A stretch of DNA of 64,000 bases, from assembly GCA_023957775.1 (NCBI GenBank), contig JAMLGR010000002.1, forward strand, positions 124,001 to 188,000, written 5' to 3'. The stretch is from Fimbriimonadaceae bacterium (GTDB lineage Bacteria > Armatimonadota > Fimbriimonadia > Fimbriimonadales > Fimbriimonadaceae). Below, piece after piece: positions 1 through 64,000 of the stretch. The first letter of the stretch is position 1. Each line of letters begins with the position of its first letter. Both the position numbers and the translations under genes were made by a program. The notes under the pieces were generated by a model that was not told the DNA's origin, ran no database searches, and saw only the letters and a list, made by a program, of their open reading frames with translations.

Positions 1-1
1 G

Positions 2-874
2 GAGGTTCCGAAGCAGATCCCCCTGGTGACCGGCACCTACCAGGGCACCGCGGTAACCGGCAAGGTGGTGCAGGAGTTGGACGACGGAAGCCGCCGCGTT
101 GCGGTGATGAAGCCGCCCGCGCTCGCAGGCGCGGTCTACACGGCCTTGCCGAACGAGGTCGAGCCGCTCCGCAAGATCGGGCTTCGGTGGCAGAACTACA
201 CGGAGGCTCTGGACTTCCTGCCGGTCGAGACGCTCAAGGGGCTCGTGTACCTCAAGAACACGTTGATTCTGGTGGTGCTCAACGTGCTGGGCACGCTTCT
301 AAGCTGCTCGCTGGTGGCGTACGCGTTCTCGCGCATGCGGTTCCCCGGTCGCGACGCGTTGTTTGCGCTCCTGCTCAGCACGATGATGCTCCCCGCGGCG
401 GTGACGTTGCTGCCCCAGTTCCTGATCTTCCGCTGGCTGGGTTGGATCGACACGCTGTACCCGTTGTGGGTGCCGGCGTTCTTCGCCTCGGCGTTCAACG
501 TGTTCCTGCTGCGCCAGTTCTTCATGAACGTGCCGATGGAGTTGGAAGACGCGGCGAAGATCGACGGCTGCGGCTACCTGCGATCGTACTGGGCGGTGAT
601 GTTGCCGCAGGTCAAACCCGCGCTGGCGGTCATCGCGATCTGGACCTTCATGGCGGCTTGGAACAACTTCATGGGTCCGCTGATCTACGTGAACTCGCCC
701 GAGAACATGCCGGTCGCCTACGCCGTGCAGCTCTTCCAGGGCGATCGCGGAGGGGAGCCGGGGCTGCTGATGGCGTTCACCACGCTCTCGATGCTGCCGG
801 TGCTGCTGTTGTTCTTCTTCGCGCAGCGGTATTTCATCGAGGGCGTGACCTTATCGGGATTCGGGGGCCGGTAG
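2..874 (+). CDS. Carbohydrate ABC transporter permease (MalG-type), 5' end outside window
   Basis: Inner-membrane permease subunit of a binding-protein-dependent sugar importer. The frame is open to the left edge, so the true start lies upstream; the GTG at 26 is only the first start codon visible. Several hydrophobic segments follow a periplasmic-looking region. The cytoplasmic EAA loop that docks the ATPase is clear in the third quarter (EDAAKIDGCG, then LPQVKPAL, about residues 173-200 counted from the GTG). Position and spacing of this loop match the MalG/CUT1 family. A long N-terminal periplasmic insert before the main membrane block is typical of the second permease of such operons, so the partner permease and binding protein should lie just outside the window. 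The substrate cannot be read from the sequence. Confidence 0.9.
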   Translation, partial: EVPKQIPLVTGTYQGTAVTGKVVQELDDGSRRVAVMKPPALAGAVYTALPNEVEPLRKIGLRWQNYTEALDFLPVETLKGLVYLKNTLILVVLNVLGTLLSCSLVAYAFSRMRFPGRDALFALLLSTMMLPAAVTLLPQFLIFRWLGWIDTLYPLWVPAFFASAFNVFLLRQFFMNVPMELEDAAKIDGCGYLRSYWAVMLPQVKPALAVIAIWTFMAAWNNFMGPLIYVNSPENMPVAYAVQLFQGDRGGEPGLLMAFTTLSMLPVLLLFFFAQRYFIEGVTLSGFGGR

Positions 875-965
875 TCGCCAGGTGAAATTGCCAGTTGTCA
901 CTTCTGTGGCCTCACGGTGGTTGCCTCTCGTGTACACTCTAGTCCTGCATTGAAGGAGAGGAGAT

Positions 966-1724
966 ATGCGTTTTTCGAAGCTTTTGCTTTCTGCATTTGT
1001 CGTTGCCGGCGTCGCCGGCGCCCAGGCATACGACCTGACCGGTCGCATTCGCGACTTCTATCAGGCGCATCCGGACATGGAAGCTGCGATCAGCGGCGTC
1101 AAGACCGGAATGGTCGACACCACGCTGAACGGTGCGGGCAACCCCGTCTTCGTGGGTGCACCCGGATACGGCAGCGTAACCAGCGCGGCCACGTTCGACC
1201 AGTGGTACAACGACGTCGGCGGCGTCAACTCCCCGGCGAACCTCACGATTTCGCTGAGCGACATCGGAGGCGGCTTGTGGGAGTACAACAACCAGAGCTT
1301 CTTCCCGATCGACGGGCAGTTGTTCGGCAACGAGGGGAACGGCCACAACTTCCACTTCACCTACGAGGTCGAAGCAACGTTCACTTACTTTGCGGGAACA
1401 GGCCAGCACTTCGATTTCGAGGGTGACGACGACCTGTGGGTTTTCATGAACGGCAAACTCGCGGTTGACCTCGGCGGCATCCACAGCACCGCGTCCGGAA
1501 GCGTCAACCTGGACAGTTCGGCAGCGGCGCTGGGCATTACGGACGGGAACGCTTACACGATGAAGATGTTCTTCGCCGAGCGCCACACCACGCAGTCCAC
1601 GTTCAAGATTCAAACGAACCTGGACCTGACGAGCACCCCGCCCGTTCCGGAGCCCGCCACGATGGTGCTGGGCGCCGCCGCGCTTGCGACGGCCGCGCGA
1701 CGTCGCAAGGCCCGCCGCAGCTAA
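966..1724 (+). CDS. Exported fibro-slime domain protein with PEP-CTERM anchor
   Basis: A 252-residue secreted protein. It has an N-terminal signal peptide (MRFSKLLLSAFVVAGVAGAQA). The central region carries the fibro-slime signature, with a PA14-like acidic motif GDDDLWVFMNGKLAVDLGG near residues 153-171. The C-terminus is a sorting signal: VPEPATMVLGA, a short hydrophobic stretch and an Arg/Lys tail (residues 227-252). PEP-CTERM proteins are processed by an exosortase in diderm bacteria that make exopolysaccharide; no exosortase gene is in this window. A strong Shine-Dalgarno region (AAGGAGAGGAG, about 954-964) fixes the ATG at 966. A hairpin follows the stop. The ligand is unknown; the carbohydrate-binding role of the PA14-like region is inferred from the family. 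Confidence 0.85.
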   Translation: MRFSKLLLSAFVVAGVAGAQAYDLTGRIRDFYQAHPDMEAAISGVKTGMVDTTLNGAGNPVFVGAPGYGSVTSAATFDQWYNDVGGVNSPANLTISLSDIGGGLWEYNNQSFFPIDGQLFGNEGNGHNFHFTYEVEATFTYFAGTGQHFDFEGDDDLWVFMNGKLAVDLGGIHSTASGSVNLDSSAAALGITDGNAYTMKMFFAERHTTQSTFKIQTNLDLTSTPPVPEPATMVLGAAALATAARRRKARRS

Positions 1725-1746
1725 CCTCTCCTTCCGCCACCTCTCG

Positions 1747-1776
1747 AAGGGCGACTCCAAAGCCGGAGCCGCCCTT
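1747..1776 (+). terminator. Hairpin after the fibro-slime gene
   Basis: AAGGGCGACTCC pairs with GGAGCCGCCCTT across a 6-nt loop with one internal mismatch, 22 nt after the stop codon. The following CTTGCTTT is only moderately U-rich. It separates the PEP-CTERM gene from the tRNA genes. Confidence 0.6.
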
Positions 1777-1804
1777 CTTGCTTTGGGGCCGATTCGCGCG
1801 ATGC

Positions 1805-1810
1805 TATAAT
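1805..1810 (+). promoter_or_regulatory. -10 box TATAAT of the first tRNA-Gly
   Basis: Perfect TATAAT ending 16 nt before the mature tRNA 5' end. The -35 is weak (TTTGGG at 1782-1787 with a 17-nt spacer). Confidence 0.6.
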
Positions 1811-1826
1811 CGGACCCGATCCGCGA

Positions 1827-1900
1827 GCGGGCGTAGCTTAATGGTAAAGCTCCAGCCTTCCAAGCTGGCCACGTGGGTTCGATTCCCATCGCCCGCTCCA
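1827..1900 (+). tRNA. tRNA-Gly (anticodon TCC)
   Basis: Acceptor arm GCGGGCG pairs with CGCCCGC, followed by discriminator T and an encoded CCA. The anticodon stem CCAGC/GCTGG encloses CTTCCAA, giving anticodon TCC, which reads GGA/GGN glycine codons. The T arm contains GGTTCGATTCC. 74 nt including CCA. It lies 26 nt before a second tRNA-Gly with the same acceptor stem. Confidence 0.95.
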
Positions 1901-1908
1901 TTCCCGGC

Positions 1909-1914
1909 TATAAT
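1909..1914 (+). promoter_or_regulatory. -10 box TATAAT of the second tRNA-Gly
   Basis: A second TATAAT lies in the 26-nt spacer, 12 nt before the second tRNA. Both tRNAs are preceded by CTATAAT and by CCGCGA, so the promoter looks duplicated together with the gene. It could also be read through from upstream. Confidence 0.5.
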
Positions 1915-1926
1915 CTAGTTCCGCGA

Positions 1927-2001
1927 GCGGGCGTAGCTCAGTGGTAGAGCATCTGCTTCCCAAGCAGAGGGTCGCGGGTTCGAGTCTCGTCGCCCGCTCC
2001 A
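1927..2001 (+). tRNA. tRNA-Gly (anticodon CCC)
   Basis: The same GCGGGCG/CGCCCGC acceptor stem as its neighbour, with encoded CCA. The anticodon stem TCTGC/GCAGA encloses TTCCCAA, giving anticodon CCC for GGG codons. The T arm is GGGTTCGAGTCTC. 75 nt. The shared acceptor and flanks suggest an ancient tandem duplication followed by anticodon divergence. Confidence 0.95.
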
Positions 2002-2117
2002 GCCCTTTTGAACCGGAATGGTCGCTCCTTGGCGCAGGACCGAACGGCGGGCGAGCCGTTCCCTCAGTGACATCACCCCCCGGGGACAAAATCGGGATAC
2101 GCCTTGTTGTGCTTTCC

Positions 2118-2891
2118 ATGCGCGAGTTCGCAGGGTTCTTCCTGAAGCAGGTTCGCTCGTCGGTGTTCGCGCTGTTCATCTTCGCCATGCTCGCCGTCTC
2201 GCACTGGCAGCACCTCCTCCCCCGCTACGACTTCATGCTTCTGACCTGTCTTGGGATGCAGTTCTGCATGGTGTGGAGCGGCCTTGAATCGAAGAAGGAG
2301 CTGGTCGCCGTCTGTGCTTTCCATGCCGTCGGCCTTGGACTCGAGCTCTTCAAGGTGAGCCAAGGCTCTTGGATCTATCCCGAGTTTGCCTTCACCAAAT
2401 TCCTCGGAGTGCCCCTATTCTCCGGTTTCATGTACGCAAGCGTCGCCAGTTACGTGTTCCAGGCGTATCGGGTATTCGACCTGGAAGTCTCCGACATGCC
2501 CAACCGGGCGTGCCTGCTGTTGGGAGTGGGGCTGGTCTACGCGAACTTCTTCACGAGCCGGGCCATCGGCGACTACCGCGCGGCGATGATTGTTGGACTT
2601 GCATTGTTGCTCATGCAGAGTTCCGCGCGGTTCACGTGCGCGGACATGCGGTTTCGGATGCGGTTGCCCCTTGCCTTCGGACTGATCGGGTTCTTCGTTT
2701 GGGTGGGCGAAAACCTGTGCACGTACCTCGGGGCTTGGCAGTACCCGCATCAACGGCACGGTTGGCAGTGGGTGGACCCCTCGAAGATTGGGAGTTGGTC
2801 GATGATGGTCCTGGTCGCGTTCAGCCTGATCTGGGCTTGGAAGGAGGGACCGCTTGACGCGCCCCTCAACGCTCGCACGGTGTCGCACTGA
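2118..2891 (+). CDS. DUF817 integral membrane protein (YoaT-like)
   Basis: A 257-residue protein made almost wholly of hydrophobic helices, about seven or eight membrane spans. Family-typical blocks are FLKQVRSSVFALFIFAML near the start, GSWIYPE in the middle, and GENLCTYLGAWQYPHQ and SKIGSWSMMVLVAFSLIW near the end; these match DUF817 (PF05675, Bacillus YoaT). No function is established for the family. The ATG at 2118 is preferred; an in-frame GTG at 2109 is possible. The frame runs open back through the second tRNA, but that part is not coding. It converges with the MFS gene on the other strand. Confidence 0.8.
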   Translation: MREFAGFFLKQVRSSVFALFIFAMLAVSHWQHLLPRYDFMLLTCLGMQFCMVWSGLESKKELVAVCAFHAVGLGLELFKVSQGSWIYPEFAFTKFLGVPLFSGFMYASVASYVFQAYRVFDLEVSDMPNRACLLLGVGLVYANFFTSRAIGDYRAAMIVGLALLLMQSSARFTCADMRFRMRLPLAFGLIGFFVWVGENLCTYLGAWQYPHQRHGWQWVDPSKIGSWSMMVLVAFSLIWAWKEGPLDAPLNARTVSH

Positions 2892-3005
2892 AACGGGCCA
2901 CACGCCAACCTCTCTTGCGGACGGAACCGACGACCGGTTCAACGTCTTCGTCACCCACAAGTTCTGTCGGGGAATCCAGCGGGCCTCGTCGCTCGAGCGG
3001 TCGAG

Positions 3006-4253
3006 TCAGCGGGTCCTTGAGCTGTCTTTGGGTGGCCGAAGAAACACGGTAACCAAGGCCGCAGCCAGCAACAAGGCGATCGAGCAGTTGTAGGCGAACG
3101 CAAAACTCTGCGTCCGGTCGAAGACCGCTCCCGCCAGGAGCGACAAAGAGAATCCACCCAACCCCCAAGCGGTGAACACCAGCCCGTAATTCGCGCCAAA
3201 GTGCTTCATGCCGAAGTAGTCCTTGGTCATCGCCGGGAACAACGATAGGTGCGCCCCGTAGTTCGCGCCGATCGCGGCGCACAACAGCGCCATCGCCCAA
3301 GTCGAGGCCAGCGGGGCTCCCTCCGAAACCTGGGAGAGCGTCGCCACCAACGCCGCCTGAACAAGGAAGCAGACGACCAACTGCGCCTTTCGGCCGAACC
3401 GATCGGAGACCACTCCGGCGACGATGCGGCCCCCTCCGTTCCCCAACGCCAACACGGCGACCAGCATGAATCCGAGCGCCAGCCCCGCCTGCACCTCGAC
3501 CAGCTTGGCGAGCTTCGAGATGATCATCAGGCCCGCGCCCGCACCGCTCGCGTACATGAACCACATGGCATAGAACTGCCACGTGCGCAACATCTTGGCC
3601 GGCTCGACGTCGGGCGACGTCGGCCGGGCTCGGGCCGACGAGGGCTCCACGACGAACCCGGGCGGTGGCGGCGTCAGCAACTGGGCCAAACCCACCACGA
3701 CGATCAAAAACGCAATCCCAAACGCGAGCACCGTGGACGGGACCCCGTTCGCTGCGATCAAGCTGTTGGCCAGCGGGGCGACGTAAACGCTCGCCAGCCC
3801 GAAACCAGCCACGACGATCCCTGCGATCAGACCCGTCCGCGACGACGGAAACCACTTGACCGCCGGAGGGGTGGCGGACGCATACCCGAACCCGATTCCC
3901 GCGCCCGCCAACACGCCAAAGCCGACGACGTAGCCGACCACGGAGGTGGTCAGGCTTGCGAGAATCATCCCGGTTCCCACAAGCGCGCCTCCGATCGAGG
4001 CCACCACCCTCGGACCGAGGCGATCCTGCATCCTCCCCGCGGGAACCATGGTCAGAGCGAACACCAGACATGCGATGGAGTAGGGCAGGGACTTGTCGGC
4101 CTCGGTCCACCCCCATTCGGCTGGGATCTTCTTGCTGACCACGCTCCATGCGTAAAGCACACCCAATGCGAGGTTGATGCCGGTACCGGCGAAGGTGACA
4201 ATCCAACCACGATGGCGCACGGACGCTCGTGGAACGAAGGGGGCGTCGGTCAA
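3006..4253 (-). CDS. MFS transporter, oxalate/formate antiporter (OFA) type
   Basis: A 415-residue, 12-span major facilitator. After the first span (GWIVTFAGTGINLALGVLYAW) comes the OFA-type WGWTEADKSLPYSIACLVFA, then the loop PAGRMQDRLGPR, which is the MFS motif A variant of this family. The second half has the corresponding NGGGRIVAGVVSDRFGRKAQ. Known relatives exchange oxalate and formate or carry other monocarboxylates across the inner membrane; the substrate cannot be assigned here. No oxalate-decarboxylating enzyme lies nearby, so a monocarboxylate carrier is as likely as an oxalate antiporter. The gene stands alone between two convergent or unrelated neighbours. Confidence 0.85.
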   Translation of the reverse strand: MTDAPFVPRASVRHRGWIVTFAGTGINLALGVLYAWSVVSKKIPAEWGWTEADKSLPYSIACLVFALTMVPAGRMQDRLGPRVVASIGGALVGTGMILASLTTSVVGYVVGFGVLAGAGIGFGYASATPPAVKWFPSSRTGLIAGIVVAGFGLASVYVAPLANSLIAANGVPSTVLAFGIAFLIVVVGLAQLLTPPPPGFVVEPSSARARPTSPDVEPAKMLRTWQFYAMWFMYASGAGAGLMIISKLAKLVEVQAGLALGFMLVAVLALGNGGGRIVAGVVSDRFGRKAQLVVCFLVQAALVATLSQVSEGAPLASTWAMALLCAAIGANYGAHLSLFPAMTKDYFGMKHFGANYGLVFTAWGLGGFSLSLLAGAVFDRTQSFAFAYNCSIALLLAAALVTVFLRPPKDSSRTR

Positions 4254-4587
4254 CGGACTCTCCTTGGCGGGGCTTCACCCTCGCCGGTGCCCGCTGCGGG
4301 ACGCACGACCGCTCGAAGCCGAGCGCGAACTCGATTCGCGCGTCAGGCAATGGGTCACACCACCATTCTACTCGGGCCCCATCCCCTTCGCTGCAACGCC
4401 GAAATCGTGGAAACTGGTCGTCAAGACGCACGATCTGGCGCCCGACCGTCCCGACGTGGACCTGGATGGGGTGCTCAGCGCCGATCCGCTGCTCGTCGTC
4501 GACGGCGTACACCCGACGTCCGCAATGGCGAAGGGGTGCCCTCGCCCTAGCGAGAACACCCCTTGACACCGTCCCCGAACCCGTCCG
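4254..4587. other. 334-bp gap without a convincing gene
   Basis: Upstream of the MFS gene and downstream of the RCC1 gene. An open frame on the plus strand (up to 4566) has no ribosome binding site and no recognisable motif. The only structured element seen is the hairpin at 4531-4564. The promoter of the MFS gene should lie here but no good -35/-10 pair is evident. Confidence 0.5.
4531..4564 (-). terminator. Two-part hairpin after the RCC1 gene
   Basis: AAGGGGTG (4531-4538) pairs with CACCCCTT (4557-4564), and inside it CTCGC pairs with GCGAG around a 4-nt loop. It lies 23 nt beyond the stop codon of the RCC1 gene on the minus strand. There is no U tract, so it may be an RNA-stabilising end rather than an intrinsic terminator. 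Confidence 0.5.
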
Positions 4588-6072
4588 TTAGGGTAGCTCC
4601 AGCAACGCCTTGAACCACAGGAGCTGGGCGTACAGCGCGTCCTTCGCCGCGCCATCGACCATCCAGTCTTTCGGATGCGGGTCGCCATCCAACTTGTCCA
4701 GCAACTCGTTGAGCGTTTCGATGGCGTCCTGCCGCCTGCCGTGGGCCACGTCGTTCGCAGCCGATGAGACTTTGTTGCTCGCCGCGTTGCGCCGTCCCTT
4801 CCGTGCGTTGTTGTTGGGAGCGTCGAACTCAACCAGGGCAAGGTCGCCGATCGAGTTCGCGACGATTCGTAGTTCGCCTTCGATCCAGGAGTTCGTAGCG
4901 CCCGGAGTCAACGGCGTCGGATCGGATGCGTCCCCAATCCCGTCCCCGTCGCTGTCCGGGTTGCAGGGCGACGTTCCAAGGGTGACCTCAGACCCATCGG
5001 ACAGGCCATCGTCGTCTGAGTCCGCATCGGTAGGGCTCGGGCAACCGCTTCCCTGCGCCATATCCACCTCGGTCCCGTCCAACAAGCCGTCGCCGTCCGT
5101 GTCCGGGTTGTTGGGGTTTGTCCCGTACAACGCTTCGTCCGCGTCGTTGAGACCGTCTCCGTCCGTGTCCGCGGGGGCGGCATTGGCAATCGCGACGCTG
5201 AAGTAACCTCGCGAAGCCACCGCAAAGAAGTTCGAGCCGACCGGAGGCGTCGCCCGGCCGTTGACGTCATCCCCCCAAGCGACGAGGGTCCCGTCGTTGC
5301 GAAGTGCGATGCTGTGGTACTGTCCCGCGGCCACTGCCACGAAACCATCCCCCACCGGCGTGTCCGTCACCTGACCTTGGGAGTCGTCGCCCCAAGAAGC
5401 GAGCGTCCCGTCGGTCCGCAAGGCAACGCCGTGCAGCCTCCCGCAGGCGACTGCCACGAAGTCGGTGCCGGCTGGCACGCTGAGCTGGCCCTGTCCCGTG
5501 TCTGCGCCCCAGGCCGCCAGACTATGGTCCGATCGAATCGCCACGTTGTGGTAAAGGCCCGCGGCCACCGCAATGAAGTCGTTGCCGGGAAGGACGTTGG
5601 CTTGGCCGAAGTTGCTGTACCCCCAACCCGCGAGCGAACCGTCCGACCTGAGCGCGATCGTGTGATAGTCACCCGCCGAAACGGCCACGAAGTCGGCAGT
5701 CACCGGCGTTCCGGTGATCTGCCCATAGGAGTTATCGCCCCAGCATGCGATCGTGCCGTCCGCATTGAGCGCCACCGAGTGCTTGAGGCCTGCCGAAACT
5801 GCGATGAATCCGCCCCAGGTGGGCGTGGCCGTCACCTGGCCGTTCGTGTTCGTTCCCCAAGAATGGAGATACCCGTCGGCATCCAGGGCCAACCCGTGCA
5901 AATCACCCGCCGCCGCCGCGACGTAGTTCGCCCCTGCGGGCACCAACCACTGGCCGCCAGCGCTGTCGCCCCATGCGTGAAGGTCTCCCTGCTGACACCA
6001 GCCCGTCACCGAGACGGCGCAAGCCAGCGACGCGAGGAGGCCCTTTCGGAACCCACCACTCAGTACTTTCAT
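4588..6072 (-). CDS. Exported RCC1-repeat protein with thrombospondin type-3 calcium repeats
   Basis: A 494-residue secreted protein. It starts with a signal peptide (KGLLASLACAVSVTGWCQQ) and continues with about seven RCC1-type beta-propeller blades, each carrying FVAVSAGxxHxxALRxDG and a WGDN-like turn. Acidic repeats follow (DTDGDGLNDADE, DTDGDGLLDGTE, DSDDDGLSDGSE, DSDGDGIGD), which bind calcium in the thrombospondin type-3 family. The last 90 residues are helical. ATG 6072 is chosen over a TTG one codon earlier; AAGGGGTG precedes it. The gene follows an ECF sigma/anti-sigma pair on the same strand after 122 nt and may be its target. Bacterial RCC1 proteins are usually cell-surface binding modules; the ligand is unknown. 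Confidence 0.85.
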   Translation of the reverse strand: MKVLSGGFRKGLLASLACAVSVTGWCQQGDLHAWGDSAGGQWLVPAGANYVAAAAGDLHGLALDADGYLHSWGTNTNGQVTATPTWGGFIAVSAGLKHSVALNADGTIACWGDNSYGQITGTPVTADFVAVSAGDYHTIALRSDGSLAGWGYSNFGQANVLPGNDFIAVAAGLYHNVAIRSDHSLAAWGADTGQGQLSVPAGTDFVAVACGRLHGVALRTDGTLASWGDDSQGQVTDTPVGDGFVAVAAGQYHSIALRNDGTLVAWGDDVNGRATPPVGSNFFAVASRGYFSVAIANAAPADTDGDGLNDADEALYGTNPNNPDTDGDGLLDGTEVDMAQGSGCPSPTDADSDDDGLSDGSEVTLGTSPCNPDSDGDGIGDASDPTPLTPGATNSWIEGELRIVANSIGDLALVEFDAPNNNARKGRRNAASNKVSSAANDVAHGRRQDAIETLNELLDKLDGDPHPKDWMVDGAAKDALYAQLLWFKALLELP

Positions 6073-6194
6073 CAATCACCCCTTCGCGTAACGCCGGTTC
6101 TCCGGCACGCGCAATCCACGCGACCTCTGCAGGTCTCAAAGGGAATTGTCGCACAGAACACCTGGTTTCCTTAGCAGGATCATCTCGGGCCGGA

Positions 6195-6482
6195 CTATTC
6201 AAGTGGCCCCGCCCGATTCGGCGGCGTCTCCTCCTCGAGTCGGCGCTCGATCATCGACCAGCGCGACTCGTCCAAGCGCGGCTCCTCCTCCGTTGGCACA
6301 GTGCCGAACAGCCGCTCCCGCAACGCCCTGAGCGTCTCGTAGGCCTTGCGGCATACCGAGCACCGCTTCAGATGCTCGCGGGCCAACCAGCCCCAGAACC
6401 CATGCAGGTTGTCGTCCGCCAATCGGGCGATGGCGATCCGCATCCAAGGGCAGGGGCGCGCGTGCGCCGAGTGGAAGTTCAT
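6195..6482 (-). CDS. Soluble zinc-binding anti-sigma factor
   Basis: A 95-residue protein whose start overlaps the stop of the sigma gene as ATGA, a classical coupled arrangement. It carries the HX3CX2C zinc motif of ZAS-type anti-sigma factors (H37, C41, C44 in EHLKRCSVCRKAYE), with a possible fourth ligand in the N-terminal HSAHARPC. There is no membrane segment, so it would act in the cytoplasm and might sense redox or a ligand through the zinc centre, as RsrA-like proteins do. That sensing role is an inference. The C-terminal third is charged and probably helical. Confidence 0.8.
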   Translation of the reverse strand: MNFHSAHARPCPWMRIAIARLADDNLHGFWGWLAREHLKRCSVCRKAYETLRALRERLFGTVPTEEEPRLDESRWSMIERRLEEETPPNRAGPLE

Positions 6483-7072
6483 GGTTCGCTCCTCGCTCGC
6501 TCGGATTCCGTGAGCGACTCGTACATCGAGTAGCGCGCGCGCGCCAACCTCGAGCGCACGGTCCCGATCGGAATCTGCAGCATCGCCGCAATCTCGGCGT
6601 ACTCCAACTGCTCGAAGTAGACGAGCTCGACGCAAAGCCTCTGTTCGTCGTTCAACGCCATCAGCGCCTGCTCGAGGTCGTACTCGCGGTCCGTCGTCGC
6701 CGGGGGCTCCCTCTTGGACTCGCGCAGGGCGGCCAACGTCTCCCCGTCCGTCAACACCCAGCGGCGCCGCGTACGCTCTCCGCGCAGAAACGTGTTGCGC
6801 ACGATCGTCAGCATCCACGGCCTGAAGTTCGGTAGGTCCTGGAAGCGGCCGGCCATGAACGCCTTGTACGCGGAGACGATCGCCTCCTGCACCACGTCGT
6901 CGGCATCGTCGCGCGAACGGCAGAGCCGGCGGGCCACTCGGATCAGGGTCGGCTCGTTCGTGTGGACCAGCGAGAGAAAGAGCGCCTTTCGCCGGCCCGG
7001 CTCGGAAGGCAGCATCGAGGCCTGCGTCGCGCGCAGTCGCCCCTCCTTGCCCCGCTCGAGCGCTTTCTCCAC
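6479..7072 (-). CDS. ECF-subfamily RNA polymerase sigma factor
   Basis: A 197-residue sigma-70 factor with regions 2 and 4 only. Region 2 is at about residues 40-90 (LIRVARRLCRSRDDADDVVQEA, then NFRPWMLTIVRNTF). Region 4 is at about 135-180, where IAAMLQIPIGTVRSRLARAR is the helix-turn-helix that reads the -35 box. The linker TRRRWVLTDGETLAAL is longer than in many ECFs. The longest frame starts with GTG at 7072; ATG at residue 20 is an alternative and would still leave region 2 intact. It is cotranscribed with its anti-sigma factor. The next gene up is divergent, and the promoter between 7073 and 7170 may be self-regulated, though I could not identify the box. Confidence 0.9.
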   Translation of the reverse strand: MEKALERGKEGRLRATQASMLPSEPGRRKALFLSLVHTNEPTLIRVARRLCRSRDDADDVVQEAIVSAYKAFMAGRFQDLPNFRPWMLTIVRNTFLRGERTRRRWVLTDGETLAALRESKREPPATTDREYDLEQALMALNDEQRLCVELVYFEQLEYAEIAAMLQIPIGTVRSRLARARYSMYESLTESERARSEP

Positions 7073-7170
7073 TGCTGTCTAAAAGCCCTGGCGAAGACGG
7101 AAAAGTTCCTTCCGTTCAGTCAAATCGAGCCCCATGCCGCGCGCGCCGCACGATCTGCCAAGCTACGGGA

Positions 7171-8094
7171 GTGATCGTGTACCTGACGACGCGCCGGTCC
7201 AGCAACATCTTCCGGTACCTGTTCCGGGATTGGGCGCGCTCCCTGCGCAAGACCCTGGTTCGCGCAACCTACGAGGAGATCGTCGAGCGAGGCTCGATCC
7301 CACGCGCCACGATCGTCTTCACCGACCACGAGCGTATGAGCCCCGATCTGCTCGGACTGGCCCGACAGTTGTGGGATCAAGTGAGCCCGCACTGCCGCGC
7401 GCTCAACAACCCACACACCGTGCTCACCCGAGTTCCCCTGCTTCACTCGATGTTCGAGGCCGGGATCAACGAGCACCGCGCGTTCCGTCCCGACGACGTT
7501 CCTGCGGATCTGCGTTATCCCGTGTTCGTGCGCGGCGCCAACGACCACCTGGGCCCCCGAACGGACCTTCTCGAAGATCGGGAGGCGCTGGAGCGTGCGC
7601 TGGTCCGACTGGCGGTGCAGGACGACCCGTGCGACGATCTGCTCGTGGTGGAGTACGAAGACTGCCGAGGCGGCGACGGTTGTTACCGCAAGTTCGCGGC
7701 CTTCCGCGTCGGAGACGCGATCATCCCCCGACACCAGATCGTGGGCGACCACTGGGCGCTGAAGGTCGTGAGCCCGCACTTTGCCACGCGGGCGGAGGAG
7801 GAGTGCTCCTACGCGAACGAGAACCCGCACGCCGACCAGGCGATGCGCGCCTTCGAGATCGCGGGAATCGAGTACGGGCGCATCGACTACGGTTGGGTCG
7901 ACGGCCGCATCCGCGTGTGGGAGATCAACACCAACCCGACCGTGATGTCCGACCTCTACCGCACGAAACGCTCCCGACGCCCCCTCCAACGCCTGTTTCT
8001 GGAGCGCTTCCTCGCGGCGATGGCGGATCTGGAAACCACGCCCGAAGGCCCCGACATTCCCCTCGCGTTCCACGCTCCGACCCTCCCCCGCTAG
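7171..8094 (+). CDS. ATP-grasp-like protein of unknown substrate
   Basis: A 307-residue soluble protein. The C-terminal part ends in GIEYGRIDYGWVDGRIRVWEINTNPTVM, where the acid and the EINTNP block resemble the Mg-ATP-binding end of ATP-grasp enzymes. LLVVEYEDC near residue 168 fits the preceding hinge strand, and DHWALKVVSPH is a further conserved-looking block. The N-terminal half (IVYLTTRRSSNIFRYLF) is not recognisable. ATP-grasp enzymes join a carboxylate to an amine, thiol or sugar through an acyl-phosphate; this one may also be a hexose or sulfotransferase-associated relative. The start is GTG at 7171. The gene stands between a divergent sigma factor and the cytochrome/DUF1501 pair. 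Confidence 0.55.
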   Translation: MIVYLTTRRSSNIFRYLFRDWARSLRKTLVRATYEEIVERGSIPRATIVFTDHERMSPDLLGLARQLWDQVSPHCRALNNPHTVLTRVPLLHSMFEAGINEHRAFRPDDVPADLRYPVFVRGANDHLGPRTDLLEDREALERALVRLAVQDDPCDDLLVVEYEDCRGGDGCYRKFAAFRVGDAIIPRHQIVGDHWALKVVSPHFATRAEEECSYANENPHADQAMRAFEIAGIEYGRIDYGWVDGRIRVWEINTNPTVMSDLYRTKRSRRPLQRLFLERFLAAMADLETTPEGPDIPLAFHAPTLPR

Positions 8095-8148
8095 GTGGTT
8101 CCGCAATCGAATGCGCGAACCCAGGGGAACGCTCGTATACTGAACGGG

Positions 8149-11082
8149 ATGCATTGGGGAAGGTGGACTTTCGCGTTGGCTTCCGTAGCCGTGGGACTCT
8201 ATGGGTGGAGTTCGAGCCCCCTCGACCAAACCCCGCCTCCCGTCCAGAAGTCCACCCGCGTGGATTTCAATCGGGAAATCCGCCCGCTGCTTGCCAAACA
8301 CTGCTGGACGTGCCACGGCGCCGACTCGGGATCGAGACGCGCCGGTCTGCGCCTCGACACGCCGCAGGGCATCGCGGAGCTGCGCCACGGGTCCAAGCCG
8401 ATCGAGCCCGGAAACCTCAAAGCGTCGCTCGTTTGGCAACGGTTGAACCCCGAGATTCCCGCCCTCCAGATGCCTCCCCCCGAGTCGGGCATCGAGCCGA
8501 TGAACGACGCGGAGAAGGCGCTCGTCCGCCAGTGGATCGAGCAGGGAGGCAAGTTCGAACGGCACTGGGCGTTCGAACTTCCCGTGCGGAGCGATCCTCC
8601 GCAGGTGCCGGGCGATGGGTGGGTCCGCAACTTCGTCGACGCCTTCGTGCGCGCAAAGATGGAGGCGAACGGCCTGAAACCCGAGCCTGAGGCCGCCCCG
8701 GCGACGCTTCTGCGGCGCGCCAGCCTGACGCTCACCGGACTCCCGCCCACGCCGCAGGAGCTCGACAGCTTCCTTCAGGACAAGGCGGCCGGCGCCTACG
8801 AACGCGCCGTGGACCGCTTGCTGGCGAGCCCGCGCTACGGCGAGCACGAGGCGCGCTACTGGCTCGACGCCGTACGCTACGGGGACACCCACGGCCTGCA
8901 CCTCGACAACGAGCGGTCCATCTGGCCGTATCGAGACTGGGTCGTGCGCGCCTTCAACGAGGATCTGCCCTACGATCAGTTCGTGACCTGGCAGCTCGCG
9001 GGAGACCTCCTTCCGAACCCAACGACCGAGCAGTTGATCGCGACAGGCTACGTTCGTCTGAACCCCACCACGAATGAAGGGGGCGCCATCGCGGAGGAGT
9101 TTCTCGCCAAGAACACGTTCGACCGCGTGGACACGACCTCCACCGTCATGCTCGGCGTCACCCTGGGGTGCGCCCGGTGCCACGACCACAAGTACGACCC
9201 GTTCCTTCAGCGCGACTACTACGGCCTGTTCGCGTTCTTCAACAGCACCCTAGACGCGCCCCTGGACGGCAACGACAAGTTTCACGGCCCCACGGTCAAG
9301 GCCGCGCTTCCCGAACAGGAAGCCCAGTTGAGGGAGTGGGACGCCGCCCTCCGGTCTCTCGAAGCCCGGGTCGATCCGAATGAGGCGCGCGCATGGGCCG
9401 AGCGCGAGGCCGCCCGCCGCCCCTCGGTCGGCGCGTGGACCCTCGCGGGACCGTATGCCGCCGGCTCGTTCGATGCGGCCTTCGACCAGCCTTACGGACC
9501 GGAGCCCGGCGCGCTCAAGAACACCGTCGAGTGGCGTCCGATCGACCTGCCTCCGGGTAAGGCCCAACTGGGCGTCGTGGGCAAGGCGAACGCCGCCGTC
9601 TACCTGCGCGCCACGGTGGATTCCCCCTTGGCGCGGGAGGCCGAACTGCTGCTCGGAAGCGACGACGGGGTCGCCGTCTGGCTCAACGGCAAGTCCGTCC
9701 ACAAGAACAAGACCCTCCGCGCGGTCGCACCCGGCGCCGACAAGGTGCGGCTGCCGCTGCAGCAGGGCGCGAACGAACTGCTTGTGAAGATCGTGAACGC
9801 GACCGGCGACGACGGCGTGGCGATCGATCTGGCCGACCCGCTGGCCGGACGCCTCAAGGCGGAGCTCGACAAAGGCGCCAAGGCCGACCACCGGCTGTTC
9901 GCCTCGGCCTTTCTCGCGTCGGGCCCCGACTCCGCCGACGCCAAGCGGTACCGGACCGTTTCCGCGCAGCGCGATCAGCTCGACGCCTCGCTGCCCCGCA
10001 CGCTGGTCGCCGCCGAGCTTCCGATGCCGCGCACCGCCTACGTGCTCAAGCGCGGCGAGTACGACAAGCGCGGCGCACCCGTGACGCGGGCGATTCCCCG
10101 GGTCTTCGGGTGGCTCCCCTCCGGCGCGCCGGTCAACCGCCTTGGATTGGCCAAATGGATCGTGAGCCGAAAGAACCCGCTTGCGTCCCGCGTGATCGTC
10201 AACCGGATTTGGCAGCAGGAGTTCGGCACCGGCCTCGTCGCGAGCAGCGAGGATTTCGGCAGCCGAGGGGACTTCCCCAGCCATCCCGAGCTCCTCGACA
10301 CGCTCGCCGTCTGGTTCCGCGAGAACGGGTGGAGCGTGAAGAAGCTGCATCGGCTGCTGGTGACCAGCGCCACGTTCCGCCAAAGCGCGGCCGTTGACGC
10401 CGAGAAGCGGGCGCTCGACCCGGAAAACCGCCTCTTGGCGCGAGGCCCCCGATACCGGCTCGACGCGGAGGTGCTGCGCGACCAGGCCCTCTATGCGGCC
10501 GGGCTGTTGAACGAAGAGCGCGGCGGCCACGGCGTCAAGCCCTACCAGCCGCCCGGGCTTTGGGAGGAGATTGCCTACCCCGCCAGCGACACGTCGAAGT
10601 ACGTTCAGGACCACGGGCAGGCGCTCTATCGGCGAAGCCTCTACCTCTTCTGGAAGCGGACGAGCCCGCCGCCGGCTCTGCTGCTCTTCGATGCGCCGAT
10701 GCGGGAGTCATGCGTGGTGCGGCGCGCGCGGACCAACACCCCGCTTCAAGCCCTCACCGCGATGAACGCGCCGGCCTACTTCGAAGCCTCGCGCGTCATG
10801 GCCGAACGCGTGCTGCACCAGAAAGGGCCTGACGCGAGCCGCATCGATTTCGCGTTCCGACTCGCCACCGCGCGCGATCCCTCGCCGTCCGAGCAGGGCG
10901 TCCTGTTGCGCGCCTTGAGCGAGCAGCGCGCCCTGTACCACTTCGACGTGGACAACGCCAAGAAGCTGATCTCCGCCGGGGAGGCGCCCCGCGACGAATC
11001 CCTCGACCCCGCCGAGCATGCGGCATGGACCATGGTCTGCAACCTCATGCTCAACCTCGATGAAACCGTGACGATGCACTAA
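8149..11082 (+). CDS. PSCyt1-DUF1549-DUF1553 secreted cytochrome-like protein
   Basis: A 977-residue protein of a type abundant in Planctomycetota, Verrucomicrobiota and Armatimonadota. After an N-terminal hydrophobic signal ([17 protein letters not shown]) it has a PSCyt1 haem domain with CWTCH. DUF1549 follows ([15 protein letters not shown] through [13 protein letters not shown] and [12 protein letters not shown], which carries a second CxxCH). Between DUF1549 and DUF1553 sits an inserted carbohydrate-binding-like module ([18 protein letters not shown], then [12 protein letters not shown]). DUF1553 closes the chain ([22 protein letters not shown] through [22 protein letters not shown]). 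Known only as probable extracytoplasmic haem proteins linked to polysaccharide use. The next gene, 5 nt downstream, is the usual DUF1501 partner. The GTG at 8095 is less likely than ATG 8149. Confidence 0.88.
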
Positions 11083-11087
11083 CGACC

Positions 11088-12575
11088 ATGAACCTCCACG
11101 ACGAACAAGCCTTGCTGATGACCCGACGCCAGCTCTTCGGGCGGACCGCCCTGGGCGTGGGCACCGCCGCCCTCGCGTCCATCTTGAGGGCGGAACCGGG
11201 ACTCCAGGGCCACTCCGGCGCCCCCCACTTCCCTCCCAAGGCGAAGCGCGTCATCCAGCTCGTGATGAACGGCGGGCCCAGCCAGATGGACCTGTTCGAC
11301 TACAAGCCCGCCATGGAGGCGGTGTTCAACGAGGACCTTCCCGAGCACATCCGCAACGGCCAGCGCCTCACGACGATGACCAGCGGCCAGACCCGGTTCC
11401 CCATCGCGCCCTCGAAGTACAAGTTCCAACGCTACGAGAACAACGCCGACGGGCTGTGGGTGAGCGAGCTGCTGCCGCATACGGCGACCGTGGCCAAGGA
11501 GCTTTGCGTCGTGCACTCGATGTACACCGAGGCGATCAACCACGATCCTGCGGTCACGTACATCCAGACCGGCAGCCAGCTTCCCGGCCGACCCAGCATC
11601 GGCGCCTGGGTGAGCTACGGGTTGGGAACGGACAACAAGGACCTGCCCACCTACGTGGTTCTGCACTCGACCTGGAGCAGCAAACGCGACGCGCAGGCGC
11701 TCTACACGCGCCTGTGGGGGGCGGGCTTCCTGCCCAGCCAACACCAGGGCGTCGCGCTGCGCACCCAAGGCGACCCCGTGCTCTACCTGAGCGATCCGGA
11801 CGGAGTGAACCGCATGTCGCGCAGGCAGATGCTCGACAGCCTCGCGGAGCTCAACCACATGCAGCTCGGCCATTTCGGCGATCCCGAGATCTCCGCGCGC
11901 ATCGCGCAATACGAGATGGCGTACCGCCTGCAAACCAGCGTGCCGGATCTGATGGACTTCTCGAACGAACCGGACGCGACGTTCGAGATGTACGGAACCG
12001 ACGCGCGCAAACCTGGAACGTTCGCAGCGAACTGCCTGCTCGCCCGGCGCCTCGCCGAGCGCGATGTGCGCTTCATCCAGATCTACCACCGCGGGTGGGA
12101 CCAACACGACAACGTCGCCCGCGACCTGCCGGCGCAGTGCAAAGACGTGGACCAGGCCAGCGCGGCGCTGGTCAAGGACCTGCGGCAGCGAGGGCTTCTC
12201 GACGAGACCCTGGTGATCTGGGGCGGAGAGTTCGGCCGCACCGTCTACTGCCAAGGACCGCTGTCCCACGAGAACTACGGCCGCGACCATCACCCGCGCT
12301 GCTTCACGATGTGGATGGCCGGCGGCGGAGTCAAGCCGGGCATCACCTACGGAAAGACCGACGAGTACGGCTACAACATCGTGGACGCGTCCGGCAACCC
12401 CCTCGATCCCACACCGGACGAGTTCGTTCCTGGAGCGGTCCACGTGCACGACTTGAACGCAACCATTCTCCGGTGCCTCGGCGTCGACCACACCAAGCTC
12501 ACCTACCGCTATCAGGGTCGGGACTTCCGGCTGACCGACGTGCACGGCCACGTGGTCCAGGACCTTCTCGCTTAG
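11088..12575 (+). CDS. DUF1501 sulfatase-fold protein with Tat signal
   Basis: A 495-residue protein exported by the Tat route: [21 protein letters not shown] carries the twin-arginine motif and hydrophobic core. The body has the DUF1501 landmarks [22 protein letters not shown]-like [14 protein letters not shown], and [12 protein letters not shown] followed by [21 protein letters not shown]. The fold belongs to the alkaline phosphatase/sulfatase superfamily, but the catalytic Ser/Cys is not conserved in the family, so it may not hydrolyse sulfate. It is translationally adjacent to the DUF1549/DUF1553 gene (5 nt), and the two families are paired in many genomes. They probably act together in the periplasm or at the cell surface. 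Confidence 0.9.
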
Positions 12576-12597
12576 CGGGGTTCGGCCACAATAGGGC

Positions 12598-13098
12598 ATG
12601 GCACTGCTCTGCCCTAGTTGCCGCATCGAGATGGAAGCGCTGGACTATCTCGGCGTACCCATCGACGTCTGCCCGGACTGCGCTGGTGTGTGGTTCGATG
12701 ACGGCGAGCTCGCCAAGTTGTCGCAGGCCGCCCCTGCGGCGCTGGAAGCGCTCGACTCGCGCCTCACTCCCGAATTCGAGGTCCTGAACGTTCCCGGATC
12801 CCTGAAACAGTGCCCCCGCTGCACAGTCCATCTCCGATCCTATCGCTACCGCTACGACTCTCCGGTCGTCATCGATTCGTGTCCGAAGTGCGCGGGCATT
12901 TTCGTGGAGGACCAGGAGTTGGAGGCGATCTACCACATCATGGAGACGGAGCAGAGGGAGAAGGTCAATGCGGTGGTGGCGTCCCGGCGCATGCACAAGG
13001 GGCGTTCGGCCAGCATCGGAACGCACTCCCTCGAGCGCAGCGTCGCCACGTTGCTTCATGCGTTGCGGCACTGGCGCGAACACGCCAGCTCGCCCTAG
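12598..13098 (+). CDS. Protein with two TFIIB-type zinc ribbons
   Basis: A 166-residue cytoplasmic protein. Two related zinc-ribbon modules are visible: C5/C8 with C25/C28 (CPSC, CPDCAGVWFDDGEL), and C72/C75 with C95/C98 (CPRC, CPKCAGIFVEDQEL). Each ends in an acidic G(V/I)(W/F)F(D/E)DGEL-like tail that defines zf-TFIIB proteins of bacteria (PF13453). The last 50 residues are basic and probably helical. The molecular role of these proteins is not known; nucleic-acid or protein binding is inferred. The gene begins 22 nt after DUF1501, so it may be cotranscribed. Confidence 0.85.
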   Translation: MALLCPSCRIEMEALDYLGVPIDVCPDCAGVWFDDGELAKLSQAAPAALEALDSRLTPEFEVLNVPGSLKQCPRCTVHLRSYRYRYDSPVVIDSCPKCAGIFVEDQELEAIYHIMETEQREKVNAVVASRRMHKGRSASIGTHSLERSVATLLHALRHWREHASSP

Positions 13099-13179
13099 CA
13101 CGGCCGGCCCTGCGCGGGGAATCGGTGTACCATAAGAGGCAGTTCCGGCCCCTCGAGGGGGTCGAGGTGTTTTGAAAGG

Positions 13180-15201
13180 ATGCGGCGACTCACCCTTTGG
13201 TGTCTGGGAACGGCCTTGTTGTTCGCGCTTTGCGCGGCGGTGATTGGAAACCCCGCCCCGACCCAGTCCCTCCAAATCGCGTTTCGCGACAGCATGACGG
13301 GCTTGGCGGTCAAGCCCACGACGGCGATCGTGCGGAATCGAACGACCGGAAAGGTCGTTGCCCGAGGCTCGGGAGCCGCCATTCTGACGGCCCGCCTGGT
13401 CTTGGGGACCTACGAAATCGTGGCCACGTCTGAAGACCACGGCACGATGAGCAGCGAGACGACCCTCTCGCCGAATGGTCCGGCCAACCTCAAGTTCCAC
13501 ATGGATCCGGAGGAGATTCCGACGAAGATCGCATCGGGCACCCTCCGCAACGAAGCCCGGCCGGACGCGCATCTGGTGGTCGGCTACGTGGCCGACGAGG
13601 CATCCGGCGAACCGCTCGGCGGGGTTCGCGTCCTCGTCCCCGGAGGCGAGACGTCCACAGAGGCCGACGGCTTCTTCCGCGCGTACGTCCCGGTCAAACC
13701 GGGTCTCGCGATCCGGTTCGAACTGCCCGGCCACCAGTCGGAAGAGCACCGCAATCTCGAGACGTGGCCCGGGGGAGACACGCTGTTCCGCATCGCCTTG
13801 GCCAAGGGGCGCGGCGAGCGCATCGTGGACGAGGCGCGCCTGCGCGATCGTGCCGGAGGCGAACTCGCCGACAACTCCGATTGCGATTCGTGCACGAAGC
13901 AGGAGGGCGCCTACGTGCCTAGGGGAGGCGGGGAGGACTCGATGACCGGTCCGGCCCTTCCCAAGTACATCCGGGTCGGCCGGAACTGCTCGAGTCGGAC
14001 GACGTGCACGATCGTCGAGGTGTACACGCTCGACCGCTACGTCAAGGGCGTCTTGCCGGCGGAGTGGTACTCGTGCTGGGGCAACGTGGCTGGCGGGATG
14101 GACTCCCTTCGGGCTGGAGCCGTCGCGGTTCGAAGCTACGGGGTGTCGTTCGTCTACTCGCCCGCGACCTCCAACTACGACATCTGCGACACCACCGCGT
14201 GCCAGGTGTTCGGAAACACGACGACCACCAACGCGAACAATGCGACCGACCAGACTTCAGGGTGGGTGCTGCTCACCAGTTCGGGTTCCGTCGCACGATC
14301 GGAGTACTCCGCCGAGAACAACAACAACGGCTGCGGCGACGGGTGGTCGGGAACCGGATCGACCTGGCCGTGCATCTCGGACCCCGTGTGCACCGGATTC
14401 GCCGACAACGGGCATGGTCGCGGCCTGTGCCAATGGGGGTCGGCACGCTGGGCCACCGGCCGTCGCCTTTCCAGCAGCCAATCGTGCACTTCGAGCGCAC
14501 CCCTGCACGGTTACGGGACGAAGAACTGGCAGCAGATCCTGGCGCACTACTACCCGAACTACGCACTCGAGCAGGGTGGGCGGGCGACGTTTGTCGGCTT
14601 TGGCGCCGATCCCAGCGAAGTGGTTGTCGGCCAAACGACGACTTTCAACGAGGCGATCGATGCCAACCAACCGATCATTCGCGTTCTGCTGGGGGCGTCG
14701 ATCGCTCCTTCGGGCAGTTCCAACTGGTCTTCGAACCCCGCGGGGGACCGACGCGTCGATCTTCCACCCGGCACTTCGGTGCAGACCCGCCCGTTCACGG
14801 TGTCGAGTGGCCAACCCTGGGGAATGCACGACGTGCTGGCGGCGCTCTATTACGACCGCAACAACAACTTCGTCATCGACTCGGGCGACTTTGTGATCGA
14901 AGACGGCCGGTTCAACAACGCGCTCCGCGTCCGCTCGCCGATTGCCGTATCGGTATCCCCGATCTGGGCAAAACTCGGCCGCGGCCAGTCGAAACAGTTC
15001 CACGCGGAGGTGACGGGGTCTTCCAACACGGCGGTCGCCTGGAGCGTGTTGATGGGACCCGGGACGATCTCGGCGAACGGCCTGTTCACCGCTTCGTCCA
15101 CGGCGGGCGGCGAGACGGTCGTGCAGGCGGCCAGCGTCGCCGACCCGACTCGAACCGCCCGAGCCAAGATCTTCACGATGATGCCCTGGGGCGGGTTCTA
15201 G
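13180..15201 (+). CDS. Secreted SpoIID/LytB-domain protein
   Basis: A 673-residue exported protein (signal RRLTLWCLGTALLFALCAA). It has carboxypeptidase-regulatory-like beta domains at about residues 30-110 and 130-210 (VVGYVADEASGEPLGGVRV). A SpoIID/LytB region runs from about 280 to 460: LDRYVKGVLPAEW contains the Glu that is catalytic in SpoIID transglycosylases, followed by AGAVAVRSYGVSFV and the late GHGRGLCQWGSARWA. The C-terminus is Ig-like. SpoIID cleaves denuded peptidoglycan glycan chains; outside sporulating bacteria the role is general wall remodelling. A SPOR domain is not visible. Two C-rich segments (DCDSCTK, CSSRTTC) could form disulfides, consistent with export. It ends against a convergent gene. 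Confidence 0.85.
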   Translation: MRRLTLWCLGTALLFALCAAVIGNPAPTQSLQIAFRDSMTGLAVKPTTAIVRNRTTGKVVARGSGAAILTARLVLGTYEIVATSEDHGTMSSETTLSPNGPANLKFHMDPEEIPTKIASGTLRNEARPDAHLVVGYVADEASGEPLGGVRVLVPGGETSTEADGFFRAYVPVKPGLAIRFELPGHQSEEHRNLETWPGGDTLFRIALAKGRGERIVDEARLRDRAGGELADNSDCDSCTKQEGAYVPRGGGEDSMTGPALPKYIRVGRNCSSRTTCTIVEVYTLDRYVKGVLPAEWYSCWGNVAGGMDSLRAGAVAVRSYGVSFVYSPATSNYDICDTTACQVFGNTTTTNANNATDQTSGWVLLTSSGSVARSEYSAENNNNGCGDGWSGTGSTWPCISDPVCTGFADNGHGRGLCQWGSARWATGRRLSSSQSCTSSAPLHGYGTKNWQQILAHYYPNYALEQGGRATFVGFGADPSEVVVGQTTTFNEAIDANQPIIRVLLGASIAPSGSSNWSSNPAGDRRVDLPPGTSVQTRPFTVSSGQPWGMHDVLAALYYDRNNNFVIDSGDFVIEDGRFNNALRVRSPIAVSVSPIWAKLGRGQSKQFHAEVTGSSNTAVAWSVLMGPGTISANGLFTASSTAGGETVVQAASVADPTRTARAKIFTMMPWGGF

Positions 15202-15202
15202 C

Positions 15203-16294
15203 CTAAGCGGGAGGGTCTTCCACGTCGAACCAACCCGGGGTCGAGAGGATCTTCGCCTCCAGCCCCTTGGGAAGGGTGAGCAGCGTTCCCGGCTCGTGGC
15301 GTGGAACCCTCAGCCGCACCGCCGCTCCCGCTCGCACCTTGAGCGGCCACTCGGGATCGCTGATGGCGACTCGTGCCAAAGCCACCTGGTCGGCGCCCAG
15401 GGCCATGGCCCCTCGCACGTCCTCGAGCGAACGGATGGCGCCCACGCCGATCAAGGGCACTCTGCGATCGATGTGCGAGGCCAGCGTGGCCAGGATGGGT
15501 TCGGTCCCACCATGAAGGCTCGGTTGGTCCCATGCACGCAGGGAAACGTGGAGGTAGGCCAGCGGAAGGGCCATCAAGCGGTCGATCAACGCGAGCGTGT
15601 CGGCCAGGCGGATCCCGGGCGTGAGCGGCTCCTCGGGGCTGAACCGGTAACCCACCGGAAACTCCGGCCCCACCGCTTCGAGGACCGAGCGGCTGACGCG
15701 TTCCGAAAAGAGCAGTCGGTCGCGTCCCCACGCATCGGTGCGGCGGTTGCTGTGCGGGCTCACGAACTGTTGCAGAAGATACGTGTTTGCCCCATGGATC
15801 TCAATCGCGTCGAATCCAGCCGCCTGGCCCCGGGCCGCCGCGGCCCCGTAGGCCTCCACAAGCTCTTCGACTTCGTCCCCGGCCAGGGCGCGCGGCACCT
15901 CGGCCGCGTCGTCCAAAGGAACGGCGGACGCCGAAACGGGTTGTCCCCCGCAGACCAAGGAGGGACACCTTCTGCCTCCGTGGTGGATCTGGAGGACCGA
16001 AACGGCTCCCCCTTCCCGGATCGAGTCGGCAACCCTTCTTAGCGAAGGGAGAAACCGATCGTCCCAACACGCCCACTGGCCCACAAAGGCCTTGCCTCCC
16101 GGATGGACGCAGCACGCGGCCGTCATCACCGCGCCGAACCCGCCTTCGGCACGCCTGCGCAGGTACGGAATCTCGTCGTCCGAAATGACGCCGTCCGGTC
16201 GGCTCGAGTAGGTCGTCATCGGCGCGACGACGAGGCGGTTGGGGACCTCGCACCGGCCCCATCGGATGGGAGCCCAAGGATCCGGCGCGTTCAA
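15203..16294 (-). CDS. NADH:flavin oxidoreductase, old yellow enzyme family
   Basis: A 363-residue TIM-barrel FMN enzyme. Landmarks in order are PNRLVVAPMTTYSS (FMN phosphate end), LQIHHGGRRC, GFDAIEIHGANTYLLQQFVSPHSNRRTDAWG (family signature with the conserved His-Asn region altered to HGAN), and VPLIGVGAIRSLEDVRGAMALGADQVALAR (phosphate-binding strand). Such enzymes reduce activated C=C bonds with NAD(P)H. The start is TTG at 16294, overlapping the stop of the upstream Fic-like gene as TTGA, which implies translational coupling. No better ATG exists before residue 26. The length is short of the 600-residue 2,4-dienoyl-CoA reductase type, so no FeS/FAD half is present. Confidence 0.9.
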   Translation of the reverse strand: MNAPDPWAPIRWGRCEVPNRLVVAPMTTYSSRPDGVISDDEIPYLRRRAEGGFGAVMTAACCVHPGGKAFVGQWACWDDRFLPSLRRVADSIREGGAVSVLQIHHGGRRCPSLVCGGQPVSASAVPLDDAAEVPRALAGDEVEELVEAYGAAAARGQAAGFDAIEIHGANTYLLQQFVSPHSNRRTDAWGRDRLLFSERVSRSVLEAVGPEFPVGYRFSPEEPLTPGIRLADTLALIDRLMALPLAYLHVSLRAWDQPSLHGGTEPILATLASHIDRRVPLIGVGAIRSLEDVRGAMALGADQVALARVAISDPEWPLKVRAGAAVRLRVPRHEPGTLLTLPKGLEAKILSTPGWFDVEDPPA

Positions 16295-16767
16295 ACTGCG
16301 GACGGCGTCGCTTCCCGAAGCGAGGCGAGGGTCGCCGGGTAGCGATCGAGGAGGGTTCTCACGGCCGCCTCGACGGTCTCGGGAGCGTGGCCTTCGGCGG
16401 GCTCGACCACCATCTCCAGTGCTTTGTGGGCCTGCACGGCCTCGGTGCCGATCTTCTCCAACCAGTTTGCGCCTTCGGCATCGGGCAGGGTGGGTTGGAT
16501 CCCGTTGAGCATCAAGAACGCGAAGCAGGCGAGAAATCCGGTGGCCTCGTTTCCACGATCGAACGGGCGCAACTTGAAGAAGCCCATCAGGAACCGGTCC
16601 GCCCGATCGATCGGTGCGTTGCTGGAACCGTATGCGTACTGGTAGCTCGCGACCTCTTCCAAGGGCGCGTAGCGGAACCCCTGGACGGCCTTCGTCGCCT
16701 GCAGGTTGGTCCAGAGGATGTCCTGAACGGTGAGATACCGCGTCGCGGTCGCTTTGGAATGCTCCAT
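16291..16767 (-). CDS. Fic/Doc-fold protein with degenerate active site
   Basis: A 158-residue protein. RYLTVQDILWTNLQATKAVQ is the N-terminal block of Doc-like proteins, and MGFFKLRPFDRGNEATGFLACFAFLMLNG aligns with the Fic motif region HPFxxGNxRT. Here the catalytic His is Arg and the downstream Arg is Ala, while Phe, Gly and Asn stay. AMP- or phosphotransfer is therefore not expected unless another residue takes over. The gene overlaps the old-yellow-enzyme gene by 4 nt and follows a small exported protein by 14 nt. There is no antitoxin-like small gene next to it, so it does not look like a toxin-antitoxin pair. It may be a pseudoenzyme or a binding protein. Confidence 0.65.
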   Translation of the reverse strand: MEHSKATATRYLTVQDILWTNLQATKAVQGFRYAPLEEVASYQYAYGSSNAPIDRADRFLMGFFKLRPFDRGNEATGFLACFAFLMLNGIQPTLPDAEGANWLEKIGTEAVQAHKALEMVVEPAEGHAPETVEAAVRTLLDRYPATLASLREATPSAV

Positions 16768-16781
16768 GCCTACGCGGGAGT

Positions 16782-17213
16782 TTACTCCGCGGAGGCGACC
16801 CAAAGCGGGCGGCCTTCCACGGTCCTCAGCCTTGCTTCGCTTTTGCCTCGCCGCATCCGCGAGGCCAGGTAGCTGGAGCCGTGGCCATCCCAAAGTTTGG
16901 CACCGGCGAAGTCGATCTCGTCCCCCATGCGGGGCATGAGGCCCTGCTCTCGGAGATACGCCTGGGGTCCAAGTTCGACCAGTGCGGAGCGACCGTCCCC
17001 CAATCGAATCAGGACGGCAACCCCCGGGGCCACATCGGGTCGCGGCGCCGAGACGTCGATTCCGATCACCCGCCCGGTGAACACGAAGACGCGACTGGGA
17101 TCGAACGAACCGTTCAACGCGGACCCTTCTTGCCAACCTTGGTACGCCGAAGGCCCCTGCGCCATGGACGTGGCGGCAAGAGCGACGAGCATCAATGTGG
17201 TTGGAACGCGCAT
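16782..17213 (-). CDS. Small exported protein of unknown function
   Basis: A 143-residue protein with a clear signal peptide (MRVPTTLMLVALAATSMAQ). The mature part is beta-rich (VFVFTGRVIGIDVS, PGVAVLIRLGDGRSALVELGP, MGDEIDFAGAKL) and resembles an OB-fold or lipocalin-like barrel of exported proteins that hold metal or cofactor. No catalytic motif is visible and I do not recognise the family. It sits first in a minus-strand run of three genes with 14 nt and then a 4-nt overlap, so it is probably cotranscribed with the Fic-like and old-yellow-enzyme genes. Confidence 0.6.
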   Translation of the reverse strand: MRVPTTLMLVALAATSMAQGPSAYQGWQEGSALNGSFDPSRVFVFTGRVIGIDVSAPRPDVAPGVAVLIRLGDGRSALVELGPQAYLREQGLMPRMGDEIDFAGAKLWDGHGSSYLASRMRRGKSEARLRTVEGRPLWVASAE

Positions 17214-17273
17214 GGGACTCCCGGCAAGGTTGCCGTGTGGATCATGCCGTACCTGGTGGACGATGCCACCCGT

Positions 17274-18629
17274 TCATTTGCCAGGTTCTGCGTCCCGATC
17301 GACAAGGATCCTCCGCCACTTGGCCAGTCGTTCGCCGATGCGGGCTTCGTATCCGCGATCCGTGGGTTCGTAGTAGCGGGAGCCCTGCAGCGAGTCGGGG
17401 AGGTTCTGTTGTTCGACGACGCCTTCGTCGTAATCGTGGGCGTAGCGGTACTCCTTCCCGTACCCCAGCTTCTTCATGAGCCCCGTGGGTGCGTTCCTCA
17501 GGTGCAGCGGAACCGGATCGTTGCGCGTTTCGTGCACGGCTTCTTTCGCCCGGCGGTACGCCTCGTAGACCCGGTTGCTCTTCGGGGCGCACGCCAAGAA
17601 GACGGCGCACTGGGCAAGCGCCAGTTCGCCCTCCGGCATCCCCAGGAAGTGAACGGCCTGCTGGGTGGCCATGGCCATGGCGAGGGCTTGGGGTTCGGCC
17701 AGTCCGATATCCTCGGTCGCCATGCGGATCAGCCTGCGGGCGAGATAGAGGGGATCCTCCCCCGACTCCAACATGCGGGCGAGCCAGTAGAGCGTGGCGT
17801 CCGGGTCGCTTCCCCGCACCGACTTGTGGAGCGCCGAGATGAGGTCGAAGTGTTGTTCGCCCTCCTTGTCGTACAGGAGCGCGCGCCGTTGCGCGGCCCC
17901 TTCCACGTGCTCCTTCGTGATCTCGACGCCCGGTCCGGCGGCCGCGGCGCACAACTCCAGTATCCCAAGGGCGGCGCGCGCGTCCCCGTTGGCCCAATTC
18001 ACCAGCAGGTCCGCCGCCTCGGGAGAGAGAGGGCCGCATCGTCCCGCCAAGCCCCGATCCGAGTCGGCGAGGGCGCGGCTGATCACGTTCGCGATGTCGT
18101 GGTCCTCGAGGGCCTTCAGTGTATAGACGCGGCATCGGGAGAGCAGCGCGGCGTTGACCTCGAAGGAGGGGTTTTCGGTGGTGGCGCCCACGAGGGTCAC
18201 CGTGCCGTCCTCCGCGTGGGGAAGGATCGCGTCTTGTTGCGACTTGTTGAATCGGTGGATCTCGTCGATGAACAGCATTGTGCGTTCGCCCCGCAGAGCT
18301 TTGAACCGACGGGCCTCCTCGACCACCTTGCGCAGGTCGGCGACGCCTGCGGACGTCGCGCTCATGCGGACGAACCGCGCCTTCGACGTGCGGGCGACGA
18401 TCTCCGCCAGCGTGGTCTTTCCGACGCCGGGCGGGCCCCAGAGGATGAAGGAGCCCGCTTGGTCGGCTTCCACGATCTTTCGGAACGCCGCGTCGGGCGC
18501 AACCAAGTGGCGCTGCCCAGCGAACTCGTCGAAAGAACGCGGGCGCATCCTGGCGGCGAGCGGCGCGTCGCTCCCCGCGGGTTCCAAGCCCGTGGGACCG
18601 TCCGCGCCGAACAAGTCGCTCTGGCTCAC
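17274..18629 (-). CDS. rarA: Replication-associated recombination protein RarA (MgsA)
   Basis: A 451-residue AAA+ ATPase related to clamp-loader subunits. Walker A is GPPGVGKT (residues 65-72), Walker B is FIDEIHRF (about 120-127) and sensor 1 is VGATTEN (147-153). The C-terminal block DPDATLYWLARMLESGEDPLYLARRLI is diagnostic of RarA/MgsA/WRNIP1 rather than DnaX or RuvB. It acts at stalled forks and on single-stranded DNA ends with SSB. A short N-terminal motif (QSDLFG) may be an SSB- or clamp-interaction tail, as in other members. The gene is monocistronic as far as the window shows, with 60 nt to the next minus-strand gene. Confidence 0.95.
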   Translation of the reverse strand: MSQSDLFGADGPTGLEPAGSDAPLAARMRPRSFDEFAGQRHLVAPDAAFRKIVEADQAGSFILWGPPGVGKTTLAEIVARTSKARFVRMSATSAGVADLRKVVEEARRFKALRGERTMLFIDEIHRFNKSQQDAILPHAEDGTVTLVGATTENPSFEVNAALLSRCRVYTLKALEDHDIANVISRALADSDRGLAGRCGPLSPEAADLLVNWANGDARAALGILELCAAAAGPGVEITKEHVEGAAQRRALLYDKEGEQHFDLISALHKSVRGSDPDATLYWLARMLESGEDPLYLARRLIRMATEDIGLAEPQALAMAMATQQAVHFLGMPEGELALAQCAVFLACAPKSNRVYEAYRRAKEAVHETRNDPVPLHLRNAPTGLMKKLGYGKEYRYAHDYDEGVVEQQNLPDSLQGSRYYEPTDRGYEARIGERLAKWRRILVDRDAEPGK

Positions 18630-18744
18630 ACGGACAGTTTACGGGCAGCGGACCGTTCGTTGGGAATCGAGGTTCGCAAAGAGTCGGCGTCACGCTCGCA
18701 ACGATTGGGGGTGAATAAGTCCCCCATTTTCAACACAGTTGCCC

Positions 18745-18750
18745 TATAAT
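18745..18750 (+). promoter_or_regulatory. Probable -10 box of the second PEP-CTERM gene
   Basis: TATAAT lies about 50 nt before the chosen start. No good -35 is seen at 16-19 nt, so an extended or activator-dependent promoter is possible. Confidence 0.4.
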
Positions 18751-18799
18751 GGCGATATCAACATCCGAGCGGAGTTCGCTCGGAGGGGGGTCAAAGGAG

Positions 18800-19576
18800 A
18801 TGAATCGGACTTTTCGTTGCGCTCTGGCCACGCTGTTCGTGGTTGCGGGAACCCATGCCGGGTTCGCCCAGTCGCTCAATGTCACTCAGTACGCAACCCA
18901 TGGGAATGGGGGCGTCAACATCCAAGCCGACTGGGATCTCGGGTCGTCCACGTGGTGCGACCCGGCCAACGTCCGCTGGATCCAGAATATCAAGCTGAAG
19001 AACCTGGACGGGACGGACAAGAACAACGTTCCCGGCTACATCAACCGGCCGAACTTCATCGATCCGCTTCCGGATCAGCCGGGCGGCCCTTGGGACACGT
19101 TGCCGTGGTACGACGTCACGTACGGATCGGCTGCGGACCGCAACACGAACACGAACCGGATCGCCAACGGTTCGGGGCGGTTCTTCAACGACTCGCCTGC
19201 CGGTTGGGGTCCCTTCGGGCCTATGATGTTCTGTGCGTTCACCGCCGTTGTCTGCATCGACAACACGGCCAAGACCGCGAGCTACATGGGTGGATTCTCT
19301 TGGGGCTTCACGGTCGCCGCCAACGGAACGGTCACGGCCAAGCCGCTGCTTCAAATGGCGAACAACCAGGCCACGGTCGACATGTTCAACACGGCGTTGC
19401 ACATCAACACCACCGATGCCAACTACAACCCGGCCACCTTCCGGGAGTGGTCGATGACGCTCGGAGACGCCAACTGTCAGCTCACGTACAACCCGGTTCC
19501 CGAACCGGGCACCATGGCGCTGTGCGCCGCAGCGATCGGAGTCGCCGCCAAGCGCCGCCGCCGCAAAGTGGCGTAG
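18800..19576 (+). CDS. Exported PEP-CTERM protein of unknown function
   Basis: A 258-residue secreted protein with signal peptide (TLFVVAGTHAGFAQS) and a C-terminal PEP-CTERM sorting signal: VPEPGTMALCAAAIGVAAKRRRRK. The mature region is rich in Asn, Thr and Trp and shows no known domain. ATG 18800 is preferred because the signal peptide begins there. AAAGGAG directly abuts this ATG, which is very close, while GGAGGGGGG further up at 18782 gives normal spacing. An in-frame ATG at 18749 overlaps a TATAAT (18745-18750), so it more likely marks the promoter than a start. Anchoring would need an exosortase encoded elsewhere. Confidence 0.7.
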   Translation: MNRTFRCALATLFVVAGTHAGFAQSLNVTQYATHGNGGVNIQADWDLGSSTWCDPANVRWIQNIKLKNLDGTDKNNVPGYINRPNFIDPLPDQPGGPWDTLPWYDVTYGSAADRNTNTNRIANGSGRFFNDSPAGWGPFGPMMFCAFTAVVCIDNTAKTASYMGGFSWGFTVAANGTVTAKPLLQMANNQATVDMFNTALHINTTDANYNPATFREWSMTLGDANCQLTYNPVPEPGTMALCAAAIGVAAKRRRRKVA

Positions 19577-19623
19577 GATAACGGATGGGGGCGCCGGAAG
19601 GGGGGCGCCTCCCAACCCCACCG

Positions 19624-20094
19624 ATGCTTTGTGTCTTATTGCTTGCCCTGGGATTGCCGTTGCCCTCATCAGGTCCGGCCGCGTTGAAGATCGCGTCCTT
19701 CGCGCTCGGGGCCAACGCGACGCTCGCCAACTTGCCTGTGGAAGTCGTGCTTGAGAACGCGGGCGAGAGGAACGTCCGGCTCTGGGCACCCAACAATGTG
19801 GAGGGCCTCCAGTCTCTCTGGTTCGAGTTCCAAGCGGTGGGCGGCAAGGTGGTCGAGTACCGGCCCCCGGTCCCGCCACGCGCGGGCGGCGTTGCGACGG
19901 CAGTCGTACTCGCTCCCCACGAGCGGCTCCACCTGCCCGTGGTGAACTTGGCGGCCGCGCGAGATCACGGGGGCCTTGCGCCCGGCGATTACACGGTCAC
20001 CGCCATCTACAAGAACGCGATGGCCGACTTTCCTCCGGTCCGTGGCGTCTGGACGGGAACCCTCCGCTCGAAGCCTCTCAAGCTCCGCCTTTGA
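19624..20094 (+). CDS. Small exported protein of unknown function
   Basis: A 156-residue protein from ATG 19624 (169 from ATG 19585). The later start places a typical signal peptide first (LCVLLLALGLPLPSSGPA). The rest is a single beta-sandwich-like domain: NLPVEVVLENAGERNVRLW, then LAPHERLHLPVVNL and PGDYTVTAIYKN. This looks like the Ig-fold of exported proteins that use the same vocabulary, but I do not recognise a named family. It follows the PEP-CTERM gene by 47 nt, may share its transcript, and converges with the 16S rRNA unit. Confidence 0.6.
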   Translation: MLCVLLLALGLPLPSSGPAALKIASFALGANATLANLPVEVVLENAGERNVRLWAPNNVEGLQSLWFEFQAVGGKVVEYRPPVPPRAGGVATAVVLAPHERLHLPVVNLAAARDHGGLAPGDYTVTAIYKNAMADFPPVRGVWTGTLRSKPLKLRL

Positions 20095-20153
20095 GTTTTC
20101 GGCTCGGCTCCGGGGCGTCCGCTGGTGGACCGCGGGCCATTTCAGACGCAAAT

Positions 20154-20185
20154 AAGCCCGCTTTGCCTTGCGGGAAAGCGGGCTT
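20154..20185 (-). terminator. Terminator of the 16S rRNA unit
   Basis: A perfect 11-bp stem AAGCCCGCTTT/AAAGCGGGCTT with a 10-nt loop. On the minus strand it is followed by ATTTG. It lies about 90 nt past the 16S 3' end, just beyond the trailer arm of the processing stem. Confidence 0.85.
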
Positions 20186-20193
20186 GTTGCGAA

Positions 20194-20215
20194 CCTTGAC
20201 AGCTCGATAGAGACG
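20194..20215 (-). repeat. Trailer arm of the 16S processing stem
   Basis: The plus strand reads CCTTGACAGCTCGATAGAGACG. The minus-strand leader at 21948-21969 reads CCTTGACAGTTGGATAGAGACG. In the transcript the two are complementary over 22 nt with only two changed positions, so they can bring the ends of 16S together as the RNase III-type processing stem. Confidence 0.8.
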
Positions 20216-20277
20216 GCGATTTCAAAGCGATCGACCAGGATATGTCTTGCCTGACTTGCAGCCAAGAGTGCTTATCC

Positions 20278-21787
<1,510 letters not shown>

Positions 21788-21947
21788 AATTGTTACCAAT
21801 TTCCCGTAAGGGTTTGGTTTCTGACTATATTGGAGTTTCTCAAAATAGAGATTCCCTGGCCCACCGAGGCGAACCTCGTAGGGTTTGGGACTCCGGGGTT
21901 GAGAATCGTTCCGAAGAACGTTCTCGTTTGAACACTTCTTAATCGCG

Positions 21948-21969
21948 CGTCTCTATCCAACTGTCAAGG
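21948..21969 (-). repeat. Leader arm of the 16S processing stem
   Basis: Minus strand CCTTGACAGTTGGATAGAGACG, about 160 nt before the 16S 5' end. It is complementary in RNA to the trailer arm at 20194-20215. The TTGACA it contains resembles a -35 box but is better explained as part of the stem. Confidence 0.8.
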
Positions 21970-22001
21970 TGCGTGCGGCCCCAAGCGGGGCAACAGGGGA
22001 T

Positions 22002-22031
22002 ATTATAGGCAGGCGGATGCCCGAATGTCAA
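22002..22031 (-). promoter_or_regulatory. Consensus promoter of the 16S rRNA unit
   Basis: On the minus strand: TTGACA (22031-22026), an 18-nt spacer, then TATAAT (22007-22002). Both hexamers are perfect consensus. Transcription would start near 21995 and give a leader of about 200 nt. The gap 21788-22136 holds only this leader and promoter. Confidence 0.9.
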
Positions 22032-22136
22032 CCCCTGAGGCGCTTTTTTGAGACGGATCGGGCCCCCGGCTCGTCTTCACTAGGTTGGTAGCGCGACGGA
22101 GCACCTCGATCAAGCCGTCAGGAAGCGTTCAGTCCC

Positions 22137-24320
22137 GTGCGAGCCCTCTACACCAGCACCATCTTCCTCAACGCGGGACTCCTGTTTCTCGTTCAGCCGA
22201 TGATCGCCAAGCTGCTGCTGCCGCGGTTCGGCGGCTCTCCCGCAGTCTGGGTCGTCAGCATGCTGTTCTTCCAGGCGGTGCTCTTGCTCGGCTACGCCTA
22301 CGCCCATCTGGGGGCGCGGTGGCTGACGCCGCGCTGGCAGGCGATCGCCCACCTCGCCGTACTCGGCCTCGCGGCCCTCACCCTGCCGCTCGGCGTCCCG
22401 GACTGGCTCCCTCAGGGCGGAGCCGAGCCCACGTGGCTCCTGCTGGGGCTCCTGGCCGTGGTCGTCGGCCCCTCGTTCTTCGCCCTCTCCGCGGGAGCCC
22501 CGCTCCTGCAGCGCTGGTTTGCCGCCACCGGCGACCCCGAGGGCCACGATCCCTACTTCCTCTATGCCGCGAGCAATCTCGGCAGCATGATCGCGCTGGT
22601 GGGCTACCCGCTCCTGGTCGAACCCCGACTGCGCCTGGACGCCCAACGCGTCGACTGGTCGTGGGGCTTTGCTCTTCTCGGCATCGGCTTGGTGGCGGCG
22701 GCGACGGGCATCCGCAAGCCGCTGCCACTCGAGGGCAGCGACTTGGAACGCGCGCCCGTAGGGCCGAGCCGGGCGGATCGGCTCCGATGGACGGCCCTCG
22801 CGGCGGTGCCTTCGAGCCTCATGCTGGGCGTCACGACCTACCTGACGACGAATCTCGCCCCCGTCCCCCTGTTGTGGGTCGTTCCGCTCGCGCTCTATCT
22901 GATCACCTTCATTCTCGCGTTCGCCAGGCGAACGCTCGCGGGCCCTTCGGTGCTGGCCCGCGTCTTGCCCCTGCTGGCCACTCCGTTGGCCCTCGTGATG
23001 GTCCTCGAGGCGACCGAGCCGATCCGCGAGCTAGGCGCGCTCCATCTCGCCACCTTCTTCGTGGCGGCGTGGATGTGCCACGCCCGCCTCGCCTCTGAAC
23101 GGCCCCACCCGTCCCATCTCACGGAGTTCTATCTGTGGATCGCGGTGGGAGGCGTGCTGGGCGGGGCGTTCAATGCGCTGGTCGCCCCGGTCGTCTTCAA
23201 GACCCTCGCCGAGTATCCGGTCGCGCTCGTCGCCGCATGTCTTCTCAGGCCCCGCGGCGACCGCCCTCCGGGCCCGCTTAAGCTCGACGTGGGCTATGCC
23301 GCTGCGATCGGGTTGTTCGCGGCCGCCACCGCGCTCTATTGGCGATCCGCCGGATACGAGGCCAACGCGTGGCGCTCGGCGGTCACCATCGGCGTGCCGG
23401 CGATCCTCTGTTTCCTCGCGGTCGACCGCCCGCTGCGCTTCGGTCTCGCCCTCGGCGCCCTGTTCCTCGCGGCGCAGATCGTCGACACCGCGGCTCCGGG
23501 TCAGGTGCTCGTGAAGGCACGAAGTTTCTTCGGCGTCCACCGGGTCCTGGAAACCACCAACCAGCACGGGGTGTTCCACCACCTCGTGCACGGCAACACC
23601 ACGCACGGCATTCAGAGCCTCCGCGAACCGGGAACACCGTTGACGTACTACAGCCGCCAAGGCCCGATCGGCCAGGTGTTCGCCACGTTCTCCGGCCCAA
23701 ATACGAAGGACCGGGTCGCGCTCGTGGGGATGGGGGTCGGGTCCCTCGCGGCCTACGGCGTGCCGGGCCAGCGCATGACCTATTTCGAAATCGACCCGGA
23801 GGTCGACCGGATCGCAAAGGACCCTGCCCTCTTCACGTTCCTCAGGGATTCGCGCGCGAAGGTCGATGTCGTCCTCGGGGACGCGCGCCTCTCCCTCGCG
23901 CGCGAACCCAACGGCGCGTACGGCCTCATCGTCCTCGACGCGTTCACCTCCGATGCGATCCCGGTACACCTCCTCACCCTCGAGGCGATCCGCATGTACC
24001 TGGCGAAGCTCGAGCCGAACGGAGTTCTCGCGTTCCACATTTCGAACCGCTACCTCGACCTGCGCCCCGTGCTTGCGGCCGCCGCGGCCGATCTGGACCT
24101 CGTCGCGCTCTTCAATTTCGACCTCTACATCGGCGAGGACGAACAGTCCACCGGGATCGAGCCCTCCAAGTGGGTCGTCATGGCGCGATCTCCGGCCGAC
24201 CTGCTCTCCTTGCCCTCGAGCGGCGGTTGGGAAGATCTCGCACCCACGGGCATGGAGGCGTGGTCGGACGACTTCTCCAACCTGCTTGAAGTGTTCGCGC
24301 CGACGAAAGGGGATCGCTAG
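22137..24320 (+). CDS. Membrane-anchored spermidine-synthase-like protein
   Basis: A 727-residue fusion. The first 480 residues are a many-span membrane domain (LFLVQPMIAKLLLPRFGGSP, FFQAVLLLGYAYAHL, then a second block of hydrophobic segments). The last 230 form a Rossmann methyltransferase fold of the spermidine-synthase type: VALVGMGVGSLAAYG, YFEIDPEVDRIA, VVLGDARL, YGLIVLDAFTSDAIPVHLLTLEA. The polyamine-site Asp-rich loop is partly kept (DAFTSDAIP), but the substrate is not proven. Such fused transporters/SpeE-like proteins are widespread and usually annotated only by domain. Start is GTG 22137. The gene is monocistronic and diverges from the 16S promoter. Confidence 0.85.
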   Translation: MRALYTSTIFLNAGLLFLVQPMIAKLLLPRFGGSPAVWVVSMLFFQAVLLLGYAYAHLGARWLTPRWQAIAHLAVLGLAALTLPLGVPDWLPQGGAEPTWLLLGLLAVVVGPSFFALSAGAPLLQRWFAATGDPEGHDPYFLYAASNLGSMIALVGYPLLVEPRLRLDAQRVDWSWGFALLGIGLVAAATGIRKPLPLEGSDLERAPVGPSRADRLRWTALAAVPSSLMLGVTTYLTTNLAPVPLLWVVPLALYLITFILAFARRTLAGPSVLARVLPLLATPLALVMVLEATEPIRELGALHLATFFVAAWMCHARLASERPHPSHLTEFYLWIAVGGVLGGAFNALVAPVVFKTLAEYPVALVAACLLRPRGDRPPGPLKLDVGYAAAIGLFAAATALYWRSAGYEANAWRSAVTIGVPAILCFLAVDRPLRFGLALGALFLAAQIVDTAAPGQVLVKARSFFGVHRVLETTNQHGVFHHLVHGNTTHGIQSLREPGTPLTYYSRQGPIGQVFATFSGPNTKDRVALVGMGVGSLAAYGVPGQRMTYFEIDPEVDRIAKDPALFTFLRDSRAKVDVVLGDARLSLAREPNGAYGLIVLDAFTSDAIPVHLLTLEAIRMYLAKLEPNGVLAFHISNRYLDLRPVLAAAAADLDLVALFNFDLYIGEDEQSTGIEPSKWVVMARSPADLLSLPSSGGWEDLAPTGMEAWSDDFSNLLEVFAPTKGDR

Positions 24321-24348
24321 TTGGGCGCCGCGCAGACCCCGATCGCGA

Positions 24349-24792
24349 TCAGTGCTTCTCTTTCGCCTGGGCGGCCCGCTCCCACATCGCCACGGTACGC
24401 ACGTCGCGGCGGCGGCGGTCCATCGCCTGCCCGATCTTGATCGCCAGCACCTCGTAGGCGTCGGCGCCGGGCGAGTTCTTTTCGATGTAGTCGAACGCGC
24501 CCCGCCGCATGCACTCCACCGCATTCGACACATTGCCGTACGCGGTCATGACGATCACCTCGGCAAAGAGGTCCCTCGAAAACGCGCCGCTCAGCACCTT
24601 CAACCCGGAATCCGGGTCCTCCATGCTCATGTCGGTGACGATGATGTCGAACGGCTTCTCGGCGCTCTGGATCATTTCGAGTCCGTCCTCGGAGTTCGAT
24701 GCGAGCGACACTTGGTAGCCTTCGCGCTCCAGCCTTCGCCGGACCGCATTCAAAACATCCTCTTCATCGTCAATCACGAGCACGCGACACAT
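24349..24792 (-). CDS. Stand-alone response regulator receiver protein
   Basis: A 147-residue CheY-like receiver. Phosphorylation site D54 (IIVTDMSMED) with acidic D9 and D10 (VIDDEED), T83 in VMTAYG and K105 in DYIEKNS complete the active site. After the receiver there is only a short basic helical tail (AMDRRRRDVRTVAMWERAAQAKEKH), with no DNA-binding or enzymatic output domain. No histidine kinase gene lies next to it. It probably acts through protein contact or as a phosphorelay step. The upstream neighbour is divergent and starts 39 nt away. Confidence 0.9.
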   Translation of the reverse strand: MCRVLVIDDEEDVLNAVRRRLEREGYQVSLASNSEDGLEMIQSAEKPFDIIVTDMSMEDPDSGLKVLSGAFSRDLFAEVIVMTAYGNVSNAVECMRRGAFDYIEKNSPGADAYEVLAIKIGQAMDRRRRDVRTVAMWERAAQAKEKH

Positions 24793-24830
24793 GGACCTGA
24801 GTATAGCCCTGCCACAATGAGTGCACCGCC

Positions 24831-27182
24831 ATGGAAGGTCCGAGCGCGCGCGTCGAAAACCCGGGGCTTCAAAGCGAGCCCAGCCGGCTCGACAACCTGC
24901 GCACGCTCCGGATGGCCAACCTCGATGTCGGCTTCGCCACCGCGTTCGGCACCCTCGTCACCGGCACGTTCCTCGTTGGGTTCATCAAGTTCCTCGGCGG
25001 CTCGGACATCTGGATCGGATTGCTGGCGGCGGTTCCCAGCCTTCTCGGCATTCTGCAGATTCCGGGCGGGATCTGGGGGCGGGGCTTTCCCAGCTACAAG
25101 CCGTTCGTGCTCGTCGGAAGCTCCATCTGGCGGGCGCTTTACGTCCCGCTGATCGTCCTTCCGTTTCTTCCCCTGGACAACCAGCTCAAGCTCTGGATCC
25201 TCGCGACCTGCATCGGGACGGCCTCTGCCGCGGTCCTCATCGTCAGCCCGATCTACAACGATTGGCTGGCCGAGATGGTCCCGCCCAGTTCCCGCGGCTG
25301 GTACTTCAGCCGCCGCAACGCCGTCGCAACCGGCGTCGGAGCCTCCGTCGGCGTGATCGGAGCCTTGATTCTCGACTGGTTCCGCCGCAACGGCAACGAG
25401 GGGATCGGCTTCTCGACGATCTTCGCCCTGGGGATCGTCTGTGCGACCGCGAGTCTTGCCATGTACCTGCGCATGCGGGACATCCCCCGGCCGAATCCGG
25501 TGAAGCAGACGGTGCGCGAGGGAACCCGGGCGTTCGGCGTCCCGTTCAAGGACGCGAACTTCCGCAAGGTCCTTCTTTTCTTCGCGCTCTTCGTCGCGGG
25601 CCAGAGCTTCGCGGGAAACCTGTTCAGCGCCTTCGCGCTCGAGAGTCTTGACCTCCCGTTCACCATCATCCAAGGGGCGGGGTTCATGCACGCCGCAGGC
25701 AATCTGCTCTCCGCGCGCATGTGGGGGTTCCTGGCTGACAAGTACGGCAACAAGCCCATTCTCACCCTTGTCGGGTTCGGGCTCACCCTGACTCCGGTGA
25801 TGTGGCTGTTCTGCTACCCCGGACGCGACGTGCACAACGCCGTCGTGTTGCTCTCGAGCCACCTCTTCGTCGGCATCATCTGGGCCGGGGTGGCGCTGTG
25901 CCAGTTCAACCTGCTGCTCGCGACGGCCAAGCCCGAAGAGCGCTCGACCTACATCGGCGTCGGGCTCGGGATCCAAGCGATCATCGGCGGCGTTTCGCCG
26001 CTGCTTGGAGCATCGATGCTCACGGCCATGCGCGGGTTCGTACCGGCCGATCAGGCGTACAAGTGGGTCTTCGCCACCAGCATGGCCCTGCGCCTCATCG
26101 CCGTGTTCTTCCTCGCCCCCGTCCGCGAAGAGGGGGCGATCCGCATCCGGACGACGCTCAAGCACCTTCGGCGCACCACACCGGGCGGCATCCGCGCGAT
26201 GCGCAGCCTCACCCGCAGTTCCGACGCCCTGAGCCGCGAAGACGCCATCGGCCGCGTGGCTTCAAAAGGGTTTGCGCTGGGCGCCGACGAGATCGTCAAG
26301 GCCCTGCACGACCCCTCGCCTCGCGTGCGCCGGCGGGCCGCACAAGCCCTCGCCCAACTGCAGGACGAGAGTGCCGGCGAGGCCCTGGTGCACATGGTCG
26401 TCGAACACCCGGACCTCGTGGAGGAGGAGACTGTGGAGGCCTTGGGCGAGCTGCGGCACGCCGAGGCCGTCCCTGCGCTCGTGAACCTGCTGCAGAGCCC
26501 GCGTTCGCTCGTCCGGCGAGCCGCAGCCAAGGCGCTGGGCCGGGTGGGCGACGCCGAGGCCATCGGCCCGTTGATGGCCGCGGCCGCCGAGCCGGGCGAT
26601 CCCGACCTGCGCCGCGCCAGCCTGCAGGCCCTGCGCGTGCTCGGGGCACGCGAGGCGCAGCCCGTGGTGGGCGACGCCCTCTACGATCCGCACCCGAGCG
26701 TCCGCATCGCCGCCGCAGAGGTGGTGGCCGAGATGGCGATGCGGGACCTGGCCCCCCACCTGCGCAAGTCGCTCGAGTACTTCGACGACGAGGCGGCGAG
26801 CGAAGTGGCCTACGCGCTGGGTTGCGTGGGGACGGTCGAGGATATCCCGACGATCCTGCACGAAGCGTCCCAAGGCGTCTCGATGACGACGCGACGGCGT
26901 TGCCTCCTGGGCGTGGCGCGCCTCCTGGGCGTCGAGCCCGACGCCTACAAGCTGATGCTTCTCGAAGGCATGGCCAGAGACTCGGCCCTGCTCGAGGCCT
27001 TGCGCGGCGCGATCAAATCCGTGCCGGCGATGAAGGTTGCCCTGGAGCGATACTCGGCAGGAAACGAGCCCGAAGCCCTGGCCGAGTTGGCCCGCCGTTC
27101 CGACAACGCTTCCCTGCACCACCTGGCGGCGAACCCGGTGGAAGAGGCCTTTCTGGTCGCCAGCCTGGTGGCGGGCCGGTAG
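24831..27182 (+). CDS. MFS transporter fused to HEAT repeats
   Basis: A 783-residue fusion. The N-terminal 460 residues are a 12-span MFS protein (NLRTLRMANLDVGFATAFGT start, WLAEMVPPSSRGWYFSRRNAVAT in the middle loop, AGQSFAGNLFSAFALESLDLP, LADKYGNKPILTLVGFG). From about residue 480 to 760 follow HEAT/PBS-lyase-type repeats, for example DPSPRVRRRAAQALAQLQDE, SPRSLVRRAAAKALGRVGD and DPHPSVRIAAAEVVAEMAM, each about 30 residues. The HEAT part would sit in the cytoplasm and could dock a partner. I know of no established function for this combination. It is unlikely to be an assembly join because one continuous frame with normal codon use links the halves. Confidence 0.85.
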   Translation: MEGPSARVENPGLQSEPSRLDNLRTLRMANLDVGFATAFGTLVTGTFLVGFIKFLGGSDIWIGLLAAVPSLLGILQIPGGIWGRGFPSYKPFVLVGSSIWRALYVPLIVLPFLPLDNQLKLWILATCIGTASAAVLIVSPIYNDWLAEMVPPSSRGWYFSRRNAVATGVGASVGVIGALILDWFRRNGNEGIGFSTIFALGIVCATASLAMYLRMRDIPRPNPVKQTVREGTRAFGVPFKDANFRKVLLFFALFVAGQSFAGNLFSAFALESLDLPFTIIQGAGFMHAAGNLLSARMWGFLADKYGNKPILTLVGFGLTLTPVMWLFCYPGRDVHNAVVLLSSHLFVGIIWAGVALCQFNLLLATAKPEERSTYIGVGLGIQAIIGGVSPLLGASMLTAMRGFVPADQAYKWVFATSMALRLIAVFFLAPVREEGAIRIRTTLKHLRRTTPGGIRAMRSLTRSSDALSREDAIGRVASKGFALGADEIVKALHDPSPRVRRRAAQALAQLQDESAGEALVHMVVEHPDLVEEETVEALGELRHAEAVPALVNLLQSPRSLVRRAAAKALGRVGDAEAIGPLMAAAAEPGDPDLRRASLQALRVLGAREAQPVVGDALYDPHPSVRIAAAEVVAEMAMRDLAPHLRKSLEYFDDEAASEVAYALGCVGTVEDIPTILHEASQGVSMTTRRRCLLGVARLLGVEPDAYKLMLLEGMARDSALLEALRGAIKSVPAMKVALERYSAGNEPEALAELARRSDNASLHHLAANPVEEAFLVASLVAGR

Positions 27183-27198
27183 AAGCCATCGAAAGAAC

Positions 27199-27551
27199 TG
27201 GTGGAGGCGGCGAGAATTGAACTCGCTTCCAAAACCGTCGTCCAGCCGTTACCACGAGCGTCTCCCCTGTACTTTGTCTCGACGCCGCTCTCTGCCGGGG
27301 ATGCCTGAGCGGTCGTCCAGTTCGATTGTTCTAGGCGGGTTCGCTCCGAACAGAAGCTCGCCCGACGATCCGGATTTGTTTGACACCCCGACTTCGGCCT
27401 ACCGGCTCGGCCAAAGGGGACGCGCGGTCAATTAAGCCGCGTAAGCGTAGCTGTTATTCGCAGTTACTTTTTTTGCCGCTTTTTACGAGGCCAACGGCGC
27501 CTCGGCTCGCAACGAAAGGTTGATCCGGCTCTGTCGAACCCTGACGCCCCC
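27199..27551 (-). ncRNA. ssrA: Transfer-messenger RNA (tmRNA)
   Basis: One-piece tmRNA, 353 nt with encoded CCA. The acceptor stem GGGGGCG pairs with CGCCTCC with one G-U. GGGTTCGACAG near the 5' end and GCGAGTTCAATTCTCGC (T arm) near the 3' end are typical. The tag reading frame is at 27461-27432: GCG AAT AAC AGC TAC GCT TAC GCG GCT TAA, giving ANNSYAYAA, with GTAAC just before the resume codon. It rescues stalled ribosomes with SmpB and marks the product for ClpXP. The tag ends AYAA rather than the common ALAA or AVAA. Confidence 0.97.
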
Positions 27552-27561
27552 AGTTGTCATT

Positions 27562-27567
27562 AGTATA
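27562..27567 (-). promoter_or_regulatory. -10 box of tmRNA
   Basis: TATACT on the minus strand, ending 10 nt before the mature 5' end. No strong -35 is visible. The spacing supports a transcript that begins at or near the mature end. Confidence 0.6.
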
Positions 27568-27616
27568 GAACGTCGGCGGGCGGTTCGTGGTTCCTCACGC
27601 GGGGAGTTTCACGCAA

Positions 27617-27724
27617 GGGGGAATCGGGAGACGGGAGTCGGGAGACGGGAATCGGGAATCGGGAATCGGGAGTCGGGAGACGGGAATCGGGAGACGGGTG
27701 GGAGACCGGAGATGGGAGTCGGAT
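27617..27724. repeat. Heptamer GGG-rich tandem repeat
   Basis: About 15 units of GGGAATC, GGGAGTC and GGGAGAC on the plus strand, period 7, with a few irregular units at the right end. Every unit starts with GGG, so four successive units could form a G-quadruplex with 4-nt loops. It lies between tmRNA and L25 and encodes nothing. Confidence 0.85.
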
Positions 27725-27740
27725 GGGCCTTACCAGCGTG

Positions 27741-27803
27741 CCACGCCCGCTGGACGGGCGTGGGTTCGACAGTTGCATGCCCGCCAAGCGGGCATGGCAC
27801 CCT
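27741..27803. repeat. Pair of REP-like palindromes
   Basis: First palindrome CCACGCCCG-CTGGA-CGGGCGTGG (27741-27763). Second palindrome CATGCCCGC-CAA-GCGGGCATG (27776-27796) followed by GCACCC. The core CRYGCCCG...CGGGCRTGG followed by CACCC recurs at 59634-59736. The element is downstream of L25 on the minus strand and might act as its transcript end. Confidence 0.75.
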
Positions 27804-27837
27804 TTTGGGCTGCGCGTCGGTCCGCGCAGGCCCGCCG

Positions 27838-28497
27838 CTACTCGGATTCGGTCGAAGAGGCCTCGGCGGACTCGGTCGTTCCCTCCTCGGTCTCTTCGCC
27901 GAGCAGTTCGGGTTCGCCCTCCTCCTCTTCGGTCGGAGTTTCCAGGACCACCACCGGGGGCGGCGTGCAGGTGAAGAGCGTGGCTTCGGGCGAACTCATC
28001 AGTTCGAGTCCTTCCGCCAGCTTCAACTCGCCCGCCATGATCGTGGTGTTGACCTCCATTCCCGCGACGTCCACCTCGATGTGGTCGGGAAGGTCGGACA
28101 CCTTCGCGCGGACGGTGACGTGGGTCGTCGGGTGGTTGAGAATCGCCACGTGCTCTTCCACGGCCGGCGGCGTGCCCACGGGAACCACGGGCAGATCGAC
28201 GGTGATCAGGTCGTCCATCTTGATCTGCATCACGGTGACGTTGAGGATCGCCCGCTTGATCGCGTCGTGGTCCACCTGCTTCACGATCACGTTGCGCGGC
28301 TTCTTTTCGCCCTCGATCACCAAGTCGAACATTCCGGTGCCGGAGGCGTGCGCCAGCGCGTGGCGCAGCTCGGCGGCGTCCGCCTGGATCATAAGGTGGT
28401 CCTTCCCACGCTCGATCAGCGCCATGGGCACTTTGCCCTCTCGGCGGAGGGCGTGCGGTTTGGTCCCGTCCCTCGGGGTCACATTCAAAACAGACAT
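27838..28497 (-). CDS. rplY: 50S ribosomal protein L25/general stress protein Ctc
   Basis: A 219-residue member of the two-domain L25/TL5/CTC family, which binds 5S rRNA in the large subunit. The N-terminal L25 domain covers residues 1-95 (HALRREGKVPMALI, VIKQVDHDAIKRAILNV). The C-terminal beta domain follows (VDLPVVPVGTPPAVEEHVAI). An acidic Glu-rich tail (TEEEEGEPELLGEE) ends the chain, as in many members. ATG 28497 is preceded by AGGAG 9 nt upstream. The longer open frame that runs on beyond 28497 is antisense to the tricorn gene and not coding. No pth gene is adjacent, unlike in many bacteria. Confidence 0.93.
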   Translation of the reverse strand: MSVLNVTPRDGTKPHALRREGKVPMALIERGKDHLMIQADAAELRHALAHASGTGMFDLVIEGEKKPRNVIVKQVDHDAIKRAILNVTVMQIKMDDLITVDLPVVPVGTPPAVEEHVAILNHPTTHVTVRAKVSDLPDHIEVDVAGMEVNTTIMAGELKLAEGLELMSSPEATLFTCTPPPVVVLETPTEEEEGEPELLGEETEEGTTESAEASSTESE

Positions 28498-28731
28498 CAA
28501 AAAAGCTCCTGGTCCAGCCTCGCACGATCGGCGCGGGCAACGAGAGCGGATTTTACCCCGGAAGGCGGCATCGGCTCGCAGACGCCTCTTCCATCGGGCC
28601 ATCGCGACGGGAAGGGAATTCCGCGGGGCGGCTCGATCGACACTTTCAGGGGCAAAGTGCCCGGTCGAAACCGAGCCGTCCGTCATAATCGGGCAGTGTG
28701 GCCCTCGTGCCCCAGGGAGTGACCAAGACCG

Positions 28732-31700
28732 ATGTTGATTCAAGCACTGACTCTCGCCCTCACCGTGCAGTTCGGCACCGCCGACATGAGGCTGATGCGG
28801 TTTCCCGCGGTCCACGGCGACACCGTCGTGTTCACGTTCGCGGGCGACCTCTGGACGTCGAAGAAGGACGGCGGTTTCGCGCGTCGCCTCACGTCGCACT
28901 TCGGGGGCGAATCGCGGGCGCGCTTCTCGCCCGATGGAAAGTGGCTGGCCTTCACGGGCACCTACGAGGGGAATGCGGACGTCTACGTGATGCCCGCGGA
29001 GGGCGGCGAGCCTGTGCGGCTCACGTTCGAACCCGACACCGACATCGTTCTGAACTGGACTCCCGACGGCAAAATCGCCTACGCCTCCACCTACGGCAGC
29101 TTCACGAACCGCCAGCAGCGCCTGTGGCTCGTGGACCCCAAAGGCGGTCTCCCGATCTCCACCGATCTCATCGAGGTTTCCGACCTCTCCTACTCCCCCG
29201 ACGGGCGCAAAGCCGCCTACAACCGTTTCGGCTCGCACGCGTTCAACTGGAGGCGCTACCGAGGCGGGTCCCAAGGCAAGATCTCGTTCTGGGACTTCCC
29301 CTCCCAGACGTACAGCGAAATTCCTTCGGCCGGCGAAAACAGCTGGGAGCCGATGTGGGTGGGCGACACCATCTACTACATCAGCGACAAGAACCAGAGC
29401 ACGGTCAACCTCTATGCCTACGACACCAAGAGCAAGCGCACCGAGCAGCTCACCAAGTTCACCGACGCCGATATCAAGTGGCCGAGCACCGACGGCAAGA
29501 CCATCGTCTTCGAGCGGGACGGCTACCTGTACGACTACGATCTGGCGTCGAAGAAGGTCGAACGGCTCACCCCGACGGTGCGCGGCGATATGCTCTCGGC
29601 CCGGCCCGAGCTTAAGGAGCTGGGAAACCAGATCTCCAACTTCTCGCTCTCTCCCTCGGGGGTTCGCTTGGCGGCCGAAGCCCGTGGAGAGATCTTCAGC
29701 GTGCCGGCCAAGCACGGCGATACGCGCGACCTGACGGAGACTCCCGGAGCCCGGGAACAAGCTCCCGACTGGTCGCCCGACGGCAAGACGATCGCCTATA
29801 TGAGCGACGAGTCGGGCGAGGTCCAGATCTACACGCGCCCCCAGATGGGCGGACCCGCCACCCAGGTCAGCGACGAGAAGACAAACCGCATCCAAGCGTT
29901 CCGCTGGTCGCCCAAGGGCGACAAGATCAGCTTCTCCACCGTCAAAGGGCAGGTCTACCTGCTCGATCCGAAGACCAAGTCAAGCCAGGAGATCTTCGCC
30001 GAGCGATTCGGGGGAACGCCGCCGTACGACTGGTCGCCCGACGGCAACTGGATCGCCTACATCGCCAACGGGGAGAACCTGTTCGGTGCGCTCTATCTCT
30101 ATGAGGTCGCAACCGGCACGTCGCACAAGGTCACCGAGGGTTACTTCCCCGACCAGGCGGTGAGCTTCGACCTCAACGGCAAGTACCTCTACCTCATTTC
30201 CGGCCGGACCTTCATTCCGACCCCCGGCGACTTCGAATTCATCATGCAGATGGAGAATTCGCAGCGCGTCTACCTGATGACGCTCTCCAAGGACGAGTCC
30301 AACCCCCTGGTACCCCCTTCCGACGAGGAGAAGGCAGGTGACGATGGCAAGAAGGAGGAGGGGGGCAACGAGAAGCCCGAAGGAATGAAGGTGGACCTCG
30401 ACGGCCTCGCGGCCAGGGTGTTGCCACTGCCCATGCCTCCCGGCACGTACAACGCGGTGGTCGGCGCCAACAACGGCGTCTACTTCTTCAGCGACCGCAC
30501 CCTCCAGAAGTTCGACCTTGGAAGCCGCGAGGCGTCCCCGATCATCGCCGGAGCGTCCTCATTGGCGTTCAACGCAAAGCGCACCAAGCTCGCCTATCAA
30601 GGTGGCGGCGTGATCGGAATCATCGACGCCCGACCCGGCCAGAAGCTGGGGGATGGCAAGGTCAACGTCTCGGGCGTCGAAGCCGTGATCGACCCGCGCG
30701 CCGAGTGGCGGCAGATCTTCTGGGAGGCTTGGCGCTACGAGCGCGACCACTTCTACGACGCGGAGATGCTGGGACTCAACTGGGACGCCATCGGCAAGCA
30801 CTACGCCGAACTTCTGCCCTACGTCGCGCACCGCAACGACCTCAACTACGTGATCGGCCTCATGATCGGAGAGTTGGGAACGTCCCACGCGTACGTTGGG
30901 GGAGGCGACATGGGCGACGGGCCCCCGCCGATCCCCACGGGCCAGCTTGGCGCCGATTACGAGAGCCACGCCAACAAGATCCGATTCAAGAAGATCTACT
31001 ACGGCCTGAACTTCGACGAGAGTCGCCGCGGCCCCCTCGGCGAGCCCGGAGTGAACATCAAAGAGGGTGAGTACCTGCTGGCGATCGACGGCAAGCCTCT
31101 CGGAGCCGACACCAATCCGGACTCGCTGCTCGTGAACAAGGCGGGCAAGACCGTGACGCTCACCGTCAACGACCGCCCGGGGATGGAGGGATCGCGCGAA
31201 GTCCGCGTCCACCCGATCGCCAGCGAGGGCCAACTCCGCTACATCGAGTGGGTCGAGGCCAACCGCCGCTGGGTCTCCGAAGCGACCGGGGGCAAAGTGG
31301 GCTACATGCACGTGCCGGACACGTCCATGCCCGGCGTCATCGAGTTCATCAAAGGCTACTACTCGCAGAGCGACAAGCAGGCGATGATCATCGACGAGCG
31401 CTTCAACGGTGGCGGAATGATCCCGACGTTCTTCATCGAGCGCCTCGGGCGCCAAGTGGCGACCGCGCTCAAGCAGCGCAACGGCGAGGACATCAAGTTC
31501 CCCACCCAGACGTTCCAAGGCCCGATGGCGATGATGATCAACGGGTATGCGGGATCGGGCGGCGACATGTTCCCGTGGCTGTTCCAGAACGCGAAGATGG
31601 GTCCGCTGATCGGCACGCGCACCTGGGGCGGGCTTGTGGGCATCCAAGGCGGCGCGCCGTTGATCGACGGAGGCTTCCTCTCCTCGCCCGAGTTCGGCAT

Positions 31701-31911
31701 CTACGACGTGAAGACCGGCAAGTGGATCGCCGAGAACACGGGCGTGACGCCGGACATCGAGGTGGACGCACGCCCCGACCTCGTGGCCAAGGGACAGGAC
31801 CCGCAGCTTGCGAAGGCCGTGGAGTACCTGATGGAGCAACTCAAGAAAGGGTCGGTGAAGTACGTGGAGCCGAAAGGGTATCCGCGTGTCGGAGGCGGCG
31901 GCGGGAGCTAG
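28732..31911 (+). CDS. Tricorn-type serine protease
   Basis: A 1059-residue protein like archaeal and bacterial tricorn proteases, which degrade short peptides. The order is two beta-propellers (residues about 20-660, many SPDGKWLAF/WSPDG motifs), a C1 helical domain, a PDZ domain (about 760-850, INIKEGEYLLAIDG-like) and an S41-type catalytic end. S718-H719 in GTSHAYVGG correspond to the Ser-His of the active site, and S942 in GYAGSGGD to the nucleophile. A short hydrophobic N-terminus (LIQALTLALTVQFG) could be a signal peptide, so the enzyme may be periplasmic rather than cytosolic. A lysine/glutamate-rich insert lies near 540. It is the only large protease in the window. Confidence 0.9.
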   Translation: MLIQALTLALTVQFGTADMRLMRFPAVHGDTVVFTFAGDLWTSKKDGGFARRLTSHFGGESRARFSPDGKWLAFTGTYEGNADVYVMPAEGGEPVRLTFEPDTDIVLNWTPDGKIAYASTYGSFTNRQQRLWLVDPKGGLPISTDLIEVSDLSYSPDGRKAAYNRFGSHAFNWRRYRGGSQGKISFWDFPSQTYSEIPSAGENSWEPMWVGDTIYYISDKNQSTVNLYAYDTKSKRTEQLTKFTDADIKWPSTDGKTIVFERDGYLYDYDLASKKVERLTPTVRGDMLSARPELKELGNQISNFSLSPSGVRLAAEARGEIFSVPAKHGDTRDLTETPGAREQAPDWSPDGKTIAYMSDESGEVQIYTRPQMGGPATQVSDEKTNRIQAFRWSPKGDKISFSTVKGQVYLLDPKTKSSQEIFAERFGGTPPYDWSPDGNWIAYIANGENLFGALYLYEVATGTSHKVTEGYFPDQAVSFDLNGKYLYLISGRTFIPTPGDFEFIMQMENSQRVYLMTLSKDESNPLVPPSDEEKAGDDGKKEEGGNEKPEGMKVDLDGLAARVLPLPMPPGTYNAVVGANNGVYFFSDRTLQKFDLGSREASPIIAGASSLAFNAKRTKLAYQGGGVIGIIDARPGQKLGDGKVNVSGVEAVIDPRAEWRQIFWEAWRYERDHFYDAEMLGLNWDAIGKHYAELLPYVAHRNDLNYVIGLMIGELGTSHAYVGGGDMGDGPPPIPTGQLGADYESHANKIRFKKIYYGLNFDESRRGPLGEPGVNIKEGEYLLAIDGKPLGADTNPDSLLVNKAGKTVTLTVNDRPGMEGSREVRVHPIASEGQLRYIEWVEANRRWVSEATGGKVGYMHVPDTSMPGVIEFIKGYYSQSDKQAMIIDERFNGGGMIPTFFIERLGRQVATALKQRNGEDIKFPTQTFQGPMAMMINGYAGSGGDMFPWLFQNAKMGPLIGTRTWGGLVGIQGGAPLIDGGFLSSPEFGIYDVKTGKWIAENTGVTPDIEVDARPDLVAKGQDPQLAKAVEYLMEQLKKGSVKYVEPKGYPRVGGGGGS

Positions 31912-31915
31912 TCGT

Positions 31916-32023
31916 TAGGCCTTGGGCCTTGGGCCTTGGGCCTTGGGCCTTGGGCTTGGGGCTTGGGCTTGGGGCTTGGGGCTTGGGGCTTGGGCCTTGG
32001 GCTTGGGGCTTGGGGCTTGGGAG
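31916..32023. repeat. GGGCCTT/GGGGCTT heptamer array
   Basis: Over 100 nt of GGCCTTG and GGGCTTG units with period 6-7. It begins 5 nt after the tricorn stop and ends before the MATE-like gene. The same core, TTGGGCC, appears at 49077-49149 and 58117-58155. Potential G-quadruplex on the plus strand. Confidence 0.85.
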
Positions 32024-32102
32024 CCTGGTCAGGGGTATTCTTTGCTTGCCCTTGGCCGCTCCCACCGATCTTGCTGAGTCCGGCGCGAGCCCTCATCCAC
32101 CT

Positions 32103-33413
32103 TTGACGCAGAGTCTTGTCCTGCGCTTTTACCGGCCCCTTGCCTTGTCTTGGATGTTCATGGCCGTGGAAGGGCCGGTTTCGGTCGCTTTGATCGCACG
32201 GCGGCCCGACAGCCAGGTGAATACGGCGGCCTTCTTCGTCCTGATGAGCCTTGCTCTCTGGATCGAGAGCCCGGTGATCGACCTTCTCTCGACGGCGACG
32301 ACCCTCGCCAGGAACCGCCAACATTTCGTGGTCTTGACCCGCTTCGTGCAATGGGTCATCGCCGCAGTGACGTGCGTGCATTTCCTTTTGGCAGCCACGC
32401 CCCTGTACGGCTTCGTCACCCGCTCGATCCTCGACCTGCCCCCGGACGTGGCCGCGGCGGCCCACCTTGGGATGATCGTCATGATCCCGTGGAGCGGACT
32501 CATCGGATGGAGGCGGTACCTTCAGGGCGTCCTCATTCGCCACGGCCAGACGCGGCTCATCGGTTGGGGGACCGGCGTCCGCGTGGCCATGATGGCCACG
32601 GCCGCATGGATCCTGTTCCACGCGACGGAGTGGCCGGGGATTCCGATCGCGGCCACCTCCCTCCTTTGCGCGGTCGCCGCGGAAGCGCTGTTCATCCACC
32701 TGGTCAGTCGAAAGACCGTCGCCCAGTCGCTCGACCATCCCGAGCGGCCCGACGAGGCGCATCTCACGATGCAGAGGGTCGCCAAGTTCCACCTGCCTCT
32801 CACCGCCACCACGATGGTGATGCTGATGTCGGGATTGGTGATCAGCGCCGCACTGGCCCGTGCACCCAACTCGGTGCTCTCGCTGGCCGCGTGGCAGGTG
32901 GCGACGACGGTCCTCTTCCTCCACCGCACGATCGTGTTCGCCCTCCCGGAGGTGGTCGTCGCGCTCTACCGCGACTCGGCTTCCGCGGCCGTGCTGCGCC
33001 GGTTCTGCATCCACGTGGGCCTGGCAACCAGCGGTTCGATCGTGCTCTTCGCCGTGACGGGAGTGGACACCCTGTTCTTCGCCCGGGGATTGGGGAGCCA
33101 ACCCGAGACGGTGGCGACCGCGCACCTCGCCTACATGGTGGGCATGCTGATGCCGTTTCTCGGCGCGCTCCAATCCTACGTGCGCGGCATGCTGACGGCC
33201 CACCACCTGACCGTCGCGAGGCTTCATGCCGTGGTCGTGTCGATGGCGTGCCTGGTCGCGGGCTTGGCAGTCGGGGTCGGGCTTCGCTGGCCCGGCGTCG
33301 TCACGGCCGGCTTGGCGATGAGCTTCGCCATGGCGGCGGAGCTGTGGGCGCTGACGCGCAATTGGCGGCGGGGCCGGGCGCGCCTCGACGGGGCTTTGCC
33401 CGCCTCCGTCTGA
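32103..33413 (+). CDS. Multi-span membrane protein, MATE/flippase-like
   Basis: About 436 residues with roughly twelve hydrophobic segments and short loops. The block RFYRPLALSWMFMAVEGPVSVALI opens the first segment and the second half repeats the design (AKFHLPLTATTMVMLMSGLVISAALA), as expected for the MATE/MVF superfamily with internal pseudosymmetry. The start is uncertain: TTG 32103 keeps the first helix complete, ATG 32154 would cut it, and neither has a good Shine-Dalgarno sequence. The heptamer repeat array occupies the space before it. Substrate unknown; drug/organic cation or lipid-linked export are the possibilities for the fold. Confidence 0.65.
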   Translation: MTQSLVLRFYRPLALSWMFMAVEGPVSVALIARRPDSQVNTAAFFVLMSLALWIESPVIDLLSTATTLARNRQHFVVLTRFVQWVIAAVTCVHFLLAATPLYGFVTRSILDLPPDVAAAAHLGMIVMIPWSGLIGWRRYLQGVLIRHGQTRLIGWGTGVRVAMMATAAWILFHATEWPGIPIAATSLLCAVAAEALFIHLVSRKTVAQSLDHPERPDEAHLTMQRVAKFHLPLTATTMVMLMSGLVISAALARAPNSVLSLAAWQVATTVLFLHRTIVFALPEVVVALYRDSASAAVLRRFCIHVGLATSGSIVLFAVTGVDTLFFARGLGSQPETVATAHLAYMVGMLMPFLGALQSYVRGMLTAHHLTVARLHAVVVSMACLVAGLAVGVGLRWPGVVTAGLAMSFAMAAELWALTRNWRRGRARLDGALPASV

Positions 33414-33439
33414 TCGGCCGCCGGTACACTGCTCCTTCT

Positions 33440-34075
33440 ATGGATGGACACATCGGTGTGGACGAAAGCGGCAAGGGCGACTTCTTCGGACCGCTGGTCA
33501 TCGCCGCATGCTACGTGGGGCCCGAGCACCTCGCGGAGCTCGACGGCGTCAAGGACTCGAAGAAGCTCACCGATGCCGTCGCGACCCATCTCGCGTCGAG
33601 GATCAAGGCCGTGTGCCCCCACTCGGTGATCGCCATCGGACCCGCCAAGTACAACGAGCTGTACGAGAAGTTCCGCAACCTCAACAAGCTGCTTGCATGG
33701 GGTCATGCGCGGGCGATCGAGAACGTGCTCGAGCTTGCGCCTTGCCAGCTCGTCATCTCCGACCAGTTCGCCGATCCGGCCGGCCTGCGCCGAGCCCTGT
33801 TCGAAAGGGGCCGCCAAGTCGAACTGCGTTCGATGGTCCGAGCCGAGAGCGACATCGCCGTGGCCGCCGCTTCGATTCTCGCCCGGGCGGAGTTCCTCTG
33901 GAAGCTCCGGTCTTTGGGCGAGCAGTACGGCGTCGCGCTTCCCAAAGGCGCCACGTCTCCCGTGATCGACGCCGGGGTCCGCTACGTCCAGGCCCACGGC
34001 CGGGACGCGTTGAAGAACGTCGCCAAGATGCACTTCAAGACGGCCGCCAACGTCTTGGCGGCCGCTCAAAGATAA
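33440..34075 (+). CDS. rnhC: Ribonuclease HIII, catalytic domain only
   Basis: A 211-residue RNase H type 2 fold. IGVDESGKGDFFGPLVIAA is the HIII variant of the N-terminal DE motif (D8, E9), DGVKDSKKL follows, VISDQFAD carries the third acidic residue, and VRAESDIAVAAASILARAEF the last. The enzyme removes RNA from RNA-DNA hybrids. HIII proteins normally have about 300 residues with an N-terminal TBP-like substrate-binding domain, and that domain is absent here. The gene starts at ATG 33440, 26 nt after the MATE-like gene, so the two may be one transcript. Confidence 0.85.
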   Translation: MDGHIGVDESGKGDFFGPLVIAACYVGPEHLAELDGVKDSKKLTDAVATHLASRIKAVCPHSVIAIGPAKYNELYEKFRNLNKLLAWGHARAIENVLELAPCQLVISDQFADPAGLRRALFERGRQVELRSMVRAESDIAVAAASILARAEFLWKLRSLGEQYGVALPKGATSPVIDAGVRYVQAHGRDALKNVAKMHFKTAANVLAAAQR

Positions 34076-34094
34076 CGCCCGGTACCCGCAGCTC

Positions 34095-34517
34095 CTACAG
34101 CTTCAAGTCGACGATGCCGCTCACGCCTACACCGTCCACTCGGCGGATGTTGCTGAGCACATCTTTGCTCTCGACGGGAATCAACGCGCGGAAACGCACT
34201 TCTCCAAACAGCCCCCCCTCGATCTGCGCGACGGCTTGCACCTTATCGACGGACTCCTTGGCGCCCATCACCTGAGCGGCGCCGATCGCGCCGCTGCCGG
34301 AGCCGACGCTCAGGATCGGCACCACCTTGGTGGCCGAGGCCTTCGTGTCCTCGTGCTTCGTCGCCTTGTTGATGGTCGAGTTGATCTGGGGACCAAACTG
34401 CTTGACGGCGGCGCCGATGCCGACGACTTTGATCAACTGCTTGAGTTGAGGGGCCGCCGCCGTAGACAGGGCCAAGGCTCCGACAAGGGCGAGGATGAGT
34501 TTGCGATTCGTTTTCAT
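34095..34517 (-). CDS. Small exported protein of unknown function
   Basis: A 140-residue protein with signal peptide (RKLILALVGALALSTAAAP). The mature part is mostly helical and basic at first (LKQLIKVVGIGAAVKQFGPQINSTINKATKH), then beta-rich with many Gly and Val. IGVGSGSGAIGAAQVMG-like spacing gives VLSVGSGSGAIGAAQVMG in the middle. No known domain is recognised. It is the last gene of a minus-strand stretch whose upstream neighbour is the first SLH-barrel gene, separated by a strong terminator, so it must have its own promoter between 34518 and 34595. AAGGAG lies about 12 nt before the ATG. Confidence 0.6.
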   Translation of the reverse strand: MKTNRKLILALVGALALSTAAAPQLKQLIKVVGIGAAVKQFGPQINSTINKATKHEDTKASATKVVPILSVGSGSGAIGAAQVMGAKESVDKVQAVAQIEGGLFGEVRFRALIPVESKDVLSNIRRVDGVGVSGIVDLKL

Positions 34518-34595
34518 GGTTTGGGAGTTCTCCTTCCAGTTGGACGATTGAGGCGGCCCCCTTGTTGCGAGGGACAGGTGCTTGCCAAAAAGAAC

Positions 34596-34621
34596 GGGCC
34601 CCGGCTCGAAAGCCGGGGCCC
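34596..34621 (-). terminator. Intrinsic terminator of the first SLH-barrel gene
   Basis: Perfect 11-bp stem GGGCCCCGGCT/AGCCGGGGCCC with loop CGAA (minus strand TTCG). On the minus strand it is followed by GTTCTTTTTGG. It lies 23 nt beyond the stop codon. Confidence 0.9.
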
Positions 34622-34644
34622 GCAACCGAGAGAGGCGATCGGGT

Positions 34645-36534
34645 TTAGAACCGGACGCCGATCTGGGTCGTGATCAGGCCGCCCTTGGCGGTGCCGGCTC
34701 CGAACGGAGTGGTCATCACACCCTTGCCGTCGAAGTCGCTGATCTGCCAGTTGATGCTGAACGTCGAGTTGCCGCCCAGCATGTGGTCGAACCCGAAGTT
34801 CCACCAGGTGACCTCGGGGTCGCCGCCGGAACCAGAGTTGTCGAACCGGACGTTCTCCCAGCTCACGCCGACCTTCGAGTTGCTGTTGAGCTTGTAGCCC
34901 AGACCCGCCTTGTAGATGTCGACGTCGTTGCCCGAACCGTTCTCAGGCTCGTACATCTCGCCGGACGCCCACAGGCGAACGTTCTCGTTCAGGTCGAAGT
35001 GCGCGGCAGCGCCCCAACCCTTGATGTTGGTCGGGTTGTAGAACCAGGCGATTCGGCCCCAGTCGCCGGGAGCAGCGAAGTACTCTTCGATGTTCCGGTA
35101 CCAGCCCTTGACGCCCCACTTCTCGGCATTGTAGGCAGCCTTGGCATACCACGCCGTGTTGTTGTCCGTGAAGACCGAAGTCGTGTTGTAGCGCTCGTCC
35201 GACTGGGCGAAGCCACCGTTGACCATGATCTTGCCGAACTTGAAGTTCGCATCGCCGCCAAACACGTTGACGCGGTTGACGCCAGGCGAGGAACCGATGA
35301 CCTCGTCCGAATCCAGCCACAGGTACGACAGATTGATGCTGCCGTTCTGCGTCAGCGGAGTGCTGAACGTGGTGCCGAGCACGCGATGCGGCTCGAGCCA
35401 CGAGTGGCCACCCGCCATGATCGTCTGGATGCTGTCAAAGTCCGTACCCGTCTGCGAGTTGATGCGACCGCCGAACACGTTGAGCTTGGCTCCACCGAAG
35501 TGGAAGTCGAGCGAACCGCCGTCAACCATGAACTTGCCATCGTCGAACCGGGGGTTGTCGTAGTCGGGAGTCGTATCCTGCTTCTGGAAGATGTACGGGC
35601 TCACCTTGATGCCGAGCCGGCCCACCGTCGCGCTGAAGTTCTGACCGACAAGGCTGTCGTCGAACTTGATCCATGCGTTCTGGATGTAGAACTCGGAATC
35701 CACGTTGTCATCGAACGGGTTGCCACTGTTGAGGTAGTTCTGCCCGTTGAAGAAGTCCAACGCGTTGCCGTTGACGACCGTGAAGCCCCACTTGGGTCCT
35801 TCGTCGTTCGTCCCCGAAAGGGTGACCGCAGCCTCGTGAATCACCGAGGTGTCGCGCGTCGCGCCGACGGGCTGACCGCTGTAGTCGTCTCGACCGTAAC
35901 CGGTCGGGCGACCGTCGCGGGTCACGCCGAACTCGTCGTCGCTGTAGCCCATGAAGACCGCGAAGCCGAGGTCGCCATGAATGTCGACCGGAAGCTTCTT
36001 CTTCTCAAGGGCGCCCACGCGATCCGCGAGGTCGCTCATGCCCTTCTTCAGCGCTTCGACGTCCACGCCCATGGAGCTGAGCTCCTTCTCGAACGTGCTC
36101 GCCAGCTTCTTCAGATTGGCAATGTCATCGCCCCAAGCCTTCATGTTGCCCAGCTGGCCCTGAAGGTCGCTGAGGCCCCGCTTGAGGTTGTCGACATCGG
36201 CTTGGCTCGGGCCGCCGCCACCAGCCTTAGGAAGGTTGTCGACGATCCGCTTCAGATCGGAGATCCGGCTGTCCAGACCGTCCGTAATGTTCTTCAGGTG
36301 CTTGTACGTGGCGTGAATCGCAACCGCCAGCTCGTATCGGCTCGCCGGGCGAGGACCGCGGAACAGTCCGTCCGGATAGCCTACGAGAAGGCCGTTGTTC
36401 TTCATCTCCTTCAGGGCGTCGTACGCCCAGTGATTTTCGGGAGTGTCGGGAAAAGCGTCCGACTGGGCCAGCGCTGGTACAACCATCGCGGCGCCCAAGA
36501 CGACGCTGAGAGCGATTTTAAGGGTTCGCTTCAT
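34645..36534 (-). CDS. SLH-domain outer-membrane beta-barrel protein, paralogue 1
   Basis: A 629-residue envelope protein. After a signal peptide (TLKIALSVVLGAAMVVPALAQ) there is one SLH domain (FPDTPENHWAYDALKEMKNNGLLVGYPDG, residues 28-56, extending to about 80). SLH binds pyruvylated or other secondary cell-wall polymers in peptidoglycan. A coiled coil follows (about 80-170, DLKRIVDNL and VEALKKGMSDLADRVGALEKK). The rest is a Tyr/Phe/Gly-rich beta-barrel ending GGLITTQIGVRF, where the terminal Phe is the BAM recognition residue. It tethers the outer membrane to the wall, as in Thermus SlpA. It has its own promoter and terminator and a leader of about 170 nt. The other paralogue is directly upstream. 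Confidence 0.93.
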   Translation of the reverse strand: MKRTLKIALSVVLGAAMVVPALAQSDAFPDTPENHWAYDALKEMKNNGLLVGYPDGLFRGPRPASRYELAVAIHATYKHLKNITDGLDSRISDLKRIVDNLPKAGGGGPSQADVDNLKRGLSDLQGQLGNMKAWGDDIANLKKLASTFEKELSSMGVDVEALKKGMSDLADRVGALEKKKLPVDIHGDLGFAVFMGYSDDEFGVTRDGRPTGYGRDDYSGQPVGATRDTSVIHEAAVTLSGTNDEGPKWGFTVVNGNALDFFNGQNYLNSGNPFDDNVDSEFYIQNAWIKFDDSLVGQNFSATVGRLGIKVSPYIFQKQDTTPDYDNPRFDDGKFMVDGGSLDFHFGGAKLNVFGGRINSQTGTDFDSIQTIMAGGHSWLEPHRVLGTTFSTPLTQNGSINLSYLWLDSDEVIGSSPGVNRVNVFGGDANFKFGKIMVNGGFAQSDERYNTTSVFTDNNTAWYAKAAYNAEKWGVKGWYRNIEEYFAAPGDWGRIAWFYNPTNIKGWGAAAHFDLNENVRLWASGEMYEPENGSGNDVDIYKAGLGYKLNSNSKVGVSWENVRFDNSGSGGDPEVTWWNFGFDHMLGGNSTFSINWQISDFDGKGVMTTPFGAGTAKGGLITTQIGVRF

Positions 36535-36712
36535 GTCCGTTTGATGCTCCTTGCATTAGTTTTTCTCTGCAGGAGACACACCCCGGACTCCGGGTCGCCG
36601 CAACCGTCCTCATAACTTTCCTTGAGTTTCCTATGAGTCCAAGCTCCGCGGCCGTAGCTCAGATAGCGTGCATCCTGCAACGTGAACCCGTAAGTACTAC
36701 AGGTTCAGGTGT

Positions 36713-36741
36713 AGTATAGACGCCCCGGAGGCAAAACACAA
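36713..36741 (-). promoter_or_regulatory. Promoter of SLH-barrel gene 1
   Basis: Minus strand TATACT (36718-36713), 17-nt spacer, TTGTGT (36741-36736). A 7-bp palindrome TACTACA-8 nt-TGTAGTA (36695-36716) covers the -10 edge and start site and could be an operator or leader hairpin. The -35 lies in the loop of a GC hairpin (36723-36751). Confidence 0.6.
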
Positions 36742-36763
36742 CCCCTCCGGGAAAAAGAGTTGT

Positions 36764-36804
36764 AAAAAGGGTGGATTCGAACCTGAATCTCCTCAGTCGA
36801 ATCC
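36764..36804 (-). terminator. Intrinsic terminator of SLH-barrel gene 2
   Basis: Minus strand GGATTCGA pairs with TCGAATCC (36804-36797 with 36780-36773), with an inner CTGA/TCAG stem. It is followed by ACCCTTTTTAC. It begins at the last base of the stop codon. Confidence 0.75.
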
Positions 36805-38777
36805 TAGAACTTGACGCTCAACTGGGTCGTGATCAGCCCGCCCTTGGCCCGATCCCCCGTGGTTCCGAAGGGCTGGAAACCCGCGGCGCCTTTGCCGTCG
36901 AAGTCGGAGATCTGCCACAAGATGTTCACGGTCGTCCGGCTGTCCATCGCGTAGCCGAAACCGATGTTCCACCACCGCTCGGTCGGCTTGCCGGCACCGC
37001 CCACGTTGCCGAGCGACCACTCGACGTGCTCGTACCCCAGACCGAACTGCCAGTTGCGGTTGAGCTGGTACCCGACGCCGAGCAGGTACCGATGCAGCTC
37101 GTCGTCCGAAGTGAGCGCCGACCTGGCCGTGCCTGCTCCCTGGTATCTCTCGGCCGAGCCCAAGATGCTCACCCGGTCGGAAAAGTCGAAATGGGCGTTC
37201 ACGCCGTAGCCGCGGATGTCCGTAGGGTTCCACCAATCCCCGATGCGGCCCCAATCCCCCGGCGCGGCGAACAAGGGATCGATCGCCTTGTAGAAGCCCT
37301 TCACACCCCAGCGCGAACCCGACAGCCCGGCATTCACGTACCACGCGCGGTTGTCTTCGTTGACCACGGGCGTCTCGTTGTAGCGCACGTCGGACTGGGA
37401 GTAGCCACCCTCCAGACGGACCTCGCCGAGCCTCAGATTCAGATCGCCGCCGTACACGTTCACGCCGTTGACCAAGCCGGCGGATGCCGTGGAGACCGTG
37501 TCGCCGTCCAACCACAGGTACGCAAGATTCAACGTTCCCAGGGAGGCGATCGGGACGACGAGATTGGCGCCAAGAGAGCGGTCGACCAGCACGTCGAGCC
37601 CGGAGTTCATCCCGCGCGGCCTCGGCCCGCCCGGCGCGTAGCCGGGGCCGGTGAAGTTCCCTGCGAACATGGGTTGGAGCACGGTGCCATCGCCCGAGAT
37701 GCCCGTGCTGGTCCTCCCGCCGAACACATCGAGCCGGGCGCCGCCGAACTCCAACCCGACGATCGCGCCGTCGAGGGTCCACGCGCGGTTGTCCCACCGC
37801 TCGTTGGAGAAGTAGGGCGTGTTGTCCACGCGCTGGAATAGATAAGGGCCCACGCGATAGTTGACCCGCCCGACCGAAGCGCTCAGATCGCGGCCCATCA
37901 GGCTCGTGTCGAACTTGAGCCAAGCCTCGCTCAGATAGAACTCGTTTTCGGGGGCGTAGTTGAGCGGAGCCCCCGGCACGACCCACGCCTGGTCTCCAAA
38001 CCCCTCGAGCGCGTTGCCGGTCACGAACGTCGTTCGCCACTGGGTGGGGCTGTCGTCCCGACTGGAAAGGGTGAGCGCGGCCTCGTGGAATACGGAGAGG
38101 TCGCGCGTCGCGCCGCTGGGCAACCCGTTGTACGAGCCGTGCCCGATTCCAACGGGCCTACTGTCCACCGTCAGTCCGTAAAGCCCGTCTTGGCTGTAGC
38201 CGCCGTAAGCCGCAAAGGTGAGGTCGCCCCCGATGTTCACCGGCAGGGACTGCTTCTCGAGGTCCCCCACCCGCTTGTCCAGCGATCCCAGCCCCTGCTG
38301 CATCGCCGCCACGTCCACGCCCAGAGACGCAAGCTCCTTTTCAAAAGTCTGCGCGAGCTTGTGAAGCCGGGCGACGTCGTCCCCCCAGGCTCCCATCTTG
38401 GCGACCTGGGCGCGCAAATCCTCCAAGGCGCGCTTCGGGCTGACCAACGTGACTTGATCGCCACCGAAGGAGGTGTCGCGATCGGTCAGCATCTTGATGT
38501 CGTTGATCTGGCCGTCGACGCGGTCCATCATCTCTTTCAGGCGCTTGTACGCCGCGTGGACCGCCACCGCCATCTCGTAGCGGCTCGTCGGACGGTCGCC
38601 CCCCCATAGCCCGTCGGGATAGCCGACGAGGAGCCCGTTCGCCTTCATCGCAGCCAGCGCCTCGTACGCCCAGTGGTTCTTGGGCGTGTCGGGGAACGCG
38701 TCGGACTGCGCCCACCCCGGCACGGCCAGCGCGGCTCCCAACACGAGACCCAAGGCAACTCTCAACGTCCGATTCAT
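36804..38777 (-). CDS. SLH-domain outer-membrane beta-barrel protein, paralogue 2
   Basis: A 657-residue paralogue of the preceding protein with the same plan: signal peptide (LRVALGLVLGAALAVPGWAQ), SLH domain (FPDTPKNHWAYEALAAMKANG), coiled coil (VDVAAMQQGLGSLDKRVGDLEKQ at about 140-165), then a beta-barrel ending in LITTQLSVKF. The conserved opening SDAFPDTPxNHWAY and the matching coiled-coil phrase AWGDD(I/V)A(N/R)L show tandem duplication, while the barrel strands have diverged more. Start is ATG 38777. A hypothetical frame that runs on upstream of 38777 is antisense to serS and rpoN and not coding. The two SLH-barrel genes have separate terminators, so they can be expressed independently. 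Confidence 0.93.
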   Translation of the reverse strand: MNRTLRVALGLVLGAALAVPGWAQSDAFPDTPKNHWAYEALAAMKANGLLVGYPDGLWGGDRPTSRYEMAVAVHAAYKRLKEMMDRVDGQINDIKMLTDRDTSFGGDQVTLVSPKRALEDLRAQVAKMGAWGDDVARLHKLAQTFEKELASLGVDVAAMQQGLGSLDKRVGDLEKQSLPVNIGGDLTFAAYGGYSQDGLYGLTVDSRPVGIGHGSYNGLPSGATRDLSVFHEAALTLSSRDDSPTQWRTTFVTGNALEGFGDQAWVVPGAPLNYAPENEFYLSEAWLKFDTSLMGRDLSASVGRVNYRVGPYLFQRVDNTPYFSNERWDNRAWTLDGAIVGLEFGGARLDVFGGRTSTGISGDGTVLQPMFAGNFTGPGYAPGGPRPRGMNSGLDVLVDRSLGANLVVPIASLGTLNLAYLWLDGDTVSTASAGLVNGVNVYGGDLNLRLGEVRLEGGYSQSDVRYNETPVVNEDNRAWYVNAGLSGSRWGVKGFYKAIDPLFAAPGDWGRIGDWWNPTDIRGYGVNAHFDFSDRVSILGSAERYQGAGTARSALTSDDELHRYLLGVGYQLNRNWQFGLGYEHVEWSLGNVGGAGKPTERWWNIGFGYAMDSRTTVNILWQISDFDGKGAAGFQPFGTTGDRAKGGLITTQLSVKF

Positions 38778-38939
38778 GCGTGGCAATCTGCCCCCGGATG
38801 GGTACGACGGTTTCGCGGACCCTGGGAGAACACCCCCATTATGGCGCGAATCCACGTTCGGGTCCGTTTGACGCCACCCAATCAAATGGTCGGCTCCCAC
38901 GAGCAGATGTGGAGCCCCACCCAAGGTAAAACGAGGTTG

Positions 38940-40214
38940 ATGCTCGACCGCAATCTGCTGCGCACCCATCCCGACCGTGCCCGCGAAGGGGCCCGCCTCA
39001 AGAAGGTGGACGCTCCCATCGACGCCTTCCTCAAGGTGGACGAGTCTTGGCGCGCCTTGCTGGCCGAGCTTCAGGGCGACCAAGCCGAGATGAACCAGCT
39101 CAGCAAGTCGATCGGCGCGCTGATGGCCCAGGGCAAAGGCGAAGAGGCCGAGCAGGCAAAAGCCCAAACCGGCGCCCTCAAAGAGAAGGTGCGTGCCGGC
39201 GAGCAGCGCCAGCGCGCGCTCGAAGAGGAGATGGCCGCCCTCGAACTGCGCATCCCCAACATCCCGGACCCCGGCGTCCCGCACGGAGACGGCGAGGAGC
39301 AAAACGTCGTCGTGCGCACGTGGGGCGAGCCCGCGCAACCCGACGTCCCGAAGCCGCATTGGGAGATCGCCGAAGATCTCGGGCTGCTCGACCTCGCACG
39401 GGGCGCCAAGATCTCCGGCAGCGGATTCATCGTCTACACGGGCTGGGGCGCGCGGCTCCAGCGCGCGTTGATCCAGTACATGATCGATCACCAGACCCTG
39501 CGCAACGGGTACCGCGAGATCTTCCCTCCGTATCTCGTCAACGACCAGAGTCTCCTCGGCACCGGCCAACTGCCCAAGTTCGAGGAGGACCTGTACAAGG
39601 CGGGCGACGGACTGTACCTCGTTCCCACCGCCGAGGTGCCGGTCACGAATCTCTACCGCGACGAGATCCTTGACGGAGACGACCTCACCATCAAACTCGC
39701 CGCCTACAGCGCCTGTTTCCGCAAGGAGGCCGGCGCTGCCGGAAAGGACACCCGCGGGTTGCTGCGCGTCCACCAGTTCGACAAGGTGGAGCTGGTGAAG
39801 TTCACCAAGCCCGAGGAGAGCAAATCCGAGCTGGAGGCGCTCGTGCAGGACGCCGAACAGATCCTCCAAGCCCTCGGCCTGCACTACCGGGTCGCCGAGA
39901 TGTGCACCGCCGAGCTGGGATTCTCCAACGCCAAGCAGTACGACCTCGAGCTTTGGGCGCCCGGCGTCGGCAAGTTCCTGGAGATCTCCAGTTGCAGCGA
40001 CTTCGAAGCGTTCCAGGCGCGGCGGGCCAACATCCGCTTCCGGCGGGCGCAGGGGGAGAAGCCGGAGTTCGTCCACACCCTCAACGGGAGCGGCCTCGCC
40101 TGTCCGCGCCTGTTCGCGGCGATCCTCGAGACGTTCCTTCAGCCCGATGGCTCGGTGCTCGTTCCCGAACCCCTGCGGCCCTATGTGGGCACCGACCGGA
40201 TCACGCGTTCCTAA
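38940..40214 (+). CDS. serS: Seryl-tRNA synthetase
   Basis: A 424-residue class II synthetase that charges tRNA-Ser. The N-terminal 100 residues form the long antiparallel coiled coil that grips the variable arm (VDESWRALLAELQGDQAEMN through ALEEEMAALELRIPNIP). The core has motif 1 around ALIQYMIDHQTLRNGYREI, the TAEVPVTN serine-pocket, motif 2 FRKEAG and motif 3 in NGSGLACPRLFAAILE. ATG 38940 is chosen because the family N-terminus MLDRNLLRTHPDR begins there, with GAGG just before it. The frame is open further upstream but without family sequence. A cognate tRNA-Ser lies 1.5 kb downstream. Confidence 0.96.
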   Translation: MLDRNLLRTHPDRAREGARLKKVDAPIDAFLKVDESWRALLAELQGDQAEMNQLSKSIGALMAQGKGEEAEQAKAQTGALKEKVRAGEQRQRALEEEMAALELRIPNIPDPGVPHGDGEEQNVVVRTWGEPAQPDVPKPHWEIAEDLGLLDLARGAKISGSGFIVYTGWGARLQRALIQYMIDHQTLRNGYREIFPPYLVNDQSLLGTGQLPKFEEDLYKAGDGLYLVPTAEVPVTNLYRDEILDGDDLTIKLAAYSACFRKEAGAAGKDTRGLLRVHQFDKVELVKFTKPEESKSELEALVQDAEQILQALGLHYRVAEMCTAELGFSNAKQYDLELWAPGVGKFLEISSCSDFEAFQARRANIRFRRAQGEKPEFVHTLNGSGLACPRLFAAILETFLQPDGSVLVPEPLRPYVGTDRITRS

Positions 40215-40316
40215 CAGGTTCTCCAGGACCCCGGTAGTTCGAGCGGGTTGGGCGCCCCCCCTTGCGCCGATGATTTTCTCGAGGCTGGACCGTCTGGGTC
40301 GGCTTCGGAGGAACAA

Positions 40317-41702
40317 GTGGGTCAAGGCATTCGAGCGTCTCAACGCGTGCAAACCACGACCGGGCTTCGCGTCGATCCCAAGGTCGTGCTCAACAGCCAG
40401 ATCATGCAGTACACGATCCAGGAGCTGGATCAGGCGATCGAGGCCGAACTGGCGGACAATCCGGCCCTGGAGCGCCTGCACGACGACAGCGAGCCCCTGA
40501 GCGAAGAGATCATCCTCCGCACCGTGGCCCCGCAAGAGCTCGGCCCGTCCAGCGAGGATTTCGAGTTCCTGCGCAGCATCCCCAGAGACGAGGGCGACCG
40601 CGTCGATTGGATCGACTTCGCCGCCAGCACCACGACGCTCTGGGACCACCTGCGCGCCCAACTTCTGCCCATGCTTCCCGAAGAGCTGCGCGAGGTGGGA
40701 GAGTATGCGATCGAGTGCGTGAACGAAGGGGGCTACCTCGACTCTCCGGTCGAGGAGATCGCCCTTGAGAACAACTGCTCGCTGGCGGACGCCGAAACGG
40801 TCGTCGCCGCCCTCAAGGAGTGCGAGCCGAGCGGCGTCGGAGCCGCGGACGTGAAGGAGTGCCTGCTGCTCCAACTGCGCGACGCCGACACCATGGAGCG
40901 CAAACTCGCCCGCGCGATCCTCAAGACGCATATGGACGATTTCATCGCTCGGCGCACGTCCCGAATCGCCCGCCGCTACCGCATCGTCACGGAACTGGTC
41001 GAAGCGGCGTTCGACGAGATCCTTGCCCTCACCCCGTATCCCGGGGAGCTCTTCCGGGTGAAGACGACGCACCAAAACCAGGCTCGCCCCGTGGGGGTGG
41101 TCCCCGACCTCGTCCTGGTCCACTCGGAAGCGGGCTGGGAAGTTCACGTGCGCGGAGCCGATCCCGCGATCCTTGGCGTGGACCGCACGTACCAGGCCCG
41201 CCAAAGGCAGCTCGAGGCCATGAAGCGACCGCCCAAGGGCGAGACACGGCACGTCAACGAGTACGTGAACCGCGCGAGCCGGTTCATCGAGAGCATCAAG
41301 CAACGGCGCAAGACCATGAAGGCGATCGGGGAGTACCTCGTCCGGCACCAGAACGGCTTCGTTTCCACGGGTCGCTACGAGTTCCTCAAACCGCTCACCC
41401 GCTCGAAGATGGCCAAAGACCTCGGCGTGCACGAGAGCACCGTGAGCCGCGCGACCATGGGCAAATTCGTCCAGATCGCCAACGGCGAGCTGCTCGGCTT
41501 CGAGGTGTTCTTCAAACCCGCGCTCCGCGTCCAGAAGATGATCGCCGAGATCCTCGCCACGGAGAATCCGAACAACCCGCTCTCCGACGAAGAGATCGCG
41601 GAGATTCTCAAGAAGAAGGGCGTTTCGGTAGCCCGACGGACGGTGAACAAGTACCGCGACCGCGGCAAGCTCCTCTCTTCCCGCAAACGCCGAAGCGCTT
41701 GA
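40317..41702 (+). CDS. rpoN: RNA polymerase sigma-54 factor
   Basis: A 461-residue sigma-54. Region I is present (NSQIMQYTIQELDQAIEAELADNPALE), an acidic linker follows, then the core-binding domain (ECEPSGVGAADVKECLLLQL is the signature) and the C-terminal DNA-binding domain: DLGVHESTVSRAT helix-turn-helix and the RpoN box ARRTVNKYRDRGK. GTG 40317 is selected because GGAGG lies 5 nt upstream; the frame starting at 40248 has no such site. Sigma-54 recognises -24/-12 promoters and needs an AAA+ enhancer-binding protein, none of which is encoded in the window. No hpf or raiA gene follows, unlike in Proteobacteria. Confidence 0.95.
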   Translation: MGQGIRASQRVQTTTGLRVDPKVVLNSQIMQYTIQELDQAIEAELADNPALERLHDDSEPLSEEIILRTVAPQELGPSSEDFEFLRSIPRDEGDRVDWIDFAASTTTLWDHLRAQLLPMLPEELREVGEYAIECVNEGGYLDSPVEEIALENNCSLADAETVVAALKECEPSGVGAADVKECLLLQLRDADTMERKLARAILKTHMDDFIARRTSRIARRYRIVTELVEAAFDEILALTPYPGELFRVKTTHQNQARPVGVVPDLVLVHSEAGWEVHVRGADPAILGVDRTYQARQRQLEAMKRPPKGETRHVNEYVNRASRFIESIKQRRKTMKAIGEYLVRHQNGFVSTGRYEFLKPLTRSKMAKDLGVHESTVSRATMGKFVQIANGELLGFEVFFKPALRVQKMIAEILATENPNNPLSDEEIAEILKKKGVSVARRTVNKYRDRGKLLSSRKRRSA

Positions 41703-41738
41703 CACCCCTGCGCACACCGGACTCGCAACCCGAGATGT

Positions 41739-41744
41739 TATACT
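41739..41744 (+). promoter_or_regulatory. -10 box of tRNA-Ser
   Basis: TATACT, 9 nt before the mature tRNA. A TTGACA overlapping the rpoN stop at 41699 is 34 nt away and too distant to be its partner. Confidence 0.5.
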
Positions 41745-41753
41745 GGGGAGCGC

Positions 41754-41845
41754 GGAGAGATGGCTGAGTGGTCGAAAGCGCCCGCCTGCTAAGTGGGTAG
41801 GTGACGAAAGTCGCCTCTCGGGTTCGAATCCCGATCTCTCCGCCA
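41754..41845 (+). tRNA. tRNA-Ser (anticodon GCT)
   Basis: 92 nt including encoded CCA. The acceptor GGAGAGA pairs with TCTCTCC, discriminator G. The anticodon stem CCCGC/GTGGG encloses CTGCTAA, so the anticodon is GCT (AGC/AGT codons). The long variable arm (GTAGGTGACGAAAGTCGCC) is the class II feature of tRNA-Ser. The T arm contains GGTTCGAATCC. Confidence 0.95.
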
Positions 41846-41866
41846 GACAACTCCACCGAGCGTGCC

Positions 41867-42856
41867 ATGCGACTCACCGCCGCCTTGATCGCCGTCCTCG
41901 CCGCGACCTTCGGGTTCGCGCAGAACACGGACGAGTACCTGCGGGCGCGCAAAGGCCTCGGCATCACCCAAGCGGTGGGCGTCGAGGCGCTCGAAACCCT
42001 CGTGGGCGTGCGCGTCCTCGAAGTTCAGGGAATCGTGAAAGGCACCATGAGCAGCAACGGCAACTCGCTGCTGCTCCTGGAGGGCACGGGCGGCAAACCG
42101 CTGTTCGTCTCCACGAAGGCCGTTCCCGAGTGGCTCCAAGGCAACGAAGTGCACGCGCGGCTGTTGATCCGGGCCAGCCGCGAATCCGAGATGCTGGAGC
42201 CCGACTCGACCCTGATCGCCGCCGCACCGGAGCGCGTGGTGCGCGATTTCGAAGACGCCCAGGCCCGCGCCGAGGCGAAGGCCGCCGCAGCCAAAGCCGC
42301 CGCGGCCAAGAGAAACACCAGACTTCCGTCCCGGGGCACAACCCCGCCGGCCCGCGAGTGGAACCTCTCCCCGCACGAGGCGCTCGAGCCCTACGTCGCG
42401 TTCATCCGCAAGCAGAACCAGAAGCTCACGCGCGAAGAGGCCGTCAAGATCGCCACGGGCGTCATCGGCTTCAGCGTTCGGTACGGCGTCGACGCGCGCC
42501 TGATCATGGCGATGCTGATGGTGGAAAGCGGATTCGACCCCGGCGCCACCAGCCGGACCGGGGCGATGGGACTGGGCCAACTCATGCCCGGCACCGCCAG
42601 AGGGATGGGGGTCGGGAACCCGTACGACAGCATCGAAAACCTCTATGGAACCGTGCGGCTCATCCGCGGCCATCTGGACAAGTACGGCAAGCAGACCGGC
42701 AACGCCGGATCGTACGAGTCGCTGGTGCTCGCCCTCGCCGCCTACAATGCGGGCGGGGGCGCGGTCGCCCGCCACGGCGGAGTGCCTCCCTACCGGGAAA
42801 CGCAGAACTACATCCGAAAGGTGATCGCCCTGTACGAACGCCTCAGCGGCCGCTAG
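41867..42856 (+). CDS. Exported lytic transglycosylase (SLT domain)
   Basis: A 329-residue secreted protein (signal RLTAALIAVLAATFGFAQ). The N-terminal domain to about 120 is beta-rich and unassigned. An Ala/Lys linker (AQARAEAKAAAAKAAAAK) leads to a C-terminal SLT/lysozyme-like domain of about 150 residues. E220 in MLMVESGFDP is the catalytic Glu, followed by AMGLGQLMPGTA and AYNAGGGAV, the usual MltE/Slt70 motifs. It cleaves peptidoglycan with 1,6-anhydro-MurNAc formation in the periplasm. It starts 21 nt after the tRNA-Ser, so it may share that transcript or use a promoter inside the tRNA region. Confidence 0.93.
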   Translation: MRLTAALIAVLAATFGFAQNTDEYLRARKGLGITQAVGVEALETLVGVRVLEVQGIVKGTMSSNGNSLLLLEGTGGKPLFVSTKAVPEWLQGNEVHARLLIRASRESEMLEPDSTLIAAAPERVVRDFEDAQARAEAKAAAAKAAAAKRNTRLPSRGTTPPAREWNLSPHEALEPYVAFIRKQNQKLTREEAVKIATGVIGFSVRYGVDARLIMAMLMVESGFDPGATSRTGAMGLGQLMPGTARGMGVGNPYDSIENLYGTVRLIRGHLDKYGKQTGNAGSYESLVLALAAYNAGGGAVARHGGVPPYRETQNYIRKVIALYERLSGR

Positions 42857-42877
42857 GCACTCCGGCTCCCAACTCCC

Positions 42878-43369
42878 TCAGCTCGGGCGGTGGATCGCCC
42901 GAAACTGCGCGTCGGGAGCCATCGGCCGAACACCGGGGCTCTCCTCTTCCGACTCCTTGAAGCCGAGCATCCGCCAGGTTCCCTCCGGGTCCCTCTCGTA
43001 GCGGTGGCGGAAGGCAAGATCCGCCTCGGCCAACCGCGAGACGATTTCGCGGGGCCAGCGCCGCAACTCGCTCGCCGCCGCGCGTGCGTCCTCGGCGAGC
43101 TTCGAATCCGTGAATCGGGCGCACCGGTCGTACGCGGTGAGGGCGTCGCCGAACATCCCGAGACACTGGAGGGCCGCCCCGCGCAGGAAGTGGTAGCCGG
43201 GTTCGAACGGATTGAGGGCGGTGAGCCGGCGAAGGGTGTCGATCAGGCCGCTGCAATCGCCGTCCGACCATTGGAGACGAGCCAACTCCTCGAGGTGCCC
43301 CAGGTGGGTCGGATCCGCAGCCACTCGGCGCTTCGCTAGGTCCATCGCATCCCTCCCTACGTTCTTCAT
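42878..43369 (-). CDS. TPR-like cytoplasmic protein
   Basis: A 163-residue helical protein with no signal peptide. Two or three helix-turn-helix units in the middle fit tetratricopeptide repeats: HLEELARLQWSDGDCSGLIDTLRRLTALNPFEPGYHFLRGAAL and LGMFGDALTAYDRCARF, with the Pro-Gly turns at the expected places. The C-terminal 60 residues are charged (SRLAEADLAFRHRYERDPEGTWRML). It converges with the transglycosylase gene. The start is uncertain: ATG 43369 is used, while a frame with an upstream ATG at 43423 exists. Role unknown; TPR proteins usually bind partners. No operon partner is evident. Confidence 0.6.
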   Translation of the reverse strand: MKNVGRDAMDLAKRRVAADPTHLGHLEELARLQWSDGDCSGLIDTLRRLTALNPFEPGYHFLRGAALQCLGMFGDALTAYDRCARFTDSKLAEDARAAASELRRWPREIVSRLAEADLAFRHRYERDPEGTWRMLGFKESEEESPGVRPMAPDAQFRAIHRPS

Positions 43370-43549
43370 GTCAAACCAACGACTCCGGCACGCGGATTGC
43401 CAACCCAGCAACGACGGTCCCAAAAATCGAGGCCTTCGCGTGCCGCGAACGAACGGCGAAAAACGCTCGTCAACACACGCAAGTGCCGCTCCTAGAGTAG
43501 CCCTAGTGACCTGTCTGGGCGAACAGGCAAATTTGCCAGAGATTGGCAG

Positions 43550-45469
43550 CTAGGCGGCGGTTTCACCGAGAATCCCGCCGGATTGCCGGGTCAGAGCAGC
43601 CGCTTTTGCCCGAACCGCAAGGGGGATCGTCTCACTCCCGTCGGGCGTCGACAGAGGTACCAGGGACGCGTAGGTCGTCGCTTCGTTGGCCCAGCTCTGG
43701 GCGAATGCGGCGTCCATCCCTCGAAGGAACACCACCAGATCGCCGCCCTCCCGACGGCAAAGCGCCGCCCCCAAGGGCAAACGGTCCCGCAGCTTCCGCA
43801 TCAACACCCCTACGGCCTGCTCCACCGCGGGCGCCCCAAACCGCTCCACCAGTTCGGCCACGCGCAAGAGCTCGATGTGGACCAACGCACCTTCGGTCGC
43901 ACCCTGGACCGCGTGCTGGAACTCCGGCACGGTCACAAGACCCTCGGGACGGTGCGCCCCCTCGATGAGCCGCCCCAGCGCCAGGGACAGTTCGGCGGCC
44001 ACGGTATGGAGCACCTCCAAGTCGCGGACGTCGACGCCGCCGACGACTTGCGATGCCACGGTGACAAAGCCGCACGGCTCGGAACCGTAACGCAGGGGAA
44101 CCAGACAGAAACTGTGGACCCGTCGCTTGAGGGCCTCGCGAGGCGGGCATCGCGGGTCCGCGTCCAGATCGTGCATGGCCAACTCCGGCGCCCCGCACGC
44201 CAGCCAGCCTTCGACCCCCGACCCCGATTCGAACTCCAGCGCCTCGAGCAAGCGGACGGCCCGCCCGGCGTGGGCCGCGGCCATCGCCTCGCCCTCCTCG
44301 AGGAGGAACACGCCGAAGTGGTCTGCCTCGAACAGTCCGGTCGAGCGCTTGGCGACCCGCGCGCAAAGCGACAGCGGTGTCTCCGCCCCGACGGACGCGA
44401 CAGCGGTTTCGTACAGAATCTCGGTTTCGCGCAGGCGGCGATCGGCCTGCTCCCGCTCGTCGCGATCCCGAAGCAGCGCCGCAACGTACGGGGCCAACTC
44501 CTCCGCGCGCTCGCGGGCCTCGTCGAGGTGACCCGGGCGATCGTGGGAGACGACCATCATGCCCGAGACGGCGCCGCCCTCGGTCAGCACGACCTGGGCG
44601 ATCTTCGCGCGGTCCGCCTCGGAGAGCAGAGCCGATGTGAGGGCGCCCACGGCGTGGCGCACCTGTCCGGGAGCGCGTTCGAGGTCGACTTCGAACGCGT
44701 GGGTGCGCAACTCCTCCGGAACGTCTCCGGTCACGGTGCGCAGCACGAGCTTCTCGGCGAACTGGGCGACGGTGTACAACGCAACGCTCTGGGCGCCGGT
44801 GAGCTCTTGAATCCGAGCCGCGAGGCGAGGCAGGAACCGCTCCCCACGCCCGAGTTTCGCTTCCTGAAGCTGGGCGATGAGACGATCGCGCCGACTCTTG
44901 CGCTCGAGATCGTGATAAGCGTCCCGCAGCTTGCGGAAGTTCTCGCGCAGCTCGAGGTATCCGTCAGGTTCGGCGGCGTGTTGGGGGGTTTCCGAGACAG
45001 GTTCGATGGGTCGAGTCACCGTCATCACGATCCGACGGTGGTTGAGCAGGAGGCCGACGCCGAGGACAGCCCCGGCCTGGGCGAGAACGCGCACGCCGAC
45101 GGACCCCGGCTCTCCGACCGCGGATGCCGCGCACAGGAGCGCCGCACCCGCCAAGGGGGCCATCGCCGCCGGCTGGGAGCCAAACCGCGCGGCTGCGTAG
45201 GCGCATGGCGCCAGCACGAGGAATCCAAACTCGCCGGCCACGCCGGCAGACGTCGCCAAGAACGCGATCGCAAACGCGTCGGCCACGGCCACGAAGCCGC
45301 GCAATCCCGGATTGCGAAGGTCGCGAAGGTCCATCCGGTACGCCAACACGGCATACACAGCCACCAGGGCGCCCACCTTCCACGCAACATCGAAGTCGGG
45401 GCGACCGAGCCACCCTGCCGTCAAGATGGCGCCGGCGGCGATCAGGAGTCGAATGCTCAGCTCAACCAT
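43550..45469 (-). CDS. Membrane-bound GAF protein with GGDEF-like C-terminus
   Basis: A 639-residue regulatory protein. It opens with about five membrane spans (residues 1-135), followed by a coiled coil (YLELRENFRKLRDAYHDLERKSRRDRL, about 170-200). Two GAF domains lie at about 210-330 (LTGAQSVALYTVAQFAEKLVLRTV) and 360-500 (STGLFEADHFGVFLLEEGEAMAAAH). The last 130 residues (GLVTVPEFQHAVQGATEGALVHIELLRVAELVERFG) resemble a GGDEF fold, but the GG(D/E)EF active-site signature is not seen at its expected place (CRREGGDLVVFLRG). Any cyclic-di-GMP activity is doubtful, so the protein may be a receptor. The N-terminal membrane unit plus GAFs suggests sensing of an internal or membrane signal. Confidence 0.7.
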   Translation of the reverse strand: MVELSIRLLIAAGAILTAGWLGRPDFDVAWKVGALVAVYAVLAYRMDLRDLRNPGLRGFVAVADAFAIAFLATSAGVAGEFGFLVLAPCAYAAARFGSQPAAMAPLAGAALLCAASAVGEPGSVGVRVLAQAGAVLGVGLLLNHRRIVMTVTRPIEPVSETPQHAAEPDGYLELRENFRKLRDAYHDLERKSRRDRLIAQLQEAKLGRGERFLPRLAARIQELTGAQSVALYTVAQFAEKLVLRTVTGDVPEELRTHAFEVDLERAPGQVRHAVGALTSALLSEADRAKIAQVVLTEGGAVSGMMVVSHDRPGHLDEARERAEELAPYVAALLRDRDEREQADRRLRETEILYETAVASVGAETPLSLCARVAKRSTGLFEADHFGVFLLEEGEAMAAAHAGRAVRLLEALEFESGSGVEGWLACGAPELAMHDLDADPRCPPREALKRRVHSFCLVPLRYGSEPCGFVTVASQVVGGVDVRDLEVLHTVAAELSLALGRLIEGAHRPEGLVTVPEFQHAVQGATEGALVHIELLRVAELVERFGAPAVEQAVGVLMRKLRDRLPLGAALCRREGGDLVVFLRGMDAAFAQSWANEATTYASLVPLSTPDGSETIPLAVRAKAAALTRQSGGILGETAA

Positions 45470-45538
45470 AAAGCGTCACTTTAGGTTTCGGAACGTTCAA
45501 CCCTGATTTGCAGGTTGAGGGTTGCGAAATCGTCGAGC

Positions 45539-45898
45539 CTAGCTCGTGGTCTTGCGATACGCGTCGGAGTCCATCTCGCGAACCTCCACGGTCAACGAGA
45601 TCTCCCCGGCCTCGAGCGACTCCGACACGTGGCTCCGCAGCCGCCCCAGCATCCGCTCCGCGATCTCCGCCCGCAACTCCGCCGAGCGGCCCGCAAGCAG
45701 GCGCACCTCGCAATGCACGAACCCGCGAGGGGCGCCCGCCCCCATCACCCAGTTCCCGCGAAGGCCGTGGTACGCCTTGATCGAGGCGGGATCCACGGAC
45801 TCGCAACCCGAAAGCTCCGCGACGAGCCCCTCCAGGATGTCGGGAATACGGTCGTTCTCGAGAACGTCGGCCGAGGTTTCCAAAACGATGTGTGGCAT
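45539..45898 (-). CDS. 5-carboxymethyl-2-hydroxymuconate isomerase-like tautomerase
   Basis: A 119-residue member of the tautomerase superfamily, CHMI (HpaF/HpcD) type. The chain begins MPHIVLETS, so Pro1 after Met removal is the catalytic base. The later block CEVRLLAGRSAELRAEIAERMLGRLR matches the family helix with its conserved Arg. CHMI isomerises the ring-cleavage product in homoprotocatechuate breakdown. No other gene of that pathway is present; its neighbour 4 nt away encodes a xylose-isomerase-like enzyme, so the actual substrate may be a small keto acid. The two minus-strand genes are clearly one operon. Confidence 0.85.
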   Translation of the reverse strand: MPHIVLETSADVLENDRIPDILEGLVAELSGCESVDPASIKAYHGLRGNWVMGAGAPRGFVHCEVRLLAGRSAELRAEIAERMLGRLRSHVSESLEAGEISLTVEVREMDSDAYRKTTS

Positions 45899-45902
45899 GG
45901 GG

Positions 45903-47030
45903 TCACCCGTTGTAGAGGATCCGCTTGACGAGGTTGATGGTCTGCACGGCGTCCCCCGTGTCCATCGCCCGGTCGAGATCGGGCTTCTTCGCGTAGATCT
46001 TGAGCGCTTTCTTCATGCAGTTCGCGAAGAACTCCCGGGAGAGCGCCATGGACGCGACCTGCTCGGTTCGGTACGTGAACTGGTCTTCGCCAAACCACCC
46101 CTGGTAGTCCGTGTCCAGCGCGGCGTAGCAAAACTCGACGAAGCGCCACAGGTCGTCCGTGCCCGCGATGCGATCCTCGTCGTTCGAGTTGTACTTCGCC
46201 GCGTTGACGTGGAAGTTCGCGATGGGGACCCCAAGGCGCTTGAGCATGTACAGCGAATCCGCGGGCGTGTTGCCCACCATCTGCTCGTGGCCGTAGTCGA
46301 TGGCGACCCCCATCACCGTCTTTCCGACGGTGCGGTTCACTTCGACGGCCACGCAAGCCGCTTTGGCCACGGTGTTGCACACCATGTTCCCCTCGCGCGG
46401 CTCTTTCTGCTTGGGCTCGGTTCCGAATTTCAGCCCGAGCCGGTCGCAGTGTTCGGCGGCCTCGGCGCACGCGTCGATAAACCAGGAGAGCCGTTTCCCA
46501 TAGTCCACCTCGAAGTGGTAGTCCCACCCGTCGGATCCCGGCCACAGCCCGCAGCTCACGCATCCGATCTCCTTGGCGATCTCGATGCCCTGCCGCACGA
46601 GCGCGCGGCACTCCGAGCGCACGCCGGCGTCCGGGTGGGTGACGCCGCCGAACTTCCACTTCGGGTCGGTCCACGTGTTGAAATTCATGTTGGTGGGCTG
46701 GACGCCATGCTCCTCGAGGGCGGCCAAGATCTCGCGGATCTTGGCGGAATCGCGCTGCCGATGCGCGTCGATGAAACACGATTCGTGGAACTCCACCCCG
46801 TCGATGCCAGCCTCTCGCACCCGCCGAATCTGGGCGGGCACGGACGGATCGAAATCCGGGTTGTCGCTGTTGTAGCCCACCGGGCAGAACCGGTCGAAGA
46901 ACTCGCCCGCGCACCAGTGTCCGGCGGCGAAGCGGATCTCGAACCGCTCGAACAAGGCGTCCACCGCGTCGCCTTCCAAGTACCCGTCGAACTCGCCCAA
47001 CTGGGCCAACCGCTCCGCGTCGAACTTCAT
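45903..47030 (-). CDS. Xylose-isomerase-like TIM-barrel protein
   Basis: A 375-residue sugar phosphate isomerase/epimerase (AP endonuclease family 2 superfamily). Motifs in strand order are RFAAGHWCAGEFFDRF (His early in the barrel), GIDGVEFHESCFID, NMNFNTWTDPKWKFGG, GLKFGTEPKQ and GVAIDYGHEQMVG, then NFHVNAAKYNSNDEDRI. Conserved Glu, Asp and His at strand ends suggest a divalent metal site, as in xylose isomerase. The substrate is not known; rhamnose- or xylose-type ketose-aldose exchange is typical. The tautomerase-like gene starts 4 nt after the stop. Start ATG 47030 with GGAG about 8 nt upstream. Confidence 0.85.
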   Translation of the reverse strand: MKFDAERLAQLGEFDGYLEGDAVDALFERFEIRFAAGHWCAGEFFDRFCPVGYNSDNPDFDPSVPAQIRRVREAGIDGVEFHESCFIDAHRQRDSAKIREILAALEEHGVQPTNMNFNTWTDPKWKFGGVTHPDAGVRSECRALVRQGIEIAKEIGCVSCGLWPGSDGWDYHFEVDYGKRLSWFIDACAEAAEHCDRLGLKFGTEPKQKEPREGNMVCNTVAKAACVAVEVNRTVGKTVMGVAIDYGHEQMVGNTPADSLYMLKRLGVPIANFHVNAAKYNSNDEDRIAGTDDLWRFVEFCYAALDTDYQGWFGEDQFTYRTEQVASMALSREFFANCMKKALKIYAKKPDLDRAMDTGDAVQTINLVKRILYNG

Positions 47031-47149
47031 GGTCTCTCCTTGGAGGGAAGTCTACACCGCGTGTGAGGTCAGGGCCGCCGGGCCCTCCAAAACGAACGCG
47101 GGCGAACCGAGAGTAATCAGGGGCCCGGCAACAGGGCCAGGGTGTGGGG

Positions 47150-49075
47150 ATGCGCTTCCAAAACTGGAGTCTCGGCAAGAAACTGACGGTCGGCTTCGGC
47201 GTGGTGATCACGCTGGGCTTCTTTGCGTTCATGGGCGCGGTCGGCGAGCTGTACGCCTACTCGGCTTCCATGAACGGCAAGATCGCGACGGTGCACGCGG
47301 CCGCGCTCACGAGCCAAGGCGTCCGGGCCGACGTGCTGCGAACCACCAACGACCTCACCCAGTTTGTCTACGGCGGCCAGAAGAGTTACCAAACGAGCTA
47401 CACCAAACTCGCCGAGCAGACCGATCGGCAGTTCGCCGCCGCCTCGAAGTCGATCCAGAACCTCGACCGATCGACAGACCTCAACTCCGAGTGGAGCGAC
47501 ACGCGCAGCCAGTGGTCCGCGGCCCAACCCATCGCGACGGAGATCTTCGCCCTGTCGGCCCGCGGCGAGAACTCGGAGGCGCGATCGGTCTTCGAAACGC
47601 GCTACCTGCCCCAACTGGACAAACTCGATGCACAGTTCGAGGCCTTTGGAGGTCTCTTGGCGCGCCACCGCACCGACCTCGTGGGGCGGAGCAACGCGGA
47701 GATGACGCACAGCATCTTCCTGGGTTGGCTGTTCCAGATCCTCGTCGTCATCGTCTCCTGCCTCACGGCATGGGCGATCACGCGGTGGCTGACCCGCTCG
47801 GTCAAAACCGCGCGCGCCGCGCTCGCTTCGCTGGCCGACGGCGATCTGCGTACCCGAATGGATGCCAGCATGGGCGACGAAATGGGAGCGATGGCCGAGA
47901 GTTTCAACCAAGGCACCCAAGCGCTTTCCCAGATGGTCGACCGGACGATGTCGGTCGCCCATGAGGTGTCCGAGCTCTCCTACCAACTCGTCTCGGCCGC
48001 GCGCGAGTCCAGCGACGTCGCCGAACAGGTGAGCCAACACGCCAACGCCGTGGCGGACAACGTGACCCAGGAGTACCGCTCGCTGACCGAGGCCGACGAG
48101 AGCCTCTCGCAGATCGCCTCCGCCGCCCACGAGGTGGCCATCGGCGCGGAACAGACAGCCACGTCCGCGGGCCGCGGATTCGAGCAGATCCAGTCCGTCT
48201 CCTCGGTGTCGAGCCGGTTGATGGAGAAGATCCAACGCGTCGACAACTCGGCCACGGAAGCCGCCGTGCTCTCCAACCGCACGAGCGAGGTGCTGCAGGG
48301 CGCGCGAGACGCGATGGCGTCGATTCGAGAGGAAACGACCCTGGCCGCCGACGAGGTCCGCTCGCTGTCCCAAATGTCCGAGACGATCGGGCGCATCGTG
48401 CGGACGATCGAGGACATCGCCGAACAGACCAACCTGCTCGCCTTGAACGCGGCGATCGAAGCCGCCCGGGCCGGAGAGCACGGCCGCGGATTCGCCGTCG
48501 TCGCCGAAGAGGTGCGCAAGCTCGCCGAACGAAGCGCGATCGCCACCAGCGAAATCCAAGACATCATCGGGCAGGCGCAAGAGCGCACGACCCGCGCCGC
48601 GCGCGTCGTCGAGCGCACGGGCGAATCCGTCGACACGGGCGCAGGCCAATGCCTCGAGGCGTTCGCCAGCGTGCGCCAGATTCTCGAATCCGTGCAGACG
48701 ATCGCCGGCGAAGCCAAGGACTCCGTGCAGGAGGCGCAACTGATCCGCAAGCTCATGGAGTCCGCCTTCGACGAGATGCAGCAGATCGCCTCCGTCGCGG
48801 AACAGAGCAGCGCAGCGTCCGAGCAGATGTCGGCCGCCACGTCGGAGACGCAGCGCGCGATGCGCTCGATCGTCGCCGTCGGCGAACGCAACGCGACGGC
48901 CGTGAGCGAGGTCGGGCAAAGCATCGCGAAGCAGTTGGAGAGGTTGCAGGAGCTCTCCGCCGGAAGCCTCAAGCTTCAGCTCGCGGCGCAGCAACTGGGC
49001 GAACTGCTCTCCGATTTCAAGATCGAGCGCCGGCAGCCAAGGGAAGGAAGCCCGGGCCTGCGCCTGGCGGCGTAA
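47150..49075 (+). CDS. Methyl-accepting chemotaxis protein
   Basis: A 641-residue transducer. One membrane span sits near the N-terminus ([21 protein letters not shown]), a periplasmic four-helix domain of about 150 residues follows, then a second span ([18 protein letters not shown]) and a HAMP domain. The cytoplasmic part ends in a long antiparallel coiled coil with the absolutely conserved hairpin tip [27 protein letters not shown] (CheA/CheW contact). Methylation regions flank it ([10 protein letters not shown] side and [13 protein letters not shown] side). The ligand is unknown. GTG 47144 or ATG 47150 are both possible. No cheA or cheW gene is in the window, so the signal complex is encoded elsewhere. 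Confidence 0.93.
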
Positions 49076-49076
49076 A

Positions 49077-49149
49077 TTGGGCCTTCGGCCTTGGGCCTTG
49101 GTGGGACCAGCCGACATCGAAGGCCCAAGGCCCAAAGCCCAAGGCCCAA
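49077..49149. terminator. Heptamer-repeat hairpin between convergent genes
   Basis: Left arm 49077-49099 (TTGGGCCTTCGGCCTTGGGCCTT) and right arm 49120-49149 made of AAGGCCC-type units pair over more than 20 bp around a loop of about 20 nt. It fills the whole space between the chemotaxis transducer and the ABC permease, whose stops face each other. No U tract, so it may be a folded bidirectional end or mRNA stabiliser. Confidence 0.6.
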
Positions 49150-49155
49150 CTAGAC

Positions 49156-49923
49156 CTACTCCGCGTCTTCGCGCGGAACGTACTCGTAGTGCGTGAACCA
49201 CCAGCCGGCGACGGCGGTGAACGCGGCGATCATGAGGACCAGCGCGACCCATGCCGTCTGGGTGGTCATCTGGTTGGTCGAGAGTTGGGCCGCCAACGCG
49301 CCGATCGGACCCGAGCTTTCGAGGGACGGGCGCTCCGAAATCGTCTCCAGATACTTGTAGATCGACAGGTAGTAGATATCGCCCTGGAGGTTGGGAATCA
49401 TCGTCTCCCAACCAAAGGCGAACAAGATGCACACGATCATCGCCCGGTTGATCCAGAGCGTCAACAGGACGAACAGCGATGTGTAGGCGAGGGCCCCGAC
49501 GCCCAGGGCGATCAGGTCCTTGACCAGCATCGCGTTGTCGCCGATCCGCGCGCCAAAGACCGCGAAACTCACCCCGATCGCCAGCAGCCATCCGATCGCG
49601 ACCACGACCGTCGCGGCGGCCAAACTCCGAGCCAGCAGCAGCGTCTGACGCGGAATGGGGCGGGTCAGCAGGTAGACGATGGTCTTCTGCTCCACCTCCT
49701 GGCTCACCACCGCTGTGCTGAAGATCGCGGCGGTCAGCGCCAGCACGCGGTACACCAGCACCGCAGAAACCTGGTTGTACGCCGCCTGCGGGCTCATGCC
49801 CGTGGTCAGGCTCGTCCACAACTTTGCGATCCCAAAGACCGCCGCGACGACCAGCAGCCACACCACCAGCCGCTTGGGCCGCAGGAAATCACGGAGCGCG
49901 CTTTGGTAAAGGAAGACTCCCAT
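49156..49923 (-). CDS. ABC-2 type permease subunit
   Basis: A 255-residue integral membrane protein with about six spans (FLRPKRLVVWLLVVAAVFGIA, ALTAAIFSTAVVSQEVEQKTI, LARSLAAATVVVAIGWLL, LFVLLTLWINRAMIV and a last WVALVLMIAAFTAVAGWWF). VSQEVEQKTIVYLLTRPIPR is the cytoplasmic motif characteristic of ABC-2 exporters. It is the last gene of a four-gene minus-strand operon. Its ATG overlaps the stop of the ATPase gene by 1 nt (TGATG), which predicts coupled translation of the two subunits. Substrate unknown: such pairs export lipids, polysaccharides or drugs, or serve gliding-type motility. Confidence 0.85.
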   Translation of the reverse strand: MGVFLYQSALRDFLRPKRLVVWLLVVAAVFGIAKLWTSLTTGMSPQAAYNQVSAVLVYRVLALTAAIFSTAVVSQEVEQKTIVYLLTRPIPRQTLLLARSLAAATVVVAIGWLLAIGVSFAVFGARIGDNAMLVKDLIALGVGALAYTSLFVLLTLWINRAMIVCILFAFGWETMIPNLQGDIYYLSIYKYLETISERPSLESSGPIGALAAQLSTNQMTTQTAWVALVLMIAAFTAVAGWWFTHYEYVPREDAE

Positions 49924-50840
49924 CAGTCGGTCACCAGGTAGCGGAACACGGATTCCAGGTTGTTGTCGGGGCTGGAAAACCCCTCGACGTGAAGACCGCG
50001 TTCGAGCACCAGCGACGGGATGAAGTCGTAGAACCGGTCCGGCTCTCTCGTCTGCACCTCCAGCGAGCGGCCGGAGGGCGCGAACTGCACGCTCAGCACG
50101 TACGGAAGGCCCGCAAGAAGCGGCGCGATCTCGCGAGGCTGGTCTGTGTCGATCCGGATGCGGTGCGGGTGCTTGTCGATCAGCTCGCGGATCACCCGCA
50201 GATCGCCCGTTGCGAGCAGTCGCCCCCGGTGCAGCAGCAAGATGCTGCGCGTCATCTGCTCGACCTCGAAGAGAATGTGGCTGCTCACCAGGATCGTCCG
50301 CCCCTGATCGGCCAGCTCGCCCAACAGGTTGATGAACTCGCGCCGACCCACGGGATCGAGGCCGTTGAGCGGTTCGTCGAGCAAGATGATGTCCGGCTCG
50401 TGCAGCATCGCCTGGGCGAGCTTGATGCGCTGCCGCATCCCCTTGCTGTACCCCGCGATCGGGCGGTCGCACCTGTCCGCCATCCCGACCCGCTCGAGCA
50501 CCGCGGCGGTCCGGCGCTCGGCCTCCGCCGCGTCGAAGCCCGCCATCCGGGCGAGCAGCCGCACGAAGGCGCGGCCGGTCATGTGCTCGTAGAAGTTGTC
50601 GATGTCCGGGCAGTAGCCGAGATGGCGGAACACGTCGGGGTTGGCGAACGGACGCAGACCCATCACCGTCACCGACCCTGTGGTCTCTCGGATCTGGCCG
50701 GTGATCATCCGCATCATCGTCGTCTTCCCCGCCCCGTTCATCCCCAGGAGCGCGGTCACGCCGGGCTGGATGGTGCAGGTGACGTCGTTGAGGCCGATGA
50801 CCTGGCCGTACCATCGGGAGGCACCCTCGAAGATGATCAT
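49923..50840 (-). CDS. ABC transporter ATP-binding protein 2
   Basis: A 305-residue ATPase. Walker A is GMNGAGKTT, the C-loop is YSKGMRQRIKLAQAML, Walker B is IILLDEPLNGLDP and the switch His is VSSHIL. The Walker A variant GMNGAGK (P replaced by M) is common in ABC-2 ATPases. After the NBD there is a C-terminal domain of about 80 residues (HRIRIDTDQPREIAPLLAGLPYVLSVQF). ATG overlaps the upstream permease stop as ATGA. It works with the permease immediately downstream, which overlaps it by 1 nt. Confidence 0.92.
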   Translation of the reverse strand: MIIFEGASRWYGQVIGLNDVTCTIQPGVTALLGMNGAGKTTMMRMITGQIRETTGSVTVMGLRPFANPDVFRHLGYCPDIDNFYEHMTGRAFVRLLARMAGFDAAEAERRTAAVLERVGMADRCDRPIAGYSKGMRQRIKLAQAMLHEPDIILLDEPLNGLDPVGRREFINLLGELADQGRTILVSSHILFEVEQMTRSILLLHRGRLLATGDLRVIRELIDKHPHRIRIDTDQPREIAPLLAGLPYVLSVQFAPSGRSLEVQTREPDRFYDFIPSLVLERGLHVEGFSSPDNNLESVFRYLVTD

Positions 50841-51793
50841 CCCACGACCTCGACCGCGCGGATGCGGCTCCACGCCAGCCAGAGCGAGCCCCCGCAGATC
50901 AGCAGAAAGACGGGGATGAAGACAGCGAGCGAAGGAGCGGGCACGGACTCGATCCGGCCCGGGACGCCGAACGGCGGGGTGCCGTCTGTGCCAAGGATGG
51001 CCTTCGTCAATCCGATCTGGACGCCGTCCACGCTCCCGTAGTAGAGGTTCTTCACGACCGGAGAGATCCCGCCGCGAGACATGCGCCAGGTCACGCCCAT
51101 CATCTGGGTGAAGAAGTTGGTCACGAAATAGAGACCGGCATAGGTCGCGCCCGCCAGGCGCCCTTGATTGAAGAGAGAGCTCACTCCCAACACCACGCTG
51201 GCGTGGAACGCCGCCGGCAACGGCACGATGGCGAGCAGTTTGAGAATCAGCCAAGGATCGCTCGACAGGAACCCGCGGTCGCGAAAGCTCAACGCCCCGT
51301 AGAAGTAGAAAAAGAACGTGGGGATGGCAACCGCAAGCAGCATCGGCAGGAAGATCCCCATCCACTTGCCCAGAAGGTAGTCCGCTTTCTCGCACGGCTT
51401 GCTGAGATAGACCAGCAGGGCGTTCGCACGGTTGTCGTTCGCGATGGCCCCGGCTCCCAGGAGGAGCGCCAGCACCAGAAACCAGATCTGTCCGAGAGAG
51501 ATCCCGTGCATGAACTGGTCCTTCCAAACGATGCGGTCGTAGAACGACTGCATGGGATCGACCCCTCCGCGGGCGGGGCTGTTCGTGGCGAGCTGCTCCA
51601 CGAAGAACAGCACGATCATCATCACGAAGTAGTAGGCGCCGGAAAAGGTCGTGAAGACCCAGAACGACCGCTTCTTGAACGCCTGTTTGATCCCCATCCG
51701 CGCGATGACCCACCAGCGGTAGCGCGGCGACTCGAGCGTGCCGTCGTAGTTGCGATACGTGAGATCCGCGATGGGCGATGGGGTGCTAGCCAT
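50837..51793 (-). CDS. ABC-2 type permease, partner of ATPase 1
   Basis: A 318-residue membrane protein with about six spans (FWVFTTFSGAYYFVMMIVLFF, IWFLVLALLLGAGAIAND, MGIFLPMLLAVAIPTFFFYFY, LAVFIPVFLLICGGSLWLAW). RANALLVYLSKPCEKADYLLGKW is the coupling-type cytoplasmic segment of ABC-2 permeases. ATG 51793 is chosen because it overlaps the stop of the upstream ATPase by 8 nt. Together with the next two genes it forms one export operon of two ATPase-permease pairs. Confidence 0.85.
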   Translation of the reverse strand: MASTPSPIADLTYRNYDGTLESPRYRWWVIARMGIKQAFKKRSFWVFTTFSGAYYFVMMIVLFFVEQLATNSPARGGVDPMQSFYDRIVWKDQFMHGISLGQIWFLVLALLLGAGAIANDNRANALLVYLSKPCEKADYLLGKWMGIFLPMLLAVAIPTFFFYFYGALSFRDRGFLSSDPWLILKLLAIVPLPAAFHASVVLGVSSLFNQGRLAGATYAGLYFVTNFFTQMMGVTWRMSRGGISPVVKNLYYGSVDGVQIGLTKAILGTDGTPPFGVPGRIESVPAPSLAVFIPVFLLICGGSLWLAWSRIRAVEVVG

Positions 51794-52703
51794 GGACGGC
51801 CTCCAAGAACGCCTCTTCGAGCGACCGTTCGGCCATGTGGAGCCCCCGGATCTGGGCGCCCACCTCCTTCGCGGCGGCAAACAACATCGTCGTGTTCTCC
51901 TCGTGCGTGCCCGAAGCCTGCACGCGGTACGCGGTGCCCTTCGCGTGAACCAACTTGCCGCCCCGTGTCACGACCGCGTTCACGAACGCGGCGCTGGGCA
52001 CCTTGAGCTCGACGTCGACGGGCTGGCCCTCGATGCGCTTGAGATCTTTGATCAGCCCCTCGGCGCTCAGGCGGCCTTTCATCAGCACGATCACTCGATC
52101 CGAGACCCGCTCGATGTCGGGAAGCACGTGGCTACTCACCAGCACGTTCACACCTTTGCCGTGCGAGATGCTGCGCACCAGTTCGAGCATCTCCTCGCGC
52201 CCCGCCGGATCGAGCCCGTTGGTCGGCTCGTCGAGCAAGAGCAGTTGGGGGCCGTGGACGAGCGCTTGCGCGAGCTTGATCCGCTGCTTCATGCCGGTCG
52301 AATAGGTTTCGACGTTTCGGTACCGCGCCTCGCCGAGTCCGCAGTACTCGAGCACCTCGTGGGCGCGCCGAAGCGCCTGCCCCTCGGGCATGCCGGCGAG
52401 TTCGCCCGCGTAGGCCACAAACTGGACCGCGCTCATGCCGGGGATGTGGCAATCCTGTTCGGGCATCAGCCCGACCCTCTGCCGAATCTCGCGCCCCTGC
52501 GTGCGGAAGTCGAGGCCGAGCACCTTCCCTCCCCCGTTCGCCGCCGCGACGAATCCCAGGAGCGTCTTAATGAAGGTGGTCTTGCCCGCGCCGTTCGGAC
52601 CCAGCAACCCCACGCAGCCTTCCGGAAGGTCGACGGAGAACCGGTCGAGAGCAGTGAAGTCGCCGTACTTGACGGTTAGGTCTCGGATTTCGGCGACGGC
52701 CAT
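51786..52703 (-). CDS. ABC transporter ATP-binding protein 1
   Basis: A 305-residue ATPase, first gene of the four-gene operon. Walker A is GPNGAGKTTF, the signature YSTGMKQRIKLAQAL, Walker B LLLLDEPTNGLDP, switch VSSHV. The C-terminal domain (QPVDVELKVPSAAFVNAVVTRGGKLV) matches the second ATPase in layout, so the two ATPase genes are paralogues that arose by duplication of an ATPase-permease unit. The promoter should lie in the 77-nt gap before the divergent NanE-NanK gene, where no clear box is visible. Confidence 0.92.
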   Translation of the reverse strand: MAVAEIRDLTVKYGDFTALDRFSVDLPEGCVGLLGPNGAGKTTFIKTLLGFVAAANGGGKVLGLDFRTQGREIRQRVGLMPEQDCHIPGMSAVQFVAYAGELAGMPEGQALRRAHEVLEYCGLGEARYRNVETYSTGMKQRIKLAQALVHGPQLLLLDEPTNGLDPAGREEMLELVRSISHGKGVNVLVSSHVLPDIERVSDRVIVLMKGRLSAEGLIKDLKRIEGQPVDVELKVPSAAFVNAVVTRGGKLVHAKGTAYRVQASGTHEENTTMLFAAAKEVGAQIRGLHMAERSLEEAFLEAVHG

Positions 52704-52780
52704 ACTCGCCCTACTTTACACGCATCGTCGAGCCCACCGGGACCATCCGACCCACCACACGCGCGGGTCTACAATCAACC

Positions 52781-54178
52781 ATGACTCTCGAGGCGCTGCT
52801 CGACACGCTGCGCGCGTGCCCGCTTGTGGCCTCGGTCCAAGCAAGCGAGGGCTCGCCGCTCGACGACCCCGCGACCCTCGCGCGGTTGGCCCGGGCGAGC
52901 GTGGCCGAGGGGGTCCGAATCCTCCGCCTGCAGGGCGTGGAGAACATCCGCGCGGCGCGCGGCGGACTGCCCTGCATCGGGCTGGTCAAGCAGCGGATCG
53001 AGGGTTCCGACGTCTTCATCACACCCACCTCGACCGAAGTCGACGCCCTCCTGGACGCCGGTGTCGACATCGTCGCCCTCGATGCAACCGCGAGGGTTCG
53101 ACCGGGAGGGGCCGCGCTGCCGGCGTTGGTGGAGCGCATCCACGAAGCCGGCGCGCTGGCGATGGGGGACTGCGACACGTTGGACTCGGTCCTCGAGGCC
53201 ATGGAGGCGGGGTGCGATCTGGTCGGAACGACCCTGTCCGGCTACACGGACGCCTCCCCTCCGCGGCCGGGACCAGACCTCGAACTCGTGCGCGAGGCCG
53301 CCGCCCGGAGCATTCCCGTCCTTGCCGAGGGTCGGGTCGCCGAACCTTGGCAGGCCGCCGCCGCGCTGCGCGCCGGGGCGATCGGCGTCGTGGTGGGGGG
53401 TGCGCTGAACGACCCGGTCAAGCAAACCCGCGCCTTTCTTCAGGCTTGCCGAACGACGGCGGGCCCCGTGGGCGCCGTCGACCTGGGAGGCACGTGGCTG
53501 CGCTTCGGGACCTTCGACGACAGGTGGCAGATGCAGGGTTCCGAGCGCATCGAGACGCCGGCGGACCCACAAGACAGGCTGGCCTGGATTCGAGCGCGGG
53601 CGCGCGAGTCCGGGGTGCGGGCATTGGGCATTGGAACCGGAGGCGTGGTGGACCCGGACACCGGCACGGTGTGGCGGTCCAAACCGCTCATCCCCGACCA
53701 CGAGGGCACCGTCCTCCGGTTCGATCTCCCCACGTACGCGTTGAACGACGGTCTGGCAACGGCCTGGGGCCATGCATGCCACCCCCTCTTCGCCGGCACG
53801 CGCGTCGCCACGATCGCGCTCGGCACGGGGGTGGGGTTCGGCATCGTGGAGCGCGGCCGGCTGCTGATGGGTGCGCGGGGCGAGCCCCCGCACCTCAACG
53901 ACGTGCCCACGCCCTGGGGGTCCTTTGAGAGCCTGCTCGGCGGCTATGCGCTGGGCGCTGACCCCTCGCCTGCCCAGATCGCGTCGGCGCGCGAAGCGGG
54001 CGTCGCCGCCATCCGCCTCGTGCACGGCCTGTTCCACCCCGACCACGTCGTGGTGTGCGGTGGAGTGGGTTTGGGTCTGGTGACCGGTCCCGACCCCGTG
54101 TTGGACGGGTTGCCGAGCCCCTTCGGCCAAGATGCCGGCTTGTACGGCGCGGCGGCGTTGGCACTGTGGCCGGGATAG
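52781..54178 (+). CDS. NanE-NanK fusion: ManNAc-6-P epimerase and ROK-family kinase
   Basis: A 465-residue bifunctional protein. Residues 1-225 are an N-acetylmannosamine-6-phosphate 2-epimerase (NanE): GLVKQ early, DVFITPTSTEVDALLDAGVDIVALDAT, AMGDCDTLDSVLEAMEAGCDLVGTTLSGYT, and VLAEGRVAEPWQAAAALRAGAIGVVVGGAL at the phosphate end. Residues about 230-465 are a ROK kinase of the NanK type (VGAVDLGGTWLRFG, IALGTGVGFGIVERG, VVCGGVGLGLV). NanK phosphorylates ManNAc, so the product feeds straight to the epimerase. The zinc ROK motif (CxCGxxGC) is not visible. This would serve sialic acid or ManNAc catabolism, though no nanA lyase or transporter gene is near. Confidence 0.88.
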   Translation: MTLEALLDTLRACPLVASVQASEGSPLDDPATLARLARASVAEGVRILRLQGVENIRAARGGLPCIGLVKQRIEGSDVFITPTSTEVDALLDAGVDIVALDATARVRPGGAALPALVERIHEAGALAMGDCDTLDSVLEAMEAGCDLVGTTLSGYTDASPPRPGPDLELVREAAARSIPVLAEGRVAEPWQAAAALRAGAIGVVVGGALNDPVKQTRAFLQACRTTAGPVGAVDLGGTWLRFGTFDDRWQMQGSERIETPADPQDRLAWIRARARESGVRALGIGTGGVVDPDTGTVWRSKPLIPDHEGTVLRFDLPTYALNDGLATAWGHACHPLFAGTRVATIALGTGVGFGIVERGRLLMGARGEPPHLNDVPTPWGSFESLLGGYALGADPSPAQIASAREAGVAAIRLVHGLFHPDHVVVCGGVGLGLVTGPDPVLDGLPSPFGQDAGLYGAAALALWPG

Positions 54179-54183
54179 GTTCG

Positions 54184-54213
54184 TGCTTTGTTCTTGGTCC
54201 TTGGTCCTTGGGG
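54184..54213. repeat. Short TTGGTCC heptamer array
   Basis: About four units, period 7 (TTGTTCT, TGGTCCT, TGGTCCT, TGGGGCG), between the fusion gene and glyS. The TGGTCCT core is related to the TTGGGCC core elsewhere. Confidence 0.6.
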
Positions 54214-54240
54214 CGCGGGCGTCGGTAAACTCACCACTTC

Positions 54241-56325
54241 ATGCCCGACCTCCTTCTTGAACTGGGATGCGAAGAGCTGCCGGCGTCGTTTGTTCGCAAG
54301 GCCGCCGACGACCTTCAGAGCCATGTCGAAGAGCGCCTTCGGGAGGCGGGCATCGGCTTCGAGAGAACGCAAAAGCCGCTCTCGACGCCCCGGCGTTTGA
54401 TCGTGCACCTGGCTGCGGTCGACGCGCGGCAGCCGGACCAGACCAAGGAGATGCGCGGGCCGGCGGTCAAAGCCGCCTACGACGGCGAGGGCAACCCCAC
54501 CGGCGCGCTCCAAGGATTCTGCCGGGGCCAGGGAGTGGACCCGAAGGACGTGCGCCAGGAAGGCGACTACGTGTGGGTGACCAAGACCCTTGAGGGACGT
54601 CCCACCGCCGAGGTGTTGTCCGAACTGCTACCCGACGCGATTCGGGCCCTCACATTCGAAAAGTCGATGCGATGGGGCGAGTCCCGCATGCGGTTCGCGC
54701 GCCCCATTCGGTGGATCCTCGCGGTCTTCGACGGCGAAGTCGTGCCGTTCTCGATCGAGGGGGTGGAGGCGGGTGCCACGAGTCGCGGGCACCGGTTCAA
54801 CCATCCCGAACCGTTCGAGGCGCGCACCCTCGACGCCTTGCTGAACGGCCTTCTCGCACGCCAGGTCGAACCCGACCCGGCGGAGCGGGAGACGCGGATC
54901 CGCGAGGGAGCGACGATCGCGGCCTCCGGCACGCCCGACTTGACCGACGCCCTGGTCGATGAAAACGTGTTCCTGACCGAGTGGCCGACGGCGATCGAAG
55001 GCGCGTTCAAGCCCGAGTTCATGGAGCTCCCAGAGCCGGTGCTGGTCACGGCGATGGCCAAACATCAGCGCTTCTTCCCGGTTCGCGACGGCAAGGGCGC
55101 CTTGACGAACCGGTTCATCTCGATCCGAAACGGCGGCGAGGATGCCGTGGTTCGCGAGGGGAACGCGTGGGTGCTCAACGCGCGGTTCAACGACGCCAAG
55201 TTCTTCTTCGACGACGATCAGAAGCACGATCTTGCCCAGTTCCTCGAACGCACGCGGGGCATCGTGTTCCAGGACAAGCTCGGCACCGTGCGCCAACGGG
55301 CCGACCGCCTCGCCGCGCTGACGGCAGGGGTGGCCGCCCACTTCGGCGCGGGCTCCGACGAGCAGAAGCTCGCCGAGCAGGCGGGACATCTCGCCAAAGC
55401 GGACCTGAGCACGGGCCTGGTCAGCGAGCTCCCCTCGCTGCAGGGAGTTGTGGGGAGCGAATACGCGCGCCGCGAGGGCGTTCCGGAAAGCGTCTGTGGC
55501 GCTTTGGCGGCCCACTACGATCTGACCCGATGCACGCCGCCCGCTTCGCCCGACGCCCGGCTCGGGCTCTTTCTCCTGGTCGCGGACCAGCTCGACCGCT
55601 TGGCGGGCAACCTGGGCATCGGACTGGTCCCGACGGGATCGAGCGATCCCAACGGGCTCCGCCGCGCAGCCACCCTGGTCCTGGAAGCCACATGGGCCTG
55701 GCCGGACCGAGTTCCCTCGCTTTTGCACCTCTTCCACCAGGCGCTGAACCTGTACGAACGCCAAGGAGTCGACCTCGACCTCGCGGCCGCGAGCGCGGCG
55801 TTGGGCGACGTCTTGAGCTCTCGCTACGAGGCGTTGCTCGCTTCGAGCCGGCACGACCAGGTGCAGGCGGCCATCCTTGCGGACAGCCTCGAAGCCCTCG
55901 CCTCGCCCGATGATGTGAAGACGCGCCTCGCGGCCGTTGGTGCGCTGGCGGCCGACGAAGCCTTCGTGCAGACGGCGACGCGGCCCCTCAACATCCTCGC
56001 CGCCGCCGACAAGAAGCAGGTCCCCTACCACAGGGAGGCGCCCCTGGCGACGCTGGATCGAGCCCAACTGGCCAGTCCCGAAGGCGAGGCCCTCGCGGAC
56101 GCGCTCGGGCCGGCGGGCGACGCCGCCACCCAAGCGGTCCACCGCCAGGATGCAAAAGCCCTGACGGCGGCGCTCAAACCGTTGGAAGTTCCGATCAACG
56201 CCTTCTTTGAGGCCACGATGGTGATGTCGGAGAACGAGCAAGAGCGCTATGTGCGGCTCAGCCTCGTCGCCGCGGCCGCCGAGGTCTTGCGCCTCGGTGG
56301 GGACTGGTCGAAGCTGGAGGGCTAG
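54241..56325 (+). CDS. glyS: Glycyl-tRNA synthetase beta subunit
   Basis: A 694-residue GlyS, the large subunit of the alpha2beta2 glycyl-tRNA synthetase. It opens with the family start DLLLELGCEELPASFV, continues with GPAVKAAYDGEGNPTGALQGFCRGQG, EKSMRWGESRMRFARPIRWI and VLVTAMAKHQRFFPVRD, and ends with a helical anticodon-binding domain. The catalytic alpha subunit GlyQ is not in the window, so the two genes are unlinked here or glyQ lies elsewhere. The ATG at 54241 fits the family start; the upstream sequence has no strong Shine-Dalgarno motif. Confidence 0.95.
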   Translation: MPDLLLELGCEELPASFVRKAADDLQSHVEERLREAGIGFERTQKPLSTPRRLIVHLAAVDARQPDQTKEMRGPAVKAAYDGEGNPTGALQGFCRGQGVDPKDVRQEGDYVWVTKTLEGRPTAEVLSELLPDAIRALTFEKSMRWGESRMRFARPIRWILAVFDGEVVPFSIEGVEAGATSRGHRFNHPEPFEARTLDALLNGLLARQVEPDPAERETRIREGATIAASGTPDLTDALVDENVFLTEWPTAIEGAFKPEFMELPEPVLVTAMAKHQRFFPVRDGKGALTNRFISIRNGGEDAVVREGNAWVLNARFNDAKFFFDDDQKHDLAQFLERTRGIVFQDKLGTVRQRADRLAALTAGVAAHFGAGSDEQKLAEQAGHLAKADLSTGLVSELPSLQGVVGSEYARREGVPESVCGALAAHYDLTRCTPPASPDARLGLFLLVADQLDRLAGNLGIGLVPTGSSDPNGLRRAATLVLEATWAWPDRVPSLLHLFHQALNLYERQGVDLDLAAASAALGDVLSSRYEALLASSRHDQVQAAILADSLEALASPDDVKTRLAAVGALAADEAFVQTATRPLNILAAADKKQVPYHREAPLATLDRAQLASPEGEALADALGPAGDAATQAVHRQDAKALTAALKPLEVPINAFFEATMVMSENEQERYVRLSLVAAAAEVLRLGGDWSKLEG

Positions 56326-56350
56326 TCCATCGTCAGCATTCGATGTTCGG

Positions 56351-56545
56351 GTGGAGGAGGGAAGCGAGCGCCTTGTGGGAGTGGGGGGGGGGGGGGGGGG
56401 GGCGGCGAGCTTGCTCGTCGCCTTGCCTTCGAGCGGCTTGCCGCGAGTCCAGGTGTGGAACCGGCGACAAGTCGCCGGTGAAGCGGCCGACCACCCCCCC
56501 CCCCCACTCCCAAGAGCGACGAGCAAGCTCGCGCACTCCCAAGGG
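56351..56545. repeat. Nested palindromic element with G20 and C12 runs
   Basis: A run of 20 G (56383-56402) is followed by GGCGAGCTTGCTCGTCGCC, itself a near palindrome. About 90 bp later comes a run of 12 C (56494-56505) followed by ACTCCCAAGAGCGACGAG. TGGGAGTG before the G run matches CACTCCCA after the C run, so the halves form an imperfect inverted repeat, and CACTCCCAAGG recurs once more. The middle holds a further palindrome CCGGCGACAAGTCGCCGG. No frame on either strand looks like a gene. It lies just after glyS. Confidence 0.7.
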
Positions 56546-56590
56546 AGCGGAAGCCCTCATCGAGTTCATTCCGCCAGTAGACTAACCAAT

Positions 56591-57664
56591 GTGTCCGCCG
56601 AGGAGATTCTCGCCAAGTCCGATCGCTTCCTGAAGGAGGAGGTCCAACCCCGTGCCTGCGCCATCGATGCCGATCCCGACGCCCTGCGTTCGGCTCTTGA
56701 GGGGCTGTGCGACAGGGACCTGATGGCCCTACGCCGACCCATGGAGTTTGGGGGGCCTGCATTGGACGAGGACGCCTTTCGCCAGTTTCAGGAAACGGTG
56801 GCCCGGTACTCCGGATCGCTCGCTTTTCTCCAGACCCAACACCAGAGTGCGGGTTCGATGATCGCGAAGGGAGACAACCCGGAGCTGCGAGCCGAATATC
56901 TGCCGCAAATGGGGGATGGCCGCAAGCTCGTCGGCATCGGCTTCAGCCAGTTGCGGCGGCCGGGGCCGCCGATGATGCGCGCCGAATCGTGCGAGGGCGG
57001 GTACCGGCTGAACGGGGACGTGCCTTGGATCACCGGGTTCGGCCTCTATCCCGAGTTCCTCGTGGGAGCGACGCTGCCGGACGGTCGCGCGGTCTTCGCC
57101 GTGGTGCCGTTCGTGGACTCCCAGCGCCCAGGCGAGGCGATCACGTTCTCCGAACCGATGCGGCTCGCCGCCATGGAGTCGGCCCAAACCGTGTCGGGGA
57201 CGTTTGAGAACTGGTTCGTGCCGGACGCCCGAGTCGTGTTTCTCAAGCCTGCAGGTTGGATCAAGAACAACGACATGATCAACGTGACGCTGCAGGGCCA
57301 CTTTGCGCTCGGTTGCGCACGGGCGGGGCTCGACATCGTGGCCGCCGCCGCGGAGCGCAAGGGCTTGCCCTTCGTCCACGACGCGTGGACGAAGCTGGAC
57401 GCCGAGCTCGAGGCGTGCCGCAAGGCGACGGTCGATGCGCGCCAAGTCGGCGAGGAGACGACCGAGGAGCGCCTCAAGGTTCGCGCGTGGGCGATCGACC
57501 TCGCGGTGCGCTGCGCCCACGCGGGCGTGGCCGCAAGCAGCGGCGCCGCGAACAGCGCCGCCCACCCCGCGCAACGGGTGTACCGCGAGGCCCTCGTCTT
57601 CACCGTGAGCGCGCAGACCAGCGCGATCATGGAGGCGACGCTGGAGCGGCTGGCGAGGGAGTAG
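56591..57664 (+). CDS. Acyl-CoA dehydrogenase-like flavoprotein
   Basis: A 357-residue protein of the acyl-CoA dehydrogenase fold. Blocks in order are SRFLKEEVQPRA-like SDRFLKEEVQPRA (N-terminal helices), SLAFLQTQHQSAGSMIAKG, then the beta domain VGIGFSQLRRPGPPMMRAE with YRLNGDVPWITGFG, and MESAQTVSGTFENWFVPDARVV. The C-terminal helices are shorter than the family norm (about 380) and the canonical catalytic Glu region is not clear. It may be a monooxygenase-type relative (DszC/HpaA-like) rather than a true dehydrogenase. Start is GTG 56591. The palindromic element precedes it and a heptamer repeat follows. Confidence 0.75.
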   Translation: MSAEEILAKSDRFLKEEVQPRACAIDADPDALRSALEGLCDRDLMALRRPMEFGGPALDEDAFRQFQETVARYSGSLAFLQTQHQSAGSMIAKGDNPELRAEYLPQMGDGRKLVGIGFSQLRRPGPPMMRAESCEGGYRLNGDVPWITGFGLYPEFLVGATLPDGRAVFAVVPFVDSQRPGEAITFSEPMRLAAMESAQTVSGTFENWFVPDARVVFLKPAGWIKNNDMINVTLQGHFALGCARAGLDIVAAAAERKGLPFVHDAWTKLDAELEACRKATVDARQVGEETTEERLKVRAWAIDLAVRCAHAGVAASSGAANSAAHPAQRVYREALVFTVSAQTSAIMEATLERLARE

Positions 57665-57667
57665 CGA

Positions 57668-57698
57668 TTGGTCCTTTGTCCTTCGTCCTTCGTTTTTG
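57668..57698. repeat. GTCCTTT/GTCCTTC heptamer array
   Basis: Three to four 7-nt units followed by GTTTTTG, directly after the acyl-CoA dehydrogenase-like gene and before the convergent stop of the IVP-type gene. The T run could make it a weak terminator. Confidence 0.55.
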
Positions 57699-57702
57699 CG
57701 CC

Positions 57703-58083
57703 TTAGATCTTGGCTCGGATGGTGGCGCGCAGTCGGTTCAGCATGCGGCCGGTTTGGTCGAGCAGCTCATCCATGCGAGAACGTTCTGCGTGCGGAAGCA
57801 ATTCTTGACACAGGATCCAAAGCGTCTCAACCTCTCTCAAGCTCCCCATGGCGATGCTCAAGCATTGGACGTACTCCTTCGGGTGTTGGCGCCCGTTTCC
57901 CTCTGCGATGTTCGACGGCACCGACACCGCTGCACGGCGGATCTGGCTGGTCAAACCGAAGACCTCGGTCCGCGGCAGGTCCCTCGTCACCCTATAGACT
58001 TCTCGCGCCAAGTCCATTGACGTCTGCCAAACGTGGAGATCCTTGAAGGTCGTGGCCGATCCCATCCGCATACAGTACCTCAT
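57703..58083 (-). CDS. Stand-alone four-helix-bundle protein (S23/IVP type)
   Basis: A 126-residue protein of the family found inside intervening sequences of 23S rRNA genes and also free in genomes (TIGR02436). Diagnostic blocks are FKDLHVWQTSMDLAREVYRVTRDLP, FGLTSQIRRAAVSVPSNIAEGNGR and YVQCLSIAMGSLREVETLWILCQEL. It forms a pentameric four-helix bundle in known structures; the function is unproved. No rRNA is adjacent, so this is a free copy. The start may be ATG 58083 or a Met five or seven residues in. The heptamer repeat at 58117-58155 lies in its upstream region, shared with the divergent DUF4434 gene. Confidence 0.9.
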   Translation of the reverse strand: MRYCMRMGSATTFKDLHVWQTSMDLAREVYRVTRDLPRTEVFGLTSQIRRAAVSVPSNIAEGNGRQHPKEYVQCLSIAMGSLREVETLWILCQELLPHAERSRMDELLDQTGRMLNRLRATIRAKI

Positions 58084-58116
58084 TACTTCTGCCCATTCGG
58101 TCCTCAGGACCGATCA

Positions 58117-58155
58117 CCCAAGGCCCAAGGCCCAAGGCCCAAGGCCGAAGGCCCG
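58117..58155. repeat. CCCAAGG heptamer array
   Basis: Five units of CCCAAGG-type sequence (last one CCGAAGG), period 7, on the plus strand; this is the reverse complement of the GGGCCTT units at 31916. It lies between divergent genes, where promoters are expected. Confidence 0.8.
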
Positions 58156-58179
58156 ATTCCATGCAAGTAACATCACCAT

Positions 58180-59091
58180 GTGGCAGGCCTTCCGCTTTCC
58201 GGCACGTTCCTCGACGAGATCACCCACGACATCCCCTCCCAAAACTGGGGGCGGGAGGATTGGGACCGGGAGTTCGGGCTGTACAAGCGCATCGGCATCG
58301 ACACGGTGATCCTGATTCGCGCGGGCTACCGAGACCGGTGTGTCTTCCCGGCCCGGTCCGTCCCTGGGCTGCTCCCCGTCTACGAGGACCTCGCCCGAAT
58401 GTTCCTCGACCTCGCCCACGCCCATGGACTCCGTCTCTTCTTCGGGCTGTTCGACTCGGGCGTCCACTGGGTCCGAGGCGATTGGCGCGAGGAGGTCGAA
58501 CTGAACCTGCGCTTCATTGAGGAGGTGGCCGCACGGTACGGGGGCCACGCGGCGTTCCAGGGGTGGTACCTGTGCCACGAAACCGGCAGGCGCGAGCCCT
58601 ACACCGAGGAGCTTTACAACCGGCTGGGCCACGCGTGCAAGCAGGCCGTGCCTCGTCCCGTCCTGATCTCGCCCTACCCCCAGGGAGCGAAGCAGCCCGG
58701 CGCCGCCCCCCTCCCTCTCGAGGAGTCTTTTCGCCAGTGGCACGACATCTTCGCCGAAACGCGCGGAGCGTTCGACATCTGCGCGTTTCAAGACGGCCAA
58801 CTGCACTATCGGGAGCTGCCCGAGTTCCAAGAGGGGATCGCCGAGCTGGGCCGGCGCCACGGAATCACCGTTTGGGCGAACGTCGAGACGTTCGATCGGG
58901 ACATGCCGATCAAGTTTCCCCCGGCGGACTGGCGCAACTTACGCTTGAAGCTGGAGTCCGCCTCGCAACGCGCCGAAAAACTGATCACGTTCGAGTTCGC
59001 GCACTTCCTTTCGCCCCACTCGTGCTACCCTTCGGCCCACAACCTCTTTCGGCGCTACGCGGAGCACTTTGGAATCCGAATCGAAACGTAG
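58180..59091 (+). CDS. DUF4434 TIM-barrel protein
   Basis: A 303-residue protein of the glycoside-hydrolase-like clan. LSGTFLDEITHDIPSQNW opens the first strand, IGIDTVILIRAGYRDRCVFPA the second, and LRLFFGLFDSG, FQGWYLCHE, RPVLISPYPQG, DICAFQDGQ and ITVWANVETFD follow as successive barrel strands. Acidic residues at strand ends (E in LCHE and NVETFD) are in the positions of catalytic or substrate-binding acids. No signal peptide is seen, so it is cytoplasmic or exported by an unusual route. GTG 58180 is used because the family sequence begins at once after it. The substrate is unknown. Confidence 0.8.
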   Translation: MAGLPLSGTFLDEITHDIPSQNWGREDWDREFGLYKRIGIDTVILIRAGYRDRCVFPARSVPGLLPVYEDLARMFLDLAHAHGLRLFFGLFDSGVHWVRGDWREEVELNLRFIEEVAARYGGHAAFQGWYLCHETGRREPYTEELYNRLGHACKQAVPRPVLISPYPQGAKQPGAAPLPLEESFRQWHDIFAETRGAFDICAFQDGQLHYRELPEFQEGIAELGRRHGITVWANVETFDRDMPIKFPPADWRNLRLKLESASQRAEKLITFEFAHFLSPHSCYPSAHNLFRRYAEHFGIRIET

Positions 59092-59171
59092 CCCGATTTT
59101 TTTGAACTCCCGGGCGCCGAATGCGTTTACCCTGGTGTAGGGGGCCACTGGCCCTCCGATCGGAGGTTGAT

Positions 59172-59630
59172 ATGCGATTTCGAACCCAACCCATGCTGGC
59201 CGCGGCCGTTGCCGTGGCCGCGCTTGCCGTTCCGCTGACGATTCAGACCGTGGGCGCCCAAGATGCGCCTCCAAATCCGCCCGGACAAGGCGGAGCGATC
59301 GCCGGCCCGCGCGGCGGGCAGCGTCCCGGCCAATTCCCAGGACAACCTGGGCAGTTCCCAGGGCAACCCGGACAGCCGGGCCAGCCAGGGCAGTTCCCCG
59401 GAATGGCCATGATGATGGGAGGGGGAAGCCCGACCATGGTGGTCGACGGCCAGTTCCTCTACATCCTGCGGGGCAACCAGTTGCTCAAAGTCCAAAAGGA
59501 GACCCTCAAGGTCGTTGCCCAAGGCGAACTCCCCATGCCCGAGATGCGGGGCCCGGGCGCCCCGGGAGCCGTCGGCCGCGAGCAGCTTCGACGCGGCGGC
59601 GGCGGCAACCCGCCTCCCCCGAGCGAGTAG
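59172..59630 (+). CDS. Exported Pro-Gly-Gln-repeat protein
   Basis: A 152-residue secreted protein (signal LAAAVAVAALAVPLTIQTVGAQD). The middle carries PGQFPGQPGQFPGQPGQPGQ-type repeats in which each unit is 3-6 residues, an unstructured linker. The second half (SPTMVVDGQFLYILRGNQLLKVQKETLKVVAQGELP) reads as one beta-propeller-like blade or a small beta domain. The tail is RRGGGGNPPPPSE. CGGAGG before the ATG supports the start at 59172. The 3' end is duplicated after the stop codon (see the repeat). No named family is recognised. Confidence 0.65.
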   Translation: MRFRTQPMLAAAVAVAALAVPLTIQTVGAQDAPPNPPGQGGAIAGPRGGQRPGQFPGQPGQFPGQPGQPGQPGQFPGMAMMMGGGSPTMVVDGQFLYILRGNQLLKVQKETLKVVAQGELPMPEMRGPGAPGAVGREQLRRGGGGNPPPPSE

Positions 59631-59736
59631 GATCACGCCCGTCTAGCGGGCGTGGCACCCTTAGAGCGACGCGGCGGCGGCAACCCGCCTCCCCCGAGCA
59701 AGTAGGTTCCACGCCCGTCTAGCGGGCGTGGCACCC
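59589..59736. repeat. Direct repeat of gene tail plus REP-like palindrome
   Basis: Copy 1 (59589-59660) is the last 42 nt of the preceding gene, its stop codon, and the palindrome CACGCCC-G-TCTA-GCGGGCGTGG followed by CACCC. Copy 2 (59667-59736) repeats both, with one GGC fewer and AAG for GAG before the stop. The palindrome matches those at 27741-27803. The rest of the gap to 59809 holds nothing recognisable. Confidence 0.8.
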
Positions 59737-59809
59737 AAATCGGCCTACCCAGACCCCTCGGTACCTTAACCGGTCAGTCCAAGACCCCTCCGCGACCTCT
59801 CGCGAAGGA

Positions 59810-60940
59810 TCAGCGATCACCCCAGAGCGCGCCGCCCCCTTTGGCGGCGCGCCAGGCGTCGCGCCACGCGTGCATGTCCGCCGGCTTGATGACGCCCCTC
59901 GGCACGCGCTCCTCGGCGCTGGGCAGGGGCGGCAACGCCTTGCCCGGCATCGTTTGGTACCAGTAGGCGACGGTCGCGATCTCGAGGGTGAGGTTGTTGG
60001 CGTGGCCGTGCTCGATCGAGGCCCGGAGCGACTTCTGGAACCGGATGGGATCCTCGAGGTGGAAGCGGTAGCAGTGCGTGCGCCCCAACCAGCCCGCCAG
60101 GGCATCGTCGTTTCCCCGACCCGGCGCGCGCGCCGTGCCGAAGTAGGGGTGCATGTACAGCTCGTCCGGGCTCCAGCTCTGGTTGAAGTAATCCTCGGTG
60201 CCGGTCCCGTGCGCGCTGAACGGCCACGGCTCGCCGTCGACCCGGAACATGTCGTCCCCCTCGCCGTACCAGATCGGGGACGGGCAGTTCACGTAGTAGT
60301 TCACCCCCACGAAGTGACCCCGCCCCTCCGCCTCGGCGAAGACGTAGTTGTGTTCGTCGGTGGGGTTCTTCGGCGTCGGACCCAGCACGGCCCACTCGTT
60401 CTCCCGATCCCCAAAGTCGGACTCCGGCCGAGTCAGCTCCTGGCGGTACGACGCGTGAAACCGGCCGACCTCGTCGCCGACGCTGGCGCACTCCTCGTAG
60501 TCCACGTAGAAGTAGAGCGCGTCGACCTCCTCCGCCCCCTGGTTCTCGATCGTCAGGCGGGCGCCGTTTCCAAACGGCATCGGGAAGTAACACACGAGCG
60601 CGTTCCCGCCCTTCGGCGCGGCGGCCAACGGGAGCGAACGAAACAGATACGTCTCCCCCCAACCCTGCCCGAAGAAATCGCCGATCGGGCTCTCGACCGA
60701 AGGGTGGTGCGACCCGTCCCAGTATGCGCGCAGCACAAGGTTGCGACGCACCAAAGGGTCCTTGGAGGAGATCGTGAACCACAGGTGCGTGATCCTGCCC
60801 GCACCCTCGATCTCCGCCAGGGTGTGGGTCGCACCGGCTGGGACCTTCACGTAGTCCGCATTCCCTCCCGAGCGGTCGAAGCTGGAGGCGCGGCGCGAGC
60901 GCGCGTCGACGAGGTTGGCGATGCCCGAGAGTGGACCCAT
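59810..60940 (-). CDS. GH172/DUF2961 glycoside hydrolase-like protein
   Basis: A 376-residue protein of the DUF2961 family, now glycoside hydrolase family 172, whose characterised members are exo-acting alpha-D-fructofuranosidases and D-arabinofuranosidases. Characteristic blocks are RITHLWFTISSKDPLVRRNLVLRAYWDG, SPIGDFFGQGWGE, YVDYEECASVGDE-like strand, and HGTGTEDYFNQSWSPD, which carries the conserved acidic active-site Glu in GTED. The fold is a double jelly roll that assembles as trimers. No signal peptide, so cytoplasmic. The gene diverges from the polysaccharide export gene with 47 nt between. Confidence 0.9.
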   Translation of the reverse strand: MGPLSGIANLVDARSRRASSFDRSGGNADYVKVPAGATHTLAEIEGAGRITHLWFTISSKDPLVRRNLVLRAYWDGSHHPSVESPIGDFFGQGWGETYLFRSLPLAAAPKGGNALVCYFPMPFGNGARLTIENQGAEEVDALYFYVDYEECASVGDEVGRFHASYRQELTRPESDFGDRENEWAVLGPTPKNPTDEHNYVFAEAEGRGHFVGVNYYVNCPSPIWYGEGDDMFRVDGEPWPFSAHGTGTEDYFNQSWSPDELYMHPYFGTARAPGRGNDDALAGWLGRTHCYRFHLEDPIRFQKSLRASIEHGHANNLTLEIATVAYWYQTMPGKALPPLPSAEERVPRGVIKPADMHAWRDAWRAAKGGGALWGDR

Positions 60941-60987
60941 GGCGCGGAGTTTACTGGGGAGGCGGAGCCGTGAGGTACAACGCGCCT

Positions 60988-62409
60988 ATGCGCGCGTTCC
61001 TTTCCCTGGTGGTTTTGCTGGGTTGCCTGATGCAGCTCCAGGCGCAGGCCGTCCCCACGCCCCCCGAGCCGAAGCTCCATCCCGGGGACGTGATTTCGGT
61101 GACCGTCTTCGGCTATCACCCCTATGGGGGAGACTTCACCGTCTTCGACGACGGGACGATCAACGGGGAGGGATTTGGCCGTCTGGTAGTCCAGAACCTC
61201 ACTTTGGGCGAAACGAAAGCCCGCCTTGAGAAGGCGCTTGCCTCTAGTTTGAAAGACCCCTCGGTGCGTGTCGTGCTGAAATCGCAGCGGCGCCCGCTTG
61301 TTTACGTGCTCGGCCTGGGCGCGCAACAAGAGGGCGACACCGCTTCGTCGGTCCGGCGGGGCGGCGCGCTGGAGATCCTCCCAGGCATGACGCTCCGGCA
61401 ACTGGTCGCGACCATCACCTTGCCGAGCGAACCCGATCTGCTGGACGCGACCCTGCACCGCAAAGACGGGTCGATGATCTCCGTCGATCTTCTCAAACTC
61501 GCGCAAGGAAGCCCGGACCAGTGGAACGGCCTGCTCGAAGGCGACGACACGCTCGTGATCCTTCCCAAGCCCTACATCAGGATCTGGCTGCTCGGTGCCG
61601 TGAAGAGCCCGGGCGAAGTCCGCGTGCGGGAGGGCCTCGACGTGTACAAAGCCCTTTCGGCGTTCGGAGGGCCGGCTGGGACGGGCGACCTGCCCGAGGA
61701 GATGACCCTGACCATCAAACGCGGCCCGGACACCCACGTGCTGCCCTTGAAGCCGGCGCCGGGAAACCCCAGCTTCAAGCTGGAGGCCGGAGATGTGCTC
61801 TACGTCGAGCCGACCACCAAGATCCGAATCACCGTCGGAGGCGACGTCATGGAGCCCGGCACCTATCTGGTCAACGAGGGTTCGGGGATCGGCCGAGTCG
61901 TCGCCGAAGCGCGGGGAACGACGCCCACGGGAACCCTGGCCGGAACGTTGGTGATGCGCGGTGCCGACGTGTTCCGGGTCGATGCCACCGGCCCCGTCGT
62001 CGGCGGTCCCGATGCGGCATTCGAACTCCAATCCGGTGATTTCGTCTACGTCCCGCGCAACGAGCGCTGGGTGTACGCGCTCGGCGAGGTGAACAGCCCC
62101 GGCCAATTCATTATCCCCGACGGCCAGACCTGGACCGCCGCAGATCTACTCGGCAAAGCGCACGGCCTTGGCGGGCAAGGCACCCTCCGAAGGGTCACGC
62201 TCCTGCGCGCCGGTCCCGATGGAAAGGTCGTTCCCACAAAGTTCAACTTGGACGAATTCCTCAAGGACGGCCGCGTGGAGAGCAACCCGCAGCTGCAAGT
62301 GGGAGACGTGCTCTTCTTCGGCGAGCCGAAGGGGATCACGATCGGGACGCTGAGCCAGCTTGGCCAGGCGGCGTTCTACTTCGACGCGATCTTCAAAATC
62401 CGCAAGTAG
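60988..62409 (+). CDS. Polysaccharide export protein with SLBB repeats (Wza-like)
   Basis: A 473-residue outer-envelope protein. Signal peptide RAFLSLVVLLGCLMQLQA, then a Poly_export domain (LHPGDVISVTVFGYHPYGGDFTVFDDGTI) and three to four SLBB domains (VYVLGLGAQQEGDTAS, IWLLGAVKSPGEVRVREGLD, ITVGGDVMEPGTYLVNEGSGI, VYALGEVNSPGQFIIPDGQT). Wza-type proteins form the outer-membrane channel for capsule or exopolysaccharide, but a lipobox cysteine is not clear: the only Cys in the signal region is at LLGCLM. No glycosyltransferase or Wzc gene is beside it. GTG 60970 is an alternative start; ATG 60988 gives the signal peptide cleanly. Confidence 0.88.
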   Translation: MRAFLSLVVLLGCLMQLQAQAVPTPPEPKLHPGDVISVTVFGYHPYGGDFTVFDDGTINGEGFGRLVVQNLTLGETKARLEKALASSLKDPSVRVVLKSQRRPLVYVLGLGAQQEGDTASSVRRGGALEILPGMTLRQLVATITLPSEPDLLDATLHRKDGSMISVDLLKLAQGSPDQWNGLLEGDDTLVILPKPYIRIWLLGAVKSPGEVRVREGLDVYKALSAFGGPAGTGDLPEEMTLTIKRGPDTHVLPLKPAPGNPSFKLEAGDVLYVEPTTKIRITVGGDVMEPGTYLVNEGSGIGRVVAEARGTTPTGTLAGTLVMRGADVFRVDATGPVVGGPDAAFELQSGDFVYVPRNERWVYALGEVNSPGQFIIPDGQTWTAADLLGKAHGLGGQGTLRRVTLLRAGPDGKVVPTKFNLDEFLKDGRVESNPQLQVGDVLFFGEPKGITIGTLSQLGQAAFYFDAIFKIRK

Positions 62410-62413
62410 TGTC

Positions 62414-64000
62414 TCACTCCCCGGTCGGGACCCAGATGTTCTTGACCTGGGTCGCACGGCGCAGAGCTTCCCGCGCGTCGGCGGGGAGCACACGCCCCGT
62501 CCACGTCTGCTTCAGGTTGCCCGCCGAGAGCCGCTCCGCCTCGGCGGCGGCCTCAATGTCTCCGAAGTGCCACAAGGCGTCCACCCCATCGTGCTTGGCC
62601 AGGTCCTGCTCCATTTCGGCGTGAGGACCTGTCAAGAGGTTCAGCACACCGCCGGGCACGTCGGATGCTTCCAGCACGCGAACGAGATCGCAGGCTGCGA
62701 GCGGGTGCGTTTGGGATGGCAACGCCACGACGGCATTGCCCATCGCGATGGCCGGCAGAACGAGTGCGAGCAAACCCAGGAGGGGCGGGTCCTCGGGGCA
62801 TACGAGGCCGACGACCCCCACGGGCTCGGGCCGCGTGTAGTTGAGCCCACGGAACGGCGTGCGGTGTACCGCCCCGTCGAACTTGTCCGCCCAGGCGGCG
62901 TAGTGGAACGCGCATGCGACCGCGGCGTCCACTTCGGCGGTGGCCCCGTCCCGATCGCCGGTCGTGTCCGCGATGGCTCGCGCCAAAAGCGCCCTCTCCG
63001 CTTCCATGTTCTCTGCGAGGTAGTACAAGATTTGGGCGCGCAGGTGGGTATTCGCGACCGCCCAGGACTCTTGCGCCTTCCGAGCCGCCTCCACGGCATT
63101 GCGGACATCTTTGCGATTGCCCCTCCCGACTTGGGCAGTGCCCCCGTGCTTCAGGTGCAGAGTCACGCTGTACCCACCGTCGGGTCGCACCTGCTTCCCG
63201 CCGATGTACAGCTTGTGGGTGCGGTCCATCCTTGGAGGGGCCGCTTCAACAGGGGCGGGTTGGGACTTCCCGCGGAGGCCTTCGACAACGGTGCCCCCCG
63301 CGCGGCCCTTCACGTACTCCCACAAGCCCTCGCGCCCGCCCTCCCGACCGTATCCCGATTCGCGATAGCCACCGAAGCCCGAGGCCGCGTCGAACTGGTT
63401 CGTACAGTTCACCCAGACCGTTCCGGCCTTCACGCGGTCGGCGATGTCCAGCGCCAAACCGACGTTCTCGCTCCAGACGCTGGCCGCGAGGCCGTAAGGC
63501 GTGTTGTTTGCCAATGCGACCGCTTCGTCCGGTGTCCGAAACGTCATCGCCACGAGAACGGGCCCGAAGATCTCCACTTGGGCGACCGTCGCCGCCGGGG
63601 CGACGTTCGTCAAGAGGGTCGGTGGATAGAACCAGCCGTCCTTGGGGCAGGACCAGGCGGGCTGAAACAGCTCGGCACCTTCGCGGCACCCTTGCTCGAC
63701 CAGGGACTTGATTCGTTCCAGCTGGACCGAATCGACGATCGCCCCGAGGTCGACGGCCTTGTCGAGCGGGTCGCCCACGCGGAGTTTCTCCATGCGCGCC
63801 CGAGTCTTCGCGAGCACGGTTTCGGCCACGCTCTCCTGAACCAGGAGGCGCGAGCCGGCGCAACACACTTGGCCCTGGTTGAACCAGATCGCGTCCACGA
63901 GTCCCTCCACGGCGCTGTCGAGGTCCGCATCCTCGAACACGAGGAACGGGGACTTGCCCCCCAATTCCAACGACAGCTTCTTCCCCGTGCCCGCGGTCGC
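62414..64000 (-). CDS. Tandem aldehyde dehydrogenase (ALDH16-like), 5' end outside window
   Basis: The visible 529 residues run from inside a first ALDH domain to the end of a second. Domain 1 has LELGGKSPFLVFEDADLDSAV, catalytic Cys in NQGQVCCAGSR, and VEIFGPVLVAMTFRT with TVWVNCTNQFDAASGFGGYRESGYG. A linker of about 40 residues (QPAPVEAAPPRMDRTHKLYIGGKQV) joins domain 2, which has cofactor-binding FRGLNYTRPEPVGVVGLVCPEDPP but no Cys in the nucleophile region near NLKQTW. A normal domain followed by a second inert ALDH domain is the ALDH16 design. The gene continues beyond 64000. Confidence 0.85.
   Translation of the reverse strand, partial: ATAGTGKKLSLELGGKSPFLVFEDADLDSAVEGLVDAIWFNQGQVCCAGSRLLVQESVAETVLAKTRARMEKLRVGDPLDKAVDLGAIVDSVQLERIKSLVEQGCREGAELFQPAWSCPKDGWFYPPTLLTNVAPAATVAQVEIFGPVLVAMTFRTPDEAVALANNTPYGLAASVWSENVGLALDIADRVKAGTVWVNCTNQFDAASGFGGYRESGYGREGGREGLWEYVKGRAGGTVVEGLRGKSQPAPVEAAPPRMDRTHKLYIGGKQVRPDGGYSVTLHLKHGGTAQVGRGNRKDVRNAVEAARKAQESWAVANTHLRAQILYYLAENMEAERALLARAIADTTGDRDGATAEVDAAVACAFHYAAWADKFDGAVHRTPFRGLNYTRPEPVGVVGLVCPEDPPLLGLLALVLPAIAMGNAVVALPSQTHPLAACDLVRVLEASDVPGGVLNLLTGPHAEMEQDLAKHDGVDALWHFGDIEAAAEAERLSAGNLKQTWTGRVLPADAREALRRATQVKNIWVPTGE

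What the first reader, a model, noticed from the sequence alone, without database searches (positions are those of the whole stretch)
31916..32023. Heptamer GGGCCTT/GGGGCTT array directly after the tricorn gene
Seen: more than 100 nt of period 6-7 repeats with GGG in each unit. A G-quadruplex could form on the plus strand. The unit core TTGGGCC recurs, in either orientation, at 49077-49149 and 58117-58155. Inference: a genome-wide intergenic heptamer family comparable in style to the long tandem heptamers of cyanobacteria, possibly spreading by slippage or transposition.
Basis: partly seen in the sequence, partly recalled or inferred. Interest (0 to 1): 0.6.

Follow-up and report, generated by a model that had tools for sequence, protein, structure and literature searches.

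The report
Seven-base repeat arrays between genes
This bacterium (phylum Armatimonadota) has dozens of short stretches between its genes in which a seven-letter DNA word is repeated head to tail; such repeats are known from a few other bacteria, but here the words differ between related species while the length of seven stays fixed, which makes the old question of how they arise easier to test.

Summary
The array is real: 15.3 copies of GGGCCTT/GGGGCTT begin at the tricorn-protease stop codon. It belongs to a genome-wide set. In 1.26 Mb sampled I found 87 period-7 arrays; in the first 863 kb period 7 gives 62 segments and no non-multiple period more than 8. There are about six word families; the commonest is GGGAATC, the word already described in Xanthomonas (Rehm 2015). 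Relatives hold period-7 arrays with other words (GGGACAA, GGGCGTT, ATCNNNN), and presence is patchy within genera. The G/T-rich strand usually reads outward from the nearest gene edge (40:13, retested on new stretches 26:7). Opposed neighbours are G-then-C (7:0). GGGAATC units vary at two positions only, unlike a uniform-mutation simulation. 35 of 87 arrays lack a G-quadruplex motif, so quadruplexes cannot define the class. MutS carries in-frame heptamer arrays in the same loop in three genomes. Best reading: a known kind of heptameric repeat, spread recently in this lineage and grown by slippage or unequal exchange; seeding and orientation stay unexplained. Transposition, a shared reverse transcriptase, Ku and mismatch-repair loss found no support.

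The parts
31909..32021 (+). Focal heptamer array (TTGGGCC / TTGGGC / TTGGGGC), G-rich strand = sense strand of the gene before it
   Evidence: TRF 31918-32021; lag-7 segment from the stop codon
28732..31911 (+). Tricorn-type protease gene, 1059 aa, whose stop codon TAG opens the array
   Evidence: translation; Pfam PDZ_Tricorn, Tricorn_C1, Peptidase_S41, PD40
32154..33413 (+). Next predicted gene on the same strand, 419 aa, no Pfam match
   Evidence: own gene finder
27619..27722 (+). GGGAATC/GGGAGTC/GGGAGAC array, upstream of the minus-strand tmRNA gene (27199-27551)
   Evidence: TRF; sequence; tmRNA RF00023
49077..49101 (+). First arm of a G-then-C inverted heptamer pair, one base after the stop of an MCP-type gene
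   Evidence: TRF, sequence, Pfam, fold z -4.7
49120..49149 (-). Second arm of the inverted pair, six bases from the stop of the converging ABC-2-type gene
   Evidence: TRF
54180..54211 (+). TCCTTGG-type array directly after the stop of the NanE/ROK-type gene 52781-54178
57668..57693 (+). TCCTTNG-type array three bases after the stop of gene 56591-57664
58117..58154 (-). GGGCCTT array on the antisense strand, 25 bases upstream of the start of the DUF4434 gene 58180-59091
   Evidence: TRF

Best explanation
The array is one of a genome-wide set of period-7 tandem repeats of the same kind as the GGGAATC repeats of Xanthomonas and the heptamers of cyanobacteria. Shown here: period 7 is strongly preferred whatever the word; arrays sit at gene edges and tend to read G/T-rich outward; arrays of one family share one small set of unit variants; presence is patchy among close relatives. 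Inferred: short heptamer seeds from a common pool of units were copied to many intergenic sites (and a few tolerant protein loops) in a recent burst in this lineage, and each array then grew and shrank by replication slippage or unequal exchange of one or several units, with selection removing arrays that damage genes. In this reading the array after the tricorn gene has no dedicated function; its possible G-quadruplex and its possible effect on transcription are by-products.
For: Period spectrum in the first 863 kb of the own genome: 62 segments at period 7 against at most 8 at any period that is not a multiple of 7; same in G016, 28 against at most 5. The focal array is built of 27-base blocks, and neighbouring units resemble each other more than expected (147 identical neighbours against 117), as slippage or block duplication predicts. 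About six word families serve 87 arrays. Outside arrays there is no lag-7 signal and no outward skew, so arrays are discrete and not old decayed remains. Patchy presence inside genera: G091 98 matches, G010 0; G104 81, six of its seven congeners 0. Tricorn orthologues that could be read have other sequence, often a terminator-like hairpin, where this genome has the array. In mutS, array-free relatives show the short loop.
Against: Plain slippage with random mutation should spread variation over all seven positions, but GGGAATC units vary 42% and 30% at positions 5 and 6 and at most 2.3% elsewhere (uniform simulation 9-10% everywhere). Slippage alone does not explain the outward orientation (26:7 on new stretches) or the G-then-C order of opposed neighbours (7:0). 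No excess of shared multi-unit strings between loci, so the copying step is not directly seen.
Confidence: 0.5

Rival explanations
1. The arrays are functional gene-edge elements: a protein or RNA factor reads the fixed core of the unit at seven-base steps, or the C/A-rich strand that faces each gene acts as a Rho-loading stretch that stops transcription from entering the gene from either side.
For: Outward orientation at both gene ends; fixed core with two free positions; gene ends with an array rarely have an intrinsic terminator (2 of 70 against 75 of 631 in G000 and G016 together, p 0.024); inverted pairs can fold strongly.
Against: Most gene edges have no array; close relatives live without them; three of the seven opposed pairs join different or only partly matching words and could not form good hairpins; the terminator difference may only reflect space taken by the array; outward bias is not significant in GGGC[C/G]TT loci of other phyla (26:17). 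Rho loading was not tested at all.
Confidence: 0.2
2. The arrays exist because they form G-quadruplexes that regulate the neighbouring genes, as considered for GGGNATC repeats.
For: 52 of 87 arrays contain a canonical G-quadruplex motif; GGGAATC oligonucleotides form quadruplexes in vitro (Rehm 2015, PMC4692102).
Against: 35 of 87 arrays have no such motif; G016 has abundant period-7 arrays without G-tracts such as ATCNNNN; in GGGAATC units the loop bases A4 and C7 are nearly as fixed as the G-tract, which a quadruplex does not need.
Confidence: 0.1
3. The units are laid down by templated synthesis, as telomerase does: an enzyme with a short RNA template adds heptamers to 3' ends at breaks, so both sides of a break gain G-rich strands pointing at each other.
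For: Predicts exactly the G-then-C order (7:0), also seen by eye in the mutS loops of G016, G012 and G061 away from gene edges, and a fixed core with limited variation. A bacterial reverse transcriptase that makes tandem-repeat DNA, DRT10, has been reported (PMC12632851).
Against: The reverse transcriptases found in G000, G006 and G016 look like different classes by eye, and G012 has none; Ku is not linked to arrays (6 of 14 array-rich, 19 of 71 others, p 0.33); one genome uses about six words; the focal array shows block duplications. Any-type RT presence is weakly associated (3 of 5 against 4 of 32, p 0.04), not corrected for kinship.
Confidence: 0.1
4. The arrays spread as a mobile element or by copying long blocks between loci.
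For: Same words at many loci in one species and not in congeners.
Against: Pairs of loci share no more 4- to 6-unit strings than order-1 shuffles; no element around the arrays was seen.
Confidence: 0.07

Closest known systems
GGGNATC-type G-rich heptamer repeats of Xanthomonas (GGGAATC) and Nostoc (GGGGA(T/C)T), Rehm et al. 2015, PMC4692102
   Same: Period 7; identical word GGGAATC in this genome's commonest family; genome-wide, mostly intergenic; G-rich strand on the sense side after stop codons and on the antisense side before starts; convergent inverted pairs
   Different: Here several unrelated words coexist, including GGGCCTT and words without GGG; relatives use quite different words; two variable positions per unit; arrays inside mutS
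Cyanobacterial STRR/LTRR heptamers (Calothrix, Anabaena)
   Same: Several heptamer families in one genome (from Rehm 2015's citation and own knowledge)
   Different: Different words; not compared at sequence level here
TAACTGA direct repeats of Beggiatoaceae, PMC4679880
   Same: Period 7, intergenic, at gene edges, length changes in 7-base steps between strains
   Different: One word only, mostly just upstream of start codons

Membership tests
[quoted passage not shown]
[quoted passage not shown]
   7 array runs inside ORFs against 86 outside
[quoted passage not shown]
   Met by the GGGAATC family in this genome; not met by the focal GGGCCTT/GGGGCTT array
[quoted passage not shown] convergent pairs | tested here: met
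   A tendency, not absolute:
[quoted passage not shown]
   Motif present in the focal array and 52 of 87 arrays; no biophysics
Cyanobacterial STRR/LTRR | Heptamer or longer tandem repeats in cyanobacteria | tested here: not met
   The host's family contains Armatimonadetes bacterium 55-13, Armatimonadota; works alike, not a member
Telomere-like repeats made by a reverse transcriptase | A reverse transcriptase and template RNA shared by array-rich genomes | tested here: not met
   No shared RT class among the array-rich genomes read; template RNA not searched
Mobile element | Transposase, conserved ends or long shared blocks | tested here: not met
   No excess block sharing; transposases next to arrays were not sought systematically

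The most novel reading that the evidence does not exclude
A trans-acting process that copies a short unit with a fixed core and two free positions onto outward-facing 3' ends lays down these heptamers, so that a bacterium has a telomere-like repeat-adding activity that works inside its chromosome; the word is set by each species and the step of seven by the machinery. In mutS the arrays would then double as length-variable switches of mismatch repair.
Probability: 0.1. Interest if true: 0.9.

Novelty: new variant of a known kind. Interest (0 to 1): 0.5.

Why it matters
Why bacterial genomes favour repeats of exactly seven bases has been open since heptamers were noticed to be over-represented. 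This family offers species with and without arrays, with unrelated words but the same period, so that period, word and quadruplex can be separated. Arrays in the mutS loop, where a one-unit change would shift the frame, would be a testable route to switching mismatch repair on and off.

Tried and rejected
Minus-strand ORFs through the arrays (31908-33227, 47117-49117, 58114-58860) were first called as genes; their translations look like shadow frames and a better gene model dropped them. Mismatch-repair loss: MutS in all 61 genomes. Shared reverse transcriptase: none (the PADLOC one search failed on coordinates). Ku: no link. Recent block transposition: no excess sharing. General skew of gene edges: none. 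Pair order in G016: not readable, because its words have no strand skew. The outward rule in 120 loci of other phyla was weak and rests on crude gene calls.

Full report
What is there. The stretch 31909-32021 is an imperfect heptamer array that starts at the stop codon TAG of a tricorn-type protease gene (Pfam PDZ_Tricorn, Tricorn_C1, Peptidase_S41) and ends 132 bases before the next gene on the same strand. Units are TTGGGCC, TTGGGC and TTGGGGC; a 27-base block of four units is itself repeated. Six further pieces of the same kind lie in the window, including a GGGAATC-family array at 27619-27722 upstream of tmRNA and an inverted pair that fills the gap between two converging genes.

Genome-wide picture. 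The window lies in a 3.5-Mb draft genome; a member of the same family is identical over 2.5 kb to Armatimonadetes bacterium 55-13, so the host is an Armatimonadota bacterium (Fimbriimonadaceae from my own knowledge, not tested). The pattern TTGGGCCTTGGGCC occurs 134 times against 1 for the reversed control, and five GGG units at period 7 occur 495 times (the reversed control is uninformative for that symmetric pattern). In 863 kb read base by base, period 7 gives 62 segments and no non-multiple period more than 8. With a further 400 kb the sample holds 87 arrays. Word families are GGGANNC, GGGCCTT, GGTTTGT, GTCGTTT, GTCCTTN and GGYGTGA, and some arrays change word while keeping phase.

Position and direction. 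In the first sample, taking the nearest gene edge, the G/T-rich strand read outward in 40 cases and inward in 13; on new stretches fetched afterwards it was 26 to 7 (p 0.0013). The 5' end of the G strand is a median 16 bases from a gene edge, the 3' end 103. Adjacent arrays of opposite direction are G-then-C in 7 of 7 cases, p 0.016, three of them with different or only partly matching words in the two arms. Rehm et al. report the same placement and convergent pairs in Xanthomonas. Outside arrays, gene edges show no such skew. Stops next to arrays are TAG more often than elsewhere (30 of 49 against 426 of 1031, p 0.007). Genes often carry a GGTANNNT element 14-19 bases before the start codon, and 14 of 37 start-side arrays end before a -10-like element.

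Unit structure. In 214 GGGAATC-family units from 27 arrays, mismatches are 42% and 30% at positions 5 and 6 and at most 2.3% at the others; in G016, ATC is fixed and other positions vary. Simulated uniform substitution passed through the same pipeline gives 9-10% at every position, never above 16.5%. Loci share the same few variants, yet not the same multi-unit strings. This is the observation that plain slippage explains least.

Relatives. Six-unit GGG arrays occur in 29 of 85 genomes of the family and six-unit ATC arrays in 9. The species listed have their own words, and rich and empty species sit in one genus. Sampled stretches of relatives poor in such arrays show no period-7 excess. Readable tricorn orthologues lack the array, several with a terminator-like hairpin there (about half of the loci were not resolved by the script).

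mutS. In this genome an in-frame GGGAATC-family array lies between FVPNDTNL and RVMILTGPNMSGK of MutS. G016 and G012 have longer in-frame arrays in their own words in the same loop, and G061 an 8-base inverted pair; lag-7 (or lag-8) similarity was not reached by any of 500 shuffles. Other relatives read have short loops. The loop is tolerant of length change, so tolerance may be the whole story; inheritance, repeated insertion and a function cannot be told apart.

Mechanism. Shown: period preference, gene-edge placement, outward tendency, shared unit variants, patchy presence. Inferred: seeding from a common pool, later slippage or unequal exchange, purging from genes. MutS loss, Ku, a common reverse transcriptase and block transposition were tested and found wanting. 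G-quadruplex formation may occur but cannot be the reason for the class.

Known or new. The kind is known (Rehm 2015, PMC4692102; the Beggiatoaceae TAACTGA repeats, PMC4679880; cyanobacterial heptamers). New here, as far as the papers searched show, are the Armatimonadota members, the turnover of words at constant period within one family, the two-position variation and the mutS arrays.

Noticed in passing
G000 C4:77152-77207; G016 L299; G012 L300; G061 L302: In-frame heptamer (or 8-mer) arrays in the same loop of MutS just before the Walker A strand in four genomes; a one-unit change would shift the frame.
   Followed up: partly
window 23075, 27738, 27789, 59647, 59723: REP-like palindromes with GTGCCACGCCCG...CGGGCGTGGCAC; 67 copies of the 12-mer in 1.26 Mb against 2 for the reversed control.
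   Followed up: partly
window 59596-59736: A 75-base unit repeated 1.9 times that contains the REP-like palindrome.
   Followed up: no
G000, 580 genes with upstream gaps (also window): GGTANNNT peaks 14-19 bases before start codons, which suggests leaderless transcripts.
   Followed up: no
window 56383-56402: A run of 20 G in a 65% G+C genome.
   Followed up: no
L031-L150 (genome contigs): GGGC[C/G]TT arrays of five or more units occur in Limnohabitans, Vicinamibacteraceae, Synergistaceae, Paracoccus, Glycomyces and many others.
   Followed up: partly
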